From positions 140,166 through 204,165 of the forward strand of contig NZ_NOLJ01000007.1 of assembly GCF_002246015.1 (NCBI RefSeq): a stretch of 64,000 bases of DNA, read 5' to 3'. Below, in pieces: positions 1 to 64,000 of the stretch. The DNA is from Nostoc sp. 'Peltigera membranacea cyanobiont' 210A. Lineage in GTDB: Bacteria; Cyanobacteriota; Cyanobacteriia; Cyanobacteriales; Nostocaceae. A program made the position numbers and the translations under genes. Each line of letters starts with the position of its first letter. Position 1 is the first letter of the stretch. The notes under the pieces were generated by a model. That model did not search any database. It was not told where the DNA came from and worked only from the letters and a program-made list of their open reading frames with translations.

Positions 1-130
1 GCTATGCATTAGTCACATGTTTCTTAACATTGCTGTAAGTAAGTCAGGAAAAGGATTATGGAACAATGCAACATGTAGATAGTTGACAAAAGGAGGAGAA
101 TGTGAATAAGGTTAATTTGATCGGCGATCG

Positions 131-926
131 CTAAATACATATTTGACAATTCTGGTAGAGTAGTTTCCAGGTTGCAGCGATATCGTGTAATCGCTGTAAT
201 CCCCGCCAAATAGTCTTAACACCAGGTTCTCCATCACCCTTTCGACCTAAAAAGCCACCTAATATTGCAATCATTCGTACTGCTTCGCGTAAAGAAGGCG
301 GCTTTTTGGGTGGGATTGGATTTTTGTTGATAGTGGCACACAAAGACTGCCATTCATCGATTTCTAGAACAGAATCACATGGCATATCAGGGTTAAATCT
401 GGCTTCATAAGTTAGCCATAACAAACGCCACGCCACAATTGAATATGTTGCCAGTGCCATATCGATTCGCCTTGCGGTTTCAAGCTGTAATTTTTCAATT
501 CCACAACCACTTTTTAATGTGTAGTGGTAACGTTCTATCAACCAACGATATGTGTACCAGCGAACGCAACGGGCAGCCTCTTCAAAACTGTTAGCTTTAA
601 GGGTAGTAAGCAACAACCAGCTAATCGGTTTGATTCCATCTGGCGGGTTTTCTTCAAGTGCCAGAATTACCTGCAATTTTACAGGCTTCAACTGTAAACG
701 TCGGATATGGTGTAAGGGTACTTGTATCTCAAAAGTGGCTTGAAAGAGTGTTAGTTTTGCTGTCCTTGCATCACGCTCTGGGTTTTGCTTGTATGTTTCC
801 ACAGGCTTGAGGTACGCTGCTGCTTGGTTGTGCTGCCAAGTCTTCTACGATCCTTACCAGACGCTTGTTTCGTCTTGCGTCTCCTAAATCTGCCTGTTTT
901 AATTCGGATGCTGCCCATTTTTCCAT
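131..926 (-). pseudogene. IS4-family (Tn5-like) transposase with internal deletion
   Basis: The remnant is in two frames. From an ATG at 926 to a stop at 771 the frame gives an N-terminal piece of 51 residues that looks like the start of Tn5-like transposases (ADLGDARRNKRLVRIVEDLA). A second frame, 802 to 131, gives about 220 residues of the family's C-terminal half, with the Y-R-E-K signature region (YTYRWLIERYHYTLKSG) and the conserved FLGRKGDGEPG stretch. The pieces overlap where the middle of the protein, roughly 180 residues carrying the two catalytic aspartates, should be. This is therefore an internal deletion plus frameshift, and the element cannot encode active transposase. I could not define inverted repeats or target duplications. 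The family call is secure; the exact junction is not. Confidence 0.8.
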
Positions 927-1100
927 GATGCACCATTACCCTCAAATATTCTCTTCTCTCAAAAACTATACCTATCAATGCTTTTGGCATATTTTAAGTA
1001 AGTTGTATTTTTGTTGAGAAAGATGCGGGTAATGGATAGCTTTATAAGGGGGGATTAAGGGGGGTAATTCGATTTGTGTGTACACCGTTGGGTTAAATAG

Positions 1101-1127
1101 AGGGGCGGGTTTTCTGCCCCTTTTTTT
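1101..1127 (+). terminator. Intrinsic terminator with no upstream + strand gene
   Basis: AGGGGC at 1101 pairs with GCCCCT ending at 1121, and seven T residues follow. The orientation is for transcripts reading rightward, but the only gene to its left, the transposase remnant, is on the minus strand. It may end an unannotated short RNA or be left over from a gene lost when the transposon inserted. Confidence 0.6.
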
Positions 1128-1177
1128 GATCCTAGTATCGCTTGCGATAAGATCGAGAATAAATTCATGCTGTGTTT

Positions 1178-1972
1178 ATGGCAACCCAACTCAGCCAAAG
1201 CAAATCTGCAACAGAACTGGTAATCTCTTGGGAAGCCTTACCTAAGGATTTTCAACTAGAGGATGAACCAGTGGAGAATACCGGTCAGCCACTTTTGGCT
1301 GGTGCTTTGCGTGAAAGCCTAGAAATCAGTGGATTCATTCAACCCCAAATGTTGATAGCTTCAAACTTTGGTCTTTGTGCCACTATTAACGAGCAATTTA
1401 TTGCCAAAGCACCAGACTGGGTTTATGTGCCGTCGGTTAATGAAGTGGTGGCTAACCGCAAAAGTTATACACCGAATTTAGAAGGAGATATTCCGGCGAT
1501 CGCTATCGAATTTTTATCCGATACTGAGGGTGGAGAATATTCGGTCAAGCGAACTTATCCACCAGGAAAATGGTTTTTCTATGAGCAAATTTTGCAAATT
1601 CCCATCTACATAATTTTTGAACCTTATGGCGGTTTATTAGAATATTATCAACTAGAAAATAAACGCTATGAGTTAAAGCAACCTGACGAAAATGGTCGTC
1701 ATTGGATTGATGTAATGGGCTTATTTTTAGGAACTTGGCAAGGAACAAAAGAAGGTCGCACTGGTTATTGGTTGCGCTGGTGGGATCGAGATGGTAATTT
1801 GTTAGCGTGGGCTGTAGAACAGATTGAACAAGAACGTCAACGCGCCGAACAAGAACGTCAACGTGCAGAACAAGAATGCCAACGCGCTGAACAAGAACGT
1901 CAGGAAAAAGAACGACTGATTGCTTATTTGCAATCTCAGGGTATTGACCCGAATAACTTGCCCTCGTTTTAG
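1178..1972 (+). CDS. Uma2 family (DUF820) PD-(D/E)xK nuclease-fold protein
   Basis: The protein has about 264 residues. The central part matches the Uma2/DUF820 fold common in cyanobacteria: an aspartate/glutamate-rich core (DIPAIAIEFLSD, then a lysine after EYSVK), a 'WFFYEQ..QIPIYIIF' strand, and a 'GLFLGTWQG' segment. The C-terminal 50 residues form a charged coiled coil of near-identical EQERQRAEQ units, a usual tail in this family. The ATG at 1178 is preferred to the in-frame GTG six bases upstream. These proteins are predicted nucleases of unknown role, present in many copies per genome. A MITE-like repeat begins five bases after the stop codon. Confidence 0.85.
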   Translation: MATQLSQSKSATELVISWEALPKDFQLEDEPVENTGQPLLAGALRESLEISGFIQPQMLIASNFGLCATINEQFIAKAPDWVYVPSVNEVVANRKSYTPNLEGDIPAIAIEFLSDTEGGEYSVKRTYPPGKWFFYEQILQIPIYIIFEPYGGLLEYYQLENKRYELKQPDENGRHWIDVMGLFLGTWQGTKEGRTGYWLRWWDRDGNLLAWAVEQIEQERQRAEQERQRAEQECQRAEQERQEKERLIAYLQSQGIDPNNLPSF

Positions 1973-1977
1973 TAGAT

Positions 1978-2143
1978 GATATCATGTCCGCTTAATCACT
2001 TATGATATGTTATTGCGATTGGAACGGAGTGAAACGAAGGAATCACAGAGTCATTGCGATTACTTCACTCCGCTATCGCTGCGTACCCTGCGGGAACGCT
2101 AAGAGCGAACGTAATGACAAGTATTTAGTCGGACATGATATGA
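1978..2143. repeat. MITE-like element, family A, copy 1
   Basis: The ends are inverted copies of ATATCATGTCCG: the left arm reads on as CTTAATCACTTAT, and the right arm (reverse complement) as ACTAAATACTT. The same two arms bound a second element at 57638-57787 in the opposite order. The interior is unrelated between the copies and holds other palindromic repeat sequence. No protein is supported here. Confidence 0.6.
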
Positions 2144-2253
2144 TTGGTCTTTCAAGACGCGATAAATCGCGTCTCTACATCAGGGTTTTGGGCTTATATG
2201 AACTGCATTGTGCTATAGAAATCCTAAATTATTTGCAGAATAGATACCTTGTT

Positions 2254-4329
<2,076 letters not shown>

Positions 4330-4578
4330 TCATACATTTGTACTATACAAAATTTTGGCTTTTGAGCCATATCCCCCGCTACCCAATACTTGAATAGGGC
4401 GATCGCATCGCAAAACTTTGTCTCAGTAGAAAAGTGCATCTATCGACAGATGGATTTATTATTACTTAGCAACTAGCTACTGTCAGCCTTCAGTAGTCTG
4501 CTTTCTCTGAGTACTAAGTATAATTCCACGGGTAAATGCAGAGCGATCGCAAGTCAATAAATCGCTATATAAAAGAAT

Positions 4579-4607
4579 GTAGAGAGGTAGCACTGCTACA
4601 TCTCTAC
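4579..4607. repeat. Palindromic interspersed repeat next to the IS630 insertion
   Basis: GTAGAGAGGTAGCACTGC pairs with the following CTACATCTCTAC to give a 29-base near-perfect hairpin. A close relative lies at 22579-22607. The IS630 element begins eight bases further on. Apart from this repeat, the 320 bases between ligA and the insertion sequence hold nothing I can identify. Confidence 0.65.
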
Positions 4608-4614
4608 AAGGGTA

Positions 4615-5803
4615 AGCTGTTCCACATTTAAATTGCATAAATGGTAAAATAGATATATCCGTGTCTATAGCGTTATCATGCCTGCTAAAGGGTTTCTAGC
4701 TCAATCTCAAAAAGACAATTTACAAAAAGCTTTAAAAGATAGCGATCGCTCTCAATTTATACAGAGAATATTGATGTTACTTCTGATGAATGATGGAAAA
4801 ACTTATCAGGAGATAAGTGAATTTTTAGGCTGTTCATGTAGAAGTGTAGCATATTGGTGTGTTCATGGTGATCCAGACAATTTAGAAAGTCTAAAAGATG
4901 GCAGGAGAAAAGGAAATTACCAGAAAGCAACAAATGAATATATTGAATTATTAATGGAAGTTATTGACAAAGAACCAAGTGAATTAGGCTATGAATTTGG
5001 ACGATGGACAACAGCAAGATTAGCTACATATTTAGACAAAAGAACTGATATTAAGTTAAGCGGAGAACAAGTCAGGAGAATATTAAAGCAAAAAAAGTAT
5101 GCTTACCTTTGGGCAAAATACAGTCTAGAGGATAAGCAAGATCCGATAAAAAGAGAGGTCTTTAAAGAAAAACTGCTTGGATATCTAGAAGCTTCAAAGT
5201 CTTGCCCTGAAAGGTTACAAGTCTGGTTTTGGGATGAGAGTGGTTTTAGTCTCAGGGTAATTAGACGTAAAAATTGGAGCAAAAAAGGTTCGAGTAAAAA
5301 AGTAACAGGTCAGAGGAGTCGCGGGCGTGTAAATATAATGGGAGGAGTAAGATATCACGACAGCAAGAGAATGTGTTATTTCATTGAGAAAGGGAATGGT
5401 GAAATTTTTTATGCGCAGTTAAAAAAATTAAATGAATTTGTGAAAAAAGAATGGGTTTTAGCAGGAAATCTAGAATCTAATTTTTCCGAGAATGGCCCAG
5501 TAATTTTAATTATTCTGGATAACGCTAGTTACCATAAAAAGAAAGTAATTATAGAGGCAATTGAGAAAGAGTTGCCAAACATTCAACTATATTTTCTGCC
5601 GGCATATAGCCCAGATATGAATTTAGTAGAATTGGTATGGCATTCAGCTAAAGAATATGTAGCCCACAGGTTATTTAAATCAGTCGATGAACTAAAAAAT
5701 TTACTTGATAAGCTGTTAAATCAAGGAGAATTAATTATTAAATGGGGAAGAAAAATTAAGAATAAGGGTAATATTACTATTGCAACTTAAATGTGGAATA
5801 GCT
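4615..5803. mobile_element. Intact IS630-family insertion sequence
   Basis: The left end (AGCTGTTCCACATTTAAATT) and the reverse complement of the right end (AGCTATTCCACATTTAAGTT) match at 18 of 20 bases. A TA dinucleotide flanks both ends (4613-4614 and 5804-5805), as expected for IS630/Tc1-mariner transposition into TA. The single open transposase frame and well-preserved ends suggest a recent, possibly still active insertion. Confidence 0.85.
4678..5790 (+). CDS. IS630 family transposase
   Basis: The protein has 370 residues in one uninterrupted frame. An N-terminal helix-turn-helix (about residues 25-65, 'KTYQEISEFLGCSCRSVAYW') binds the ends. The DDE catalytic core is visible: D186 in WFWDES, D281 in ILDNASYH, and E318 in YSPDMNLVELVW. 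The last catalytic residue is E, with the usual spacing of about 36 after the second D. Many IS630 members need a programmed frameshift; this one does not. The stop lies 13 bases before the right inverted repeat. Codon use is A+T-rich compared with ligA and glgB on either side. Confidence 0.95.
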   Translation: MPAKGFLAQSQKDNLQKALKDSDRSQFIQRILMLLLMNDGKTYQEISEFLGCSCRSVAYWCVHGDPDNLESLKDGRRKGNYQKATNEYIELLMEVIDKEPSELGYEFGRWTTARLATYLDKRTDIKLSGEQVRRILKQKKYAYLWAKYSLEDKQDPIKREVFKEKLLGYLEASKSCPERLQVWFWDESGFSLRVIRRKNWSKKGSSKKVTGQRSRGRVNIMGGVRYHDSKRMCYFIEKGNGEIFYAQLKKLNEFVKKEWVLAGNLESNFSENGPVILIILDNASYHKKKVIIEAIEKELPNIQLYFLPAYSPDMNLVELVWHSAKEYVAHRLFKSVDELKNLLDKLLNQGELIIKWGRKIKNKGNITIAT

Positions 5804-5894
5804 TAATAACGCATATTTAATTTCAACAGAGTCTATTAGAGAACTGGGTTGAGTAGCTGTGAATAGGTGAAATTTTGTGTAGGGTGGGCATTAC

Positions 5895-6090
5895 CATTGG
5901 TGTCAACTTAAGCCGAAAACTATATCGGACAGGCGTTTTGCAAATTCCTCACGCCCTCATCCCCTAACCCCTTCTCCCAAGGGAGAAGGGGAATTGAATG
6001 TCTAGCTCCCCTCTCACCGATGGGAGAGGGGCTGGGGGTGAGGGCAAAACGTTGTCACCAAGCGGGTTTAGCGTTAAGTTGACACCTATG
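5895..6090. repeat. MITE-like element, family B, copy 1 (196 bp)
   Basis: The terminal inverted repeat is CATTGGTGTCAACTTAA on the left and TTAAGTTGACACCTATG on the right, with one mismatch. The interior holds two GC-rich hairpins of CCCCTAACCCCTTCTCCC type. A copy of identical length and near-identical sequence lies at 61997-62192 in the same orientation. The flanks GGGCATTAC and GGCATCGCC resemble each other only when shifted by one base, so any target duplication here has decayed. The element sits in the 3' flank of glgB. Confidence 0.8.
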
Positions 6091-6112
6091 GGCATCGCCC
6101 CACTCCAAATAG

Positions 6113-8404
6113 TTATCCCATTACCTCAGCAGTCTTCTTCTTATCCAACTTCAGAATCAACACACCCAAAGGTGGTAAACACAAATCCAGTGAATAAGGA
6201 CGACTGTGCAAAGACCAATCATCCGTCCATTTACCACCTAAGTTGCCCATATTACTGCCGCCATACTGACGCGCATCACTATTGAACAACTCGGTATAAA
6301 ATCCCTTTTGCGGTACACCGATACGGTAATGAGAATGGGGTTGTGGTGTAAAATTACAAACCACGATCGCAAAATCATCAGAATCCTTGTCACGACGCAT
6401 GAAGGAAACTACACTATGGCGATTGTCGCTACAATCAATCCACTCAAACCCCGGTTCAGCAAAATCCTGGGTATACAAAACTGGCTCAGAACGATAAAGA
6501 TGGTTCAACTCTTGGAAAAACGTTTTTAACTTTTGGTGGGCTTCATGCTGTAATAAATGCCACTCCAAATCTGCCCAAGCATTCCACTCACTCCACTGCC
6601 CAAACTCCATGCTCATAAACATGGTTTTCTTGCCTGGGTGAGCAAACATATAGCTAAATAAACAACGCACATTAGCTAACTTCTGCCATGTATCCCCCGG
6701 CATTTTGCCGATGATATTGCTCTTACCATGCACCACTTCATCGTGAGACAAAGCCAGCATGAAGTTCTCGCTGTGGTTGTACCACATACTAAAAGTGATA
6801 TTGTTTTGGTGGAACTGACGGAACCAAGGGTCCATGCTGAAGTAATCCAGCATATCGTGCATCCACCCCATATCCCACTTCAAGTTAAAGCCCAGTCCGC
6901 CTGTGTAGGTGGGCCAAGATACCATTGGCCAGGAAGTGGATTCTTCCGCAATTGAGAGAATACCGGGGAAATAACTAAAGATAATGTGATTTACCTGACG
7001 CAGAAAATCTGCTGCTTCTAGGTTTTCTCTGCCACCGTACTGATTGGGCAGCCATTCTCCTGGTTCGCGGCAATAGTCGTTATAGAGCATTGAGGCAACA
7101 GCATCGACACGAATCCCGTCAATGTGGTATTTATCAAACCAGAAGAGGGCATTTGCTGCTAAGAAATTACAAACTTCATGGCGACCATAGTTGAACACCA
7201 AAGTACCCCATCCTTTATGTTCGCCTTTGCGGGGGTCAGAGTGTTCGTATAGGTGGCTACCATCAAAGAAAGCTAAACCATGACCATCTTTGGGGAAGTG
7301 ACCAGGAACCCAATCTACAATTACCCCGATATCATTTTCGTGACATTTGTCAACAAAATACATGAAATCTTCGGGGCTGCCAAAACGGGAGGTAGGGGCA
7401 TAGTAACCAGTTACTTGATAACCCCAAGAACCATCAAAGGGATGCTCCGCAATGGGCAGCATTTCTATGTGGGTGTATCCTAATTCTTTGACATAAGGAA
7501 TGAGTCGGTCAGCTAGTTCCCGGTAGGTAAGGAAGCGTGCGCCCGGTTTCAGTTCCGAAACGACAACTACAGGTTCCGTTTCACCATTGGGGAGTTTAGC
7601 TGGTTCTGCACTCGAAGCGTGTAACCAAGAGCCTAAATGCACTTCGTAAACTGAAACTGGCTGAGTTAGCGGTTCAGTGCGACGCCGCTTTTCCATCCAC
7701 TCTTCATCACTCCAACTGTAAGTATCTAAATCAGTGACAATGGATGCTGTTTTTGGACGGGGTTCCTGCTGGAAACCGTAGGGATCGGATTTTTCGTAAA
7801 TGTGTCCTTCAAAATTTTTGATTTCATATTTGTAAGACTCCCCTACACCAATTTCAGGAATAAATAATTCCCAGACTCCGGTGGGGCCTTTACGCATCTG
7901 GTTTTTACGTCCATCCCAGAGATTAAAATCTCCCAACAATGAAACATTACGAGCGTTAGGTGCCCAAACGGCAAAATAAACACCTTTAACGCCGTCTATT
8001 TCCGTGGGGTGCGCTCCAAGTTTTTCATATATCCGGTGATGGTTGCCTTCACCAAACAAATGCAAGTCAAAGTCTGTCAAGCGGGGAGAACGGAAAGCGT
8101 AAGGGTCATAGATGACACGCTCATGTTCTCCTTCTTTAATCCGTAACTGGTAGTTTGCCAGTTCGGCAGTTTCAATGGTGCATTCAAAAAAGTGAGGATC
8201 GTGCACCGTTTGCATTGGGTATTCTTTACGTTGTTCAGGAAGAACGACCCATGCTGCACTTGCATTTGGTAAGTAGGCCCGCACAGCCCAGACAGTTTTG
8301 CCGTCTTGTTCTATGGGATGAGAACCTAGTATTTCAAAGGGATCGTTATGCTGATTCCAAACGATGCTGTTAACCTGTTCAGGGGCGATCGTGGTCATGG
8401 ACAT
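6113..8404 (-). CDS. glgB: 1,4-alpha-glucan branching enzyme GlgB
   Basis: GlgB introduces alpha-1,6 branches into glycogen, the main carbon store of cyanobacteria. The 763 residues show the two N-terminal carbohydrate-binding modules typical of the longer enzyme form: residues 1-115, then about 130-225 with [21 protein letters not shown]. The GH13 barrel follows. Catalytic residues visible are D434 in [10 protein letters not shown], the glutamate of SIAEEST (487/488), and the HDE triad ending at D555-E556. The C-terminal beta domain ends near 750. The ATG at 8404 is used; another ATG lies two codons in. It is a single-gene unit, with repeat-rich DNA on both sides. Confidence 0.98.
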
Positions 8405-8521
8405 GAAGCTACCTAAGTGAAATAACGTGATTGACTAAATCTACTTTTTTAATATCTATATATATTCTTTACATTTATTTGCAATTTTGTCGTCACCGTT
8501 ATCCTACATCAGAATGGGGTA

Positions 8522-8703
8522 TTGAGCATGAGGCATTGGGCATAGGGCATAGGGCAAAACAGTTCCGAGCGCTGAGTAGGGAATCTTAACTTCTTTACTC
8601 AGAACTCAGCACGGGCTAAACCCTAGCTATCCGCTAACATAACTGGTCACTATTGAGGGGTATTGGGCAGAGGATGAATGACTAATGACTAATGACTAAT
8701 GAC
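8522..8703. repeat. Short tandem heptamer repeats in the glgB upstream gap
   Basis: Two short arrays are visible: GGGCATA units near 8538-8555, and AATGACT units from 8678 to 8703 (almost four copies). Such heptamers are a known feature of filamentous cyanobacterial genomes. The rest of the 300-base gap shows no gene. Confidence 0.6.
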
Positions 8704-8710
8704 GAATTTA

Positions 8711-9043
8711 TCAAAAATTTAAAAATGGAAAAAACTGGAATAAGGTTTTACGTAAGCGAAGCAAGAAAATTTGTTCTCGAATTTTGGGGTCTAGTTTTGG
8801 TGGCGGGACTTCTTGCAGCTGGGCTTGCAATTGGATATACTCAGCAGCTGTTAGGAGTCTTCCATCAATAGGCGATCGCGCTTCTATAATAATCTTTGTC
8901 CGTAATATTTCTTCTGGTGTATCTTCTGGTGGCGGTAATGCTATTGCTGCCGATCTCCAATAGCTACTTAAAACAATCGAAGTTACAGTAATTACAATTA
9001 AGCTCAGTAATTTTATAGATTTTCTCGTTTTAACTCTCCTCAT
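8711..9043 (-). CDS. Small exported protein of unknown function
   Basis: The preferred start is the internal ATG near 9043 (MRRVKTRKSIKLL), giving about 110 residues. A TTG-initiated extension to 9139 is possible but would place a signal peptide in the middle of the protein. A basic N-terminus followed by the hydrophobic run LLSLIVITVTSIVLSS is a signal peptide or anchor, with a likely cleavage near AIA-LPPP. The mature part has 'PEDTPEEILRTKIIIEARSP' and 'LTAAEYIQLQAQLQ', a pattern I associate with a conserved cyanobacterial family of no known function. The C-terminus is short, basic and aromatic. Confidence 0.65.
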   Translation of the reverse strand: MRRVKTRKSIKLLSLIVITVTSIVLSSYWRSAAIALPPPEDTPEEILRTKIIIEARSPIDGRLLTAAEYIQLQAQLQEVPPPKLDPKIREQIFLLRLRKTLFQFFPFLNF

Positions 9044-9338
9044 CTCCTGAACTACCTTCACAACGCAGGATGAAAATCTGTTTTTCCCATGCCCAAATTT
9101 TCCCAATAAAAATCTGGCAACATCAAGGGAGATTACCAAGTCTTTCCTGATACGGAATAGACTACAGGAATCCTCAAGAGCAATTGCCAGCGATCGCGAT
9201 AAATTATTTTACCCTCTCAAAACTCAGTAGTATAAGCAATTAAAAATGCCAAACGAGGGAAGTACCTGCCGACAAAATAGCTTAGATTGACTCAACTCTC
9301 TTGGACTGGTAACAAGGTTTGAACGGGTGGGAATTTCA

Positions 9339-9386
9339 GGAGGACACTTGGTAGAGGACATAACCCTCTTTACCAGTGTCCTCTAC
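9339..9386. other. Paired alternative hairpins in a 400-base gap
   Basis: GTAGAGGACA (9351-9360) is exactly complementary to TGTCCTCTAC (9377-9386). GAGGACACT, just upstream, can instead pair with AGTGTCCTC. The two stems share bases and exclude each other. No run of T follows on either strand. The rest of 9140-9545 has nothing I recognise. Confidence 0.4.
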
Positions 9387-9545
9387 TTACTGCCCTACTT
9401 AGTTGATATTTGAGCAAACTCTAGGCTCTGATAAACCAGCATAAAAATGAGGCTTTTTCGTTAACCCAATTAATTCGAGCTATGTAGTGAGGAATGCTGT
9501 CACTAAGTAGTTCTGGGTGCGATTTAAACTAAAGTTTAAGATGCC

Positions 9546-9743
9546 TTATTTAGGAGTAGCAGGAGTGGTAGCTGCGGGAGTCGCTGCGGGAGTTGCTGCG
9601 GGGGTAGTCTTACCAGGTGCATCAGTTGGTTCACCTGTAGCAGCTGGAGTAGCAGTACCAGCACCATCACCACCACCTTCACAAGCCCCAAGAATTGCAG
9701 CCAGACTTAACATTAAAGCAAAACCAAAGATTTTTGTTTTCAT
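9546..9743 (-). CDS. Small lipoprotein with Ala/Pro/Thr-rich tail
   Basis: The protein has 65 residues. A basic start (MKTK), a hydrophobic stretch and a lipobox LGAC place the lipidated cysteine at position 21, so it should be anchored to a membrane facing the periplasm. The mature 45 residues are a low-complexity linker: glycine-rich, then repeated PAAT units. There is no folded domain. Such proteins are common and poorly understood in cyanobacteria; the PAAT units could change in number by slippage. The opposite-strand frame across the same bases is a shadow. Confidence 0.75.
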   Translation of the reverse strand: MKTKIFGFALMLSLAAILGACEGGGDGAGTATPAATGEPTDAPGKTTPAATPAATPAATTPATPK

Positions 9744-10236
9744 AACTCCTCTTTCACCAATTGTGGCTAGAACAATTTTTCGCCTGTTGAATACGATACC
9801 GTATTTATTGCTTTTTTTAAATTCTGCGAGATTACATATTCAAAAAAAACAATCCTTTGGGGTATTGTTTTTGGAATTACGTATCCTGATTAGTTTCTCT
9901 TAACTCAGGAGCAAAACGAAAAATACCAACTTATTTAGCAAACGGAGCTATGATAGCAAAAAATTTTATTTTTTTCACAGAGTATTGCATCTTGCCACGT
10001 GAGGTTGCCATACTTTAGGTGCGATACAGAAAGGGTAAGCTGTCCAGTTTCTAATCGCTGATTGCAAACATTGCATATCTAGGGGATGCAAACATTGATA
10101 CAGCTACCTCTCAGAAAAGTTAAAAGGGTATAGTCTGTTATGTGTGCTTGTTGCACAGAAGGTGATTTTAACCTGAGCAAAAACAGACAATCAATCTAAA
10201 GTGCATTATTTTCCATCTAAAAAAATTTAAAAATTT

Positions 10237-10917
10237 ATGGTAGTTGCTCGTAAATCTACTGTTTCTACAAAGGGTAATTGGTTCCGGCGAGATTCTATCC
10301 TTTCTTTAGGAAGGCGACGCTCTCCGCGTATAAAGTCAGCAGCACAAAGCGCTTCTACACCAGTATCCTCTCAAAAACAACAGCGTTCCTCAAAAAAATT
10401 AGCGGTTTCTCCCACAAATGAGGCAGTTATAGCCAAATCAGGGAAACAGTTGGGTAGACAACAATTACCAAATCTCAATGAGCAGTTGAATGGGAACCAA
10501 AAGAGTCCAGGGGAAGGTTTTCTTGGGCTTCCCACAATGCCTAATTCTGGAGCTGCACCTTTGTGGTTACTGCGCTTGTATACCTTTCATCGTTATTCCT
10601 CAGTTGTGGCGTTCTTGTTAGTAGCATCGACACTTGCTGTTTATGCTTGGACAGTCTATTCTCAGGAGCTTTGGGGTCAGTCATATCGCAGACTGCAAAA
10701 CCTCCAACGTCATGAACGGCTGCTAACGACAACCAACGCGACGCTGAAAAATAAAATGGCTAATGAAGCAGAACAACCAACAGCAGGGCTGGTATCGCCA
10801 ACTCCTGAAAGAATGATTTTCTTGCCTCCAGCATCTCAGAGTCCTAAGCCAGCATCGCCTAACACAACGCCAAATTCTGAAACGCAACCGCAAACACTCT
10901 CGCCACTGGGATACTAA
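10237..10917 (+). CDS. FtsL-like bitopic protein upstream of ftsI (putative)
   Basis: The 226 residues divide into a basic, serine-rich N-terminal region (1-105), one transmembrane helix (about 121-141, SSVVAFLLVASTLAVYAWTV), a short coiled-coil-like segment (about 145-180, LQNLQRHERLL...LKNKM), and a proline/serine-rich extracytoplasmic tail. This topology, and a position 96 bases before ftsI in the same orientation, fit the divisome protein FtsL, which diverges strongly in cyanobacteria. I see no direct sequence motif that proves it, so the role is inferred from topology and context. The 330 bases upstream hold no other gene. Confidence 0.6.
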   Translation: MVVARKSTVSTKGNWFRRDSILSLGRRRSPRIKSAAQSASTPVSSQKQQRSSKKLAVSPTNEAVIAKSGKQLGRQQLPNLNEQLNGNQKSPGEGFLGLPTMPNSGAAPLWLLRLYTFHRYSSVVAFLLVASTLAVYAWTVYSQELWGQSYRRLQNLQRHERLLTTTNATLKNKMANEAEQPTAGLVSPTPERMIFLPPASQSPKPASPNTTPNSETQPQTLSPLGY

Positions 10918-11013
10918 TCTCTAAGAGTCATTTGTCATTTGTCATTAGTCATTAGGACTGAGACTTCTGGTTAATCACAAAAGGCAACAGACAAAGGACA
11001 AAGGACAAACCCA

Positions 11014-12858
11014 ATGCAGAAGTCACCAAAGAAAACAAAATTCAGAAAGTTTCAGAATTCAAAATTTACAGGGCGACACAAGGACAAGGGTGATAAACGA
11101 GGGCTTTTGGGAAAATTAGCCTCTAGTATGCAAGACCAAACATCCAATACTAAGTCCCGACTGTTCATTGTTTGGGGCATATTAATGGTATCAGGGTTGG
11201 GGTTGACTATTAACTTGTATAATCTCCAAATTGTCAAGGGGCCAAAGTTAACCGAGTATGCACGCAACCAGCAAATGGTGAGTGTGCGACCTTTTATGCC
11301 CCGTCGCCCAGTGGTAGATCGCAATAGCGATCTGTTGGCTATTGACCGTCCTGTATATACTTTGTACGCTCATCCCAAGCTGTTTGATAAGTCTAATGAA
11401 AGTATGGCAGAGCGACTTGCGCCAATTTTGGCAAAAGATACTGCTGAATTGGTGAAAACTTTTCAAAGCAAAAGAAGCGGAATTATACTTGCGCCAGCCT
11501 TACCAGAAGAAATTATCGATCGCGTCATCTCTTTGCGCTTAAATGGCCTGGAGTGGACTCAAAAATACTCCCGATTTTACCCACCAGACGATTTGGTTGC
11601 TGATGTGGTGGGCTATGTGAATGTTGACCGCCGTGGTCAAGCTGGTGTGGAATACTCTCAAGAGAAGTTGCTAGAACGTCCCGTGCAAACGGTGCGGCTC
11701 AGTCGGTCGGGAAATGGGGTCTTGATGCCGGATCGTGCGCCCGAAGGTTTTTTGCATTTTGACGATTTGCGATTACAACTCACTATCGATAGCCGTCTAC
11801 AACGAATTGCTCGGATTGCGCTCAAACAACAGATGGAGAAGTTTGACGCCAAACGTGGAGCGGTAATTGTCATGGATGCATTGGATGGTTCCTTACTCGC
11901 CCTCGTTTCTCAGCCTACTTATAATCCTAATGAATATGCTAAAGCTAATATTTCACTATTTAAAAACTGGACAGTAGCGGATCTTTATGAACCGGGATCG
12001 ACTTTTAAGCCTTTGAATGTGGCGATCGCTCTGGAAAATGGCATCATCAAACCAGATGATATGTTTAATGACTCCGGTTCTATTCGAGTCGCTAATTACA
12101 CCATCAAAAATGCAATGAATAATGGTAATGGGCGAATCAGCATCGCTCAGATTTTGCAATATTCTAGCAATATTGGCATGGTGCAAATTATCCAACGTTT
12201 AAAGCCTTCAATTTACTACAACTGGTTAGAACGCTTAGGGCTAGGACAAAAAGTTGATACAGATTTACCTTTTGAAGTCGGCGGACGGCTCAAAAGTCAA
12301 GAAGAATTTATCGCTTCGCCAATTGAAGCAGCTACTACTTCCTTTGGACAAGGCTTTTCCATGACACCGTTACAGCTAGTGCAAATGCACGGTGCTTTAG
12401 CTAATGGCGGTAAGTTAGTTACACCCCATGTAGTTCGCGGGTTGATTGATAGCAAAGGGCAGATGCATGATTCACCTACTCACACCATCCCCCGGCAAAT
12501 TTTTTCAACCGCAACAACTCAAAAGGTTGTGGAAATGATGGAAACTGTTGTTACTGAAGGTAGCGGTAAGCCGGCACAAATTCCGGGATATCGCATTGCT
12601 GGTAAAACTGGTACAGCCCAAAAAGCTAGTCCCAATGGGGGATACATCAAGGGTGCGAGAATGACCAGTTTCGTGGCTATTTTACCCGTGGAATCCCCTC
12701 GCTATGTAGTGTTTGCACTGGTGGATGAGCCAAAAGGAGAAAGTGCTTATGGTTCTACTGTCGCCGCGCCAATTGTGAAGTCGGTGATCGAAGCACTTAT
12801 TCCTCTTGAGCAGATTCCGCCCAGTAAGGCAATTGAGGAACAGAAGGGAGTGCCGTAG
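11014..12858 (+). CDS. ftsI: Peptidoglycan D,D-transpeptidase FtsI (class B PBP)
   Basis: FtsI cross-links septal peptidoglycan. The 614 residues have a basic cytoplasmic tail (1-48), a membrane anchor (about 49-70, RLFIVWGILMVSGLGLTINL), a PBP dimerisation domain beginning 'RPFMPRRPVVDRN', and the transpeptidase domain. All three penicillin-binding motifs are intact: STFK at 329-332, SSN at 384-386, and KTG at 531-533. The ATG at 11014 has no strong Shine-Dalgarno. It probably forms an operon with the FtsL-like gene before it. The tail is followed by a palindromic repeat block. Confidence 0.96.
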   Translation: MQKSPKKTKFRKFQNSKFTGRHKDKGDKRGLLGKLASSMQDQTSNTKSRLFIVWGILMVSGLGLTINLYNLQIVKGPKLTEYARNQQMVSVRPFMPRRPVVDRNSDLLAIDRPVYTLYAHPKLFDKSNESMAERLAPILAKDTAELVKTFQSKRSGIILAPALPEEIIDRVISLRLNGLEWTQKYSRFYPPDDLVADVVGYVNVDRRGQAGVEYSQEKLLERPVQTVRLSRSGNGVLMPDRAPEGFLHFDDLRLQLTIDSRLQRIARIALKQQMEKFDAKRGAVIVMDALDGSLLALVSQPTYNPNEYAKANISLFKNWTVADLYEPGSTFKPLNVAIALENGIIKPDDMFNDSGSIRVANYTIKNAMNNGNGRISIAQILQYSSNIGMVQIIQRLKPSIYYNWLERLGLGQKVDTDLPFEVGGRLKSQEEFIASPIEAATTSFGQGFSMTPLQLVQMHGALANGGKLVTPHVVRGLIDSKGQMHDSPTHTIPRQIFSTATTQKVVEMMETVVTEGSGKPAQIPGYRIAGKTGTAQKASPNGGYIKGARMTSFVAILPVESPRYVVFALVDEPKGESAYGSTVAAPIVKSVIEALIPLEQIPPSKAIEEQKGVP

Positions 12859-13021
12859 TGGGGGCAGGGGGAGAATAAAAAATTACTTTTTTCCCTCTGC
12901 TCCTTGCTCGGTTGTTGAGCGACTTGCCCTGAGCGTAGTCGTACCCCTCGGGGGAAGCAAGCTGCGCGTAGCGTCCCGTAGGGAAGGAAGTCGAAACACT
13001 GCCTCTTCCCACTCCCCATTC
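12853..13021. repeat. Palindromic GC-rich interspersed repeat block after ftsI
   Basis: GTGGGGGCAGGGGGAG-type and CTCTTCCCACTCCCC-type arms enclose repeated palindromes (GCGTAGTCGTACCCC, AGCTGCGCGTAGCGTCCC). Relatives occur at 26385-26515 and 53396-53480. Several overlapping short frames across it have repeat-derived composition and are not genes. Confidence 0.6.
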
Positions 13022-13139
13022 CTTTGAAACTTAATTTTTCTTTATAACCAGGGAAAGAGGTACAGAAAGCTACTGGTGTGGAAACCTAGATATTAGGGGT
13101 GAAAATAATTTCTCACTTTTCCAAAGTACCGAAGATTCC

Positions 13140-14237
13140 ATGCAAAGCAATTTAGTTATATTTCCTAAGACTGAGGCTGCGAAAAATAGCAGGCAAACTA
13201 AAGAAAGAACAATTACCAAGTACGACCGTGCTGAGGAGCAATTTATAGAATTGCTAGCAATGGAAGATTTGGATAATAAATTGAATGCAAATCCTTCAAT
13301 AGCTAGTGAGTTTGAACAGTCACTCTCTATGGCAATTGAGGCTGCTTATAAAAACGATCGCTCTGATGAACAGGCTCACCGTTTTCTGCAACGGATACTT
13401 TATCGAATCAATCGGCTAAAGCTTTTCTGGTACGATGATTTGCAGCATTATACCAATGAGCGATCGCTGTATTTGCACTCTTGTCGCGACCAAATTGAAG
13501 CTGCTTGGCAACAGTGGGAACTAGCACAAATCGATGTGGCTGCACTGCAACAATTGGATGTAAAACAAGCTTTAATTGAGCGTGCATCTGCCGATTTAAA
13601 TCCGCCTTTGTCGGAGAATAGCCGCTACATTCGTGAGGAAATGACTGAAGCTGGTTATCGTCACTTGCTAGCGATCGGCTCCTTTGATGGTTTGGTTGAA
13701 GGTAGTCGTCTTTGCTACGTATTGGGTGGTGCTGCTAATGAAATCCAGTGTACGCTGGTGCGAGTACTACTAGAAGAGTACGGCAATGGTCGTTTAGCCC
13801 GCAAGCACTCGACATTTTTTGCTCAAATGCTGGCTGAGTTTGGAATGAACACTGAACCGGAAGGATACTTCGATTTAGTGCCTTGGGAAGTCTTAGCTTG
13901 CGATAATCATAACTTTCTGACTACCGATCGCAAACGCTATTTTCTACGTTACAGTGGCGCGTTGACATATTTTGAAGTGGCTGGCCCTGCGACTTATAAA
14001 AACTATCTGGCGGCGGCGCAACGATTGGAACTATCAGAGGCGGCGATGGGTTATTGGGAACTACACATTAAGGAAGATGAACGGCACGGTCGTTGGATGT
14101 TAGATGATGTAGCTTTGTCTTTGGCAGAACGATATCCCAATGATGCGTGGGAACTCGTGCTTGGCTATGACCAAGAGAAACAAATGGGCGATCGCGCCGC
14201 TAGTGCTGTTGTGCGATCGATACGCGAAGCAAAATAA
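13140..14237 (+). CDS. Iron-containing redox enzyme family protein (haem-oxygenase-like fold)
   Basis: The 365 residues are almost all helical. The C-terminal two thirds resemble the haem-oxygenase-like diiron/iron-containing redox enzyme family. Candidate metal ligands recur in helices: E and H in 'LLEEYGNGRLARKHSTFF', then E, H, E and H in 'GYWELHIKEDERHGRWMLDDV'. The N-terminal 40 residues are polar and probably disordered. Members of this fold carry out N-oxygenation, C-C cleavage or desaturation, but the sequence does not tell me the substrate here. It has its own 120-base upstream region and no operon partner. Codon use and HIP1 sites are like the host's. Confidence 0.7.
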   Translation: MQSNLVIFPKTEAAKNSRQTKERTITKYDRAEEQFIELLAMEDLDNKLNANPSIASEFEQSLSMAIEAAYKNDRSDEQAHRFLQRILYRINRLKLFWYDDLQHYTNERSLYLHSCRDQIEAAWQQWELAQIDVAALQQLDVKQALIERASADLNPPLSENSRYIREEMTEAGYRHLLAIGSFDGLVEGSRLCYVLGGAANEIQCTLVRVLLEEYGNGRLARKHSTFFAQMLAEFGMNTEPEGYFDLVPWEVLACDNHNFLTTDRKRYFLRYSGALTYFEVAGPATYKNYLAAAQRLELSEAAMGYWELHIKEDERHGRWMLDDVALSLAERYPNDAWELVLGYDQEKQMGDRAASAVVRSIREAK

Positions 14238-14421
14238 GCCGCTTACTTATGCGATCAATCCCAAAAATTATCAATAGCAGGTTATTCTTAGCATTTTAAT
14301 TTGACATTTTAAGTCATTTTTATTGCTAATTCTCTTGCAAACAAATTTCTTTAGCAACCCTTTGCTAAAGCAACAGTTATTTATTGCCTGAATGCAAGGT
14401 AATAAATAACCTCCTAGTAGA

Positions 14422-15150
14422 TTGATTATACCTTACACTTTGAATTTTAGTCAAATGAAAGATATCTTTTTTTGTCCTGAAGAATCTAATTTCTACTCAA
14501 ATTGCTTAGAAAGTTTTGTGTTCAGAAATTGTCAAAATTCTGAATCTATTGTGGAGTTTGGCTCAGGAGATGGCAGCCCTGTAATTAATTCGTTATTGAG
14601 AAACAAGTTTGATGGAGTCATCCAGGGATTTGAATTAAATACTTCTGCATGGAAAGTCGCCAATTCGACCATTGATGAATACAATCTGACTAATAAATAC
14701 ATCATTCACAATTCATCTTTGTTTAATTCTTCTCAACCCGATGCTGAGTATCTTGTAGCTAATCCGCCCTATCTTCCCGCACCAGATAACGATATTTATA
14801 TGCCACTCTTATTTGGAGGCGTAGATGGAGCCACAGTTACCAATGAGCTTTTATCGCTAGATTATGAAAATGTGTTGGTTTTAATATCTAGCTTTTCTAA
14901 TCCCATAAATACGTTGGATTTAGCAAAAGAAAATGGTTATTCTGTTCAAAACTTCATGGTGTTACCTTTGGAGTTCGGCTACTATAGCTCTGACCCCAAG
15001 GTAAAGAACCACATAGAAGAACTCCAAAAAAATCAGATGGCATTTTATTCTGGTAATTATTATTTTTTAGCTGGTGTTTTATTTAAAAAATGCCAGGAGT
15101 CTGTAATTGATTTATCTAATCAATTAGCTCAGGTGATGACTAGTTTGTGA
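14422..15150 (+). CDS. Class I SAM-dependent methyltransferase (HemK/PrmC-like NPPY type)
   Basis: The protein has up to 242 residues. Motif I is VEFGSGDG (about 44-51). An acidic residue ends the next strand (GFELN, about 69-73). Motif IV is VANPPYLP with NPPY at 114-117, the signature of amino-group methyltransferases acting on glutamine or adenine. There is no target-recognition domain, so a small or protein substrate is more likely than DNA. The start is uncertain: a TTG at 14422 or an ATG at 14455, neither with a clear ribosome binding site. The base composition is noticeably A+T-rich. Confidence 0.75.
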   Translation: MIIPYTLNFSQMKDIFFCPEESNFYSNCLESFVFRNCQNSESIVEFGSGDGSPVINSLLRNKFDGVIQGFELNTSAWKVANSTIDEYNLTNKYIIHNSSLFNSSQPDAEYLVANPPYLPAPDNDIYMPLLFGGVDGATVTNELLSLDYENVLVLISSFSNPINTLDLAKENGYSVQNFMVLPLEFGYYSSDPKVKNHIEELQKNQMAFYSGNYYFLAGVLFKKCQESVIDLSNQLAQVMTSL

Positions 15151-15303
15151 AAATCAAGAACAACTTAAGTGATGTCATCCCTTGCCTAAAGTACAGATGT
15201 GTCTCTAAGCCACGCTTCGAGACATATCCTCAAAGATTTTCAACGAGCATTTTTATAAATTCATATTCCCAAGTAATCATTTTGTCTGCCTGAAGTTATT
15301 GCA

Positions 15304-16440
15304 TTAACTTCTTTGTTGTATGGCTACACTTTTAGAGTGAGGTTTGCGCTTAAGTGCTGCAAATAAAATTACACCAGCGCCGAACGACAAAATAGGAACA
15401 CCTGAAGTTGATTCAGCTACAGAGACAGACGAGATTGGTGTCAAGAGGAAGGCGTGTAATTCACCATTAACTGCACCACGACCGACAATTTGTCCATTAT
15501 TATTAATGGCAGATGCCGCTGTCAAGCTAAAGCCACCCTCTGAACTAGGAGCAATCAGGTTATTTAAGTCGTACAGAGTCTTATCACTATAAAGAAAAGC
15601 CCGTAAACTATTGCCATCTGCGGCAAAAAAGTTATTGTTAGTGCCAGAAAACCCGACTACTTGACCCAAATTATTGATCCCCAAACCAGTACTAAACAAA
15701 TCTGTAGGACGTAACCTACCAAGGTCTTGGAGTCCCGTGCTAGAACTGTACACAAAAGCACGACTATCATTTACGCCAGTGAGTCCCGAACTACCAACTA
15801 CTTGTCCTGAGTCATTAACATCGTTTGCTTGACTGTAGGTGTCACCTGGCAAAGTTCCCAAGTTAGTAGTTTGTCCGTTTTCATACAGAAAAGCTCTTCC
15901 TGAATTGAGAATACCTACTGCTTGTCCCAAGTTATTTAAACCGTAAGCAACAGTACCAGGAGTTCCTATGCTGGTTGCTACACCATCACCGTACAAAAAA
16001 GGCCCAAGTCCGTTCGCTCCCCCTACTACTTGGGTGCGATCGTTAATTGCATAAGGAATAGCATCTTGAATTGGGAGAGGTTGGGTGAGGCCATTGCTGT
16101 ACAGGAAAGGGTTATTTCCAGTAAAGTTATTACTATTACCCGAATTACCAACTACTTGCCCCAAGTTATTGATACCAGTCACTGCAAGTTGATTATCACC
16201 AGGCAACGGACTAATTGTTTTGAGCGAACCATTGCTGTAAAAAAAAGACCTACCCAAAGTATTAATGGCTACCTCACCTGAGTCATTAATATCTGTAGCG
16301 TAACTGTAGGCTTCTCCTACAAGATTGCCTAAGTCAGTGACTGAGTATAAAGATACCGCCAATGCTGATTTAGATACAGCAAGACTGATTGCGGTGAAGG
16401 TAATTGCTGCTATACAGGATTTCCACTTAAGTAAAACCAT
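15304..16440 (-). CDS. HAF-repeat exported protein with C-terminal membrane anchor
   Basis: The 378 residues begin with a signal peptide (MVLLKWKSCIAAITFTAISL, cleavage near ALA-VS). The mature protein consists of about seven to eight 40-residue 'HAF' repeats, each with the pattern AxxINxxGQVVG followed by AFLY and a DLG segment, predicting a beta-propeller-like fold. Near the C-terminus a short hydrophobic helix (VPILSFGAGVILFAAL) is followed by KRKPHSK. This layout mimics the PEP-CTERM exosortase signal but lacks the P-E-P triplet, so exosortase processing is only possible. The function is unknown; it is probably a surface protein. Confidence 0.85.
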   Translation of the reverse strand: MVLLKWKSCIAAITFTAISLAVSKSALAVSLYSVTDLGNLVGEAYSYATDINDSGEVAINTLGRSFFYSNGSLKTISPLPGDNQLAVTGINNLGQVVGNSGNSNNFTGNNPFLYSNGLTQPLPIQDAIPYAINDRTQVVGGANGLGPFLYGDGVATSIGTPGTVAYGLNNLGQAVGILNSGRAFLYENGQTTNLGTLPGDTYSQANDVNDSGQVVGSSGLTGVNDSRAFVYSSSTGLQDLGRLRPTDLFSTGLGINNLGQVVGFSGTNNNFFAADGNSLRAFLYSDKTLYDLNNLIAPSSEGGFSLTAASAINNNGQIVGRGAVNGELHAFLLTPISSVSVAESTSGVPILSFGAGVILFAALKRKPHSKSVAIQQRS

Positions 16441-16475
16441 GTTACTTTTCTGTGATTTTGTATTACCCTACCAAA

Positions 16476-17513
16476 TTACCACTGAAGAGTAGGGTGGCAA
16501 GCTGCCGTATCTGGGTAATCGCTAAATACGCCATCAACACCTAAGTCGAAAAATAATTCATATTCACCTTGGGGATTTCCTTGAAAATCCAGTGGCAAAA
16601 AACAGTCTTCATTACGGAAAGTCCAGACATGAACTAGTAAACCAGCCGCATGAGCATCTATCACTAAAGATGTAGGCGATCGCAATTTACCATTGTTGTC
16701 TCTCGGAACCAGTAAATTTTTATGAATTCCAATCGCCTGTGCATATTTGGCAATTTCTTCTAAAGCTGATGCAGTAACTAAATCTGCATAAGTGCGATGC
16801 CTACGGCGGGCAACTCTTGGAGAGGCTACGCCAACGCCTACGCAACCACTAACGACAAAATCATAAGGTTTACCACTGTTATTCAGTAATTGCACCAGAG
16901 GTAAATCAGTCTTTGTGGATAAATCTTGTAAATTACCTACTTCAAAAGACTGAATAAAAATAGGTGCGTTAGCTCCCTGATAACCGTTGGCTGTTAAAGT
17001 TGCAAGTAGGGGTGCTTCTAGGGCTAACCCAATAGATTGAAAGTAAGTTGGGTGCTTAGTTTCTGGGTAAATGCCGATTGGCCGATTAATTTCGCCACTT
17101 TTAACCTTGACTAAATCGATTATTTCTTGCAGCGTGGGAATTTCTAAGAGTCCATCATAGGGGGTATTTTGCGATCGCACTTGGGGAATTCGCTCTTTGG
17201 CTCGTAGTGTTTTCAGTTCTGTTAGGGTAAAGTCTTCAGTAAACCAGCCAGTTTTTGATTCGCCATCAATTATTTTGGTGGTTTGAAGATGAGCAAATTC
17301 TGCATGGCTTGCAACGTCGGTGGTTTCAGAAATCTCATTTTCGTGACGAGCAATCAAAATACCATCTTTGGTGGAAACTAAATCAGGTTCAATATAATCA
17401 GCCCCAAGTGCGATCGCTAATTCATAAGCAGCTAAAGTATGTTCTGGACGATAGCCGCTAGCGCCTCGGTGTGCAATGATTATTGGAGATGTATCTTGCA
17501 AAGTTGTAGTCAT
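16476..17513 (-). CDS. Glycerophosphodiester phosphodiesterase
   Basis: The enzyme hydrolyses deacylated phospholipid head groups to sn-glycerol-3-phosphate and an alcohol. Active-site residues of the GDPD TIM barrel are present: HRG at 19-21 (numbered from the GTG at 17525), E46 and D48 in YIEPDLV, and H61 in ARHENE. No signal peptide is seen, so it should act in the cytoplasm. The ATG at 17513 or the GTG at 17525 could start it. Residues of about 228-243, rich in V, G and R, interrupt the expected 'SG..RTYADL' stretch. They are encoded by an interspersed DNA repeat that has entered the gene in frame. Confidence 0.9.
   Translation of the reverse strand: MTTTLQDTSPIIIAHRGASGYRPEHTLAAYELAIALGADYIEPDLVSTKDGILIARHENEISETTDVASHAEFAHLQTTKIIDGESKTGWFTEDFTLTELKTLRAKERIPQVRSQNTPYDGLLEIPTLQEIIDLVKVKSGEINRPIGIYPETKHPTYFQSIGLALEAPLLATLTANGYQGANAPIFIQSFEVGNLQDLSTKTDLPLVQLLNNSGKPYDFVVSGCVGVGVASPRVARRRHRTYADLVTASALEEIAKYAQAIGIHKNLLVPRDNNGKLRSPTSLVIDAHAAGLLVHVWTFRNEDCFLPLDFQGNPQGEYELFFDLGVDGVFSDYPDTAACHPTLQW
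16793..16852. repeat. Interspersed palindromic repeat inside the glycerophosphodiesterase gene
   Basis: GCGATGCCTACGGCGGGC and GCTACGCCAACGCCTACGC are the same repeat words found in intergenic DNA at 46743-46772 and, inverted, at 54444-54475. They lie inside the coding frame and add about 16 residues. Confidence 0.65.
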
Positions 17514-17525
17514 TACTTTAGCCAC

Positions 17526-18079
17526 CTAAGTAGGACGATGTAAACAATTAAAATATTTATTCATCAAATGCTGTGCTGATTCTTTAACTATTCTGAATCC
17601 TGAGTTCTGACTCCTGAATTCTTACAATTATTTTTAACTTAGCTCTAAATAAGTCAAGACAAATAAAACTGTCTAAAGAGGGTTGTAATTTTTCATTGGT
17701 AAGAGTTTAAAGAGTCTTTACTTTAATCGTATAGTTATGTTTATTCTCGCTGAATTACTTGTTAACTGATAGATTAATTATTCAACAAATATTAAGTTAG
17801 TCAAATATGTTGTGTTACTACACTAAGTCGATACAGTTCTAGTCCTATTTGAAAAACTAATTATTTAACAATAAGTATTGCTATTAAATATTAAATCTGT
17901 CATATTTAAGAATCTTATTTGATCCCTCATTCAATCCTATTGTGTTTAACACATTCTATAGGACTCATATTTGATTTTTCACAAAACTCAGTACACATCG
18001 ATTTTTTTATTCCGTGTTCCCTACCGATGCAAGTCAATTCAGAAATCAAATCGGATTTCTAGATAATTAATTTTTTCAT
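17526..18079. other. A+T-rich intergenic region, no gene seen
   Basis: About 550 bases, very A+T-rich, with stop codons in all frames. I see no RNA motif, tRNA or conserved frame. A MITE-like element follows directly. Confidence 0.5.
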
Positions 18080-18204
18080 TAGACCTCTTGCATAAATCAA
18101 AAATAAGAAAGAACCCCACCCCGCCAAAGCGTAGCTTTGTCTCCCCTCCCGAAGAGCGGGGAGGGGTTGGGGGTGGGGTGTTAGGGACTTTTGCAAGAGG
18201 TCTA
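18080..18204. repeat. MITE-like element, family C (125 bp)
   Basis: TAGACCTCTTGCA at the left is exactly inverted as TGCAAGAGGTCTA at the right. Inside is a GC-rich hairpin built of CCCCACCCC and GGGGTGGGG words around CTCCCCTCCC. A solitary end of the same family follows thiC at 57169. The right end lies 30 bases before the start of the OvoA-like gene, so the element forms its upstream region. Confidence 0.7.
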
Positions 18205-18233
18205 TTGTTCTTTAACAACAACTTAGTTACACC

Positions 18234-19571
18234 ATGAATAGTCTGCAATCTGCTCAACCTCCAAAACTTGATAGTTGTAATAACCAAGTTATCCTCGATT
18301 ACTTTGAGAATGCTTGGCAACTGGAAGATATGTTATTGAAAAGTCTAGTTGGGGAAGAAACATTTTATCTCAATCCTGACCCTTTGAGAAATCCTCTAAT
18401 TTTTTACCTGGGACATTCGGCAATTTTCTACATCAATAAATTAATTCAGGTGGGGTTATTAGAAAAACGCCTCAATCCAGAGTATGAAATTTTATTTGAA
18501 ATTGGAGTAGATCCAGAAAAACCAGAAGAGTTGAATGCAGCGATCGCTCATCTGCAATGGCCGCAAGTTTCACAAACTTGGCAGTATCGAGAACAAGCAT
18601 ATTCCGTAATTTCCGAACTAATTAAGACAACCCCAATTACTCTGCCAATTCATCCCAATCATCCTCTTTGGGCTTTAATGATGGGAATTGAACACCAACG
18701 TATTCACATTGAAACTTCTTCGATGTTAATTCGCCAATTACCAATTGAGAGAGTGAAACGTCCTCAAAATTGGCAATATGCTCCTTTTAATGGTTACACT
18801 CCTGAGAATGAAATGATAGAAGTTTCTGGTGGAGTAGTAAAACTTGGTAAAGCCGATGATGATTCGACTTATGGATGGGATATTGATTATGGCGATCGCA
18901 CTGTTGAAGTTGCACCCTTTTTTGCCAGTAAATATCTGATTACCAATGCCGATTTTATCTATTTTGTCAAGGCTGGTGGTTACGAAAATCAAGAATATTG
19001 GGATGAAGAATCTTGGAATTGGAAAACTCGATACAATATTCAATGTCCCAAATTTTGGTTACATGAAAATGGTAGCTACAAATATCGAGCTATGTTTGAT
19101 GAAATCGATTTACCCCTAGATTGGCCTGTAGAAGTCAATCACTATGAAGCAATGGCTTATTGTCGTTGGCAAGGAAAAGATACTCGCTTAATGAGTGAAC
19201 CAGAATACCATTTAGCAACTTATGGTAATAGTTTATTAGATAATGTAGAAAATTATAATCTCAATTTAAAATTTGGCTCCCCTAGTCCTGTTGGGATGTT
19301 AGAAACAGCCAAAACTTCTTCTGGATTGTATGATTTGCGGGGTAATGTTTGGGAATGGTTGAGTAATAACTTAAACCCTCTTACAGGATATCAACCTCAT
19401 TTTCTTTATGAAGATAATTCTGCGATATTCTTTGATGATAAACATCAAATGATGTTAGGAGGATGTTGGATAACTAATGGTACAGAAGCTTTAAAATATT
19501 ACCGCAACTGGTTCCGTCCCAATTTTTATCAGCACGCTGGTTTTCGGATTGTTCAAGATATTAAAGATTAA
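18234..19571 (+). CDS. OvoA-type 5-histidylcysteine sulfoxide synthase lacking the methyltransferase domain
   Basis: Family knowledge: OvoA couples histidine and cysteine with O2 in the first step of ovothiol synthesis. The 445 residues begin with a DinB-like domain carrying the expected iron triad: H61 in YLGHS and H154 plus H158 in MMGIEHQRIHIETSS. The C-terminal formylglycine-generating-enzyme-like domain starts near 195 (VSGGVVKLGK) and ends with the family's GGCW..GFRIV pattern. Classical OvoA continues for about 250 more residues with a methyltransferase; here the frame stops cleanly at the end of the second domain. The TPLIFYLGH and EHxRIHxETSS stretches favour OvoA over EgtB. The product could be unmethylated, or the methylation done by another protein. 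Fairly sure of family, less of product. Confidence 0.8.
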   Translation: MNSLQSAQPPKLDSCNNQVILDYFENAWQLEDMLLKSLVGEETFYLNPDPLRNPLIFYLGHSAIFYINKLIQVGLLEKRLNPEYEILFEIGVDPEKPEELNAAIAHLQWPQVSQTWQYREQAYSVISELIKTTPITLPIHPNHPLWALMMGIEHQRIHIETSSMLIRQLPIERVKRPQNWQYAPFNGYTPENEMIEVSGGVVKLGKADDDSTYGWDIDYGDRTVEVAPFFASKYLITNADFIYFVKAGGYENQEYWDEESWNWKTRYNIQCPKFWLHENGSYKYRAMFDEIDLPLDWPVEVNHYEAMAYCRWQGKDTRLMSEPEYHLATYGNSLLDNVENYNLNLKFGSPSPVGMLETAKTSSGLYDLRGNVWEWLSNNLNPLTGYQPHFLYEDNSAIFFDDKHQMMLGGCWITNGTEALKYYRNWFRPNFYQHAGFRIVQDIKD

Positions 19572-19609
19572 CAGAATATGCCTCGGTTACATACTATAAG
19601 GTTACAGAG

Positions 19610-20461
19610 ATGCAAAAGCTTTTGAATTTCTGTTCTGAGATCGAATTTTATCTCAAGATCGCTATTAGTTGTACGATTGTTCAGCAAGTATTTTATTTGC
19701 TGTTAAACAATATTGAGATCGACTTGATAACGCAGGTGCTATTGTACTGGCTCGTTGGTTCTATCTCATTTTATAGTATTGGCATCCTCATTGAAAAAGG
19801 AATTAAAAGCAACGATGTTTTAAGGGATAAGCTGACTGCAAGAGTCAAGACAGTTAAAAATCAACCATTTCCTTCTTTTACTGTCCAAGGCATTATTACA
19901 GGAGAAATTAAAGCTTTTCTATCAGCATTAATCATTCTATATTTAGCTCCAGAGGTTCATAGAGGAAATAGCTTACTCTTAAACTTTGGATGGTTCTTGA
20001 TGAGAATAGTTGCTGCTGATTTCTGTTTTTATGTTGCTCATCGCCTCTTGCACACAAGATTATTGCAGAAAATCCATCTTAAACATCATGAGTTTCGTGA
20101 CTCATCAAGTTTTGTTGCTGGACACAAGAGTTTGGTCGAATATGTTATTGTTGCGATCGCTGATGTATTACCGATTTTTATATTTGGATATGACATCACT
20201 CAATTGTGTGCATGGAGCGTTATCGGCAATGCTTACAATTTAGAAGGTCATAGTTCTTTGTCAATATTTTTCATTCCATCAGATTTCCACGATCTTCATC
20301 ACACTTGCTTTAATGGAAACTATGGCATTCAGGGGTTCTGGGACAGAATATTCAACACACTAAATCCTCCTACTAAGAAGCCAGGAGTTATGTTCCCTGT
20401 GAGTTTTATCAAGAATATAACTATTCAGTCATCTATTAGTAATGACATCGAAAAAACATAA
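19610..20461 (+). CDS. Fatty acid hydroxylase / sterol desaturase superfamily membrane protein
   Basis: The 283 residues carry the diiron histidine clusters of the family: HRLLH near 145, HLKHH near 156, and later HSSLSIFF with HDLHH near 230. At least four hydrophobic segments surround them, two in the N-terminal 60 residues. The enzyme should sit in a membrane and oxygenate a lipid or small hydrophobic substrate. It begins 38 bases after the OvoA-like gene in the same direction and is probably co-transcribed, but a link to thiohistidine chemistry is only a suggestion from position. The substrate cannot be read from sequence. Confidence 0.85.
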   Translation: MQKLLNFCSEIEFYLKIAISCTIVQQVFYLLLNNIEIDLITQVLLYWLVGSISFYSIGILIEKGIKSNDVLRDKLTARVKTVKNQPFPSFTVQGIITGEIKAFLSALIILYLAPEVHRGNSLLLNFGWFLMRIVAADFCFYVAHRLLHTRLLQKIHLKHHEFRDSSSFVAGHKSLVEYVIVAIADVLPIFIFGYDITQLCAWSVIGNAYNLEGHSSLSIFFIPSDFHDLHHTCFNGNYGIQGFWDRIFNTLNPPTKKPGVMFPVSFIKNITIQSSISNDIEKT

Positions 20462-20939
20462 TTCAACTAAAAAAATCATGATATCATAGCTTTTCCTAAT
20501 CATACAAGGTACATCATAGTCCCCTCCTAGCTTGCAGTGAGGGTTATTTTACCTGCTTCAACTACAACTAATTAGCAGAGACTATTAATCATCACAGAAA
20601 TTTTGTGATGCCAATCGCTCTCAAGGTTCTCATGCAGATATCTGGAGTTGAGCAATTACGGCAATATCAGGTTTGGGCAAATTAGGCAATCAATTAAGTT
20701 TTTTCTTGGGGATGCCTCCTAAAGTGACAAACAATGATTTTATCGAACCCTGCAAACGAGGTACTTCCTTACGTTTGCAATTATCTTATCGCTAACCACT
20801 TAATGATAGAATTTTTATTGGTCGCGGATTTTTGATAATTACAAATACTGAATATAACACAACAAATGATACAGTTTAGATTAGATTAATGCAAACTTCC
20901 TTTACCTTTTAATTGCAATGTGGAAAAAGATATGAAATT
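20462..20939. other. Intergenic region, no gene seen
   Basis: About 480 bases after the hydroxylase gene. It contains scattered stop codons and no hairpin with a T-run that I would call a terminator. A possible small frame begins at 20940. Confidence 0.4.
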
Positions 20940-21080
20940 ATGAAAATTGGACTAGTAGTACTTAGCCAACTAAAAAGCCTCGATTCTGAAGGTAGTAACG
21001 GGATGGAACAAAAGCAAAATTATTTATGCGATCGGATTCTTTATGGATGTAAAGAAACATTATTCAATCAATTAGTTTGA
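20940..21080 (+). CDS. Possible 46-residue leader frame overlapping the EamA gene
   Basis: An ATG at 20940 opens 46 codons (MKIGLVVLSQLKSL... ending NQLV). Its TGA overlaps the ATG of the transporter (TGATG), the layout of translational coupling. The peptide has no recognisable domain and only a weak upstream purine run. It may be a leader peptide, a small protein, or chance. Confidence 0.3.
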   Translation: MKIGLVVLSQLKSLDSEGSNGMEQKQNYLCDRILYGCKETLFNQLV

Positions 21081-21961
21081 TGCAAATTGACAATACCTTG
21101 CGTTTCAAAGGAATAATTCTGCTTATCCTTGTCAATATAATCGGTGCTACAACTTTTCCATTGACTAAAGACATCGTTAGTAGCCTTCCACCAAGTGCAT
21201 TGATTGCTACACGATTTGTCATTGCCGCAGCAGTTTTTACCCTAAATTTACGTAATATTAACGCACTTTTATTTCGTGATGGTACAGTACTAGGACTTTT
21301 GCTTTTATTTTACTTAGCTATAGAAACAATTGCACTCAAAACTATACCAGCAAACCGGGCAGTATTCATTGCCAGTTTGAACACACTCATCGTACCTCTG
21401 CTGGGATGGCTGAGTGGTCAGCGCGTACCGTTGAAAACTTTCCTAGCTGCTGGAGTAGCTGTCATCGGTATTGGTGTGATGTTTTGGGAAGGCGGAGAAC
21501 TAGGAATTGGCGATTTGTTGATGTTCGTTGATGCTTTTGTCTATGCAGTGTACATAATTTTCCTAGAGCGAGTCGCCTCCCGTCACCCCACTTTAACACT
21601 CACCAGTGTTCAACTTTTGTTCATTGCAACGGTAGGGGTACTCTGGAACAACACGCAAATTATTAACCAATTTGAGGTAATTCACCAGCACTGGGGAGTG
21701 ATTTTCTACTTAGGGCTGGTGGCGACGGCTGCTGTCATCTGGCTTCAAACATTGGCACAGCAATGGGTTTCAGCTGACGAAGCTGCTTTACTTTTTACAC
21801 TTGAGCCATTGTTCGCGACAATTTTCTCGTTTTGGCTACTTGGAGAACATCTGGGAATACGCGGTTTAATTGGCGCGATTCTTGTGTTAGTTGCTCTGCT
21901 TCTAAGTCAAAGCCCTCAAAAGATTGAGCCGGAAGGAAAAGTTGAGGTACAGAGCGGTTAA
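21080..21961 (+). CDS. EamA (DMT) family transporter
   Basis: The protein has about 293 residues with ten hydrophobic helices arranged as two EamA repeats (about 10-140 and 150-285). Family marks include 'GATTFPLTKDIVSSLPPSALIATRF' early in repeat one and 'LEPLFATIFSFWLLGEHLG' in repeat two. These proteins export amino acids or other metabolites in the drug/metabolite superfamily; the substrate is not evident. The ATG at 21080 overlaps the stop of a short upstream frame; a TTG at 21077 is also in frame. Confidence 0.9.
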   Translation: MQIDNTLRFKGIILLILVNIIGATTFPLTKDIVSSLPPSALIATRFVIAAAVFTLNLRNINALLFRDGTVLGLLLLFYLAIETIALKTIPANRAVFIASLNTLIVPLLGWLSGQRVPLKTFLAAGVAVIGIGVMFWEGGELGIGDLLMFVDAFVYAVYIIFLERVASRHPTLTLTSVQLLFIATVGVLWNNTQIINQFEVIHQHWGVIFYLGLVATAAVIWLQTLAQQWVSADEAALLFTLEPLFATIFSFWLLGEHLGIRGLIGAILVLVALLLSQSPQKIEPEGKVEVQSG

Positions 21962-22049
21962 CGGACTGTTACCTCGAAAGTGAAATCTAACTAAGCCAAG
22001 TTTGAAACTTGGAAGCTGCAAGAAATTTAAACATAGTGGGTCTTTATCT

Positions 22050-22532
22050 ATGACTACAATAGAGTCGATTTCAGCTGCAAAGCTCAATTCTCATGTCACG
22101 ATTCAGAAAACAGCGAAAGGACGAGGAGTATTTGCTACAAAAAAATTTGCCCAAGGGGAAATCGTCGTGGTAGGTATGCAAATTGAAGCAGTTCCCGAAC
22201 GAACAATGTATACATTTCAGATGGATTTTAATTTACATGTCCACCTAGATGAGCCTTCTTGGATTATTAACCATTCTTGTAATCCAAATACTGGGGTAAG
22301 GAACAATCAGTTTGGAGGATATGACTTCGTTGCTTTGTGCGATATCGAAGCAGATGAAGAAATTAGCTGGGACTACGAAACCACTGAATATGAATTAATT
22401 GTTGTCTTCGGATGCTTGTGCGGATCTCTATCCTGTCGAGGGAAAACATTAGGATTCAAATTTCGGGAACAAATATTGCGCGATACTTACGGAGAGTACA
22501 TTGCAGATTATCTCAAAACTCAAAGCAAATGA
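22050..22532 (+). CDS. SET domain protein (putative lysine methyltransferase)
   Basis: The protein has about 160 residues from the ATG at 22050; a TTG start 48 bases upstream would add a poorly folded extension. The whole protein is one compact SET domain: KGRGVFATKKFAQGE at the start, the NHSCNPNTG pseudoknot motif, EISWDYETTEYE, and a post-SET-like cysteine cluster CLCGSLSCRG. These are the parts that bind S-adenosylmethionine and the target lysine channel. Bacterial SET proteins are uncommon, and their substrates are mostly unknown. It lies 88 bases after the EamA gene in the same direction. Confidence 0.88.
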   Translation: MTTIESISAAKLNSHVTIQKTAKGRGVFATKKFAQGEIVVVGMQIEAVPERTMYTFQMDFNLHVHLDEPSWIINHSCNPNTGVRNNQFGGYDFVALCDIEADEEISWDYETTEYELIVVFGCLCGSLSCRGKTLGFKFREQILRDTYGEYIADYLKTQSK

Positions 22533-22578
22533 TGTTTAGACATCTCCAGAAATTAAATATGCTGTAACCAGAACTCTT

Positions 22579-22620
22579 GTAGAGACGTAGCACTGCTATG
22601 TCTCTACATTCTTTTTTTTT
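22579..22620 (+). terminator. Palindromic repeat acting as terminator after the SET gene
   Basis: GTAGAGACGTAGCACTGC pairs with the following CTATGTCTCTAC, and nine T residues come shortly after. It is the same repeat family as at 4579-4607, here apparently co-opted as an intrinsic terminator between convergent genes. Confidence 0.65.
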
Positions 22621-22646
22621 GGAGATGTCTGATGTTATTTTTTTGC

Positions 22647-23669
<1,023 letters not shown>

Positions 23670-23861
23670 TCATTTATTGGCAGGCTTACGATTGTACCCC
23701 AAATTGAGTAACACAGATGAACTATCAATCATTCAATTTGGGGATTGGGGATTGGGGACAAATGACAAATGACTAACCCTGTTACATAAATCGCAACAAT
23801 ACAGGCTTTGAGTTTTTATTCAGTAATACTTGGGTTAACTTCATCCATCTGAGGATAGATT

Positions 23862-24782
23862 ATGTATACTTCGACTAAATTGCCGCGCACATCTGCTTTA
23901 TTTATCAGTGCGTTATTAGGAGGGGTGATTTTCACCAGTTGCGCCTCTTCGGATCGGTCAACAAATCAGTCTGCACCTCAAATGGCAGCCGATGGCGCGG
24001 CAAATCAATTATCTGCTCGTGAAAGCAGTCTTTCCCAAAAGGCGGAAGCTTCACCAATAGCCCGTTCTCGTCCCCAACTCATCAAAAAGGCAGCAATCTC
24101 TTTGACTGTCAACTCTGTAGATAAGACTATTGATGCTGTTTCGCAAATTATCAATCAACAGCAAGGGGATTTAATCGGGCTGAAACAACAACAACCCAAA
24201 AATGACAACCCGCGTTACACAGCAACAATTCAATTGCGGATACCAGAGAATCGGCTAGAACCTACCCTAGAACAACTAGCTAAATTGGGCACTGTAGAGA
24301 GTCGTAATATCACTGCCGAAGATGTAGGCGATCGCCTCGTAGATTTCCAAGCCAGATTAACCAACTTACAGAAAACTGAAGCCAATTTGCAAAAAATTAT
24401 GGATCGGGCAGGTTCGGTGAGAGATGTGCTTAGTGTTGCCCAAGAGCTGAGTAATGTCCGCCAAACCATAGAACAAATTGATGCCCAACTCAAAAGCTTA
24501 CAAAATCAAGTTGCATATTCCACTATTACGCTGAACCTAGAAGCAGCAGTTTCTAGTACCAGTCCCCAACCTGCCTTGGGTTTGCAAGTTAAGGAAACTT
24601 GGAATAACTCTACCCATTCTTTGAGTGCATTTTCTGTTGGCTTACTCAAGCTGGGTATTTGGTTAATTGTTTACAGTCCCTATTTATTAATTTTTGTTGC
24701 TCTTATCTATGGCTTTAGGCGTTGGCGGCGAACTCATTCACCACGTTTGACACAAACACCAGAGTCAACTCGTTCTAACTAA
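23862..24782 (+). CDS. DUF4349 lipoprotein with C-terminal membrane helix
   Basis: The 306 residues start with a lipoprotein signal whose lipobox ends FTSC, cysteine 27. The DUF4349 domain runs from about 70 to 230, with 'RPQLIKKAAISLTVNSVDKTIDAVSQII', 'RIPENRLEPTLEQLAKLGTV', and a coiled coil of about 165-215 (LQKTEANLQKIMDRAG.. LKSLQNQVAYS). A transmembrane helix at about 258-282 and a basic tail (RRWRRTHS) finish it. The layout suggests a protein held at the membrane at both ends. Function unknown. Confidence 0.88.
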   Translation: MYTSTKLPRTSALFISALLGGVIFTSCASSDRSTNQSAPQMAADGAANQLSARESSLSQKAEASPIARSRPQLIKKAAISLTVNSVDKTIDAVSQIINQQQGDLIGLKQQQPKNDNPRYTATIQLRIPENRLEPTLEQLAKLGTVESRNITAEDVGDRLVDFQARLTNLQKTEANLQKIMDRAGSVRDVLSVAQELSNVRQTIEQIDAQLKSLQNQVAYSTITLNLEAAVSSTSPQPALGLQVKETWNNSTHSLSAFSVGLLKLGIWLIVYSPYLLIFVALIYGFRRWRRTHSPRLTQTPESTRSN

Positions 24783-25016
24783 ACTTGCATAAATTCTACA
24801 TCTACCTTTGATAAATTTACACAGATAAAGAGGGATTCAAATATTCCAAACTCTTATTGTCTGCACCTTTGTGTTAAAAAATTTTGTTTATCCTGTAGTT
24901 TTGATTACTTTAATACTTTTTCAAATGTAAAGAGCAATACAAAAAATATGATGACAATTTTGATACAAATCTGTTAAGAATAGTTACAATAGTCGGCATA
25001 CACGATAATATTTCTT

Positions 25017-26375
25017 ATGGTAAATTCACTTGACAATAATCCACCCCATAAAGTAGTAATCGTTGGCGGTGGTTTTGGTGGACTTTATGCAGCAAAAACA
25101 CTCGCCAAGGCGGCAGTAAACGTTACTCTAATCGATAAACGTAACTTTCATCTATTTCAACCCCTTTTATATCAAGTCGCCACAGGTGCGCTATCTCCTG
25201 CTGATATCTCCTCACCGTTGCGTTCTGTACTCAGCAAGAGCAAGAATACGAAAGTGCTGCTGGGAGAGGTGAATAATATCGATCCAGAAGCGCAGAAAGT
25301 GATTGTGGGCGACGAAGCAATAGCTTACGATACGTTAATTGTCGCCACAGGAGCCAAGCATTCCTACTTTGGCAAAGATAACTGGGAAGAATTCGCCCCA
25401 GGCTTGAAAACAGTAGAAGATGCCATAGAAATGCGTAGCCGGATTTTTTCAGCCTTTGAAGCCGCAGAAAATGAAACCGATCCAGAAAAACGCCGTGCTT
25501 GGTTAACTTTTGTAATTGTGGGTGGTGGCCCAACAGGTGTAGAGTTAGCTGGTGCGATCGCAGAATTAGCAAACCAAACTCTCAAAGAAGATTTCCGCAA
25601 CATCGACACATCAGAAGCCAAGATTTTGCTATTAGAAGGGCTGGATCGGATTTTGCCACCCTTTGCACCAGAGTTATCACAAGAAGCAGAAGCATCCTTA
25701 ACGCGGTTGGGTGTGGTTGTCCAGACAAAAACACTGGTAACAAATATTGAAAACGATACTGTTACCCTCAAACAAGGCGATGAAGTTAAAGAAATTGCCT
25801 CAAAAACGGTATTATGGGCAGCAGGTGTGAAAGCTTCGGCAATGGGCAAAGTGCTAGCAGAACACACAGGTGCAGAGTGCGATCGCGCTGGACGGATTAT
25901 TGTAGAACCTGACTTGAGTATTAAGGGACATCCCAATATTTTTGTAGTTGGCGACTTAGCGAATTTTTCTCATCAAAATGGTAAACCGCTACCCGGTGTT
26001 GCACCTGTAGCGAAGCAAGAAGGTGAATATGTAGCAGAACTAGTCCAAAAGCGGCTTGCAGGTAACACTTTGCCACCCTTTGCTTATACCGATCATGGTA
26101 GTTTAGCAATGATTGGGCACAATTCTGCTGTGGTAGATTTGGGCTTTACCAAGCTGAAAGGTTTCGTTGCATGGCTGTTTTGGCTATTTATTCACATCTA
26201 CTTCTTAATTGAATTTAACAACAAATTAGTAGTAATGATTCAGTGGGCATGGAGCTATTTCACCCGTAATCGTGGAGCAAGATTGATTACAGGTAAAGAA
26301 TCAATTACGGAGTTTGTCGTTAGCGATCGCAACAGTTACACCTCAACCGATAATAAACAGCCGATAAATGTCTGA
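25017..26375 (+). CDS. Type 2 NADH dehydrogenase (NDH-2)
   Basis: This is a flavoprotein passing electrons from NAD(P)H to the quinone pool without pumping protons. The 452 residues show two dinucleotide-binding folds: GGGFGGLYAAKTLA near 16-30 for FAD, and GGGPTGVELAGAIAEL near 167-183 for NADH. The second FAD motif NIFVVGDLANF is near 305. Toward the C-terminus 'FVAWLFWLFIHIYFLIEFNNKLVVM' is the amphipathic membrane-binding region of this family. Cyanobacteria have several paralogues (NdbA-C); I do not assign one. The gene stands alone with 235 bases of A+T-rich upstream DNA. Confidence 0.93.
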   Translation: MVNSLDNNPPHKVVIVGGGFGGLYAAKTLAKAAVNVTLIDKRNFHLFQPLLYQVATGALSPADISSPLRSVLSKSKNTKVLLGEVNNIDPEAQKVIVGDEAIAYDTLIVATGAKHSYFGKDNWEEFAPGLKTVEDAIEMRSRIFSAFEAAENETDPEKRRAWLTFVIVGGGPTGVELAGAIAELANQTLKEDFRNIDTSEAKILLLEGLDRILPPFAPELSQEAEASLTRLGVVVQTKTLVTNIENDTVTLKQGDEVKEIASKTVLWAAGVKASAMGKVLAEHTGAECDRAGRIIVEPDLSIKGHPNIFVVGDLANFSHQNGKPLPGVAPVAKQEGEYVAELVQKRLAGNTLPPFAYTDHGSLAMIGHNSAVVDLGFTKLKGFVAWLFWLFIHIYFLIEFNNKLVVMIQWAWSYFTRNRGARLITGKESITEFVVSDRNSYTSTDNKQPINV

Positions 26376-26384
26376 TTGGACATT

Positions 26385-26515
26385 GGGCATGGGGCAGAGG
26401 GGCAGGGAGCAGGGAGCAGAGGAGAAAGAGATAATTCTTTGATTCTCCCCCTTGCCCCCTGCACCCTGCTCCCCTGCCTCTTCCCCACTCCCCACAACAA
26501 AGTTATCGCCCTCAT
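26385..26515. repeat. GC-rich interspersed repeat between NDH-2 and dapL
   Basis: GGGGCAGAGGGGCAGGGAGC runs face CCCTGCTCCCCTGCCTCTTC runs and can fold into one long imperfect hairpin. It is the same family as at 12853-13021. Confidence 0.55.
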
Positions 26516-26560
26516 AAATTAGCAGTAAGCTATTTGAGGGCGTTTTTCATAATCTACATA

Positions 26561-27796
26561 ATGGCAACTATTAACGACAACTACCTGAAGCTGAAAGCGG
26601 GTTATCTGTTTCCAGAAATTGCTCGGCGGGTGAATGCCTTTGCAGAAGCGAACAGTAATGCTAAAATCATCCGGCTGGGCATTGGCGATGTTACCGAACC
26701 TCTGCCAGAGGCTTGCCGCACAGCGATGATTAAAGCTGTGGAAGAAATGGGCGATCGCAATACCTTCAAAGGTTACGGCCCAGAACAAGGCTACGCTTGG
26801 TTACGAGAAAAAATTGCTACTCAAGATTTCCAAGCACGCGGAGCCGATATAGATGCATCGGAAATCTTTATCTCCGACGGTTCCAAGTGCGACACAGGCA
26901 ACATTTTGGAAATCTTTGGTCATGACAATATAATTGCCGTTACTGACCCAGTTTACCCTGTGTATGTAGACACTAACGTGATGGTTGGAAATACTGGGGA
27001 TGCTAACGATAAAGGCGAATTTGAGGGTTTAGTTTATCTACCAATTACGGCTGATAACAACTTCACCGCCGAGATTCCCTCAAAGAAAGTAGATTTAATT
27101 TATCTCTGCTTTCCCAATAACCCCACTGGCGCAACTGCTACCAAAGAATATCTCAAAGCATGGGTAGACTATGCCAAAGCTAATAACTCGATTATTTTCT
27201 TTGATGCAGCCTACGAAGCTTATATTACCGATCCTTCGCTTCCTCATTCAATTTATGAAATTGAAGGTGCAAGAGAAGTTGCGATCGAATTTCGTTCTTT
27301 CTCTAAAAACGCAGGTTTTACAGGAACCCGTTGCGCCTTAACTGTGGTACCGAAGACACTCACAGCAAAAGCCGCCGATGGTTCCGATGTCGAACTGTGG
27401 AAACTCTGGAATCGCCGCCAGTCTACCAAATTCAACGGTGTTTCTTACATCATCCAACGCGGAGCCGAGGCAGTTTATTCTGAAGAAGGACAAGCACAAA
27501 TCAAAGGATTGGTGAATTTCTATCTCGAAAACGCCAAAATTATCCGCGAGAAACTCACAGCCGCCGGATTATCAGTTTATGGAGGTGTGAATGCACCTTA
27601 CGTTTGGGTAAAAACGCCTAATGGTTTATCCAGTTGGGAATTCTTTGATAAGCTGCTGCAAACTGTCAACGTTGTCGGAACCCCTGGTTCTGGCTTTGGT
27701 GCTGCGGGTGAAGGTTACTTCCGCATTTCGGCGTTCAACAGCCGGGAGAATGTGGAAGAGGCGATGAAGCGGATTGCCGAGAAGTTTAAGGTTTAA
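26561..27796 (+). CDS. dapL: LL-diaminopimelate aminotransferase DapL
   Basis: DapL converts tetrahydrodipicolinate directly to LL-diaminopimelate, the one-step lysine/peptidoglycan branch used by cyanobacteria, plants and chlamydiae. From the ATG at 26561 it has 411 residues, as expected; an upstream TTG frame is rejected. Class I/II aminotransferase marks are [19 protein letters not shown], the aspartate and tyrosine of [10 protein letters not shown], and the PLP lysine in [13 protein letters not shown]. The last arginine motif is YFRISAF. A hairpin follows the stop at 27858. Confidence 0.97.
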
Positions 27797-27857
27797 GGCA
27801 TTTTTTGCATTAAGTCTGACTATCTTAGTTAAACTCAATCTGGAAGTCTCAAATATT

Positions 27858-27878
27858 AGGGTGGATACTGCCCACCCT
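27858..27878 (+). terminator. Hairpin between dapL and the ATPase cassette
   Basis: AGGGTGG and CCACCCT form a seven-base stem around a seven-base loop, followed by ATTTGAT rather than a full T-run. A weak terminator is the likeliest role. Confidence 0.45.
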
Positions 27879-27927
27879 ATTTGATAATCCAAGATAGTTA
27901 GTATCAAGTTGGCAATAGGAGCTTTTT

Positions 27928-29397
27928 ATGAAATTACTACGAGTCCAAGTTCCAGATTTTCGCATTTTAAAGAACGTTGATATAACTTTTGAACCAGAAT
28001 TTATCCCCAGTATTTTTCCCCTTGGAAGTCAAAATGGTGGTGGTAAAAGTACACTTTTGCAATTAATTTTTATTTTATTGCATTGTTCTAGTGATTCCGA
28101 GAAAAAAGATTTCGTGAAAAATATACTTTATGGATTTACGATTAATAACAATTCTAACAAAAGAGTATTAGCCATAATTGATATTTGGAATGACGATAAA
28201 ATTATACAGCTTGAATTTTTATCTTATAACGACTCTTATCTGAGGGAGCTATTAATATCAAATGACAAGACTGAAATTGACAATGATAATTATCGACAAT
28301 TGTCTGTTTCATCAAATAAATTAGATAGGGTGATAAATAAAATTTCAACTAATGAAAAGGAAATACAAGATTTAGAGAGAGCTATTATTAAATTAGATAA
28401 TGTGAGGAAAATTGAGAGTAGTGAGGAAAGACGTTATGTATTGGGAGACTTAAAGCAAAGACTTCAAAGATTTGAATTTAGAACTCTAAGATTACCAATA
28501 GCAAATATATCTATAGAAAGATTTCAAGATGAAGTTCAAACAAGACTCGATATATCTAAATTAAATCTAGAAAAATATTATGAAGAACGTGAGCAGCTTG
28601 AAAGTATCTTACAAAGAGTTTTAAAATATTTGCAATTAGAAAAGCTACTATATATCTGTAATTATTCAGCTAATGGTAATAAAGATGAAGAGGAAGTTTT
28701 ACTTTGCCATATCGATAACATAGACATGAACGAAGTAGAAACATTTATGAAAGAGTTATCACAAAAAATATTTCTTGCGGCTCCTTCTACCCAAGTTTTT
28801 CTTTTTAATTCTAAAGAATCTAGAAAACTCTTATTTAAAGAGCAGGATAACGAAACTGACTACTATTCACAGCTTAAATTAGCCAAATCTAAACTATCAG
28901 GTTTTTTTACCTATGATTTTCTGGCTGTAGATATCCTTATTGAAGCCTTTAAGTCTGCTCGAGATAAAGACTTTGCAGAAGCTATAAAAAAAGGGGAGTA
29001 TGGTAATAGCTATAAAGCACTAATAAATGATTTAAATATAATAATATTTAATAAAAAAATAAATATAGATACAGATTTATCAGGTGTCAGTTTTAAATTA
29101 GATAAAGATGGTTTAGAGCTATATCCCGAAGACCTCAGTCATGGTGAGTTGAAAAGATTGAGCATTTATATATGGATAAAGTACCATAATATAGAAAATG
29201 CAATTGTACTCATGGATGAAATTGAAATAGCATTTCATCCAGATTGGCAATATCAAATAATTGCAGATATCAACCAATGGGCACCAAGTAATCAATATAT
29301 TCTTGCAACTCACTCATATGAGTTATGTCAAGCTCTTACACCTGCTCACGTTAAGGAACTAGAACCAAAACTTTTAAAGCCAGAAGCTAAAAATTAA
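27928..29397 (+). CDS. ABC/AAA_15-type ATPase of a two-gene defence-like cassette (AriA-like)
   Basis: The 489 residues form an SMC/OLD-type ATPase: Walker A GSQNGGGKST (33-42) follows an N-terminal 'VPDFRILKNVDITFEPE' strand pair. A helical coiled-coil insertion occupies about 120-230. The ABC signature is LSHGE (403-407), Walker B is VLMDEIE with D430-E431, and the switch histidine is in ATHS (460-463). A GGAG site seven bases before the ATG is the best ribosome binding site in the region. The next gene begins two bases after its stop. Base composition is far more A+T-rich than in dapL, and no GCGATCGC is present, which suggests transfer. Size and partner fit AriA of PARIS, but other OLD-like ATPases are possible. 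Confidence 0.8.
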   Translation: MKLLRVQVPDFRILKNVDITFEPEFIPSIFPLGSQNGGGKSTLLQLIFILLHCSSDSEKKDFVKNILYGFTINNNSNKRVLAIIDIWNDDKIIQLEFLSYNDSYLRELLISNDKTEIDNDNYRQLSVSSNKLDRVINKISTNEKEIQDLERAIIKLDNVRKIESSEERRYVLGDLKQRLQRFEFRTLRLPIANISIERFQDEVQTRLDISKLNLEKYYEEREQLESILQRVLKYLQLEKLLYICNYSANGNKDEEEVLLCHIDNIDMNEVETFMKELSQKIFLAAPSTQVFLFNSKESRKLLFKEQDNETDYYSQLKLAKSKLSGFFTYDFLAVDILIEAFKSARDKDFAEAIKKGEYGNSYKALINDLNIIIFNKKINIDTDLSGVSFKLDKDGLELYPEDLSHGELKRLSIYIWIKYHNIENAIVLMDEIEIAFHPDWQYQIIADINQWAPSNQYILATHSYELCQALTPAHVKELEPKLLKPEAKN

Positions 29398-29399
29398 AT

Positions 29400-30350
29400 A
29401 TGAGTCTTAAGCCGGAACAACTAAAACAACATTGTGAAATAATAATTGGCTCTCGTAGAATTAAAAATAAGATCGTTGTACTGTGCGAAGGCGAAGGTGG
29501 TATTTGGGATACTGAAGGCAGACCATCACCTCAGTCATATCGCAAGATGGAACAGATGCCAGATTCCAACTTTTACAAGGCGTGTGTTCCAAAATCATGG
29601 AGTCAATATCGACCAGAGTTTTTTAACTGCGGAGATCGTAAAGATGTATTAGATACATATTTTACTCTTTCAAAGTTACATGATGAAAATAAGGATAACT
29701 CTTATTTAAGTTTAGAAAAACTTTTTGCAATTGTAGATGTTGATCTACAAACACAAAATATAACAAAAGAATATAGTTATATTTTTTCAGATACAGAAGC
29801 AATTTTCTGTGATCTTTATACAAAACTCAATATAAATGAAGAAAATGCAAAACAGCATCGTATATGGGTTACGGGTTTAATACATAAAGAAGCATATTTT
29901 GTCATACCTGAATTACAACCAATATTTGATACTTTTTCTACACTTTATAATAGTAATTCTCTACTACTTAGAGAGATTTATCTGACTATGGCAGATGCTA
30001 TCATTACTGATTCTGATTTAAAAAGCAATTTATCAAAAGTATCTAATCGCATTAGTCATTGCTCTGGATTAGATTGTACTGCAATAGATAAATTGAGAGA
30101 TTCATGGAGAGAACAGTTTGAAAATGCTCAAGATGATACTCAAAAGAATGAGTTAATTTTAGCTTTATTAACACTTAAAAAAGCTAAGTCTTACTGGAAC
30201 CAAATTCAACCACCAAGTGACTGGACTTCTTCAGTTCAGACATTTAAAGATCAACTATTGTTAGAAATAGGAAGATTTTATTCAGAACAAAGTAATGACA
30301 CTAAATATCATATTCCTTGCTTTTTTAAAATCTTAAGACAATTTGCTTAA
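29400..30350 (+). CDS. TOPRIM/DUF4435-like putative nuclease (AriB-like)
   Basis: The 316 residues begin 'KNKIVVLCEGEGG', a TOPRIM opening strand with the acidic residue at E30/E32. Next come 'FFNCGDRKDVLDTYFTL' (about 74-90), which resembles the GGK.dvl segment of DUF4435 proteins, 'LFAIVDVDLQ' with D113 and D115, and 'YIFSDTEAIFCDLY' with D131 and E133. This is the E...DxD metal-binding layout of TOPRIM nucleases. The C-terminal half is helical without known motifs. The spacing of two bases after the ATPase stop indicates co-translation. In PARIS, AriA holds and releases a TOPRIM effector AriB; I infer the same relation here from order and size. The family is moderately certain, the function only inferred. 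Confidence 0.65.
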   Translation: MSLKPEQLKQHCEIIIGSRRIKNKIVVLCEGEGGIWDTEGRPSPQSYRKMEQMPDSNFYKACVPKSWSQYRPEFFNCGDRKDVLDTYFTLSKLHDENKDNSYLSLEKLFAIVDVDLQTQNITKEYSYIFSDTEAIFCDLYTKLNINEENAKQHRIWVTGLIHKEAYFVIPELQPIFDTFSTLYNSNSLLLREIYLTMADAIITDSDLKSNLSKVSNRISHCSGLDCTAIDKLRDSWREQFENAQDDTQKNELILALLTLKKAKSYWNQIQPPSDWTSSVQTFKDQLLLEIGRFYSEQSNDTKYHIPCFFKILRQFA

Positions 30351-30398
30351 TAGCTCTAACAGATAAATTATTTTAGTGGTTCTAATTGCGTCTATAAA

Positions 30399-31739
30399 TT
30401 ATTTTTCAGAATTACTTATTTCTTCTTCCCCATCATCAGGTAAATCAATTTTTTGCTCAACTTTTGCTCGTCCATAATTAGCCAAAGTCACCCCTTCTTC
30501 TAAATATACAGCAGAGTATTTGCTCAACCCAATACGCTGTGCAGAGTAAATTCCTGAATGACCTGAAAATAAATAGCTCACTATACAGCCAATACCAATA
30601 AATACCCCCGATTCCAGACCAAATAGTTCAATTCCCATTAAAGTTGATGCTAAAGGTGTATTTGCTGCACCCGCAAACACACCCACAAATCCCATTCCTG
30701 CTAAAAGTGGTGCAGGTAATGCTAAAAGCAACGACAAAGCATTACCTAAAGTTGCACCAATAAAAAACAAAGGGGTTACTTCCCCGCCCTTAAAACCTGC
30801 TCCTAGAGTTAGAGCAGTCAAACCTAATTTGGCTGCAAAATCCCAAGGAGGTAGCTGAGTGAAAAAAGAATCAACAATAGTAGGGATACCAAGCCCAATG
30901 TATTTAGTTGTACCACTCAACCCAACAATTACTGCTATCATTGCACCGCCGATAAAAGGACGCATTGGAGGATAAGATATTTTTGCTTTAAACAAGTGGC
31001 TAATTTGGTGAGTTACTTTAGCAAAGAATCTTGCGACTATTCCAAAAATTGCACCTGCGATAATGGCAGAAATCAGCCCCCAAATTGTGAGCGTTGGTAT
31101 TAACGGAGCGTGTCGGTATGGTGTATGATTTAAACCCAATAGCAAGGTTACTTGATTTCCAACGATCGCAGCAATTAAAGAAGGAAAAAGAGCGTCGTAA
31201 TGAATTTTACCAATTGCTAAAACTTCCAGACCAAATACGGTTCCAGCTAAGGGAGTACCGAAAACGGAAGCGAATCCCCCGCTGATACCTGCGGTTAACA
31301 AAATTCGCCGATTAGCCCCTTTAAAATGTAATATTTTAGTTAACTGGTCTGCCAAAGAAGCACCCATTTGCAATGCTGTACCTTCACGACCGGCTGAACC
31401 ACCAAAAAAATGGGTAAGGTCTGTTCCTAGTAAAACTAGAGGAGCCATACGGAAGGGAATAATATTTTTAGGATTATGAATTTCTTCCAGCAAAAGGTTA
31501 TTTCCGGCTTCTACAGTCCGCCCAAATTGATGATAAATCCAACCACTCAAGAAGCCGCCAAGGGGAAGCAAGGCGATAATCCAGCGATGTGATTCCCGCC
31601 AATCAGTTGCCCATTCCAATGATGCTAAAAGCGCCGCCGAAGCTGTTCCAGCAAGAATGCCGACCACAAAAGAAATAGGCAACCACTTGATTAGATGAGG
31701 TAAGGCAATAAATGGTTCAAACTGACGAAAGTGTTTCAT
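30399..31739 (-). CDS. CLC-F type fluoride/proton antiporter
   Basis: The membrane protein has about 446 residues and the CLC fold. The ATG at 31739 is chosen because AAGGAG lies seven bases upstream; a TTG 33 bases earlier would place that site inside the gene. The selectivity regions are not those of chloride CLCs: GREGT replaces GREGP (in GSAGREGTALQMG), and GGEVTP replaces the usual GxFxP. Both changes mark the fluoride-exporting CLC-F clade (eriC-F). A fluoride riboswitch in its leader supports this strongly. The protein should expel toxic fluoride in exchange for protons. It converges on the ATPase/TOPRIM cassette. Confidence 0.88.
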   Translation of the reverse strand: MKHFRQFEPFIALPHLIKWLPISFVVGILAGTASAALLASLEWATDWRESHRWIIALLPLGGFLSGWIYHQFGRTVEAGNNLLLEEIHNPKNIIPFRMAPLVLLGTDLTHFFGGSAGREGTALQMGASLADQLTKILHFKGANRRILLTAGISGGFASVFGTPLAGTVFGLEVLAIGKIHYDALFPSLIAAIVGNQVTLLLGLNHTPYRHAPLIPTLTIWGLISAIIAGAIFGIVARFFAKVTHQISHLFKAKISYPPMRPFIGGAMIAVIVGLSGTTKYIGLGIPTIVDSFFTQLPPWDFAAKLGLTALTLGAGFKGGEVTPLFFIGATLGNALSLLLALPAPLLAGMGFVGVFAGAANTPLASTLMGIELFGLESGVFIGIGCIVSYLFSGHSGIYSAQRIGLSKYSAVYLEEGVTLANYGRAKVEQKIDLPDDGEEEISNSEK

Positions 31740-31840
31740 ACCATGACTCCTTGAAGTGCGATTTGTAGACAAATACTTTCTACAGGAGAGTCAGGTAATG
31801 CATTTAGCCAAGCCCTACTCTCCCGCAGTCAGCAAGGAAA

Positions 31841-31910
31841 GTAGGAGCCATCAGCCTTCCAGAAGAGAGTTTATCGCGCTGGAAAGGCGGTTTTGGCGAG
31901 CTCCATCGCC
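31841..31910 (-). promoter_or_regulatory. Fluoride riboswitch (crcB motif)
   Basis: Read on the minus strand, the leader begins GGCGATGGAGCTCGCC, continues AAAACCGCC, and after a variable stem ends GGCTGATGGCTCCTAC. These are the conserved blocks of the crcB/fluoride aptamer, including the 3' CTGATGRCTCCTAC pseudoknot strand. About 100 bases further, GGAGAGT pairs with ACTCTCC upstream of the start codon, a possible expression platform. Fluoride binding should turn on the CLC-F gene. Confidence 0.9.
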
Positions 31911-32006
31911 GTTAATTATCTAATTAATAGTACCATTTTTGCTGTAGGTCAATATCTTTGGTATTCTACGATATAGATAAATCATGTGTATCATTGGCGG
32001 TATTAT

Positions 32007-34076
32007 ATGCTGCCATCATCAGAAACTAATTATCAGCCTGTTAAAGATTCTCAAACAAAACTAGATCGGTTTTTAGTTTGTGGGCTAGGAAGTTTGGGTC
32101 AGCATTGTGTTGCAGTACTGAAAGAGTATGGTGCTATTGTCAATGCTATCGATCAAGAACAACCCAAAAATTTGCAGGTATCAAATTTATCCAGTTTATT
32201 AGAACATTTATTAATCGGAGATTGCCGTCAATCCAGTATTTTAGAACAGGCAAATATTTCTCAGTGCCGAACTGTACTTTTAGTTACTGGTAATGAACGG
32301 GTAAATATAGAAGCTGCTTTTGCCGCGAGGCTTTTAAATCCTCAAATTCGCTTGGTTGTACGTTCTGACAAACAAAATCTCAATGAACTTTTAAGTCAAA
32401 CTCTTGGTAATTTTATTGCCTTTGAACCGAATCAAATTTCTGCTTCTGGCTTTGCTATCGCAGCCCTTGGAGATGATAATCTCGGATATTTCCAACTGGA
32501 GGAACGCCAATTTCGGGTAGTAAAGCGTCAGATTAAAATGAGTGATAACTGGGGCAATAAATGGCGTATACACGAACTGAATACCTTGTATCGTCGGGTA
32601 TTAAATCACGCTAATGATTCATCTCCCTTGCCTAAAGAATTTCATCAGTGGGAACCAGAAGCGACGTTACACCCAGATGATACGATTATTTATATCGAAG
32701 TCACAGAGCAAGTTAAAAGTTTGAAGCAACTTGCTACTGTGCGTAAATACAACTGGCAGCAGTTATGGCAAGAAATTGTATTAGGCAGAGCTTGGAATAA
32801 TTTCAAATATAAAATAACATATCTCTCGCGAAAATTATATCGTTATCAGAGTTTGCGGGTGGCAATTATCTGTGGAATTACAGTACTTTTTCTTTGGTGT
32901 TTTGGAACAATTATCTATATCTTAAATTATCCTGGAAGTAACATATTAGAAGCATTTTATGCTATTGCTATCTTACTTTTAGGAGGATACGGAGATATAT
33001 TTGGCGGTGTGAATTTTAAAACGCCACCAGAGGCAGCGGAAAATATGCCAGGGTGGTTACGATTGTTTAGTCTCGCACTAACTTTAACGGGTATAGGTTT
33101 TGTTGGGGTTTTATATGCGTTACTAACTGATGCTTTGTTAAGTTCAAGGTTTAAGTTTTTCAATAGTTACCGGCCATCAATCCCCCAAAAAGACCATGTT
33201 GTTCTGATTGGATTAAATCGAGTTGGCCAGCGAGTCGCGGCTTTATTACAAGAATTTAAGCAACCTTTGGTAGGTATTAGCACCACAGCACTAAATGCCG
33301 ATTTTCTCAACAAAATACCACTGATTATTGATAATATTGCTGATGCTCTAGGCAAGGTGAATCTTGCTAATAGTAAAAGTGTTGTTGTCGTTACGGATGA
33401 TGACATGGAGAATCTGGAAATAGCTTTGATGGCATACGCTAAGAGTCCTAACACTCGTGTGATTATTCGGACTTATGACCAATATTTTCGTGATAACGTC
33501 GCACGCTTGTTTCCTTATGCTCAAGTTATTTGCACCTCTGCAATTTCAGCAGAAGTATTTGCGGCTGCGGCTTTTGGAGAAAATATTCTCAGCTTGTTTA
33601 ATTTCGATACTCAAACTATTTTGGTAGTAGAGTACACGATTGAAGCTGGAGATACACTGAATGGATTACTATTAGCTGAAGTTGCTTATGGTTATGGAGT
33701 TGTACCAATTTTATACCAAAACCTGAAGCGATCGCCTGTTAAGTTAATGCCTGCCGATCATACACAACTTGCTGTTGGCGATCGCCTGGTTGTTCTGGCA
33801 AATAGCAATAGCCTCCAGCGGATTGAGCGAGGTGAAATGTTTCCTCGCAATTGGCAAGTGCAGGTTGAGAAAGTTTTAGCTCAAGATGCGATTTTTGATG
33901 GTGCAAATGAAATAAGTATAATATCGGGATGTAACATTGGCACAGCTAGAGAGTTGATGCATAATTTGCCTGGACTGCTACCAGTAGCATTATATAAACA
34001 ACAAGCTATGTTACTGGTGCGAAGACTCAGTAAATTAAGAGTTACAGCCAGGGTGCAGCGGCTTGTTGAGAATTAA
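32007..34076 (+). CDS. Potassium channel-type protein with two RCK/TrkA-N domains
   Basis: The protein has about 689 residues from the ATG at 32007 (a GTG at 31986 is in frame). An N-terminal RCK domain starts DRFLVCGLGSLGQH, an NAD-binding Rossmann motif. A two-helix pore module follows near the middle: a helix around VAIICGITVLFLWCFGTII, the pore loop AILLLGGYGDIFGG, whose GYGD is the K+ selectivity filter, and a second helix around LTLTGIGFVGVLYALL. A second RCK domain starts DHVVLIGLNRVGQR, followed by TrkA-C-like tails. It should be a ligand-gated K+ channel of the inner or thylakoid membrane. It is divergent from the fluoride exporter. Confidence 0.85.
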   Translation: MLPSSETNYQPVKDSQTKLDRFLVCGLGSLGQHCVAVLKEYGAIVNAIDQEQPKNLQVSNLSSLLEHLLIGDCRQSSILEQANISQCRTVLLVTGNERVNIEAAFAARLLNPQIRLVVRSDKQNLNELLSQTLGNFIAFEPNQISASGFAIAALGDDNLGYFQLEERQFRVVKRQIKMSDNWGNKWRIHELNTLYRRVLNHANDSSPLPKEFHQWEPEATLHPDDTIIYIEVTEQVKSLKQLATVRKYNWQQLWQEIVLGRAWNNFKYKITYLSRKLYRYQSLRVAIICGITVLFLWCFGTIIYILNYPGSNILEAFYAIAILLLGGYGDIFGGVNFKTPPEAAENMPGWLRLFSLALTLTGIGFVGVLYALLTDALLSSRFKFFNSYRPSIPQKDHVVLIGLNRVGQRVAALLQEFKQPLVGISTTALNADFLNKIPLIIDNIADALGKVNLANSKSVVVVTDDDMENLEIALMAYAKSPNTRVIIRTYDQYFRDNVARLFPYAQVICTSAISAEVFAAAAFGENILSLFNFDTQTILVVEYTIEAGDTLNGLLLAEVAYGYGVVPILYQNLKRSPVKLMPADHTQLAVGDRLVVLANSNSLQRIERGEMFPRNWQVQVEKVLAQDAIFDGANEISIISGCNIGTARELMHNLPGLLPVALYKQQAMLLVRRLSKLRVTARVQRLVEN

Positions 34077-34094
34077 AATTTTATTAGAATAACT

Positions 34095-34124
34095 AACCGC
34101 AGAGGCGCAGAGGACACAGAGAAA
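34095..34124. repeat. Half copy of the AACCGCAGAGGC repeat
   Basis: AACCGCAGAGGCGCAGAGGA here matches one arm of the palindrome inserted in lnt at 51604-51665. It lies between two convergent genes. Confidence 0.55.
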
Positions 34125-34158
34125 TGAGAGTTTGAAAGATATTTTACGTAAGTCCTAG

Positions 34159-35352
34159 TTAGATTTGTAAATATTTTTTTCTATTAATTACCAGCAATAA
34201 GACAGCAGCGATCGCAAACAAGCTTCCAGTTATAAATGTTGCCTCTGCTCCCAGTGTTTGCCACAATCCACCAGCTAGCAAACTGGCGGGTAAAAGCGCT
34301 AATCCTATAGCCAAGTTGAAGAATCCAAAAGCAGTGCCGCGCAGATTTGCAGGTATACTATTTGCTACTAGCGCCAACAGCAATCCTTTACTCATACCTA
34401 AATGCAGACCATAAAGGGCAAACAATCCCCAGACTTGCCAAGGTGTCTGCACGAAAGCAAAGCCTAGATAGACTAGAGCGTATAGGAAAAATCCGCCTAA
34501 TAATAACCCAAATTTACCTATGCGATCGGAAAGTATTCCTATTGGGTAGGCGCTGAATGAGTAGGCGATGTTCATCACCATTAATGTCAACGGTATGAGT
34601 GAAGCTGAAATACCTGTTTGTTCAGCTCGCAGCAATAAAAAAGCATTGCTGGAGTTGCCTAAATTGAATAGCAGCGCCACTGCTACAAGTACCCAGTATC
34701 CTTGACCTAAACTGCGTAAAGCTTCCCATTGCAGAGGATTGCTTCGGTTTTCTTGAGTTTCACTTGTTGGTTCGCGCACTCCCACTGTTAATAAAGCCAC
34801 TGCGAAAAATCCAGGGATCAGTGCTAACCAAAAAACTAGGCGGAAGTTGTTTTCGGAAGCAGTCATCAGGGCAAATGCTGCCAAAGGCCCCAAAAATGCT
34901 CCGATAGTATCGAGGGATTGACGCAATCCATAAGCTGCACCGCGTACCTCTGCGTTAGTTGAATCGGCAACCAAAGCATCGCGGGGCGCTACCCGAATAC
35001 CTTTGCCAATGCGATCGCCAAATCGAGCTATTAACACCCCAGTTGGACTGGTAGCTACAGCAAATAAAGGTTTTACAAAGGTTGATAATCCGTACCCAAA
35101 CACCGCTAATCCTTTACGATGTCCCAAGTAATCACTCAACACTCCCGAAAAGACTTTTAAAATTGAAGCTGTTGCTTCTGCAATACCTTCAATGATGCCG
35201 ACAGTCCAGATATTCGCCCCTAATACTGACACTAGAAATAAAGGCAATACAGAATTAATCATCTCGGAACTAATATCTGTCAGCAGACTGACAAACCCCA
35301 AAACCCAAACAGTCCGAGGAATTTTCTGGACGAATTTATCTTGTACCTGCAT
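34159..35352 (-). CDS. MFS transporter linked to ChrB-like gene
   Basis: The major facilitator protein has about 397 residues from the ATG at 35352. The frame stays open to 35457 but would then overlap the next small gene. Twelve helices are predicted. The MFS motif A region is GVLSDYLGHRKG after helix 2, with a second copy GILSDRIGKFG after helix 8. The family mark 'FVSLLTDISSEM' opens helix 1, and 'RIGKGIRVAPRDALVA' follows helix 4. In cyanobacteria and proteobacteria such permeases accompany chrB, so export of chromate or another oxyanion is inferred, not shown. Confidence 0.88.
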   Translation of the reverse strand: MQVQDKFVQKIPRTVWVLGFVSLLTDISSEMINSVLPLFLVSVLGANIWTVGIIEGIAEATASILKVFSGVLSDYLGHRKGLAVFGYGLSTFVKPLFAVATSPTGVLIARFGDRIGKGIRVAPRDALVADSTNAEVRGAAYGLRQSLDTIGAFLGPLAAFALMTASENNFRLVFWLALIPGFFAVALLTVGVREPTSETQENRSNPLQWEALRSLGQGYWVLVAVALLFNLGNSSNAFLLLRAEQTGISASLIPLTLMVMNIAYSFSAYPIGILSDRIGKFGLLLGGFFLYALVYLGFAFVQTPWQVWGLFALYGLHLGMSKGLLLALVANSIPANLRGTAFGFFNLAIGLALLPASLLAGGLWQTLGAEATFITGSLFAIAAVLLLVINRKKYLQI

Positions 35353-35426
35353 ATTGCCTGTTTCTGCTACATCTATTATGTACACTTCTACAGCAGATTT
35401 ATTGGCTGCAAAGATTTTTGAAAATA

Positions 35427-35621
35427 CTACATCAGTTCTATAATTCTTGAGAACCAATAGGTGATTTCTGCATCGCTGAAGGTAGTCAATCGGGCAATTT
35501 CTCTCGCCATCTGATAGACTTTCTCACCTTGAGGATGTTGAGCCAAACCAGCATGATTCAGTAAAACAGTTTTCAAATCCCCTGGATATGCGGGTAAGTG
35601 ACAATTCCCCAGAGGTTCCAT
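35427..35621 (-). CDS. Small conserved-looking protein between MFS gene and chrB
   Basis: The protein has 64 residues from the ATG at 35621 (another ATG is three codons upstream). It contains 'HLPAYPGDLKTVLLNHAGL', 'GEKVYQMAREIARL' and 'FSDAEITYWFSRII'. The composition and helical periodicity look like a real protein. I do not recognise the family. It is read in the same direction as the MFS gene, 74 bases before that gene's start, so it is likely the first gene of that operon. Confidence 0.6.
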   Translation of the reverse strand: MEPLGNCHLPAYPGDLKTVLLNHAGLAQHPQGEKVYQMAREIARLTTFSDAEITYWFSRIIELM

Positions 35622-35688
35622 CTTTTGCATAATGGGACTTCAGTCAATGCTGCCAACTTGATAGTTCAGATTCATAAATTATTCTAAA

Positions 35689-35750
35689 TGCAACAGATGT
35701 TTCATTAATCAACTTAACAATAAATTAAATCTAATGCAACACTTGTTACA
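35689..35750. promoter_or_regulatory. Two matching palindromes between chrB and the MFS operon
   Basis: TGCAACAGATGTTTCA (35689-35704) and TGCAACACTTGTTACA (35735-35750) share the form TGCAACA-N2-TGTTNCA, are both 16 bases long, and start 46 bases apart. The right one overlaps a -10-like TACAAT at 35747 that lies only seven bases from the chrB start codon. They are candidate operators for ChrB or another local regulator. Confidence 0.6.
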
Positions 35751-35758
35751 ATGCCTCT

Positions 35759-36310
35759 ATGGATAGAGAATCTTGGAACCTATTAGTCTACAAAGTACCC
35801 GCACAGCCTTCGACGCAGCGGGTGTATGTTTGGCGTAAACTTAAGGGATTGGGCGCACTTTATCTACAGCAGTCGGTCTGCTTGCTACCACAGCGAAAAG
35901 ACTTGCAGAGCCATTTGGAAGAATTGAAAGCGAACATTATAGCAGGTAGCGGTGAAGCAGATTTGTTAACTATTTGGATTGATGAACCTGAGCAAAATGC
36001 TATGTTGATAGAGCGTTTTCAACAGCAAGCAGACCAAGAATATGAAGAGTTTTTGGGGCAATGTCGAGATTTCCATAGCGAATTGAGCGAGGAACGGAAA
36101 ATAAATAATCTCACTTTTGCAGAACTAGAAGAGAATGAAGCGGAACTAACGAAACTGCGTTCTTGGTTGCCAAAAATTAGCGATCGCGATTTGTTTGATG
36201 CCCCAAAATACTCACAAGCCACTGAAGCTTTGAAGGCGTGTGAATTAGATTTTCAGCTATTTTCCCAACAAATATATCAAGCACAAGGAATAGACTCAGA
36301 ACCTTTATAA
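35759..36310 (+). CDS. ChrB N-terminal domain protein (chromate resistance regulator-like)
   Basis: The 183 residues match the ChrB N-terminal domain: WNLLVYKVPAQPSTQRVYVWRKLKGLGALYLQQSVCLLP is the diagnostic opening, followed by a long acidic helical region (about 90-150) and SQATEALKACELDF. Full ChrB proteins have a second, catalytic-like domain of about 150 residues; it is absent here, as in many cyanobacterial versions. ChrB is a chromate-responsive regulator in other bacteria. It diverges from the MFS operon with a 137-base intergenic region that holds two palindromes. A leaderless transcript is possible because a -10-like element sits directly before the ATG. Confidence 0.85.
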   Translation: MDRESWNLLVYKVPAQPSTQRVYVWRKLKGLGALYLQQSVCLLPQRKDLQSHLEELKANIIAGSGEADLLTIWIDEPEQNAMLIERFQQQADQEYEEFLGQCRDFHSELSEERKINNLTFAELEENEAELTKLRSWLPKISDRDLFDAPKYSQATEALKACELDFQLFSQQIYQAQGIDSEPL

Positions 36311-36581
36311 GTAAATGGATCTTAACTAATAGTTAGGCATAGCTCAATCTAAGCATCACACTTGTAATTTCTGCCTAGATAAATAATTTATTCCTATAGA
36401 TAGATGCGTTTTTAGTATCTATAAATATTAATTCTATGACTAAAACTTAAGTAGGAAAACCGTACTTATCTGATAGGTTTTCTGTACCATATATCTAAGT
36501 TTAGCTGGATAAAATCAAAATGTAGCTGAAGTAATGCTGTTTTCTCAAAAATTTACACAGCATTAGCAGGAGAGCAAAAAC

Positions 36582-37451
36582 ATGACAAATCAATTGAAAA
36601 CGGCTGCTTTGCTAGCTGCACTAAGTGGTCTTTTGATAGCAATTAGTTACTGGATAATTGGCGGTTCTAGTGGTTTGATTATCGGCATTGGCTTGGCAGC
36701 AGCAACAAACCTGTTTTCCTGGTATCAATCAGATAAAATTGCGCTAGCAGTATACCAAGCACAGCCGGTAAGTGAAAGGGAAGCACCAGGACTTTATCGG
36801 ATGGTGCAGAGATTGAGCGATCGCGCTAACATTCCTATGCCTAGAGTTTATATTGTTCCAAGCCAAGGCGCTAACGCCTTCGCAACAGGGCGCGATCCCG
36901 AACACGCTGCTGTGGCTGTCACTGAAGGTATTTTAAATATATTGCCAGACGATGAACTTGAAGGTGTTATCGCCCACGAGCTAACCCATATTATTAATCG
37001 TGACACCCTCACCCAAGCCGTTGCTGCTACTGTGGCTGGTGCGATCTCATTCTTAGCCCAAATGGTTAGTTACAGCCTATGGTTTGGCGGTGGTTCGCGA
37101 GATGACAACAGAGGTGGAAATCCAATAGGAGTTTTATTAACAGTCATGCTTGCACCTGTGGCTGCGACAATTATTCAGCTAGCTATTTCGCGCACACGAG
37201 AATTTTCTGCTGATGCAGGTTCTGCGAAATTAACTGGTAATCCCCGCGCCTTAGCTAGGGCATTGCAACGCTTAGAAGCCTCAGCAAAGCAAGTACCTTT
37301 AAATGCCAATCCAGCTTATGAGCCGTTATTAATTATTAATTCCATCTCTGGACAGTTTCTGGGTAACTTATTCTCCAGTCACCCTGCTACAGAAATGCGA
37401 GTTGCAGCATTACTAAAATTAGAGCAACAACTGCCAACAAAAGCTTATTAG
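36582..37451 (+). CDS. htpX: M48 family zinc metalloprotease HtpX
   Basis: HtpX is an inner-membrane protease for misfolded membrane proteins. The 289 residues begin with two close hydrophobic helices (about 8-46). The zinc motif is HELTH at 132-136, and the third ligand is likely the glutamate of RTREFSADAGSA near 210. Two further hydrophobic segments lie between them (about 145-165 and 180-200). The AGGAG site eight bases before the ATG is clear. The gene stands alone, 270 bases after chrB; I see nothing notable in that gap except a short imperfect hairpin at 36452. Confidence 0.96.
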   Translation: MTNQLKTAALLAALSGLLIAISYWIIGGSSGLIIGIGLAAATNLFSWYQSDKIALAVYQAQPVSEREAPGLYRMVQRLSDRANIPMPRVYIVPSQGANAFATGRDPEHAAVAVTEGILNILPDDELEGVIAHELTHIINRDTLTQAVAATVAGAISFLAQMVSYSLWFGGGSRDDNRGGNPIGVLLTVMLAPVAATIIQLAISRTREFSADAGSAKLTGNPRALARALQRLEASAKQVPLNANPAYEPLLIINSISGQFLGNLFSSHPATEMRVAALLKLEQQLPTKAY

Positions 37452-37575
37452 TTAGTCATTTGTCATTAGTCATTTGTCCTTTTTGAAATTAACAATGACT
37501 AATGATTAATCATTACAGGGTGCAGTTTTTAAAGAATATATAGATACTGCAAATAATATTGAAGGAAAGAAACTG

Positions 37576-37728
37576 ATGCAACGCGATCGCTTAGAAAACT
37601 CTTGGGCGGTAATTCAAGATGAAGCCGAGAGAAACTGGCACTTATTAATGAAAGACGTAGTAGACTTCAGCTTTCGCGTGCAAAAGGCGGCTATTGCTGC
37701 TTGGGAAACCTTTAACATTCATTGCTGA
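37576..37728 (+). CDS. Short protein of unknown function (50 residues)
   Basis: An ATG at 37576 with the purine run GAAGGAAAGAAA just upstream opens 50 codons. The product begins MQRDRLENSWAVIQDEAERNW, continues through 'LLMKDVVDFSFRVQKAAIAAWE', and ends NIHC. It predicts as one or two amphipathic helices. A HIP1 site lies within the first codons. I do not recognise a family, but the good ribosome binding site and balanced composition support a real gene. Confidence 0.5.
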   Translation: MQRDRLENSWAVIQDEAERNWHLLMKDVVDFSFRVQKAAIAAWETFNIHC

Positions 37729-37829
37729 GAGAGAATTTTTCATTAGCCCAACAGATTGCCTAGAGCGTGTTTTCAAACTCGTTGTATCCTAAAAAAATAG
37801 CGGATCACTGTATTGTCATACGCAGATTT

Positions 37830-40800
37830 TTAGTTGCTAGTGAGACGCTGATATACTTCTGAAACTAGCCAATCTGACACCATCTTCTGAAAATCACGGT
37901 CATTCATGTAACGTGCAAAAATTGCCTCGTTTTGATCTACTCGCTCAACAAACAGAGAATCTAACATCTGATTGAAAAGCAAGGCGAATTTGTCAGCAGA
38001 GTTTACCTGTGCTGCTTGTTGTAATTCTTCGTAATTGGCAGCAGTCTCCACAAGTTGATCAAAAAACAATTGATCGGCTTGATGAAAATCAGTACCAAAA
38101 CGATTGTTGATAATGTCGATTAGCTGTGATAGTTTGACTGTATCCCCACGGACAATACCTGTGCCGACATCTTTTGGCCCATCTAGGGGACGGGCATTAC
38201 CTTTGCTTAACTCTATTGAGCCTTCACTAATTTTCTGGAGGCGGTAATACTCTAGCTGGATTTCGCTATCAAAATCGTACTGTACTTCATTCGGGCGGCG
38301 TGGCAGTTTCGATGATAGGTGACGCAAAAAAATGTAGAGGCGTTCTAAATCAGAGTCTTGGTAGGGAATTATCTGGCTCAAAAAAGCGTAAAGGTTACGA
38401 AATGCTGTCAGCTTTTTACGCCAAATTTTAGCTGCTTCTGGTTGATCGTGATCCAAAACGCGGAAGCGGTCAACGGCTGGGTCAAGTGCTGCATTCATCC
38501 CTTGATGGTCAGATATACTCTGACGCTGTTTCGGTTTAAAGTAAATTTCAGAAAAGCGTTCAACTTCCTCATTTAAATAGATTCCTAAAGCGTCTAGTTC
38601 GCTCTGGAGTTGGTAAAGTTGTTGAGAGTCTGCTTCTGCTCCTAACTCTGCGCCTTCGTAAAACTGCTGAAATGCTTGGCGAATTTCTTCGCGATCGTTA
38701 ATGAAGTCTAAGACAAATGTATCTTCTTTAAGTGGGTGAATGCGGTTGAGGCGAGAAAGGGTCTGTACTGCTTGAATACCCGCCAATCGCCTGTCAATAT
38801 ACATGGTGTGTAGCAAGGGTTGGTCAAAGCCTGTTTGATATTTTTCAGCTACAAGTAAAACCTGATACTCATTGGTAGCAAATCTTTCGGGCAATTCTTT
38901 CTCCCGAATACCTTTATTCATCTCCTGTTCGCTGTAAGTTTTATCTTGAATCTTGTCGTCTGTGACTACACCTGAAAAGGCTACCAGGGTTTTGATAGGA
39001 TACCCTTTTTCCTGGATGTATTTGTCGAAACTCTGTTTGTAGCGCACTGCATCTATGCGGGAGCTAGTTACTACCATTGCTTTGGCTTGACCACCGATTT
39101 TGTGGCGGGTAAAGGTGTTGAAGTGTTCCACCATTACTTCTGTCTTCTGGGCAATATTATGGGGGTGTAGGCGCATGAACCGAGCCAGGGAGCGGGCAGC
39201 ATTTTTGCGTTCTACGTTGGGGTCGTTTTTACCGGCTTTGATCAGGTTGAAGTAGACTTTATAGGTTGTGTAATTACGCAGGACATCGATGATAAAGCCT
39301 TCTTCTATTGCTTGACGCATAGTGTAGCGATGAAAAGGCTCTCCGCGATGACCAAAGAATTTTAGGGTTTCATGTTTTGGTGTGGCGGTAAATGCAAAGA
39401 AACTCAGGTTGGACTGATGAGAACGTTTGACTAAACTGCGGAAAAGTTCTTCTAGATTTTCTAGTCCTTCTTCCTGAGCGCGGTTACGTGCTTGGGCTTG
39501 CAACTCTTCGCCGCCAAGTACACCTTTTAACTCGGTGACTGTTTCGCCTGATTGTGAACTGTGTGCTTCATCAATGATCACGGCACAGCGACGGGTAGGT
39601 AGAATACCACTACTCTGCTCGTTACGTTCCTCTGCTAGTTTGATTAACTGGCGAGTCACAAAGGGAAATTTTTGGAGGGTCGTGATGATGATGGGAACAG
39701 CACTTTCCAACGCTTGCGCCAACTGTCGGGAATTATCGTCGATTTTCTCGACAACGCCCTGACGATGTTCAAATTGATAAATTGCGTCTTGTAATTGTTG
39801 GTCAAGTACGCGGCGATCGCTAATTACAATTACACTATCAAAAACACGACGGTTTTGGTCATTGTATAAAGAGGCAAGGCGATGAGTCAGCCAACCAATG
39901 GTGTTACTTTTACCGCTACCTGCTGAATGTTCAATGAGATAGTTGTGTCCTACACCTTCACTCCTTGCCGCATCTACCAGTAAACGCACAACTTGAAGTT
40001 GATGATAGCGGGGAAATATCATGGTTTCTTTTTTAAACCTGCGACCATCATCGTCTCGCTTCTCTTTTGTTTGGAGATGCAGAAATCGACACAACAGATC
40101 AAGTAGACTGTCGCGTTGTAAGACTTCTTCCCATAGGTAAGCAGTCCGGTAATTACGTCTCTGGGGGTCTAGTGGATTACCTGCCCCGCCATCATATCCT
40201 TTGTTAAAAGGCAAAAAGTGGGTAGCGTCTCCGGCTAGGCGTGTAGTCATCCATACTTCTTCGGTATCTACGGCGAAATGTACTAAGGTACGGCGTTTAA
40301 ACTCAAAGATAGTTTCCCTGGAGTCACGGTCTTGGCAGTATTGCTGTTTGGCATTTTCCACTGTTTGCCCTGTGAGTGGATTCTTTAGCTCTAGGGTGAC
40401 AAGTGGGATACCATTGAGACTAAGAGTAATGTCAAGCGATCGCTTTTTTTCTCGCTCACTGTATTGCAGTTGTCGGGTGATACCAACGCAGTTGGCAGCA
40501 TAACGGGTTTCTAAATCTGAGTTTAGTCCGTGGGCAGCTTTGAAGTAGGCAATACGCAGAGTTCGACCATAGCATTTGAATCCATGACGCAGAGTGTGTA
40601 GTGAGCCGTAAGTGTCCAGCCATTTACACAGGTCTGTCAGCACTTGCTCACTGGTTTTTTCTTTGTGGAGTGCTTCTAGTTTTTTCCATTCTTTGGATTG
40701 AGTTTGCTGGATAAATGCGATCGCTATATTGGGAAAAAGAGCGCGAGTGCGATCGAATTTATCTGTTACGTTGACATAGCCGTGAGTGAGAAGGTGATTT

Positions 40801-40859
40801 TCAATTACGTTCTCAAATGCAGTTTCGCTATGACGAAAGGAAGAAGAATTATCGCTCAT
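37830..40859 (-). CDS. hsdR: Type I restriction enzyme, R subunit HsdR
   Basis: HsdR translocates and cuts unmodified DNA as part of the HsdR2M2S complex. The 1009 residues hold an N-terminal PD-(D/E)xK nuclease: D143 in LDITLSLNG, then E157 and K159 in LELK. A superfamily 2 helicase follows, with Walker A SAGSGKSN (GSGKS at 314-318), the DEAH box in VIIDEAHSSQSG near 430, motif III FFAFTATP, and motif VI TLSRLNRIH. The C-terminal helical domain binds the methylase. Its ATG overlaps the stop of the HNH gene by four bases (ATGA), so the operon reads through the inserted pair. It looks intact. Confidence 0.97.
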   Translation of the reverse strand: MSDNSSSFRHSETAFENVIENHLLTHGYVNVTDKFDRTRALFPNIAIAFIQQTQSKEWKKLEALHKEKTSEQVLTDLCKWLDTYGSLHTLRHGFKCYGRTLRIAYFKAAHGLNSDLETRYAANCVGITRQLQYSEREKKRSLDITLSLNGIPLVTLELKNPLTGQTVENAKQQYCQDRDSRETIFEFKRRTLVHFAVDTEEVWMTTRLAGDATHFLPFNKGYDGGAGNPLDPQRRNYRTAYLWEEVLQRDSLLDLLCRFLHLQTKEKRDDDGRRFKKETMIFPRYHQLQVVRLLVDAARSEGVGHNYLIEHSAGSGKSNTIGWLTHRLASLYNDQNRRVFDSVIVISDRRVLDQQLQDAIYQFEHRQGVVEKIDDNSRQLAQALESAVPIIITTLQKFPFVTRQLIKLAEERNEQSSGILPTRRCAVIIDEAHSSQSGETVTELKGVLGGEELQAQARNRAQEEGLENLEELFRSLVKRSHQSNLSFFAFTATPKHETLKFFGHRGEPFHRYTMRQAIEEGFIIDVLRNYTTYKVYFNLIKAGKNDPNVERKNAARSLARFMRLHPHNIAQKTEVMVEHFNTFTRHKIGGQAKAMVVTSSRIDAVRYKQSFDKYIQEKGYPIKTLVAFSGVVTDDKIQDKTYSEQEMNKGIREKELPERFATNEYQVLLVAEKYQTGFDQPLLHTMYIDRRLAGIQAVQTLSRLNRIHPLKEDTFVLDFINDREEIRQAFQQFYEGAELGAEADSQQLYQLQSELDALGIYLNEEVERFSEIYFKPKQRQSISDHQGMNAALDPAVDRFRVLDHDQPEAAKIWRKKLTAFRNLYAFLSQIIPYQDSDLERLYIFLRHLSSKLPRRPNEVQYDFDSEIQLEYYRLQKISEGSIELSKGNARPLDGPKDVGTGIVRGDTVKLSQLIDIINNRFGTDFHQADQLFFDQLVETAANYEELQQAAQVNSADKFALLFNQMLDSLFVERVDQNEAIFARYMNDRDFQKMVSDWLVSEVYQRLTSN

Positions 40860-41611
40860 TGATGTGACTGTCTGTGAATGGCTTCTCTACGTCTGCGATT
40901 TTGTTCTGTTTTACGTAGAAGTTCCTGTGCTACTTGCTCGATCACAAAACAGAAATGTGGATAGCGTCCCTGTCTGTCTCGATGACTATAACCATTCTCT
41001 ACAATTGTGCGTAGTTTTGCTTCACTCAACTTTTTGTTTTCTGAAAAAAATACCTCGTTAATAGCCTCTCGACGCATTTCGATGAGAAGATCATGATCGA
41101 GCTCCAATTTTTTAATAGTTATATTAGCAGGACTACTTTTATTATTTTTTTTATTAGTATCTTGGATAGTTTTATCTCTATCATCAGCAGGTTTGATATG
41201 TCCTTCCATATCAAAGATGAATTTTGTTTCACACTGTCTGTCAAGCGGACTTATAAACGAATCAGCATCATACCAGTTATGTCTGGCTCTTGCCCCGAAT
41301 TGGCATTCTCCTTTAGGATAGGCTGCTAATAAATTATTGTAATTTACATCTTCATAGTTGCCTTCCTTTCTACAAAGGCTCTGTGGCTTGAAGTGTTCGA
41401 TATGTGATCTTTCCTCACTAATGCGGATGCCAGTATAACAACATAGCCATCCTTGCTCTTTTAGTAGATTGTATTGAACTAACCTTCTGATATCACTTGG
41501 TAAACCATTTTCATAACTGCAATTAATTCGCTTGCCATGATCATCAATAGGCGCGCTCTCGAACCATTTACATAATTCTTTTGGTTCAGAACCTTTAGCA
41601 ATATGCTTCAT
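40856..41611 (-). CDS. HNH endonuclease of a Septu-like pair (PtuB-like)
   Basis: The 251 residues match the HNH family paired with COG3950-type ATPases in Septu and some retrons. A CC..TG segment (C57-C58) precedes HIEHFKPQS (H70, H73) and NYNNLLAAYP (about 90-99), giving the H-N-N catalytic layout. 'CETKFIFDMEGHI' and 'TIKKLELDHDLLIEMRREAI' follow, as in family members. Its ATG comes directly after the TAA of the ATPase gene, with GGAGAG inside the end of that gene as ribosome binding site. It ends by overlapping hsdR. No disabling change is seen. Confidence 0.8.
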   Translation of the reverse strand: MKHIAKGSEPKELCKWFESAPIDDHGKRINCSYENGLPSDIRRLVQYNLLKEQGWLCCYTGIRISEERSHIEHFKPQSLCRKEGNYEDVNYNNLLAAYPKGECQFGARARHNWYDADSFISPLDRQCETKFIFDMEGHIKPADDRDKTIQDTNKKNNKSSPANITIKKLELDHDLLIEMRREAINEVFFSENKKLSEAKLRTIVENGYSHRDRQGRYPHFCFVIEQVAQELLRKTEQNRRRREAIHRQSHQ

Positions 41612-42814
41612 TTACTCTCCTAACAGCCGTATCCTATCGATTCGTGTTTGTAAACGTACTAATTCTGGAAATTCGCCAATTTGACAACGCATATCATCGA
41701 TCACATTAGTTGCTTCATCATACTCCTCGTTTTCAATCATGTCCGCAATGCGGCTTAGTGCCTGTTCAGTTGTGCTATCCCTTGTAGCAGCACCCATCAA
41801 GTAGCGTAACACCCAGTTACTATCCATACCTAGAGATTGGCCTGGTCGGAAAGGTTGCTGACCACTTTCCAGCAGAAGGATACTCTCTGCTGGCACTTCA
41901 CCCACTATTTGTGGGGAGTGTGTCGTAGCAATAAACTGGCATTTTGGAAATGTTTGGATTAGTTGGTCTACAATCGTGCGTTGCCAGCGTGGATGTAGAT
42001 GCAAATCAATTTCATCAATTAAGACAACAGCTTTACCATTCTCTAGTGGATCTTTTAGGTTAGGGTTAGCTTGAGAAAGTCGTCGTGCTAGGTCTAGTAC
42101 CAACGCCAACAGACCACGCTCACCATCTGAAAGTTGACTAACATCAATTGTCATTCCATCTTTGTCTAGGATTAATGTAGTCTTCGGTTTATCAACAGCA
42201 CGCAGATTAGTACACCAGTCCAAAAACCTTGTAACAACGTTTGTCATAACTTTCAGACGTTGCTGTGCTAACGCCGCGTCCTCACCTAAAAGAGTCTGCT
42301 GTACCAACCACCATTCGGCAAATTCCCGGAGACGTAGCATTCGATGAGTTAATGCCTCAGCAAAAGCAGCAGACTGATTACCCGCACTACTTTTCTCATT
42401 CAGCACTTTTTCAATAGGTACAGAGCGTCGTGTAGAAAAATAGACTACAAGTGGTTGCTCATCATCACTTTTGAGAGGTTCGAGAATATTCTTGTTATCC
42501 GGCTTGAACTCAACCTTATGGTTTTTACCCCTGGTTACATTACAGACGAAAGGAATGTCAAACGCCTGAAATTTAAGGTCAACAGCAAGTTGATCGCGCC
42601 CCACCATAATGTCATCAACTTCAAAGTTGAGGCGTTTATCTTGACAGGCAGTAAAGTTGGGTAACACTCTTGACAGTACAATCCGCAAGGCATCAAGTAC
42701 ACTAGATTTGCCTACACCGTTGATACCGACGAGTAGATTCATACCTGGTTGGAACTCAAACGTTGCTTGCTCGAAAGAACGAAAATCAGTAAGTGTCAGA
42801 GACTTAAGTTGCAT
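41612..42814 (-). CDS. AAA ATPase of a Septu-like pair (PtuA-like, COG3950 type)
   Basis: The 400 residues have Walker A GINGVGKSS at 30-38 after the strand pair SLTLTDFRSFEQATFEFQP, the signature LSDGE at 228-232, Walker B VVLIDEID at 263-270 followed by LHLHPRW, and the switch THS at 298-300. This arrangement, with a short helical insertion (about 135-205), is that of COG3950 ATPases, which pair with HNH nucleases in Septu. The gene is immediately followed by the HNH gene. Its start is 185 bases after hsdS; that gap carries an hsdS tail remnant. Confidence 0.82.
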   Translation of the reverse strand: MQLKSLTLTDFRSFEQATFEFQPGMNLLVGINGVGKSSVLDALRIVLSRVLPNFTACQDKRLNFEVDDIMVGRDQLAVDLKFQAFDIPFVCNVTRGKNHKVEFKPDNKNILEPLKSDDEQPLVVYFSTRRSVPIEKVLNEKSSAGNQSAAFAEALTHRMLRLREFAEWWLVQQTLLGEDAALAQQRLKVMTNVVTRFLDWCTNLRAVDKPKTTLILDKDGMTIDVSQLSDGERGLLALVLDLARRLSQANPNLKDPLENGKAVVLIDEIDLHLHPRWQRTIVDQLIQTFPKCQFIATTHSPQIVGEVPAESILLLESGQQPFRPGQSLGMDSNWVLRYLMGAATRDSTTEQALSRIADMIENEEYDEATNVIDDMRCQIGEFPELVRLQTRIDRIRLLGE

Positions 42815-42834
42815 TTTAGACTACTGTTACAGTA

Positions 42835-42960
42835 AACTGTCCAGTAATTGCTGCTATAATTTGTGCAGCAAAACGCTGAAGCTAATAGGTTATAGCTCAT
42901 GTTTGTATAAGGTATCAATTTTATTGTTTCTTTCTTCAAAAATTGATACATTTAGTGAGG
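42835..42960 (-). pseudogene. Remnant of an hsdS 3' end
   Basis: The gap between hsdS and the ATPase gene is a degraded copy of the last 120 bases of hsdS. Read on the minus strand it gives VSIFEERNNKIDTLYKHEL and, after frameshifts, AAQIIAAITGQF. These align with 'VEEKTSKIDKLSHAAV' and 'RRAALITATVTGQI' at the HsdS C-terminus (43000-43150). The copy is broken by at least two stops or shifts. Confidence 0.65.
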
Positions 42961-42999
42961 TGAAAATAAAAATTTACTTACTAATATTGACTAAGTACA

Positions 43000-44304
43000 T
43001 TATCCAGTCATTTTAATTTGTCCGGTGACTGTTGCTGTAATCAATGCAGCGCGACGCTCATGTAAATAGTCGATAGTCATTACAGCAGCATGAGATAGTT
43101 TATCAATTTTACTTGTTTTTTCTTCAACAAATGAAACAATCTTTATTTGTTCTTCCATTAGAGGTACAGGAAACAATAGCTCACGAATATCACTTTGAGC
43201 GATATTGTTTGCAAGCCCTTCTGCACCACTTACAAACTGTAGAATTTGCTGTCGAACAATGAATGATCCCATTGTGATGACAAAAAACTTAGCATCACAA
43301 ATTTCAGTATTAAGCTTAAGCCTAAAAATTTTGTCTGAAAGCAACAATCTCTCACTAGGTTGATTTTGTACAAGCACTACTGAACCTATCAAGTCTTTAG
43401 AGCCACTGGCACGAGACATCAGAATATCATCTTTTTTTACCTCAAGTTCTAAAGGTGGCTCAATTTCAGGAGGCAGAGTTTTGTTTTCTTGAGGATTGAA
43501 AATACCACCATTGACACATCCTGTTTTCAATACTCCCCACTCTCTTTCCTGTGCTGGAAAGTTATAACACTGTGGTGAAAAGCCAGTATCAATGCCAAAT
43601 ATCAAAAACTTTATTCTTTTAACATTCCAATGTTGTGGAATTTTCCCTAACCACTCAAAACCTGAATTCCACAAGGGAATAGTGGGATTTAAACCATGAG
43701 TAACAGCATCAGTGATAAGAGCGCGGCGCTTTTCCGTCAGTAAATCAAGCAGACGCTCTTTATCTGAGATGAGTGTGTCTATTTTGGCAGTTTCACGATC
43801 AAGGTAATTTGCGATCGCACGTTGTTCAAAGAGTGGGGGTAGCGGAATTAAAAGATTACCAATTGTATTCCAATCAGCACGAGGCATTTTGGCTCCAAAT
43901 GTCTCTGCATTGACAAGGTTAATAAACTCAGGAGTTAACAATACCTGAAGAAGAAAACGTTCAAACAAAAGCTCACTAGGCTTCAGGACTAGTAGTTCAG
44001 TTGTGCAAATACCGTATTCTTGTGCAAGATGCGCTTTAGCAAGGTATGGGCGAAGCTTACCAAATAGAATATTACCTGGCTCAAAGCAACTCACTGCACT
44101 TTCTTTTTCATCTTCGTCATTAGATGTGTTTTCGCTCGTTGCGGACTTAAGTAATCTTCCTGTCCACGGCTCGATGTTTTCTAACCCAAGATAATTTCCG
44201 TCTATAGAACTTCCATTAGCCCGAAGTGTTTTCAATTCAACAACTGTTTTGAGTCTCACCGCTTTCCATCTCTCAGGCAGGTGTTGTAACCATAACTTTG
44301 TCAC
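43000..44304 (-). CDS. hsdS: Type I restriction enzyme, specificity subunit HsdS
   Basis: HsdS determines the bipartite DNA target for methylation and restriction. The 434 residues contain two target-recognition domains (about 1-150 and 215-375), each closed by a conserved coiled-coil helix: 'PLPPLFEQRAIANYLDRETAKIDTLI' at about 155-180, and 'PLMEEQIKIVSFVEEKTSKIDKL' at about 385-410. It starts at a GTG that overlaps the hsdM stop (GTGA), so the two are translationally coupled. The recognition sequence cannot be predicted by eye. Confidence 0.93.
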   Translation of the reverse strand: MTKLWLQHLPERWKAVRLKTVVELKTLRANGSSIDGNYLGLENIEPWTGRLLKSATSENTSNDEDEKESAVSCFEPGNILFGKLRPYLAKAHLAQEYGICTTELLVLKPSELLFERFLLQVLLTPEFINLVNAETFGAKMPRADWNTIGNLLIPLPPLFEQRAIANYLDRETAKIDTLISDKERLLDLLTEKRRALITDAVTHGLNPTIPLWNSGFEWLGKIPQHWNVKRIKFLIFGIDTGFSPQCYNFPAQEREWGVLKTGCVNGGIFNPQENKTLPPEIEPPLELEVKKDDILMSRASGSKDLIGSVVLVQNQPSERLLLSDKIFRLKLNTEICDAKFFVITMGSFIVRQQILQFVSGAEGLANNIAQSDIRELLFPVPLMEEQIKIVSFVEEKTSKIDKLSHAAVMTIDYLHERRAALITATVTGQIKMTG

Positions 44305-46322
44305 ATTATCACCTCATGCAGCAAACGCATAAACTCTTCTTCCATGCGTTTAATGTCAGCATCAATTTCAGCTAAAGGTCGCGGAGGAGTGTATTTATAA
44401 AAATGCCGATTAAAATTAATCTCATAAGCACTGCGAATTTTATCACCGTCTGCCCACGCATCATTTACGTGCGGCTCAACCTCACGGTGAAAATAGCCCA
44501 CAATTTCATCTGTCAAACGCACATTTTCAAAATCCCGTAGTTGCGTATCTGGCTCATACATAAGCTCTACCTTGCCTTTAGCATCCCGGAACCAACCCCA
44601 AACACGCGCATTAGGTTCGTCAATCACTTTACGTTGCTTGAGAATAACCCCCTCGGCTTCTGGATTACGCTCTGTAAAAACATCCCGAAACAGCTTATTT
44701 TCTGTCTTTTTCCACTTGCTACCACGCCGCTTAATTAAAGCATTCATCAGCTTGTCAAACTCACTCCAATTAGGACGGGGTTCTCTTCCTAATTCTCTAT
44801 CTATCGCTTGCACATCATCTAATAAGTGAGGCACAGCATCTAAAAATCGGCTTTTGCGTTCTACATCCATTTGGTAGAGCAAACGTAGCGGTCTTTCAAT
44901 GGGAACGCGATTATAACCAAAGTCTTCATTATCAAAAATCTTACTTGTTTCACTTTCTACAAACTCACCATAGTCCCGCACCACTGCGGCGATATCTTCT
45001 TCACCCATATAGCGGCGTTTGTCACCTAAACTACGGCGCATAGGTTGCCAGCGAGTGCGAGAGTCTATTAATTGAATCTTTCCTTTGCGGTGTCGCTGCT
45101 TGCGATTGGTAACAATCCAAATATAAGTACTAATACCAGTATTATAAAACATTTGCTCTGGCAGGGCTATAATCGCTTCCAACCAGTCATTTTCAATCAC
45201 CCATTTACGGATTTCACTTTCACCACTACCCGCACCACCAGTAAACAACGGTGAACCATTAAAAACGATCGCCAAACGTGAGCCATTTTTCCCTGCTTCA
45301 GGTTGATACGGCTCAAACTTACTAATCATGTGCTGTAAGAATAGCAACGAGCCATCATTAACTCGCGGCGTACCTGCGCCAAACCTACCAGCGAAACCTA
45401 ACTTTTCGTGTTCGCGTTGCACCTCTTTTTGTTGCCTTTTCCAGTCCACACCAAACGGGGGATTAGCAAGGAAATAATCAAATTTATCATTCTCATATTG
45501 GTCATTAATCAGCGAATCACCGTAACGAATATCACTGTTATCATTACTTTTCAGCAACAAATCTGAGGCAGCCATAGCATAAGCACGGGGGTTAAAATCC
45601 TGCCCAAATACCCACAATTTTGCAGTTGCATGGTTTTCGCGTAAATAATTCTGTGCCTCAGCCAGCATTCCACCAGTACCACAGGTAGGGTCAAGCATTT
45701 TGCGAATGATCCCCGGTTTAGTCAAGATATCGTCATCGGGATCAAACAAAATATCTACCATCAAACGGATCACTTCTCGCGGCGTAAAGTGATCGCCTGC
45801 TGTTTCATTAGCTGCTTCATTAAATCTGCGGATTAAATCCTCAAACAGCAATCCCATATCGATGTTATCCAAGTCATCAGGATGCAGGTTAACATCACAA
45901 AATTTAGAAACAACAAGATAGAGAATATTTGCTTCACGCATTTTCTCAATTTCAGCAGTAAACTCAAATCGCTCGAAAATATCGTAAACGTTTTTTGAGA
46001 AGCTTTTAATGTAGCTGATGAGATGTTGATCTATATTGTCGGGATCACCTTTAAGCTGCTCAAAATCAAGTTGCGATCGATTATGAAAACGTTGCCCTGC
46101 TACTTTATTCAGCATTGCGTCTAGGGCATCATCCTTAAATGTATCTTTCCTCTTGTAATATTCCTTTAGTACCTGCGGTTTAGTTGGCGCAAGTACACAA
46201 TCAAAGCGACGCAGCACCGTCATTGGTAACATTACACGCTCGTACTGCGGTGGACGGTAAGGCCCCCGTAATAAGTCAGCAATTTGCCAAATGAAGTTGG
46301 AGAGTTGGTGATGGTCTGCCAT
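44301..46322 (-). CDS. hsdM: Type I restriction enzyme, methylase subunit HsdM
   Basis: HsdM is the N6-adenine DNA methyltransferase of the type I system. The 673 residues have an N-terminal HsdM helical domain (about 1-165), the AdoMet motif I DPTCGTGG at 211-218, and the catalytic motif IV NPPF at 287-290. The long C-terminal part (about 480-673) includes 'YKYTPPRPLAEIDADIKRME', typical of this larger HsdM subfamily. It is the first gene of the hsdM-hsdS-ATPase-HNH-hsdR operon. The promoter should lie in the 614-base gap upstream. Confidence 0.96.
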   Translation of the reverse strand: MADHHQLSNFIWQIADLLRGPYRPPQYERVMLPMTVLRRFDCVLAPTKPQVLKEYYKRKDTFKDDALDAMLNKVAGQRFHNRSQLDFEQLKGDPDNIDQHLISYIKSFSKNVYDIFERFEFTAEIEKMREANILYLVVSKFCDVNLHPDDLDNIDMGLLFEDLIRRFNEAANETAGDHFTPREVIRLMVDILFDPDDDILTKPGIIRKMLDPTCGTGGMLAEAQNYLRENHATAKLWVFGQDFNPRAYAMAASDLLLKSNDNSDIRYGDSLINDQYENDKFDYFLANPPFGVDWKRQQKEVQREHEKLGFAGRFGAGTPRVNDGSLLFLQHMISKFEPYQPEAGKNGSRLAIVFNGSPLFTGGAGSGESEIRKWVIENDWLEAIIALPEQMFYNTGISTYIWIVTNRKQRHRKGKIQLIDSRTRWQPMRRSLGDKRRYMGEEDIAAVVRDYGEFVESETSKIFDNEDFGYNRVPIERPLRLLYQMDVERKSRFLDAVPHLLDDVQAIDRELGREPRPNWSEFDKLMNALIKRRGSKWKKTENKLFRDVFTERNPEAEGVILKQRKVIDEPNARVWGWFRDAKGKVELMYEPDTQLRDFENVRLTDEIVGYFHREVEPHVNDAWADGDKIRSAYEINFNRHFYKYTPPRPLAEIDADIKRMEEEFMRLLHEVIM

Positions 46323-46588
46323 GTGTCTCTATATCGATCTGCTTATTATATCTACATTTCGGGGCGCAGAAAGATAGTTTTACAGCAAACCTGGGAGTTT
46401 TAGGAAGTATGACTATTCTTTAGGAGAGCAGGAGAGCGATCGCTAAAAACCAAATTTGTATTTTTTCATCTCTTTTTTCTTCGATATAGTTTTTCGCTGC
46501 GTTAGTTTTCTGAATTACGGTTCTGTTCTAAGCGACTTGCGATGAGATGTAGTCAAGCAGTTTCCTCATAAAAATTAATCTTGTCTCA

Positions 46589-46738
46589 CGGAAAGCTTAT
46601 GCTTCCAATTTAGACTTTCGGAAATATTATGCTTCCAATTTTTCAATCAGGGGTGCGATCGCCTAACGGGGAAATACTGGTTACAGCACTCCTGACGGAA
46701 AAGTTATGCTTCCAGTCAGGGAAATATTATGGTTCCAG
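46589..46738. repeat. Five dispersed GGAA-TTATGC-TTCC palindromic units
   Basis: Units CGGAAAGCTTATGCTTCCAA (46589), CGGAAATATTATGCTTCCAA (46619), CGGAAAAGTTATGCTTCCAG (46696) and GGGAAATATTATGGTTCCAG (46719) share GGAA...TTCC arms, with a fifth, decayed unit at 46667. They lie between the divergent hsdM operon and the clc gene, where operators would be expected. The rest of the 46323-46935 gap has the GATGCCTACGGCGGGC repeat (46743-46772) and no gene. Confidence 0.65.
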
Positions 46739-46785
46739 TGACAGCGATGCCTACGGCGGGCTACGCCTACGCAGATAAATATTTT

Positions 46786-46813
46786 AGGGGCGTACAGATG
46801 TACGTCCCTTTTT
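46786..46813 (+). terminator. Hairpin with T-run upstream of the second CLC gene
   Basis: AGGGGCGTACA pairs with TGTACGTCCCT with a very short loop, followed by TTTTT. It reads rightward and lies about 120 bases before the clc start. It could be a repeat-derived terminator or an attenuator. Confidence 0.5.
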
Positions 46814-46935
46814 ATGACCCGTCAAAAATATCGCACTTTGTAGACCAAAAATGATTCACTAAACTAAATAGCCTCTACCATAAAAAGCGTAAATATTCAG
46901 TACTCTAGGTTTCACAAATAAATAGGAAATAAGCA

Positions 46936-48276
46936 GTGTTACCAAACAAGCCCCCCGCTCCCAATCAAACTCAACGCTGGACATTTGCTCAACTTTTTGG
47001 ACTGGTAAAGCGTAATCGTAATCCCCTAATGATTTCGGAGTGGGTTATCCGCTGGATAGTCGTGGGCACTGCTGGTGGTCTATTTGCGGCGTTGTACTGG
47101 AATATTCTAGAGTTTTTAACTCACAGACTCCAGCGATTTGAGGGTTTTAGTCTGCTGATAGTGATGCCACTTAGCGGTTTAATTATCGGTCTGGTGATTC
47201 ATTTTTTGGGAAATCCCGGTGAAATCGCTGTGATTGTTGATAATATTCATTTTCGTGGCGGACGCCTAGATATTCGCAAAAATCCTTCAATGATTCTTGC
47301 TTCTCTAGTCAGCATCTCGGCAGGCGGTAGTGCTGGCCCAGAAGCACCACTCGTACAGGTAACAGGTTCTTTTGGTACTTGGATTGCCGATCGCTTAAAA
47401 CTCCAAGGTGAAGACCTCAGAACCATGAGTTTAGCAGCAATGGCAGCTGGCTTCACTGCGTTGTTTGGCGCACCTCTTGGTGGTGCGATGTTCGCTTTGG
47501 AGATTTTGCACCACGAGCATATTGTGGAATATTACGAAGCCTTAATGCCAGCTATTGTTTCAAGTTGCGCCAGCTATCTGGTGTTTGCAGCAATTACACA
47601 TTTGGGTATTGCCCCCACTTGGCATTTTCCTCAGTATCACTTAGAAAGGATTGATGATTTTGCGATCGCGATCGTGTTTGGAATTATCGGGGCAGTGGCA
47701 GGATGGATTTTTATGGGTATTTTTCGCGGCTGCGATGCCTTTTGGCAAGTCGTTTCACGTCTGGGCGTCTCTGCACCAACTCCTGTTCCGATTTATGTAC
47801 GTACAACACTAGCAGGAGTGGGACTTGGCATTTTAGCAGTTTTATTACCGCTCACCCGTTATTTTGGACATGAGGAGTTAGATTCAGTCCTAACTGCTAA
47901 CTTTGGTGCTGTTTTTCTCTTAACTCTAGCTCTTGGGAAAATGGCTGCCATTAGCATTACGGTAACAGGTGGGTGGCGCGGTGGATTCATCATTCCCCTA
48001 TTTTTCACTGGTGCTTGCATTGGTAAAGCAATAGCAGTCTTAGTTCCGGGACTCGATCCTGCCCTTGCCATGATTTGTACAATGGCGGCTGTCAACGCAG
48101 CCGTAACCCGCACACCGATCAGTACGACTTTGCTACTGTCAAAACTGACTAACTTGAGTCCCTTTACGCCAATCCTTTTTGCCAGTTTGGTTGGATTTTT
48201 TCTTGCCCCTAAAGTTCCTCTGATTGCATCTCAACTCAAATCCCAGAGAGAAGCTACGGATCAAACAATTGCCTGA
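46936..48276 (+). CDS. CLC family chloride channel/antiporter
   Basis: The 446 residues have the CLC fold of about 16 hydrophobic helices. Conserved anion-pathway segments are GGSAGPEAPLVQ (a variant of GREGP, with proline instead of arginine at the second position), FGAPLGGAMFALEI, and GGWRGGFIIPLFFTGA (GxFxP). It is thus of the chloride type, in contrast to the fluoride-type CLC at 30399. It begins with GTG behind AGGAAA. Transport of chloride or nitrate in exchange for protons is expected. There is no C-terminal CBS domain. Confidence 0.9.
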   Translation: MLPNKPPAPNQTQRWTFAQLFGLVKRNRNPLMISEWVIRWIVVGTAGGLFAALYWNILEFLTHRLQRFEGFSLLIVMPLSGLIIGLVIHFLGNPGEIAVIVDNIHFRGGRLDIRKNPSMILASLVSISAGGSAGPEAPLVQVTGSFGTWIADRLKLQGEDLRTMSLAAMAAGFTALFGAPLGGAMFALEILHHEHIVEYYEALMPAIVSSCASYLVFAAITHLGIAPTWHFPQYHLERIDDFAIAIVFGIIGAVAGWIFMGIFRGCDAFWQVVSRLGVSAPTPVPIYVRTTLAGVGLGILAVLLPLTRYFGHEELDSVLTANFGAVFLLTLALGKMAAISITVTGGWRGGFIIPLFFTGACIGKAIAVLVPGLDPALAMICTMAAVNAAVTRTPISTTLLLSKLTNLSPFTPILFASLVGFFLAPKVPLIASQLKSQREATDQTIA

Positions 48277-48416
48277 GTTAGCTGCCCAGGCAATAAAAAG
48301 CAATATATGCTAAGATTGTATCAAATTATAGCAATTATTCAAGAGCAATTTAGAATAATTTTGCGCTTTGTTGAGTAAAAAAGCTAAAATCTACGATTTT
48401 TGGAGATTTTTAGGTT

Positions 48417-51029
48417 ATGACAACCTCACAGGAGAGGATTATCCCGATTGACTTGCGAACCGAAATGTCGCAGTCTTATCTGGAATACGCCATGAGCGTG
48501 ATAGTGGGTCGGGCGTTGCCAGATGCCAGGGATGGTCTAAAACCTGTGCATCGTCGCATTCTCTACGCAATGCACGAGCTAGGTCTGCTCCACGATCGCC
48601 CCTTTAAGAAATGCGCCCGTGTAGTGGGGGAAGTATTGGGTAAATATCACCCCCACGGTGACACGGCAGTATATGATGCCTTGGTGCGGATGGCGCAGGA
48701 TTTTTCCATGCGATCGCCCCTAGTTAACGGGCATGGTAACTTTGGTTCGGTAGACAACGATCCGCCAGCCGCAATGCGGTACACAGAATGCCGCTTGCAA
48801 GCTTTAACTAGTGCTGGTCTACTCCACGACATCGAATTAGAAACTGTAGACTTTGCCGATAACTTCGACGGTTCCCAGCAAGAACCGACAGTTTTACCAG
48901 CACGGATTCCCCAGTTACTACTTAACGGTTCCTCTGGGATTGCCGTGGGTATGGCAACCAACATTCCGCCCCACAACTTGGGCGAATTGATTGATGCTTT
49001 GGTGGCTGTAATCCACAATCCAGAAATCACCGATCTCGAATTAATGCAGTATGTCCACGGCCCAGACTTTCCGACTGGGGCGCAAATTTTAGGAACATCT
49101 GCCATTCGAGAAGCTTACACTACCGGGCGCGGTTCTATTACCATGCGTGGTGTAGCTAACATTGAAACCGTTGAACAACGGGGACGCCCAGATAGAGAAG
49201 CAATTATCATCACCGAATTGCCCTATCAAACCAACAAAGCGGCGCTGATTGAAAAAATCGCCGAAATGGTGAACGAGAAGCGTCTAGAAGGGATTGCAGA
49301 TATCCGGGATGAAAGCGATCGCGACGGGATGCGAGTTGTCATCGAACTCAAGCGTGATGCTTATCCCCGCGTCGTGCTGAACAACCTCTACAAGCAAACG
49401 CCACTGCAAGCCAACTTCGGCGCAAATATGTTGGCGTTGGTGAATAGCGAACCCCAAGTACTCACCCTCAAGCAGTTCTTAACCGTCTTCTTGGATTTCC
49501 GCATCGAATCCATTGCTAGACGCACCCGTTACGAATTGCGGAAAGCCGAGGAACGCGATCATCTCCTCCAAGGGTTATTAATTGCCCTATCTCAGTTAGA
49601 TCCGATTATTGTCTTAATTCGCCATGCGCCCGATGCACCCACAGCTAAAGGCGAATTAATCACAACTTACGGACTCTCAGAAGTGCAAGCAGATGCGATT
49701 TTGCAGATGCAATTGCGCCGCTTGACTGCCTTAGAAGCAGATAAAATTCGTCTGGAACACGAAGAATTACAAACGAAGATTACCGACTTGCAAGATATTT
49801 TGGCACGTCGGGAGAGAGTGCTAGAAATCATTGAAACTGAAGTCGGGCAACTCAAAACTAACTTCGCCACACCCCGCCGCACGGTGATTTTACCAGGGGA
49901 AGGGGAATTAGACGATCGCGACTTAATTGCCAATGAAAAAGCGATAATTCTGGTGACAGAGCAAGGCTACATCAAACGGATGCCAGTCAACACCTTTGAA
50001 GCCCAAAGCCGTGCTACCAGAGGCAAAGCCGCAGCCAAGGTGAAAGATGATGATACCATTGAGCATTTTTTGACTTGCTGCGATCACGACAGTATTTTAT
50101 TCTTTAGTGAGCGTGGTGTTGTTTATTGCCTGAGAGCTTATCAAATTCCAGCGAGTTCGCGTACCAGTCGTGGCACACCAATCGTCCAAATGCTACCGAT
50201 TCCCAAAGAGGAAAAAATCACCTCAATTGTACCGGTTGACGAGTTTAGCAGCGAAGAATATCTGGTCATGCTCACTAAGGGCGGCAATATCAAGAAAACC
50301 GAATTGGCAGCCTTTAGTCATATTCGCGCCAATGGCTTGATTGCCATTTCCTTAGAAGAAGGCGACCAACTGCGCTGGGTACGACGCGCTAAAGTAGAGG
50401 ACAGCGTAATCATTGGTTCTCGTAACGGAATGGCGATTAACTTCCGGTGCAACCACGAACAACTGCGTCCTTTAAGTAGGGCGACTCGTGGGGTAAAAGC
50501 CATGAAACTCAAAAATAAAGATGAACTCGTGGGTATGGATATTCTGCCCGCAGCAATTCTGGAAACTTTGGATGTTACAGAAGCCGAAATTGAAGATATC
50601 GAAGCAATCGAAACAATCGAAACAGAAGATATCGAAATTACCGAAATTACTGAAGAGTCCGCAGAAGTGCCTAGCAGTGGCGTAGTTGGCCCTTGGGTGT
50701 TGGTAATTACAATGGGTGGATATGGTAAGCGCGTACCAGTTGCTCAATTCCGGCTGCAAAATCGTGCTGGTCAGGGTTTAATGGCAACCAAGTTCAAAAA
50801 CCGCAAAACCAAAGACAAGCTAGCAACCCTACGCATTGTGAACAACGATGATGATGAAATCATGATGGTGACAAATCGCGGTATTATCATTCGTCAAGCA
50901 GTGAATGCGATTTCTATCCAATCGCGATCGGCAACTGGAGTCAGAGTGCAGCGTTTAGACGAAGATGACGCTATTACCGGAGTAGCAATAGTTCCACCTG
51001 ATGCTGTCGATGCAGAAGAAGCAGAATAA
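48417..51029 (+). CDS. gyrA: DNA gyrase subunit A
   Basis: GyrA breaks and rejoins DNA during ATP-driven negative supercoiling. The 870 residues show the winged-helix catalytic domain with active tyrosine Y122 in AMRYTECRL. The quinolone region reads [13 protein letters not shown], with threonine at position 83 (serine in E. coli). The C-terminal beta-pinwheel starts near 505; the GyrA-box position reads QSRATRGKA, divergent from QRRGGKG. An acidic low-complexity insert (about 718-755, rich in E, I, T) interrupts the pinwheel. The gene overlaps lnt by 29 bases. A paralogous ParC assignment is less likely but possible. Confidence 0.93.
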
Positions 51030-52623
51030 AAAGCAGGGGGAGAGGTTAATTGCCTTACTCCCCTATTTGATTACATTTGCTAGCGGCATTTTTATGGGGC
51101 TAACCGTAGCCCCAGTAGGTGCATGGTTCCTGGCTTGGATTGCCCTAGTCCCCTTATGGGTGCTAATTGTCACCTCAGCCAAAGGCAAAAACCAATTCCC
51201 CCCGGCTTTCCTGTGGGGTATAGGTTATCACGGTGTCGCACTATCTTGGATTACCGGAATTCATCCGATGACTTGGTTGGGCGTTCCTTGGTTGCCGAGT
51301 TTGGCAATCACCCTTTTTTGTTGGGGATTTATCAGTGTATTGGGAGGGGTATTTCTTGCTATTTGGGCGGCTGTGATGGTTCGCCTAGCCGGACAAAAAC
51401 CGTGGCTACGTATACTAATTGGTACAGCCGTCTGGTGTGGCTTAGAGAGTCTGTGGAGTGCTGGGCCTTTGTGGTGGAGTTCCCTTGCTTACACACAAAG
51501 TCCGCATAATCTTGTAATTGTACATCTAGGGCAACTGTCTGGGCCTAATACTGTGACAGCAGCGATCGTTGCCGTCAATGGCTTAATTGCTGAAGGATGG
51601 ATGAACCGCAGAGGCACAGAGGGCGCAGAGAGAATTTCCTCCGTGTCCTCCGCGCCTCTGCGGTTCGTTAATAAATACTTAGCTACCGCCGCAGGATTAT
51701 TAATTGCTTTACACCTCATAGGTTTTATCTTATACAGCCGCCCCATTGCTCAACCCCCAGAAGCGGCCTTAAAAGTGGGGATTATTCAAGGTAATATCCC
51801 GAACCGACTTTTACGAAGTTCCGAAGGGTTTCGTCGCGCCCAAGAAAATTACACCAATGGATATCTAACTTTAGCAAATCAAGGTGTAGATGCAGTCCTG
51901 ACCCCAGAAGGAGCCTTACCTATTTTCCAGCGTAATTTGCTAGAAACGGCCTTAGTTGCAGCTGTGAAGGAAAAAGGCGTAGTTGCTTGGATTGGAGCTT
52001 TTGGCGAACGGGGAGACAGTTATACAATTAGTTTGTTTACTTTCAATCCTAAAGGTGAAATTGTTAGCCGCTACGATAAGTCAAAACTAGTACCTTTGGG
52101 AGAATATATTCCCTTTGAAGGAATTTTAGGTGGACTAGTTCAGCGCTTGTCGCCTTTGGATGCACACCAAGTTGCTGGTTCAGCAAATCAGCTATTTGAC
52201 ACTCCTTTTGGTCGAGCGATCGCTAGTATATGTTATGAATCTGCTTTTCCTGAACAATTTCGCCGTCAAGCGGCTGCGGGTGGGCAATTTATTCTCAGTT
52301 CTTCTAACGATGCCCATTACACTGCATCCATGCCATTCCAGCATCATGCACAGGATATCATGCGGGCTATTGAAAGCGATCGCTGGTCAGCACGAGCAAC
52401 TAATACCGGATATTCAGCCTTTGTAGATCCTCATGGCAAAACCTTATGGATGTCTGGATATAATACCTACGAAACTCATGCTGAAACAATTTATCGGCGA
52501 CAGACACAGACTTTATATGTGCGTTGGGGTGATTGGTTAACACCGTTGTTGTTGATCTCCTCTGGAGGAGCTTGGCTAGTAATTCGCGGTATAAAGAAAT
52601 TTAGTAATGTTGGAAATCCCTAG
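51001..52623 (+). CDS. lnt: Apolipoprotein N-acyltransferase Lnt
   Basis: Lnt adds the third acyl chain to lipoproteins in the membrane. The 540 residues have an N-terminal bundle of about six helices, then a nitrilase-like catalytic domain with E303 ([10 protein letters not shown]), K362 ([12 protein letters not shown]) and C411 (ASICYESAF), and a C-terminal helix near 515-530. Residues 202-225 ([13 protein letters not shown]...) are encoded by a palindromic interspersed repeat and extend the loop before the sixth helix. The gene starts inside the 3' end of gyrA; an alternative ATG lies at 51010. Confidence 0.93.
51604..51665. repeat. Palindromic repeat inserted in frame in lnt
   Basis: AACCGCAGAGGC at the left is exactly inverted as GCCTCTGCGGTT at the right, a 62-base hairpin of the 'CGCAGAGG' family also seen at 34095. 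The frame stays open through it. Confidence 0.8.
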
Positions 52624-52659
52624 CGTATTGAGTCTTTGGAATTATTAGCAATATTCCTA

Positions 52660-53268
52660 TTATGGGGCGGCTTTTGGGGTAAAACTTTTCGATTTACTAA
52701 AATTATGGAGTTCAGAAGCGGTGAGATCGCGCCATTGACCCAATTGTAGGTCATCTAATTGTAGGTGAGCGATGCTGACCCTGACCAGTCGCAAAGTCGG
52801 AAACCCGACAGCCGCAGTCATGCGCCGAACTTGGCGGTTTTTTCCCTCTGTCAAAGTTATTTCCAGCCAAGCTGTCGGTACATTTTTGCGAAATCTAATC
52901 GGTGGGGTGCGTTCAGGTAGCTGTGGTTCTTCTGGTAAGAGCTTAACTTCTGCTGGTTGAGTGCGGTAATCTTGAATTTCCACACCTGTTTGCAACCTTT
53001 TGATAGCTTCTGCATCTGGAATTCGCTCTACCTGTACCCAGTAAGTACGTTTATGACCAAAACGCGGATGGGCAAGGCGATGTTGTAATTGTCCATCATT
53101 GGTTAACAACAGTAATCCTTCACTATCCCAGTCTAAGCGCCCCACAGGATACACATCAGACACATCAATATAATCTTTTAGGGTGCTATGTGTAGGGGCA
53201 TCTTTTGTAAACTGGCTGAGAACGCCGTATGGTTTGTAAAAAATAATATATCGGTAATGATTTGTCAT
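52660..53268 (-). CDS. rluE: 23S rRNA pseudouridine synthase, RsuA/RluE type
   Basis: The enzyme isomerises a uridine of 23S rRNA (U2457 in E. coli for RluE). The 202 residues have the short RluE layout without an S4 domain: [15 protein letters not shown], the catalytic aspartate in [46 protein letters not shown], and a DLTASEL end. The start ATG at 53268 is the first unit of a long TGTCATT heptamer array, so the leader consists entirely of repeats and has no Shine-Dalgarno. It converges on lnt. Confidence 0.9.
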
Positions 53269-53360
53269 TTGTCATTTGTCATTTGTCATTGGTCATTTGT
53301 CATTTGTCATTTGTCATTGGTCATTTGTCATTTGTCATTTGTCATTGGTCATTAGTCATT
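53263..53360. repeat. Fourteen tandem heptamers overlapping the rluE start
   Basis: Units TGTCATT are mixed with GGTCATT and one AGTCATT. The GGTCATT variant occurs at units 5, 9 and 13, giving a higher-order period of 28 bases. On the minus strand every unit supplies an ATG and a TGA in shifting frames. Confidence 0.85.
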
Positions 53361-53395
53361 AGGTATAAGAGGAAAAGGTGCAGAGGAGAAAAACT

Positions 53396-53480
53396 TACTG
53401 CAACTTCTCCTCTGCTCCCCTGCTCCCCTGCTCCTCGGTCACTCCTCGGTCACTGAGCGTAGCCGAAGTGCCCCCATCAC
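53396..53480. repeat. GC-rich interspersed repeat before the glycosidase gene
   Basis: CTCCTCTGCTCCCCTGCTCC and two CTCCTCGGTCA units followed by CTGAGCGTAGCCGAAG belong to the repeat family at 12853-13021. No gene is present. Confidence 0.5.
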
Positions 53481-53543
53481 ACTGGGCAAAATTATCCAAA
53501 GATTTGGGCATCCTAATAAAAACAATATAGTGAAGAGTTGCTT

Positions 53544-54416
53544 ATGCCAAGTTCTAAAATTTGCCGACGGTCTTTCTTGTTTTTAGGAGGTGCTGTCTTG
53601 GCACAAGGATTAACATTGGCACTCCCCGCAGCCGCTCAAACTGTACAAGTTAAGAGGGGTAAGGTAAATGGTTTCTCTTTTTATCAAACTATTATTGACC
53701 TCACTGACCCCAAAACCTTCATTACTATTGGTTTAGCGAATAATGCAACTTTGGCTAATACTAATCAAAAAACTAGTGGTGATGAAGAATTTAATAACCT
53801 AGTGGCTCGTCATCGCGCCGCTGTCGTTGCTAATGGTACATTTTTTGCCAAGAATGCCCAGAAAACAGTGATGGGTAACATGGTAGCAGCAGGAAGATTC
53901 ATCAAATATAGCCAGTGGGAAAATTATGGCACTACTTTGGGGTTGCGAGTTGGCAATAAACCGGAAATGGTGACAGCACGGGTTGATGGTAAACCGGAAT
54001 GGAATCAACATTGGTTGTCTATTACCTGCGGGCCTCGACTGTTGAGACAGGGACAAATTTGGCTGAAGCCGGATGTTGAAGGATTTAAAGATCCTGGTGT
54101 TTTAGGTACTGGCGCCCGAACTGCGATCGGGTTTCCTGCTGATGGTAAAAAGCTATTTTTGATCAATTTTGATAGTGGATTAACTTTACAGCAAGAAGCG
54201 CAAGCAATGAAAGCAATCGGCTGTCACGAAGCGATGAATTTAGATGGTGGTGCATCGAAAGCTTTTGCTGCTAACGGTAAAATTTTAGTCCCCGCCGGAC
54301 GCCCACTAACTAATGTGATTGTTGTTTATGATGCTAAGAATCCTGCTCCTGCTGCTTTACAACAATCATGGAGCAGATTTCAAAAAGGCGATCGCCCCAT
54401 CATACCTGGTCGTTAA
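53544..54416 (+). CDS. Phosphodiester glycosidase (NAGPA) family exported protein
   Basis: The protein has about 290 residues. The N-terminus has a twin-arginine-like pattern (CRRSFLFLGG) before a hydrophobic stretch and an AQA/AAA cleavage region near residue 30, so Tat export is possible. The domain is the NAGPA/DUF2233 fold: VVANGTFFAKNAQKTVMGNMVAAG, TCGPRLLRQGQ, ARTAIGFPADGKKLFLINFDSG, and the diagnostic MNLDGGASKAFAANG. Such enzymes remove N-acetylglucosamine or other sugars from phosphodiesters, acting probably on cell-wall or surface polymers. The ATG at 53544 is preferred over the TTG at 53538. Confidence 0.85.
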   Translation: MPSSKICRRSFLFLGGAVLAQGLTLALPAAAQTVQVKRGKVNGFSFYQTIIDLTDPKTFITIGLANNATLANTNQKTSGDEEFNNLVARHRAAVVANGTFFAKNAQKTVMGNMVAAGRFIKYSQWENYGTTLGLRVGNKPEMVTARVDGKPEWNQHWLSITCGPRLLRQGQIWLKPDVEGFKDPGVLGTGARTAIGFPADGKKLFLINFDSGLTLQQEAQAMKAIGCHEAMNLDGGASKAFAANGKILVPAGRPLTNVIVVYDAKNPAPAALQQSWSRFQKGDRPIIPGR

Positions 54417-54439
54417 AAGCTTTTAATTGAGAGTACTGG

Positions 54440-54560
54440 ATTGCGTAGGCGTAGCCCGTCGTAGACATCGCTTCTTTAACTTATCCTGCCAGAGTACCGA
54501 TTAAAAAATATTCAAAAATGCCGCAGCTACGCTCGTTGTAGACATCGCTTTTCTAAACGT
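54440..54560. repeat. Interspersed repeats with GCGTAGGCGTAGCCC words
   Basis: GCGTAGGCGTAGCCCGTCG and two CGTCGTAGACATCGCTT / TTGTAGACATCGCTTTTC words lie in the gap before the lactate dehydrogenase gene. They are inverted relatives of the repeat inside the glycerophosphodiesterase gene. Confidence 0.5.
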
Positions 54561-54614
54561 CAAGGTATTATGTACTCGAACACCGTGCAGCATACATAAA
54601 ATCTGAGGTTTTGC

Positions 54615-55607
54615 ATGAAAGTAGCAGTTTTCAGTACAAAAGCCTACGATCGGCAGTTTTTGTCAGCTGCAAATTCTCCCATCCAACACGAGTTAGTATT
54701 TTTTGAACCCCGTTTAAATCGGGATACGGCTATCCTTGCTGCCGAATTTCCAGCGGTTTGCGTATTTGTCCACGATCAGGTTGATGCCACAACTTTAGAA
54801 CTTCTCGCCTCACGGGGAACTCGTCTGATTGTCCTTCGCTGTGCAGGGTTTAACAATGTAGACTTACAAGCCGCAGCAGACTTAGGAATTACCGTTGTGC
54901 GTGTTCCCGCCTATTCACCTTATGGGGTGGCAGAACACGCTGTAGGATTGATTTTAAGCCTAAATCGCAAAATTCATCGTGCCTACAACCGTGTTCGAGA
55001 AGGCAATTTTTCTTTAGATGGACTGTTGGGATTTAATTTGCATGAGCGCACAGTCGGCATTGTTGGCACCGGCAAAATCGGTCTGATTTTAGGACAGATT
55101 ATGAAGGGATTTGGCTGTAACCTACTCGCCTATGACGTTTATCGCAATCCCGAATTGGAGGCGCTAGGTGGAAAGTATGTAGAACTACCTGAGCTATTTG
55201 CCAATTCCGATATTATCTCCCTGCATTGCCCCCTGACTCCTGAAACCCATCACTTAATTAACACTGAGGCTATAGAACAGATTAAGCCAGGTGTGATGCT
55301 AATTAATACTAGCCGAGGAGCGCTGATTGATACCCAAGCTGTGATTGAGGGATTGAAATCTGGTAAAATTGGCTATCTTGGTGTAGATGTCTACGAACAA
55401 GAATCGGAATTGTTCTTTGAGGATTTGTCTGGCGAAATTATTCAAGATGATATTTTTCAGCGTCTGACAACATTCCCCAATGTACTTATCACCGGACATC
55501 AAGCCTTTTTTACAGCAGAAGCTCTCTACAATATTGCAGAAACAACCTTTGCTAATATTACCGATATTGAACAGGGTCGTCCTTGTGCAAATGAAATTCG
55601 CGCCTAA
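54615..55607 (+). CDS. ldhA: D-lactate dehydrogenase (2-hydroxyacid dehydrogenase family)
   Basis: The enzyme reduces pyruvate to D-lactate with NADH during dark or anoxic fermentation; related 2-hydroxyacids are possible substrates. The 330 residues begin [15 protein letters not shown], typical of the LdhA branch. The Rossmann motif is [11 protein letters not shown] near 150. The catalytic triad is R in [10 protein letters not shown] in VYEQESE, and H in ITGHQAF near 296. '[15 protein letters not shown]' is also conserved. The gene stands alone, with a short leader behind repeat DNA. Confidence 0.9.
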
Positions 55608-55691
55608 ACCCTAAAATCCAAAATTGTTTTACCTCATAAATTGTTAACACCTTTGCTCCCAGATATAACCAAGGTGCTACACTACATCCAT

Positions 55692-55767
55692 GCTAGGGGT
55701 GCCTACATAACGAGGCTGAGATCAAACCCTTAACACCTGAGTCTGGGTAATACCAGCGGAGGGAAGC
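55692..55767 (+). promoter_or_regulatory. TPP riboswitch (THI element)
   Basis: AGGGGTGCC, then GAGGCTGAGATCAAACCCTT, then ACACCTGAGTCTGGGTAATACC and AGCGGAGGGAAGC are the conserved blocks of the thiamine pyrophosphate aptamer. It ends 22 bases before thiC, so control of translation or of a short terminator near the start codon is likely. Confidence 0.95.
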
Positions 55768-55777
55768 TGTTTATTGA

Positions 55778-57163
<1,386 letters not shown>

Positions 57164-57168
57164 CAGAT

Positions 57169-57187
57169 TAGACCTCTTGCAAAAGTC
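57169..57187. repeat. Solitary end of MITE family C
   Basis: TAGACCTCTTGCAAAAGTC just after thiC matches the inverted ends of the element at 18080-18204; no partner end is found nearby. Confidence 0.5.
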
Positions 57188-57292
57188 AAAAAACCGCTGT
57201 AACTGGTGTCAACTATAAGTTAAAACTCTTTTAAAACCTTGTTCCCAGTCGGAGACTGGGAATGAGACAAAATGGTTTTGCTTCACGTGAAA

Positions 57293-57502
57293 GTGGAAGC
57301 TGCTACAGGCTGCGCGTAACACGGAAACGTTAAAGCGGAAGTTCCTACAGGCTGCGCAAAACACGGAAACGTTAAAGCGGAAGCTGCTACAGGCTGCGCG
57401 TAACACGGAAACGTTAAAGCGGAAGTTCTTACAGGGAAGGCGGAAGCTGCTACAGGCTGCGCATAACACGGAAACGTCAAAGCGGAAGTTCTTACAGGGA
57501 AG
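57293..57502. repeat. 42-bp tandem repeat array
   Basis: Four 42-base units (57293, 57335, 57377, 57440) start with GCGGAAGCTGCTACAGGCTG or a close variant and end ACACGGAAACGTTAAA. Two half units of 21 bases (57419 and 57482) end in ACAGGGAAG. Since 42 is divisible by three, open frames run through on the minus strand with a 14-residue repeat (FRFNVSVLRAACSS), but no start site or second domain supports a protein. A hairpin CCCAGTCGGAGACTGGG precedes the array at 57243. Confidence 0.8.
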
Positions 57503-57610
57503 AATATTTTGATTTTTGCTCAGTAATATGTGGTTATTTAACAGAGCATTAAAAATACCCCACCTTAACCCTCCCCGTATGTATTGGGGAGGGAACTAAA
57601 TTTCTTGTTT

Positions 57611-57995
57611 CCCCCCTTTATAAGGGCAGGGCTGTTTCATATCATGTCCGAATAAATAGTTATGATTCCCACAGTCATTGCACCCCACCCCCAACCCCTC
57701 CCCGCAAGCGGGGAGGGGAGAGAAAGCGTAGCTTTGGCGGGGTGGGGTTCTTCGGGTTTAATAAGTAATCAAGCGGACATGATATCATTCCCCAAAGAGC
57801 TTTAAAAATCAAGGGTTCTAGCAATTAAAAATTGGTTATTTTGTTACCAGCGTGCAGAGAAAATGAACTATTTTACTGATATCTCAGTGATTAAATGTTC
57901 ATTTCATGACTAGCATTACTTACAATTTTCTCGCTAACCATCTTGACAAATCCTGTTTGAAATGGAATGAAACAGCCCTGCCTTTATAAGGGGGG
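57611..57995. repeat. Outer inverted-repeat element enclosing a family A MITE
   Basis: CCCCCCTTTATAAGGGCAGG plus GCTGTTTCAT at the left is inverted, with one indel, as ATGAAACAGCCCTGCC plus TTTATAAGGGGGG at the right. The family A element at 57638-57787 starts where the left arm ends, so it probably inserted in or beside the older element. The remaining interior (57788-57966) shows no gene. Confidence 0.6.
57638..57787. repeat. MITE-like element, family A, copy 2
   Basis: The ends are CATATCATGTCCGAATAAAT at the left and, inverted, ATATCATGTCCGCTTGATTA at the right. These are the same two distinct arms as at 1978-2143, in reversed order, so this copy lies in the opposite orientation. The interior is a GC-rich hairpin of CCCCACCCCC and GGGGTGGGG words. 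A decayed third left arm (ATATCAAGTCTGGCTAATTA) is at 57998. Confidence 0.65.
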
Positions 57996-58066
57996 TAATA
58001 TCAAGTCTGGCTAATTAGTTATGATTCCCGAATCTATGCAGAAACCCAAAAACCCTTCGCTCCTAC

Positions 58067-60055
58067 TTAAAATCCGATTTCAATAGTCAAACTGCGAATC
58101 TTTCCTGTATCTCCTTCAGCTTTATCTGCAACTTCCAGAGTCCAGGTTCCTTGGGGACTTTTACCTTTAAAGGCAGCAAGTTTAGGGGTGTTTACCTCGT
58201 CATAAGTTGTTTTAATATTATCTGTAGCTCCGCCTTGGCGATCGTGCAGAACTATGGGAAGTATACCTGTTTGCACTGGGGGAAGGAGAGTAACTATAAG
58301 ATCCCCAATATACGTATGCTCGATATCTACATTAACTTTGATGGATTTGAGGAGGGTGGTATTAGCGATCGCCAACGATAATGTTGATGTTTGCAAGTCG
58401 TTAATTGGGATGTCTTGCACTGCCTGGAAAATACTAATGGGCGATGTTTGCGCGGGCTTGGCTAATTCTACAGCTTTCAGAGCATTAATTCGACCGTAAC
58501 CGTAAAAGGGGCTGCGACCATTGGCATCATATTTACCTCCGGCTGAATCAATGCGATCGCAGGAGCGTTTAAAAATATCTCGCACTTCATCCCAACGCAG
58601 ATTTGGGTTTCTGGCAAGAATCAAGGCTGCTACACCTGCTGCACCTGGACAAGCACTAGAAGTTCCGCCAAATTCGTTCGTATAGTTGCCTAAAGCTTCA
58701 CCCAGATTTCGATTACCCGAATTATAACCGAGTACACCAGAGCGATCGGTTGTCCAAATTCCAGTGGTTTGAGAAATATCACCATTGTTGCTGGGGAAGG
58801 CACACCAAACCGCCTGACCAAAATCACTGTAAGCGCTTCTTGTGCCGTAGTCGTTACAGGCTGCCACTGCAATCACCTTTTGATAGCTGGCATAGCCGTC
58901 ATTATCGACGCTTTCGTTACCATTGCCAGCTGCGAATAAAATTACACAGCCCTTGCCATTGCGCCCTTTATTGATTGCAAAATCTATAGCAAGTCGTGTG
59001 GAATCAGGCAAAGGTACTTTTTGCTTGTGTGCAGGATCGTCTGGCTCAAACCAAGTACCGTCTGCTGGTCCCCAGCTACAAGAAATAACATCAGCACCAT
59101 TTTGAGCTGCCCAAACAAAAGCATCTGCTTCATCCTGCGATCCCAGCGCCGAAGCTAAACGAATCGGCATGAGCTTTGCACCCGGTGCTACACCAGATGC
59201 CCCAAAGTTACCGTTTGCACACGCTACTCCTGCACAGGATGTACCGTGGTTATTATCATTTCCCGGTCTGGGATTGTTCGTTTTACGTGTGACATCACGC
59301 GGGGCAACAATCTTGCCAGAGGAACGGAACTCTTCATGATCGAGATCCACACCATCATCGATAATTGCAATAATTGTCCCAGTGCCATTGCTCAACTTCC
59401 AAGCGGCTTCAACGTTGGCATGGGCGTTAATTGTCTTACCATTAATTGTTGTTTGCTTTAAGTGCCACTGCTGCGGGAAAACCTGACGTTGGCGTGACTC
59501 ACGCGCTAGTTCAGGATGACACAGTTCAACTGATTCCTCATTTAGAAGTCTTTCGGCAATGTCAAAGACGGCTATACCGGTATTTGCAGGGGCACTGACA
59601 AAGTAAGCATTTCGTGCATATTCAAGTTGGCGTTTAATTGTTAAGTTGTAACGTCTTAAAACCTCTTGGCAGACACCTGACTCTTGTTCACTATCAAATT
59701 TAACAAAAAGGTTTTCAGTGTAGACTACAGGTTGCTGGGATACTGGATCGATGAGGACACGTCCGGCAAATTGGACTTCAGACTCTCTGTTGAGAATTTC
59801 ACGGGCATAATCGCGCAAAGCGGCCCCCTGATTTGGAACTTTAGCTTGCAGAATTTCTACACCCGCTTGCCGAAACCGTGTTTTTAACTCAAATTGATTG
59901 AGGATGCTACGAGCTGTAGGTGACACAGGTGCGACTTCAAAGGATCTTGCACCCACAAGAGTGCTGCGGCTTTCGGTACGCACTACAACGTGTTCCTTAC
60001 TGATAGCAAATTCATACTTTTGGCCGTTCTGTCCACCATAACTAACCTGAACCAT
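58067..60055 (-). CDS. prcA: Subtilisin-family calcium-dependent protease (PrcA-type)
   Basis: The 662 residues have a long N-terminal prodomain (1-190) ending 'ELARESRQRQVFPQQWHLKQ', an S8 catalytic domain and a P (proprotein convertase) domain from about 545, with 'IPINDLQTSTLSLAIANTTLLKSIKVNVDIEHTYIGDLIVTLLPP'. Catalytic residues are D233 in IIDDGVD, H270 in NNHGTSCAG, N376 and S464 in FGGTSSACPG. No signal peptide is seen. Family knowledge: the Anabaena PrcA calcium-dependent protease has this size and domain order. The prodomain segment 115-190 is strikingly like the product of the divergent gene at 60382. Confidence 0.88.
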   Translation of the reverse strand: MVQVSYGGQNGQKYEFAISKEHVVVRTESRSTLVGARSFEVAPVSPTARSILNQFELKTRFRQAGVEILQAKVPNQGAALRDYAREILNRESEVQFAGRVLIDPVSQQPVVYTENLFVKFDSEQESGVCQEVLRRYNLTIKRQLEYARNAYFVSAPANTGIAVFDIAERLLNEESVELCHPELARESRQRQVFPQQWHLKQTTINGKTINAHANVEAAWKLSNGTGTIIAIIDDGVDLDHEEFRSSGKIVAPRDVTRKTNNPRPGNDNNHGTSCAGVACANGNFGASGVAPGAKLMPIRLASALGSQDEADAFVWAAQNGADVISCSWGPADGTWFEPDDPAHKQKVPLPDSTRLAIDFAINKGRNGKGCVILFAAGNGNESVDNDGYASYQKVIAVAACNDYGTRSAYSDFGQAVWCAFPSNNGDISQTTGIWTTDRSGVLGYNSGNRNLGEALGNYTNEFGGTSSACPGAAGVAALILARNPNLRWDEVRDIFKRSCDRIDSAGGKYDANGRSPFYGYGRINALKAVELAKPAQTSPISIFQAVQDIPINDLQTSTLSLAIANTTLLKSIKVNVDIEHTYIGDLIVTLLPPVQTGILPIVLHDRQGGATDNIKTTYDEVNTPKLAAFKGKSPQGTWTLEVADKAEGDTGKIRSLTIEIGF

Positions 60056-60381
60056 TTTTTAATCTCCTAAATGTTTTGAAAATTGGGAATTGGGAAAACC
60101 GTATTATGCCTTACTTTTAAAGCTTGCGGCCCGCATCGTAGGCTTACCTTTAGTTTATGGATGCTTTTTAGTTCATGTGTTATATGTGTATTACGATACA
60201 AAATTTAATCTATCTAAGTTCATATAAACCTTCGATTCATCTTTCCAGAAAAGAGGGGATTCAAAATCAGGTTGCTTTAAGAATCTTCACTATCTGTAGG
60301 GGCGTATAACTGTGCATCACGATGAAAAAAATGTATTTCGTACCACTGAAAACGCTATAACATCATTAGAACTTGAGAAAG

Positions 60382-60945
60382 ATGTTTTATTTTCCGGCTG
60401 AGTATTTTTTACAGGCGTATTCTTTACCCCTGATTGTTGAAGTGAGATTTCAAAAAGACTACTTTTCTGAGTATCCTGAACAAATTCGCGTTAGTGGCGA
60501 TGTAAGCCTACGCACTGCTGTATCTTACACTCGTAAACCTGGGTACTATGCAGTACATTACAATCAACCCAGCACTGTGGCAATAGGGGCAATTTTACGA
60601 CTTAACGACGGTGCGATCGCAGTTTTTTCAGGCGAACCCAATCAATCAGAACAGGGTATATTGAGTCCGGTTTATACACTAGAATCCAATGCTTCCTTAG
60701 CAGTACCAACTGGACTGGTTTTTATCCGCTTTGCTGAAAGCGTTGATGTGGAGTCGCAACGCGAGGTAATTAATCGAGCAGGTTATGAAGTTGCACAAAG
60801 GCTTGCTTATGCGCCCCATACCGCTTGGTTGCGTGCCAAATCAGGTAGGATTGTTGATGCGATCGCTAGTATTTCTCAGTTAGAAGCGATCGCTAATGTT
60901 GAGAATGTCGAACCTCAAATGCTGATGGAAAGAAGTTTAAGATAA
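60382..60945 (+). CDS. Free-standing propeptide-like protein next to the S8 protease
   Basis: The protein has 187 residues from the ATG at 60382 (a TTG lies nine bases upstream). No signal peptide or known enzyme motif is seen. Its C-terminal half, 'VPTGLVFIRFAESVDVESQREVINRAGYEVAQRL...AIANVENVEPQMLMERSLR', follows the protease prodomain 'TENLFVKFDSEQESGVCQEVLRRYNLTIKRQL...ESVELCHPELARESR' in the order of strands, helices and charged residues. It diverges from the protease gene across 320 bases with no other gene. A foldase or inhibitor role is inferred from this likeness and position. Confidence 0.7.
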   Translation: MFYFPAEYFLQAYSLPLIVEVRFQKDYFSEYPEQIRVSGDVSLRTAVSYTRKPGYYAVHYNQPSTVAIGAILRLNDGAIAVFSGEPNQSEQGILSPVYTLESNASLAVPTGLVFIRFAESVDVESQREVINRAGYEVAQRLAYAPHTAWLRAKSGRIVDAIASISQLEAIANVENVEPQMLMERSLR

Positions 60946-61039
60946 ATTACAAATTATACATATTAGAGATATTCTTACTTCTAAGTTGACGGTAATATAA
61001 GTACCATACTTCACTATTGCCTAAATCTTTTTTGGCTGA

Positions 61040-61923
61040 ATGACTAGATTTATCCATGATCAATTTGCAAAAGATTATTTGGAAGAATTATTAAAACCTT
61101 ATGGAGAAGTGCAAGGTTCTAGCCGTGTGGCGGGAGAAGTTCGAGAAATCGATGTTTTATTTTCTCCTTTAACAAAACAAAGCACTAATTTAGAAACACT
61201 ACTATTATTAGGAAGATTTGCCGCTACACAGCCATTGTTTAACCTTTCCGTAACGCTGCATCAAAAGAAGAAATTTGTGATTGTCTGTTAAAATTATTAG
61301 AAGTAACGGGTGGATTACAACGTCAAGCAAATCGCAATAAAACTTCCATTCCAGAATTAGAACTTCCCAAATTATGGATACTCACCCCAACAGCATCTAC
61401 AACACTGCTGTCAGGATTCGGTGCTACTCAAAAAGTAGATTGGCTACCTGGAGTACATTTTATCGCAGAGTATTTGCGGACTGCGATCGTTGCGATTCAC
61501 CAGTTACCGCGCACCCAAGAAACTCTGTGGTTAAGAATTCTCGGTCGAGGAACAGTACAAAAACAAGCAATAGATGAATTAGAAGCACTATCATCAAATC
61601 ATCCATTTCGCAGAGCAACGCTAGAATTACTTTATAACTTGCGGCAAAACTTGCAAGTTAATCAAAATTCAGAAGAAGACGATCGGGAGTTAATTATGCG
61701 ATTACAACCACTTTATCAACAAGATCGAGAGCAAGCTGTACAACAAGGCGAACAACGTTTAATTATACGTCAACTAAATCGCCGTTTTGGTGAGATTGAT
61801 TCATCTACTATTGAGCGAGTTCAAGGATTATCTATTGAACAATTGGAGGCGTTAGGAGAGGCTTTGTTAGATTTTTCAGCTATTTCTGATTTAGAAGCTT
61901 GGTTAAACCAACAAATTGAATAA
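61040..61923 (+). pseudogene. Rpn/DUF4351 family nuclease-like gene, frameshifted
   Basis: The first frame (61040-61291) encodes MTRFIHDQFAKDYLEELLKPYG and 'GEVREIDVLFSP', the PD-(D/E)xK-like opening of cyanobacterial Rpn-type proteins. At about 61243-61247 the reading shifts: FN is followed by PFRNAASKEEICDCLLKLLE only if one base is added to AACCTTTCC. The second frame then runs to 61923 through 'ETLWLRILGRGTVQKQAI' and a C-terminal DUF4351 domain (LIIRQLNRRFGEIDSSTIERV). A one-base deletion in a C/T run explains it; sequencing error is an alternative. If real, the full protein would have about 294 residues. Confidence 0.75.
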
Positions 61924-61996
61924 ATCTAATCTGGAGATCAATTAAATAAATTTTATCTTAGACTGCACTTTATTCATGTAGGAGCAAGTCATGAAT

Positions 61997-62192
61997 CATT
62001 GGTGTCAACTTAAGCTGAAAACTATATTGGACAGGCGTTTTGCAAATCTCTCACGCCCTCATCCCCTAACCCCTTCTCCCTTGGGAGAAGGGGAATTGAA
62101 TGTCTAGCTCCCCTCTCACGGATGGGAGAGGGGCTGGGGGTGAGGGCAAAACGTTGTCACCAAGCGGGTTTAGCGTTAAGTTGACACCAATG
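61997..62192. repeat. MITE-like element, family B, copy 2, with 9-bp target duplication
   Basis: The ends are CATTGGTGTCAACTTAA and its exact inversion TTAAGTTGACACCAATG, 196 bases in all, the same length as the copy at 5895. The bases GTCATGAAT stand immediately outside both ends (61988-61996 and 62193-62201), a perfect nine-base target duplication. This copy is thus a recent insertion. Confidence 0.88.
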
Positions 62193-62226
62193 GTCATGAA
62201 TTGCCCCTACAATTGAAATGAGAATA

Positions 62227-63483
62227 CTAACCAAAACTTTCAACAACGTACATATCATTTCCTGTATTGCCGACTAAAAGCAAGCTACTGTCATCACTTT
62301 CTAAAGTTTGGCTGCCAGCAATACCCTTTTGCAGAACTTTAATTATTCTTTGGGGAGTGAAAGATTCTAATTCCACAAACTTTCCCGATTCTAACCATGC
62401 TAATTCTTCAGCAGATAAACTTTGACGGATTTCTTCAGGTAATTGTTTAGCTGCTTGCGCCGACTCTGGGGAGGATTGAATGAACATTCCGCGCTTAGTG
62501 GCGATAATTTGACGTGGCGTTAGTCCAATATCAATAATCGCAATCTCGTTATTGAGAAACCAATTAGCATTGGTTTTCAAATTATGAACTAAACCAATTC
62601 CTCGTGGATTGCAATCATGTATTGCATAGACTTTCAAATCGGGATTGCGGCGCAGCATTTGCATTGTGGTGTCAAAAATGCTTTGGGGATATCCAGTAAT
62701 GCTGAGAATTGCACAGTTATTTTCAAAGTGAAAATTATTAGCAATTAATAGTTGGGCAATACTAGCAGTATCACAAACGACTAATCTATCAAAACTGTAA
62801 GCGGTTACATCAGGATTAATCGTGGCTGCTGTATTTTCCTGCTTTGGTGAGGGAAGAATTTTGAGAATGGAACCATTTATTTGCTGCCAGCGATTTAGCC
62901 AATCGTTAATCTGAGATTCAGAAATTAAAAAATCTTGTGTTAATAATTGAATTCGCCCTAGCTGTCGAGTTCCTAAATATATAGGTAGCATTCCCATAAG
63001 CACAATAATGACAAAGAGGGTAAATGACTTTAAAGCCAGAATTCCTATGGAAAGGATAATTACTCCTATAATTTGTAAATTCCTCGCATTCTGTTTGCGA
63101 CTTACAAGATTGAGTTTAGTTGATTTGCTACTTGCATAAAAGAAATTAATAAATGCAAGATTTACTATTATCGGTATAAAAATCGTTAGTGATGTAACGA
63201 AATTAATAAATAAAAAAGGAAGTAACCAGCCAAATCGTGAAATTGACTTTGAGGTTTTTCTTAGACGATTATCTAAAAAATAAAGCAGTTGCTTGGGTGT
63301 AAAAAATAAGGTGTTATTTGCAGAAATGTCAGCGATCGCCTTTGCAAAAAAAGGATCAGTAATCTGAATATTACTCATACTAGTCGGTTCAAAGGCAAAG
63401 GGATGATTGCATTTTATACACCGACCTTGATTAGCTGTCCGATCTTTTAGTTTATTGTCAGTTCCGCAGTTAATACATTTCAT
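62227..63483 (-). CDS. Zinc-ribbon membrane protein with TOPRIM-like C-terminal region
   Basis: The 418 residues begin with a zinc ribbon (C3, C6, C22, C25). Two hydrophobic blocks follow: about 87-118 (long enough for two helices) and about 137-172. From about 230 on, the segment 'DRLVVCDTASIAQLLIANNF', 'NNCAILSITGYPQSIFDTTMQML', 'VYAIHDCNPRGIGLVHNL' has the order of strands seen in TOPRIM folds of topoisomerase VI-A/DUF2399 type, but the first acid is D rather than E and the later site reads HDCNPRG. I do not recognise a named family; the TOPRIM likeness is my reading only. It lies 15 bases after the decarboxylase gene and is probably co-transcribed. Confidence 0.55.
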   Translation of the reverse strand: MKCINCGTDNKLKDRTANQGRCIKCNHPFAFEPTSMSNIQITDPFFAKAIADISANNTLFFTPKQLLYFLDNRLRKTSKSISRFGWLLPFLFINFVTSLTIFIPIIVNLAFINFFYASSKSTKLNLVSRKQNARNLQIIGVIILSIGILALKSFTLFVIIVLMGMLPIYLGTRQLGRIQLLTQDFLISESQINDWLNRWQQINGSILKILPSPKQENTAATINPDVTAYSFDRLVVCDTASIAQLLIANNFHFENNCAILSITGYPQSIFDTTMQMLRRNPDLKVYAIHDCNPRGIGLVHNLKTNANWFLNNEIAIIDIGLTPRQIIATKRGMFIQSSPESAQAAKQLPEEIRQSLSAEELAWLESGKFVELESFTPQRIIKVLQKGIAGSQTLESDDSSLLLVGNTGNDMYVVESFG

Positions 63484-63498
63484 AATGGTTGTTGGATA

Positions 63499-64000
63499 TT
63501 AATTATCTAGCACCTGATTTGTTAGTAAAACACTGTAGTCTTCCCGCCGACGAATCAAGCGATGTTTGTCATTTTCTAGCAAGACTTCCGCAGGTTTAGG
63601 GCGGTGTAAAAAGTGAGACGACATCGCATAACCATAAGCACCGACATCTAGAATGGCAACGATATCACCAATTTCTAGCGCTGGGAGTTGGCAATTTTTC
63701 CCCAGATAATCTCGTGAATATGTGGTGTTCCCACAAATATCAGTTGTGAATGGATTGTCTGCTTGTTTCCAAGTAATAATTTCTCGGTAGCCGCCGTGTA
63801 CTGAGGGTACTGAAAGATTAGCAACGGTGGTATCAACTCCAACAATCTGTTTTTCTCCTTGCCATTTTACAGAAACAACTTGAGCAAGCAAAGTTGCACA
63901 TTCTGCGATCGCACTTCGTCCCGGTTCAATCACCAAATCAATTTTCCGTCCTAAATGAGTAATTCTCTCGGTTAATTCAGCCCCAAATATTTCCCAGTCA
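63499..64000 (-). CDS. PLP-dependent decarboxylase (LysA/ornithine type), C-terminal part
   Basis: The frame is open to the window end, so the N-terminal part, with the PLP lysine, lies outside. The 166 residues seen are the end of the barrel ('DLVIEPGRSAIAECATLLAQVV') and the C-terminal beta domain of fold-III decarboxylases: DICGNTTYSRDYLGKN in the position of the active-site CESxD loop, and DVGAYGYAMSSHFLHRP, which carries the PLP-contacting tyrosine. Related enzymes act on diaminopimelate, arginine, or carrier-bound amino acids. The unusual cysteine loop argues against a standard LysA. Substrate unknown. Confidence 0.8.
   Translation of the reverse strand, partial: DWEIFGAELTERITHLGRKIDLVIEPGRSAIAECATLLAQVVSVKWQGEKQIVGVDTTVANLSVPSVHGGYREIITWKQADNPFTTDICGNTTYSRDYLGKNCQLPALEIGDIVAILDVGAYGYAMSSHFLHRPKPAEVLLENDKHRLIRRREDYSVLLTNQVLDN

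Follow-up and report, generated by a model that had tools for sequence, protein, structure and literature searches.

A Septu pair lies inside a type I restriction operon of the 64-kb window, by which we mean the whole stretch of DNA analysed. The genes hsdM-hsdS-ptuA-ptuB-hsdR follow each other on the minus strand at 37830-46322, all five frames being open. In our best reading, which is evenly balanced between right and wrong, the pair is a second-line nuclease expressed together with restriction. Related operons carry other toxin-like genes at the same position, which suggests a built-in, exchangeable second line of defence.

The operon and its products

The initial annotation had described this gene order on one strand together with its tight junctions, and both are confirmed by the coordinates: hsdM/hsdS and ptuB/hsdR overlap by 4 nt, and the ptuB ATG follows directly after the ptuA stop in the same frame. 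Three of the four junctions touch or overlap in this manner. The exception is a gap of 185 nt between hsdS and ptuA (42815-42999), which leaves the pair closely linked to the operon on the downstream side alone. Part of this gap (42816-42881) may be interpreted as the degraded 3′ end of an hsdS gene, ending 1 nt short of the ptuA start codon; a similar decayed end is present in the genome G121.

The products of hsdM (44301-46322; methyltransferase subunit, 673 aa), hsdS (43000-44304; specificity subunit, 434 aa, GTG start) and hsdR (37830-40859; restriction/translocase subunit, 1009 aa) make up a type I restriction-modification system, as all three score above Pfam cut-offs and the methylase, nuclease and translocase motifs are present. 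HsdM matches PADLOC MTase_I (3.5e-265) as well as Pfam N6_Mtase and HsdM_N, and HsdR matches PADLOC REase_I (2.1e-42) as well as Pfam HSDR_N, SWI2_SNF2 and T1R_D3-like. For HsdS, profiles were the sole check (PADLOC Specificity_I, 6.4e-106; Pfam Methylase_S). The NCBIfam hsdM and hsdR models were matched below their cut-offs, which places the enzyme outside the types used to build those models. The motifs sought were found in HsdM, HsdR, PtuA and PtuB; the plain word SAT, also sought in HsdR, is absent.

Both profile and fold identify ptuA-ptuB as Septu, which supports the initial assignment of an ATPase plus HNH arrangement to this system; the label COG3950 for the ATPase is that of the initial annotation, and the profile searches made here gave no COG. 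PtuA (41612-42814; 400 aa) matches PADLOC PtuA1 (5.8e-123), with TM scores of 0.81-0.82 against 9e90 and 8eea_D. It is composed of a P-loop ATPase body (residues 1-310, 41885-42814) and a helical tail (residues 311-400 plus the stop codon, 41612-41884). PtuB (40856-41611; 251 aa) is an HNH-type nuclease by profile and fold, TIGR02646 being above cut-off. The ATPase motifs (GINGVGKS, LSDGE, LIDEID, THS) and HNH-like motifs (CCYTG, HIEH) of the pair are intact, with H70, E72 and H73 invariant or nearly so across 70 sequences. A retron was considered and rejected: no reverse transcriptase model was found among the five proteins, and the NCBIfam Ec78 equivalog cut-offs were missed (PtuA 244 of 500 bits, PtuB 70.7 of 150).

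Recurrence of the gene order

The same five-gene order was found repeatedly, in six phyla that include distantly related bacteria. Of the 80 loci retained by a PtuA scan, 18 have it in full, and so does one conjugative plasmid. Among these 19 full loci, the distance (overlaps included) is at most 15 nt between hsdS and ptuA in 16 and at most 9 nt between ptuB and hsdR, likewise in 16; all four junctions have a 4-nt overlap in three loci. Recurrence in six phyla means that the gene order is not due to chance, and it rules out a random, strain-specific insertion. A promoter belonging to ptuAB was also rejected, as a consensus scan of the hsdS-ptuA gap on the minus strand gave no sigma-70-like or terminator-like match, which leaves room for promoters of other types. 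Promoter-like matches numbered 10 in the whole 6-kb region scanned, versus a shuffle mean of 14.0. The earlier view that the pair is built into the operon is supported; the gap on the hsdS side had gone unmentioned.

Free pairs are common: 58 of the 80 loci lie outside the hsd arrangement, and the genome of the window itself carries a second, free ptuAB pair (L065). L073 has hsdM, hsdS, ptuA and ptuB with no hsdR found within about 9 kb, and in the G036 copy (L076) the 9 kb downstream of ptuB lack hsdR. Nested PtuA sequences cluster in their own tree groups, with 3 changes versus a shuffled mean of 23.6. The branch of L089, L100 and L126 is mixed, since it holds seven free pairs without a surrounding hsd gene by profile. 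Residues specific to nested PtuA occupy ten scattered positions without a clear surface.

An exchangeable slot between hsdS and hsdR

The slot was surveyed with HsdR instead of PtuA as the query, which gave 22 close relatives with a readable hsdS-hsdR interval. A PtuA-type ATPase with an HNH gene occupies 11 of these intervals, and a different module is found in 10: an IrrE-type peptidase gene in nine, two of them also with a DUF4411 gene, and an AAA_21-DUF4276 pair in one. The remaining interval is empty. Several slot contents matched no Pfam family. HsdR of these relatives forms a single clade (100), within which the occupants switch at least seven times. Such varied occupants among close relatives identify the interval as an exchangeable slot.

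Sharp divergence of ptuAB alleles is also seen between near-identical hsdM/hsdR backbones. Homology of G005 to the window is lost near 40818-40826 and returns at 44301. In G009, hsdM and hsdR have ∼96% DNA identity to the window and no ptuB was found beside hsdR, both contigs ending within the interval.

Co-variation of the PtuA tail with PtuB

In identity, the C-terminal ∼90 residues of PtuA follow PtuB far more closely than the remaining PtuA does, the body doing so weakly. The coupling is present in nested and free pairs alike, and the tail is probably a dock for PtuB. It provides a testable rule for the nuclease-docking part of PtuA and may help to explain why tRNA is reported as the PtuAB target in two systems and DNA in another. 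The identity correlation between PtuA and HsdR is 0.48 (rho) versus 0.85 between HsdM and HsdR. We also considered hsdS and ptuA as a single co-inherited unit, which was unsupported (rho 0.21, permutation maximum 0.36).

Comparison with known systems

Septu type I, such as the E. coli complex 8EEA, agrees with the pair in the profiles and folds of PtuA and PtuB and in having the two genes adjacent; however, the pair of the window sits inside an hsd operon and its PtuA has 400 aa compared to 465 in the E. coli chain 8ee4. The retrons Ec78/Eco7 and Ec83 (Septu type II) share the PtuA and PtuB folds and, as would be the case here, use PtuAB as effectors of another system; the five proteins of the operon include no reverse transcriptase. 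Cleavage of tRNA-Tyr is reported for PtuAB from both retron-Eco7 and Septu EcB88.

A parallel in gene arrangement is prrC, which is located between hsdS and hsdR. Passages of PMC2610378 and PMC3874165 describe EcoprrI-PrrC as a type I operon that contains the gene of a latent ATPase-type nuclease, and PrrC as silenced by the linked type I enzyme. The nuclease gene of the window is embedded in its hsd operon as well. The phage anti-restriction peptide Stp frees PrrC from EcoprrI. In contrast to the two-protein PtuAB, PrrC is a single protein, a tRNA-Lys anticodon nuclease from another nuclease family. PtuA does not belong to the PrrC sequence family as judged from its Pfam and NCBIfam lists, in which no PrrC-type model appears; the PADLOC list covers 25 of 165 hits. 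Silencing by restriction is reported for PrrC and would apply to PtuAB of the window by analogy.

Embedding of a module in the hsdS-hsdR slot is already in print for DarTG2, as seen in passages of PMC12255303 on the RptR-RMS-DarTG2-M48 island of EPEC. The second defence module described there is a toxin-antitoxin system with an upstream repressor gene, rptR. The island includes M48, and we considered an M48/HtpX-like gene of the window (36582-37451) as part of a similar island; this was rejected, since none of the other loci compared carries a relative of it. Extra genes between hsdR and hsdS are likewise described for the Campylobacter rlo genes (PMC5183652), and for Hma a Septu that is placed within another system or next to it (PMC12255303, PMC8565338); PtuAB as part of a type I operon are not reported in the passages of these sources. 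Among the literature matches listed, no title or abstract opening names a type I operon that contains Septu.

Possible roles of the embedded pair

If the pair is a second-line nuclease, one promoter upstream of hsdM would drive all five genes and PtuA would keep PtuB inactive. PtuB would be released once restriction fails to stop an infection, and its cleavage of tRNA or DNA would abort that infection. With less certainty, the PtuA body may act as a sensor for the state of the restriction complex, in the way that EcoprrI silences PrrC and Stp frees it. The boldest mechanism would be a PrrC-like guard freed upon failure of restriction. A possible but doubtful extension would give one branch of type I restriction enzymes a built-in warhead port, the slot accepting interchangeable abortive effectors: the PtuA body would be a constant sensor of restriction failure and the tail with PtuB a swappable warhead, and the operon a two-protein counterpart of EcoprrI-PrrC from another nuclease family. 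Should PtuAB guard restriction, the PrrC-like recruitment of an abortive nuclease would have happened more than once in type I operons, and the slot would be a place to seek new effectors. The second-line reading draws on the recurring order with its short distances, the slot occupants and their switches within one HsdR clade, the coupling of the PtuA tail to PtuB, and the precedents of PrrC, DarTG2 and the tRNA-Tyr-cleaving PtuAB. Counted against it are the PtuA-HsdR correlation of 0.48, the fit of quite different modules to the slot, which suits shared expression as well as contact, G009, L073, L076, the 185-nt gap and the 58 of 80 loci outside the arrangement.

The genes might instead share a promoter and act independently, PtuAB responding to a phage signal of its own while the operon sets dose and joint travel. 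The abundance of free-standing PtuAB of the same family, including L065, and the moderate tracking of HsdR by PtuA agree with this, and phage SSB detection is given as the Septu trigger in PMC12904381. We consider it somewhat unlikely, as the grouping of nested PtuA exceeds free mixing, although joint transfer may also explain the grouping. The slot could also be a site of recombination or an addiction module: frequent hsdS exchange would let its flank gather passing defence or toxin genes, and those retained would make the operon more stable on mobile DNA without having to act jointly with restriction. The homology break in G005, the decayed hsdS end, a transposase ORF inside the interval of L166 and the conjugative-plasmid copy fit such a history, and the passages of PMC12255303 term the site a potential hotspot. 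However, most full loci are same-strand with tight junctions and the slot is empty in just one of the 22 readable relatives, and we judge this account improbable. Processing of DNA ends, in which HsdR would cut phage DNA and PtuAB nick or degrade the products, could draw on weak matches of the PtuA N-terminus to Rad50/RecF-type models and on one E. coli Septu reported to target nicked DNA (PMC11555353). It is very improbable, given that two relatives cleave tRNA-Tyr and that the IrrE-type peptidase, the other common occupant, would not process DNA.

Upstream region of hsdM

Four palindromes upstream of hsdM were considered as a conserved operator and rejected, G005 and G121 having one copy each with two mismatches; no copy was found before hsdM in the short upstream piece of G009. 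A candidate −10 element, TATAAT (46345-46350, minus strand), was identified by eye upstream of hsdM and is absent from the list of the consensus scan. TATAAT also occurs at the corresponding place in G009 and G121.

Organization of the operon

Five long ORFs on the minus strand of the window bear out the gene order proposed in the initial annotation: hsdM (44301-46322), hsdS (43000-44304), the ATPase gene ptuA (41612-42814), the HNH gene ptuB (40856-41611) and hsdR (37830-40859). As had also been claimed, hsdM overlaps hsdS, ptuB overlaps hsdR, and the ptuB ATG directly follows the ptuA stop. Both overlaps measure 4 nt, ptuA and ptuB share a reading frame, and 185 nt separate hsdS and ptuA. 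A check of the window proteins found the motifs sought in HsdM, HsdR, PtuA and PtuB; the plain word 'SAT' is absent from HsdR. Upstream of hsdM lies a TATAAT word, found also in genomes G009 and G121; it is a candidate -10 element, although it was not among the matches of the promoter scan. The near-palindrome GGAANCATAANNTTTCC occurs in four copies at 46590-46736, 268-414 nt upstream of hsdM (0.06 copies expected in the window from shuffles), with only one further exact copy in the 8.3-Mb genome. This set is a possible operator; as a four-copy set it is not retained in G005 or G121. The genome carries a second, free-standing ptuA-ptuB pair (G000:C23, locus L065, 6768-8761), whose PtuA is 37% identical to the nested one and which has no hsd genes within the surrounding 16 kb.

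Divergent alleles within near-identical hsdM/hsdR pairs

The genes between hsdM and hsdR differ between closely similar operons. HsdM and HsdR of G005 are 97% identical to those of the window, whereas PtuA, PtuB and HsdS share 54%, 33% and 32%; in G121 the values are 88% (HsdM), 90% (HsdR), 54% (PtuA), 35% (PtuB) and 59% (HsdS). In blastn comparison with G005, homology stops near 40818-40826, just inside hsdR, and restarts at 44301, the end of hsdM, with patches of 495 nt (73%) in ptuA and of 144 nt (90%) and 49 nt (84%) in hsdS. In G009, hsdM and hsdR show 96% DNA identity to the window and 852 nt of hsdS show 97.8%; no ptuB adjoins hsdR there, and both contigs end within the interval. The window contains a decayed hsdS end at 42816-42881, and G121 has a comparable remnant; ptuA may thus formerly have lain one base behind a different hsdS.

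Occupants of the hsdS-hsdR slot

Loci found through PtuA are uninformative about the usual contents of such operons, and we therefore used HsdR as query against 59 genomes, 386 cyanobacteria, 385 genomes of the class of G430, 350 and 297 genomes of the phyla of G432 and G431, and viral contigs (7 loci). At an HsdR identity of at least 65%, and leaving aside the window and the PtuA-found centres L070, L078 and L083, 26 loci were obtained; the slot between hsdS and hsdR was readable in 22 and unreadable in G009, G1275, G1302 and G1396. It holds ptuAB in nine of the 22 (G005, pieced from two contigs sharing 55 bp, G121, G530, G694, G538, G1084, G1435, L189 and L190); in two others (G240, G1126) a PtuA-like ATPase is accompanied by an HNH gene matching PF01844. 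The other common occupant in this operon clade is an IrrE/Peptidase_M78-type protein, seen at loci L218, L220 and seven others (G938, G906, G1018, G1310, G1369, G1373, G1240, G1401 and G1351 by genome; a custom profile underlies the assignment in G1373, whose sequence starts within the slot, and G1351). A DUF4411 gene follows it in G1310 and G1373, and AAA_21 and a DUF4276-like gene accompany it in G1369. In one slot (G1282, hsdS not found) a relatively short M78 relative comes first and an AAA_21-DUF4276 pair after it, and one (G1094) is empty. An AAA_21 ATPase and a DUF4276 gene near hsdR form a further ATPase-plus-partner pair at L223 (5175-6937) and L219 (6535-8340; DUF4276 match just under the cut-off).

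In the HsdR tree, HsdR-found and PtuA-found loci form one clade (100, starred; 44 rows), on which the occupant changes at least seven times when both PtuA kinds are merged and the outgroup and G009 are left out. L078 (ptuAB) and L222 (M78) are starred sisters. Scored as ptuAB versus everything else, the tree requires 10 changes (shuffled mean 14.7; 2 of 500 shuffles as low). Among remoter HsdR relatives, L203 and L204 are plain M-S-R operons; others hold, between hsdS and hsdR, a YhcG nuclease, zeta-toxin-like, DarT and macro-domain genes, PIN, TIR, Uma2, HNH, a transposase or proteins without Pfam match (in the first set of these contexts, 18 of 71 unmatched ORFs, picked by size and place, were profiled). 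Four hsdR relatives (G003:C213, G019:C1, G101:C158, G411:C40) have one in-frame stop within the aligned stretch; it may mark a decayed gene, an error in the sequence or simply the point where the match ends.

Embedding at this site is already published for other modules: earlier papers describe DarTG2 and an ATPase/RNA-binding pair between hsdS and hsdR, a site remarked on as a possible hotspot (PMC12255303), and rlo genes between hsdR and hsdS in Campylobacter (PMC5183652). Passages of a PADLOC variant survey record Septu together with a reverse transcriptase or with Hma and do not mention R-M (PMC8565338). Among the titles and abstract openings listed by literature searches, none named Septu inside a type I operon. 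The tRNA-Lys nuclease PrrC is kept silent by the type IC enzyme to which it is linked, and a phage anti-restriction factor activates it (PMC2610378, PMC3874165, PMC12707154); tRNA-Tyr is cleaved by the PtuAB proteins of retron-Eco7 and by those of Septu EcB88 (PMC11555353, PMC13096335); nicked DNA is the reported target of another E. coli Septu (PMC11555353); and a review assigns Septu SSB detection and DNA cleavage (PMC12904381). From these PrrC and PtuAB papers and the slot pattern, PtuAB is inferred to be a second-line nuclease expressed with restriction; in the boldest form, by analogy with PrrC, it would guard restriction.

Spread of the five-gene order

Genome contigs were profile-scanned, and the ORFs of the best 80 loci were scanned with profiles from the window proteins. 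The full order is present in 18 of these 80 (including L072, whose PtuA is identical to that of L150) and a partial one in four: L081, L089 and L100 reach contig ends, and L073 runs from hsdM through hsdS and ptuA to ptuB, a search of about 9 kb revealing no hsdR. The arrangement is absent from the other 58, some on short contigs; in one of them, a Treponema contig (L129, 9971-13485), the ptuA-ptuB pair is not in the hsdS-hsdR interval but precedes hsdM by about 24 nt. Judged by record titles, six phyla carry the order (Cyanobacteriota, Chloroflexota, Pseudomonadota, Acidobacteriota, Verrucomicrobiota and Bacteroidota). Among 72,556 plasmid records, four, all from Ketogulonicigenium, match PtuA at E 1e-40; the one inspected has all five genes in order and is typed conjugative.

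Junctions were compared in 19 loci with the full order: 17 from the set of 18, in which L150 stands for L072, together with L149 and L150. Counting overlaps, hsdS and ptuA are at most 15 nt apart in 16 of 19, as are ptuB and hsdR at most 9 nt; L078, L083 and L092 have 4-nt overlaps at all four junctions. Some overlaps are overstated because first possible starts were used. Long hsdM-hsdS gaps occur in L100 and L126, and L087 (Polaromonas, nested) has a 649-aa ORF there (6809-8758). In L154 (5121-7958) a minus-strand 476-aa ORF, probably an insertion, splits hsdS.

The search of cyanobacteria suggested in the initial annotation recovered the same order in the window and G121 among 386 genomes. 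PtuA was detected at E 1e-60 in five, two nested and three free of an hsd operon; the system is thus rare in cyanobacteria. In a separate search the closest cyanobacterial copy (G036, L076; 69%) had its start at a contig end, and the 9 kb downstream of ptuB contain no hsdR.

A midpoint-rooted PtuA tree comprised 91 rows (27 nested, 64 free); it was restricted to ORFs of at least 330 aa and omitted the copy of G036, which is truncated. The nested/free label requires three changes (shuffled mean 23.6; 0 of 500 shuffles as low). One group unites 22 nested rows (support 87, not starred), with L087 placed ambiguously beside it, and another 57 free rows (99, starred). On a second branch L089, L100, L126 and the long-branched L151 stand with seven free pairs, around which profiles detected no hsd gene. 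More than one entry of ptuAB into hsd operons is possible.

Coupling of the PtuA tail to PtuB

Across 20 loci with all five genes, pairwise identities of HsdM and HsdR co-vary strongly (rho 0.85), PtuA correlates with HsdR (0.48) and PtuB (0.47), and PtuA-HsdS (0.21) lies under its permutation maximum of 0.36. Against PtuB, PtuA residues 311-400, the tail, reach 0.57, unchanged at constant HsdR; the other four segments give 0.21-0.29, and at most 0.17 at constant HsdR. In 25 nested rows (without L151) rho with PtuB is 0.59 for the tail, 0.24 for the body (residues 1-310) and 0.29 for the body given the tail; in 55 of the 64 free pairs the values are 0.76, 0.58 and 0.08. Tail-PtuB coupling is general, since it is present in both sets; a body loosely tied to PtuB, though not wholly free of it, is the nested pattern. 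L086 and L149 share 72% in the tail and 75% in PtuB with body segments at 20-61%, and L075 and L149 share 48-71% in body segments with 20% in the tail and 26% in PtuB. The PtuA model predicts helices at 332-399, with low confidence at 321-350. The tail is probably a dock for PtuB. Among the listed titles and abstract openings, none named an exchange of the PtuA tail. The first sign of such exchange came from alignment A1, in which four PtuA relatives (P0006, P0007, P0012 and P0098) have near-identical bodies and very different last ~80 residues.
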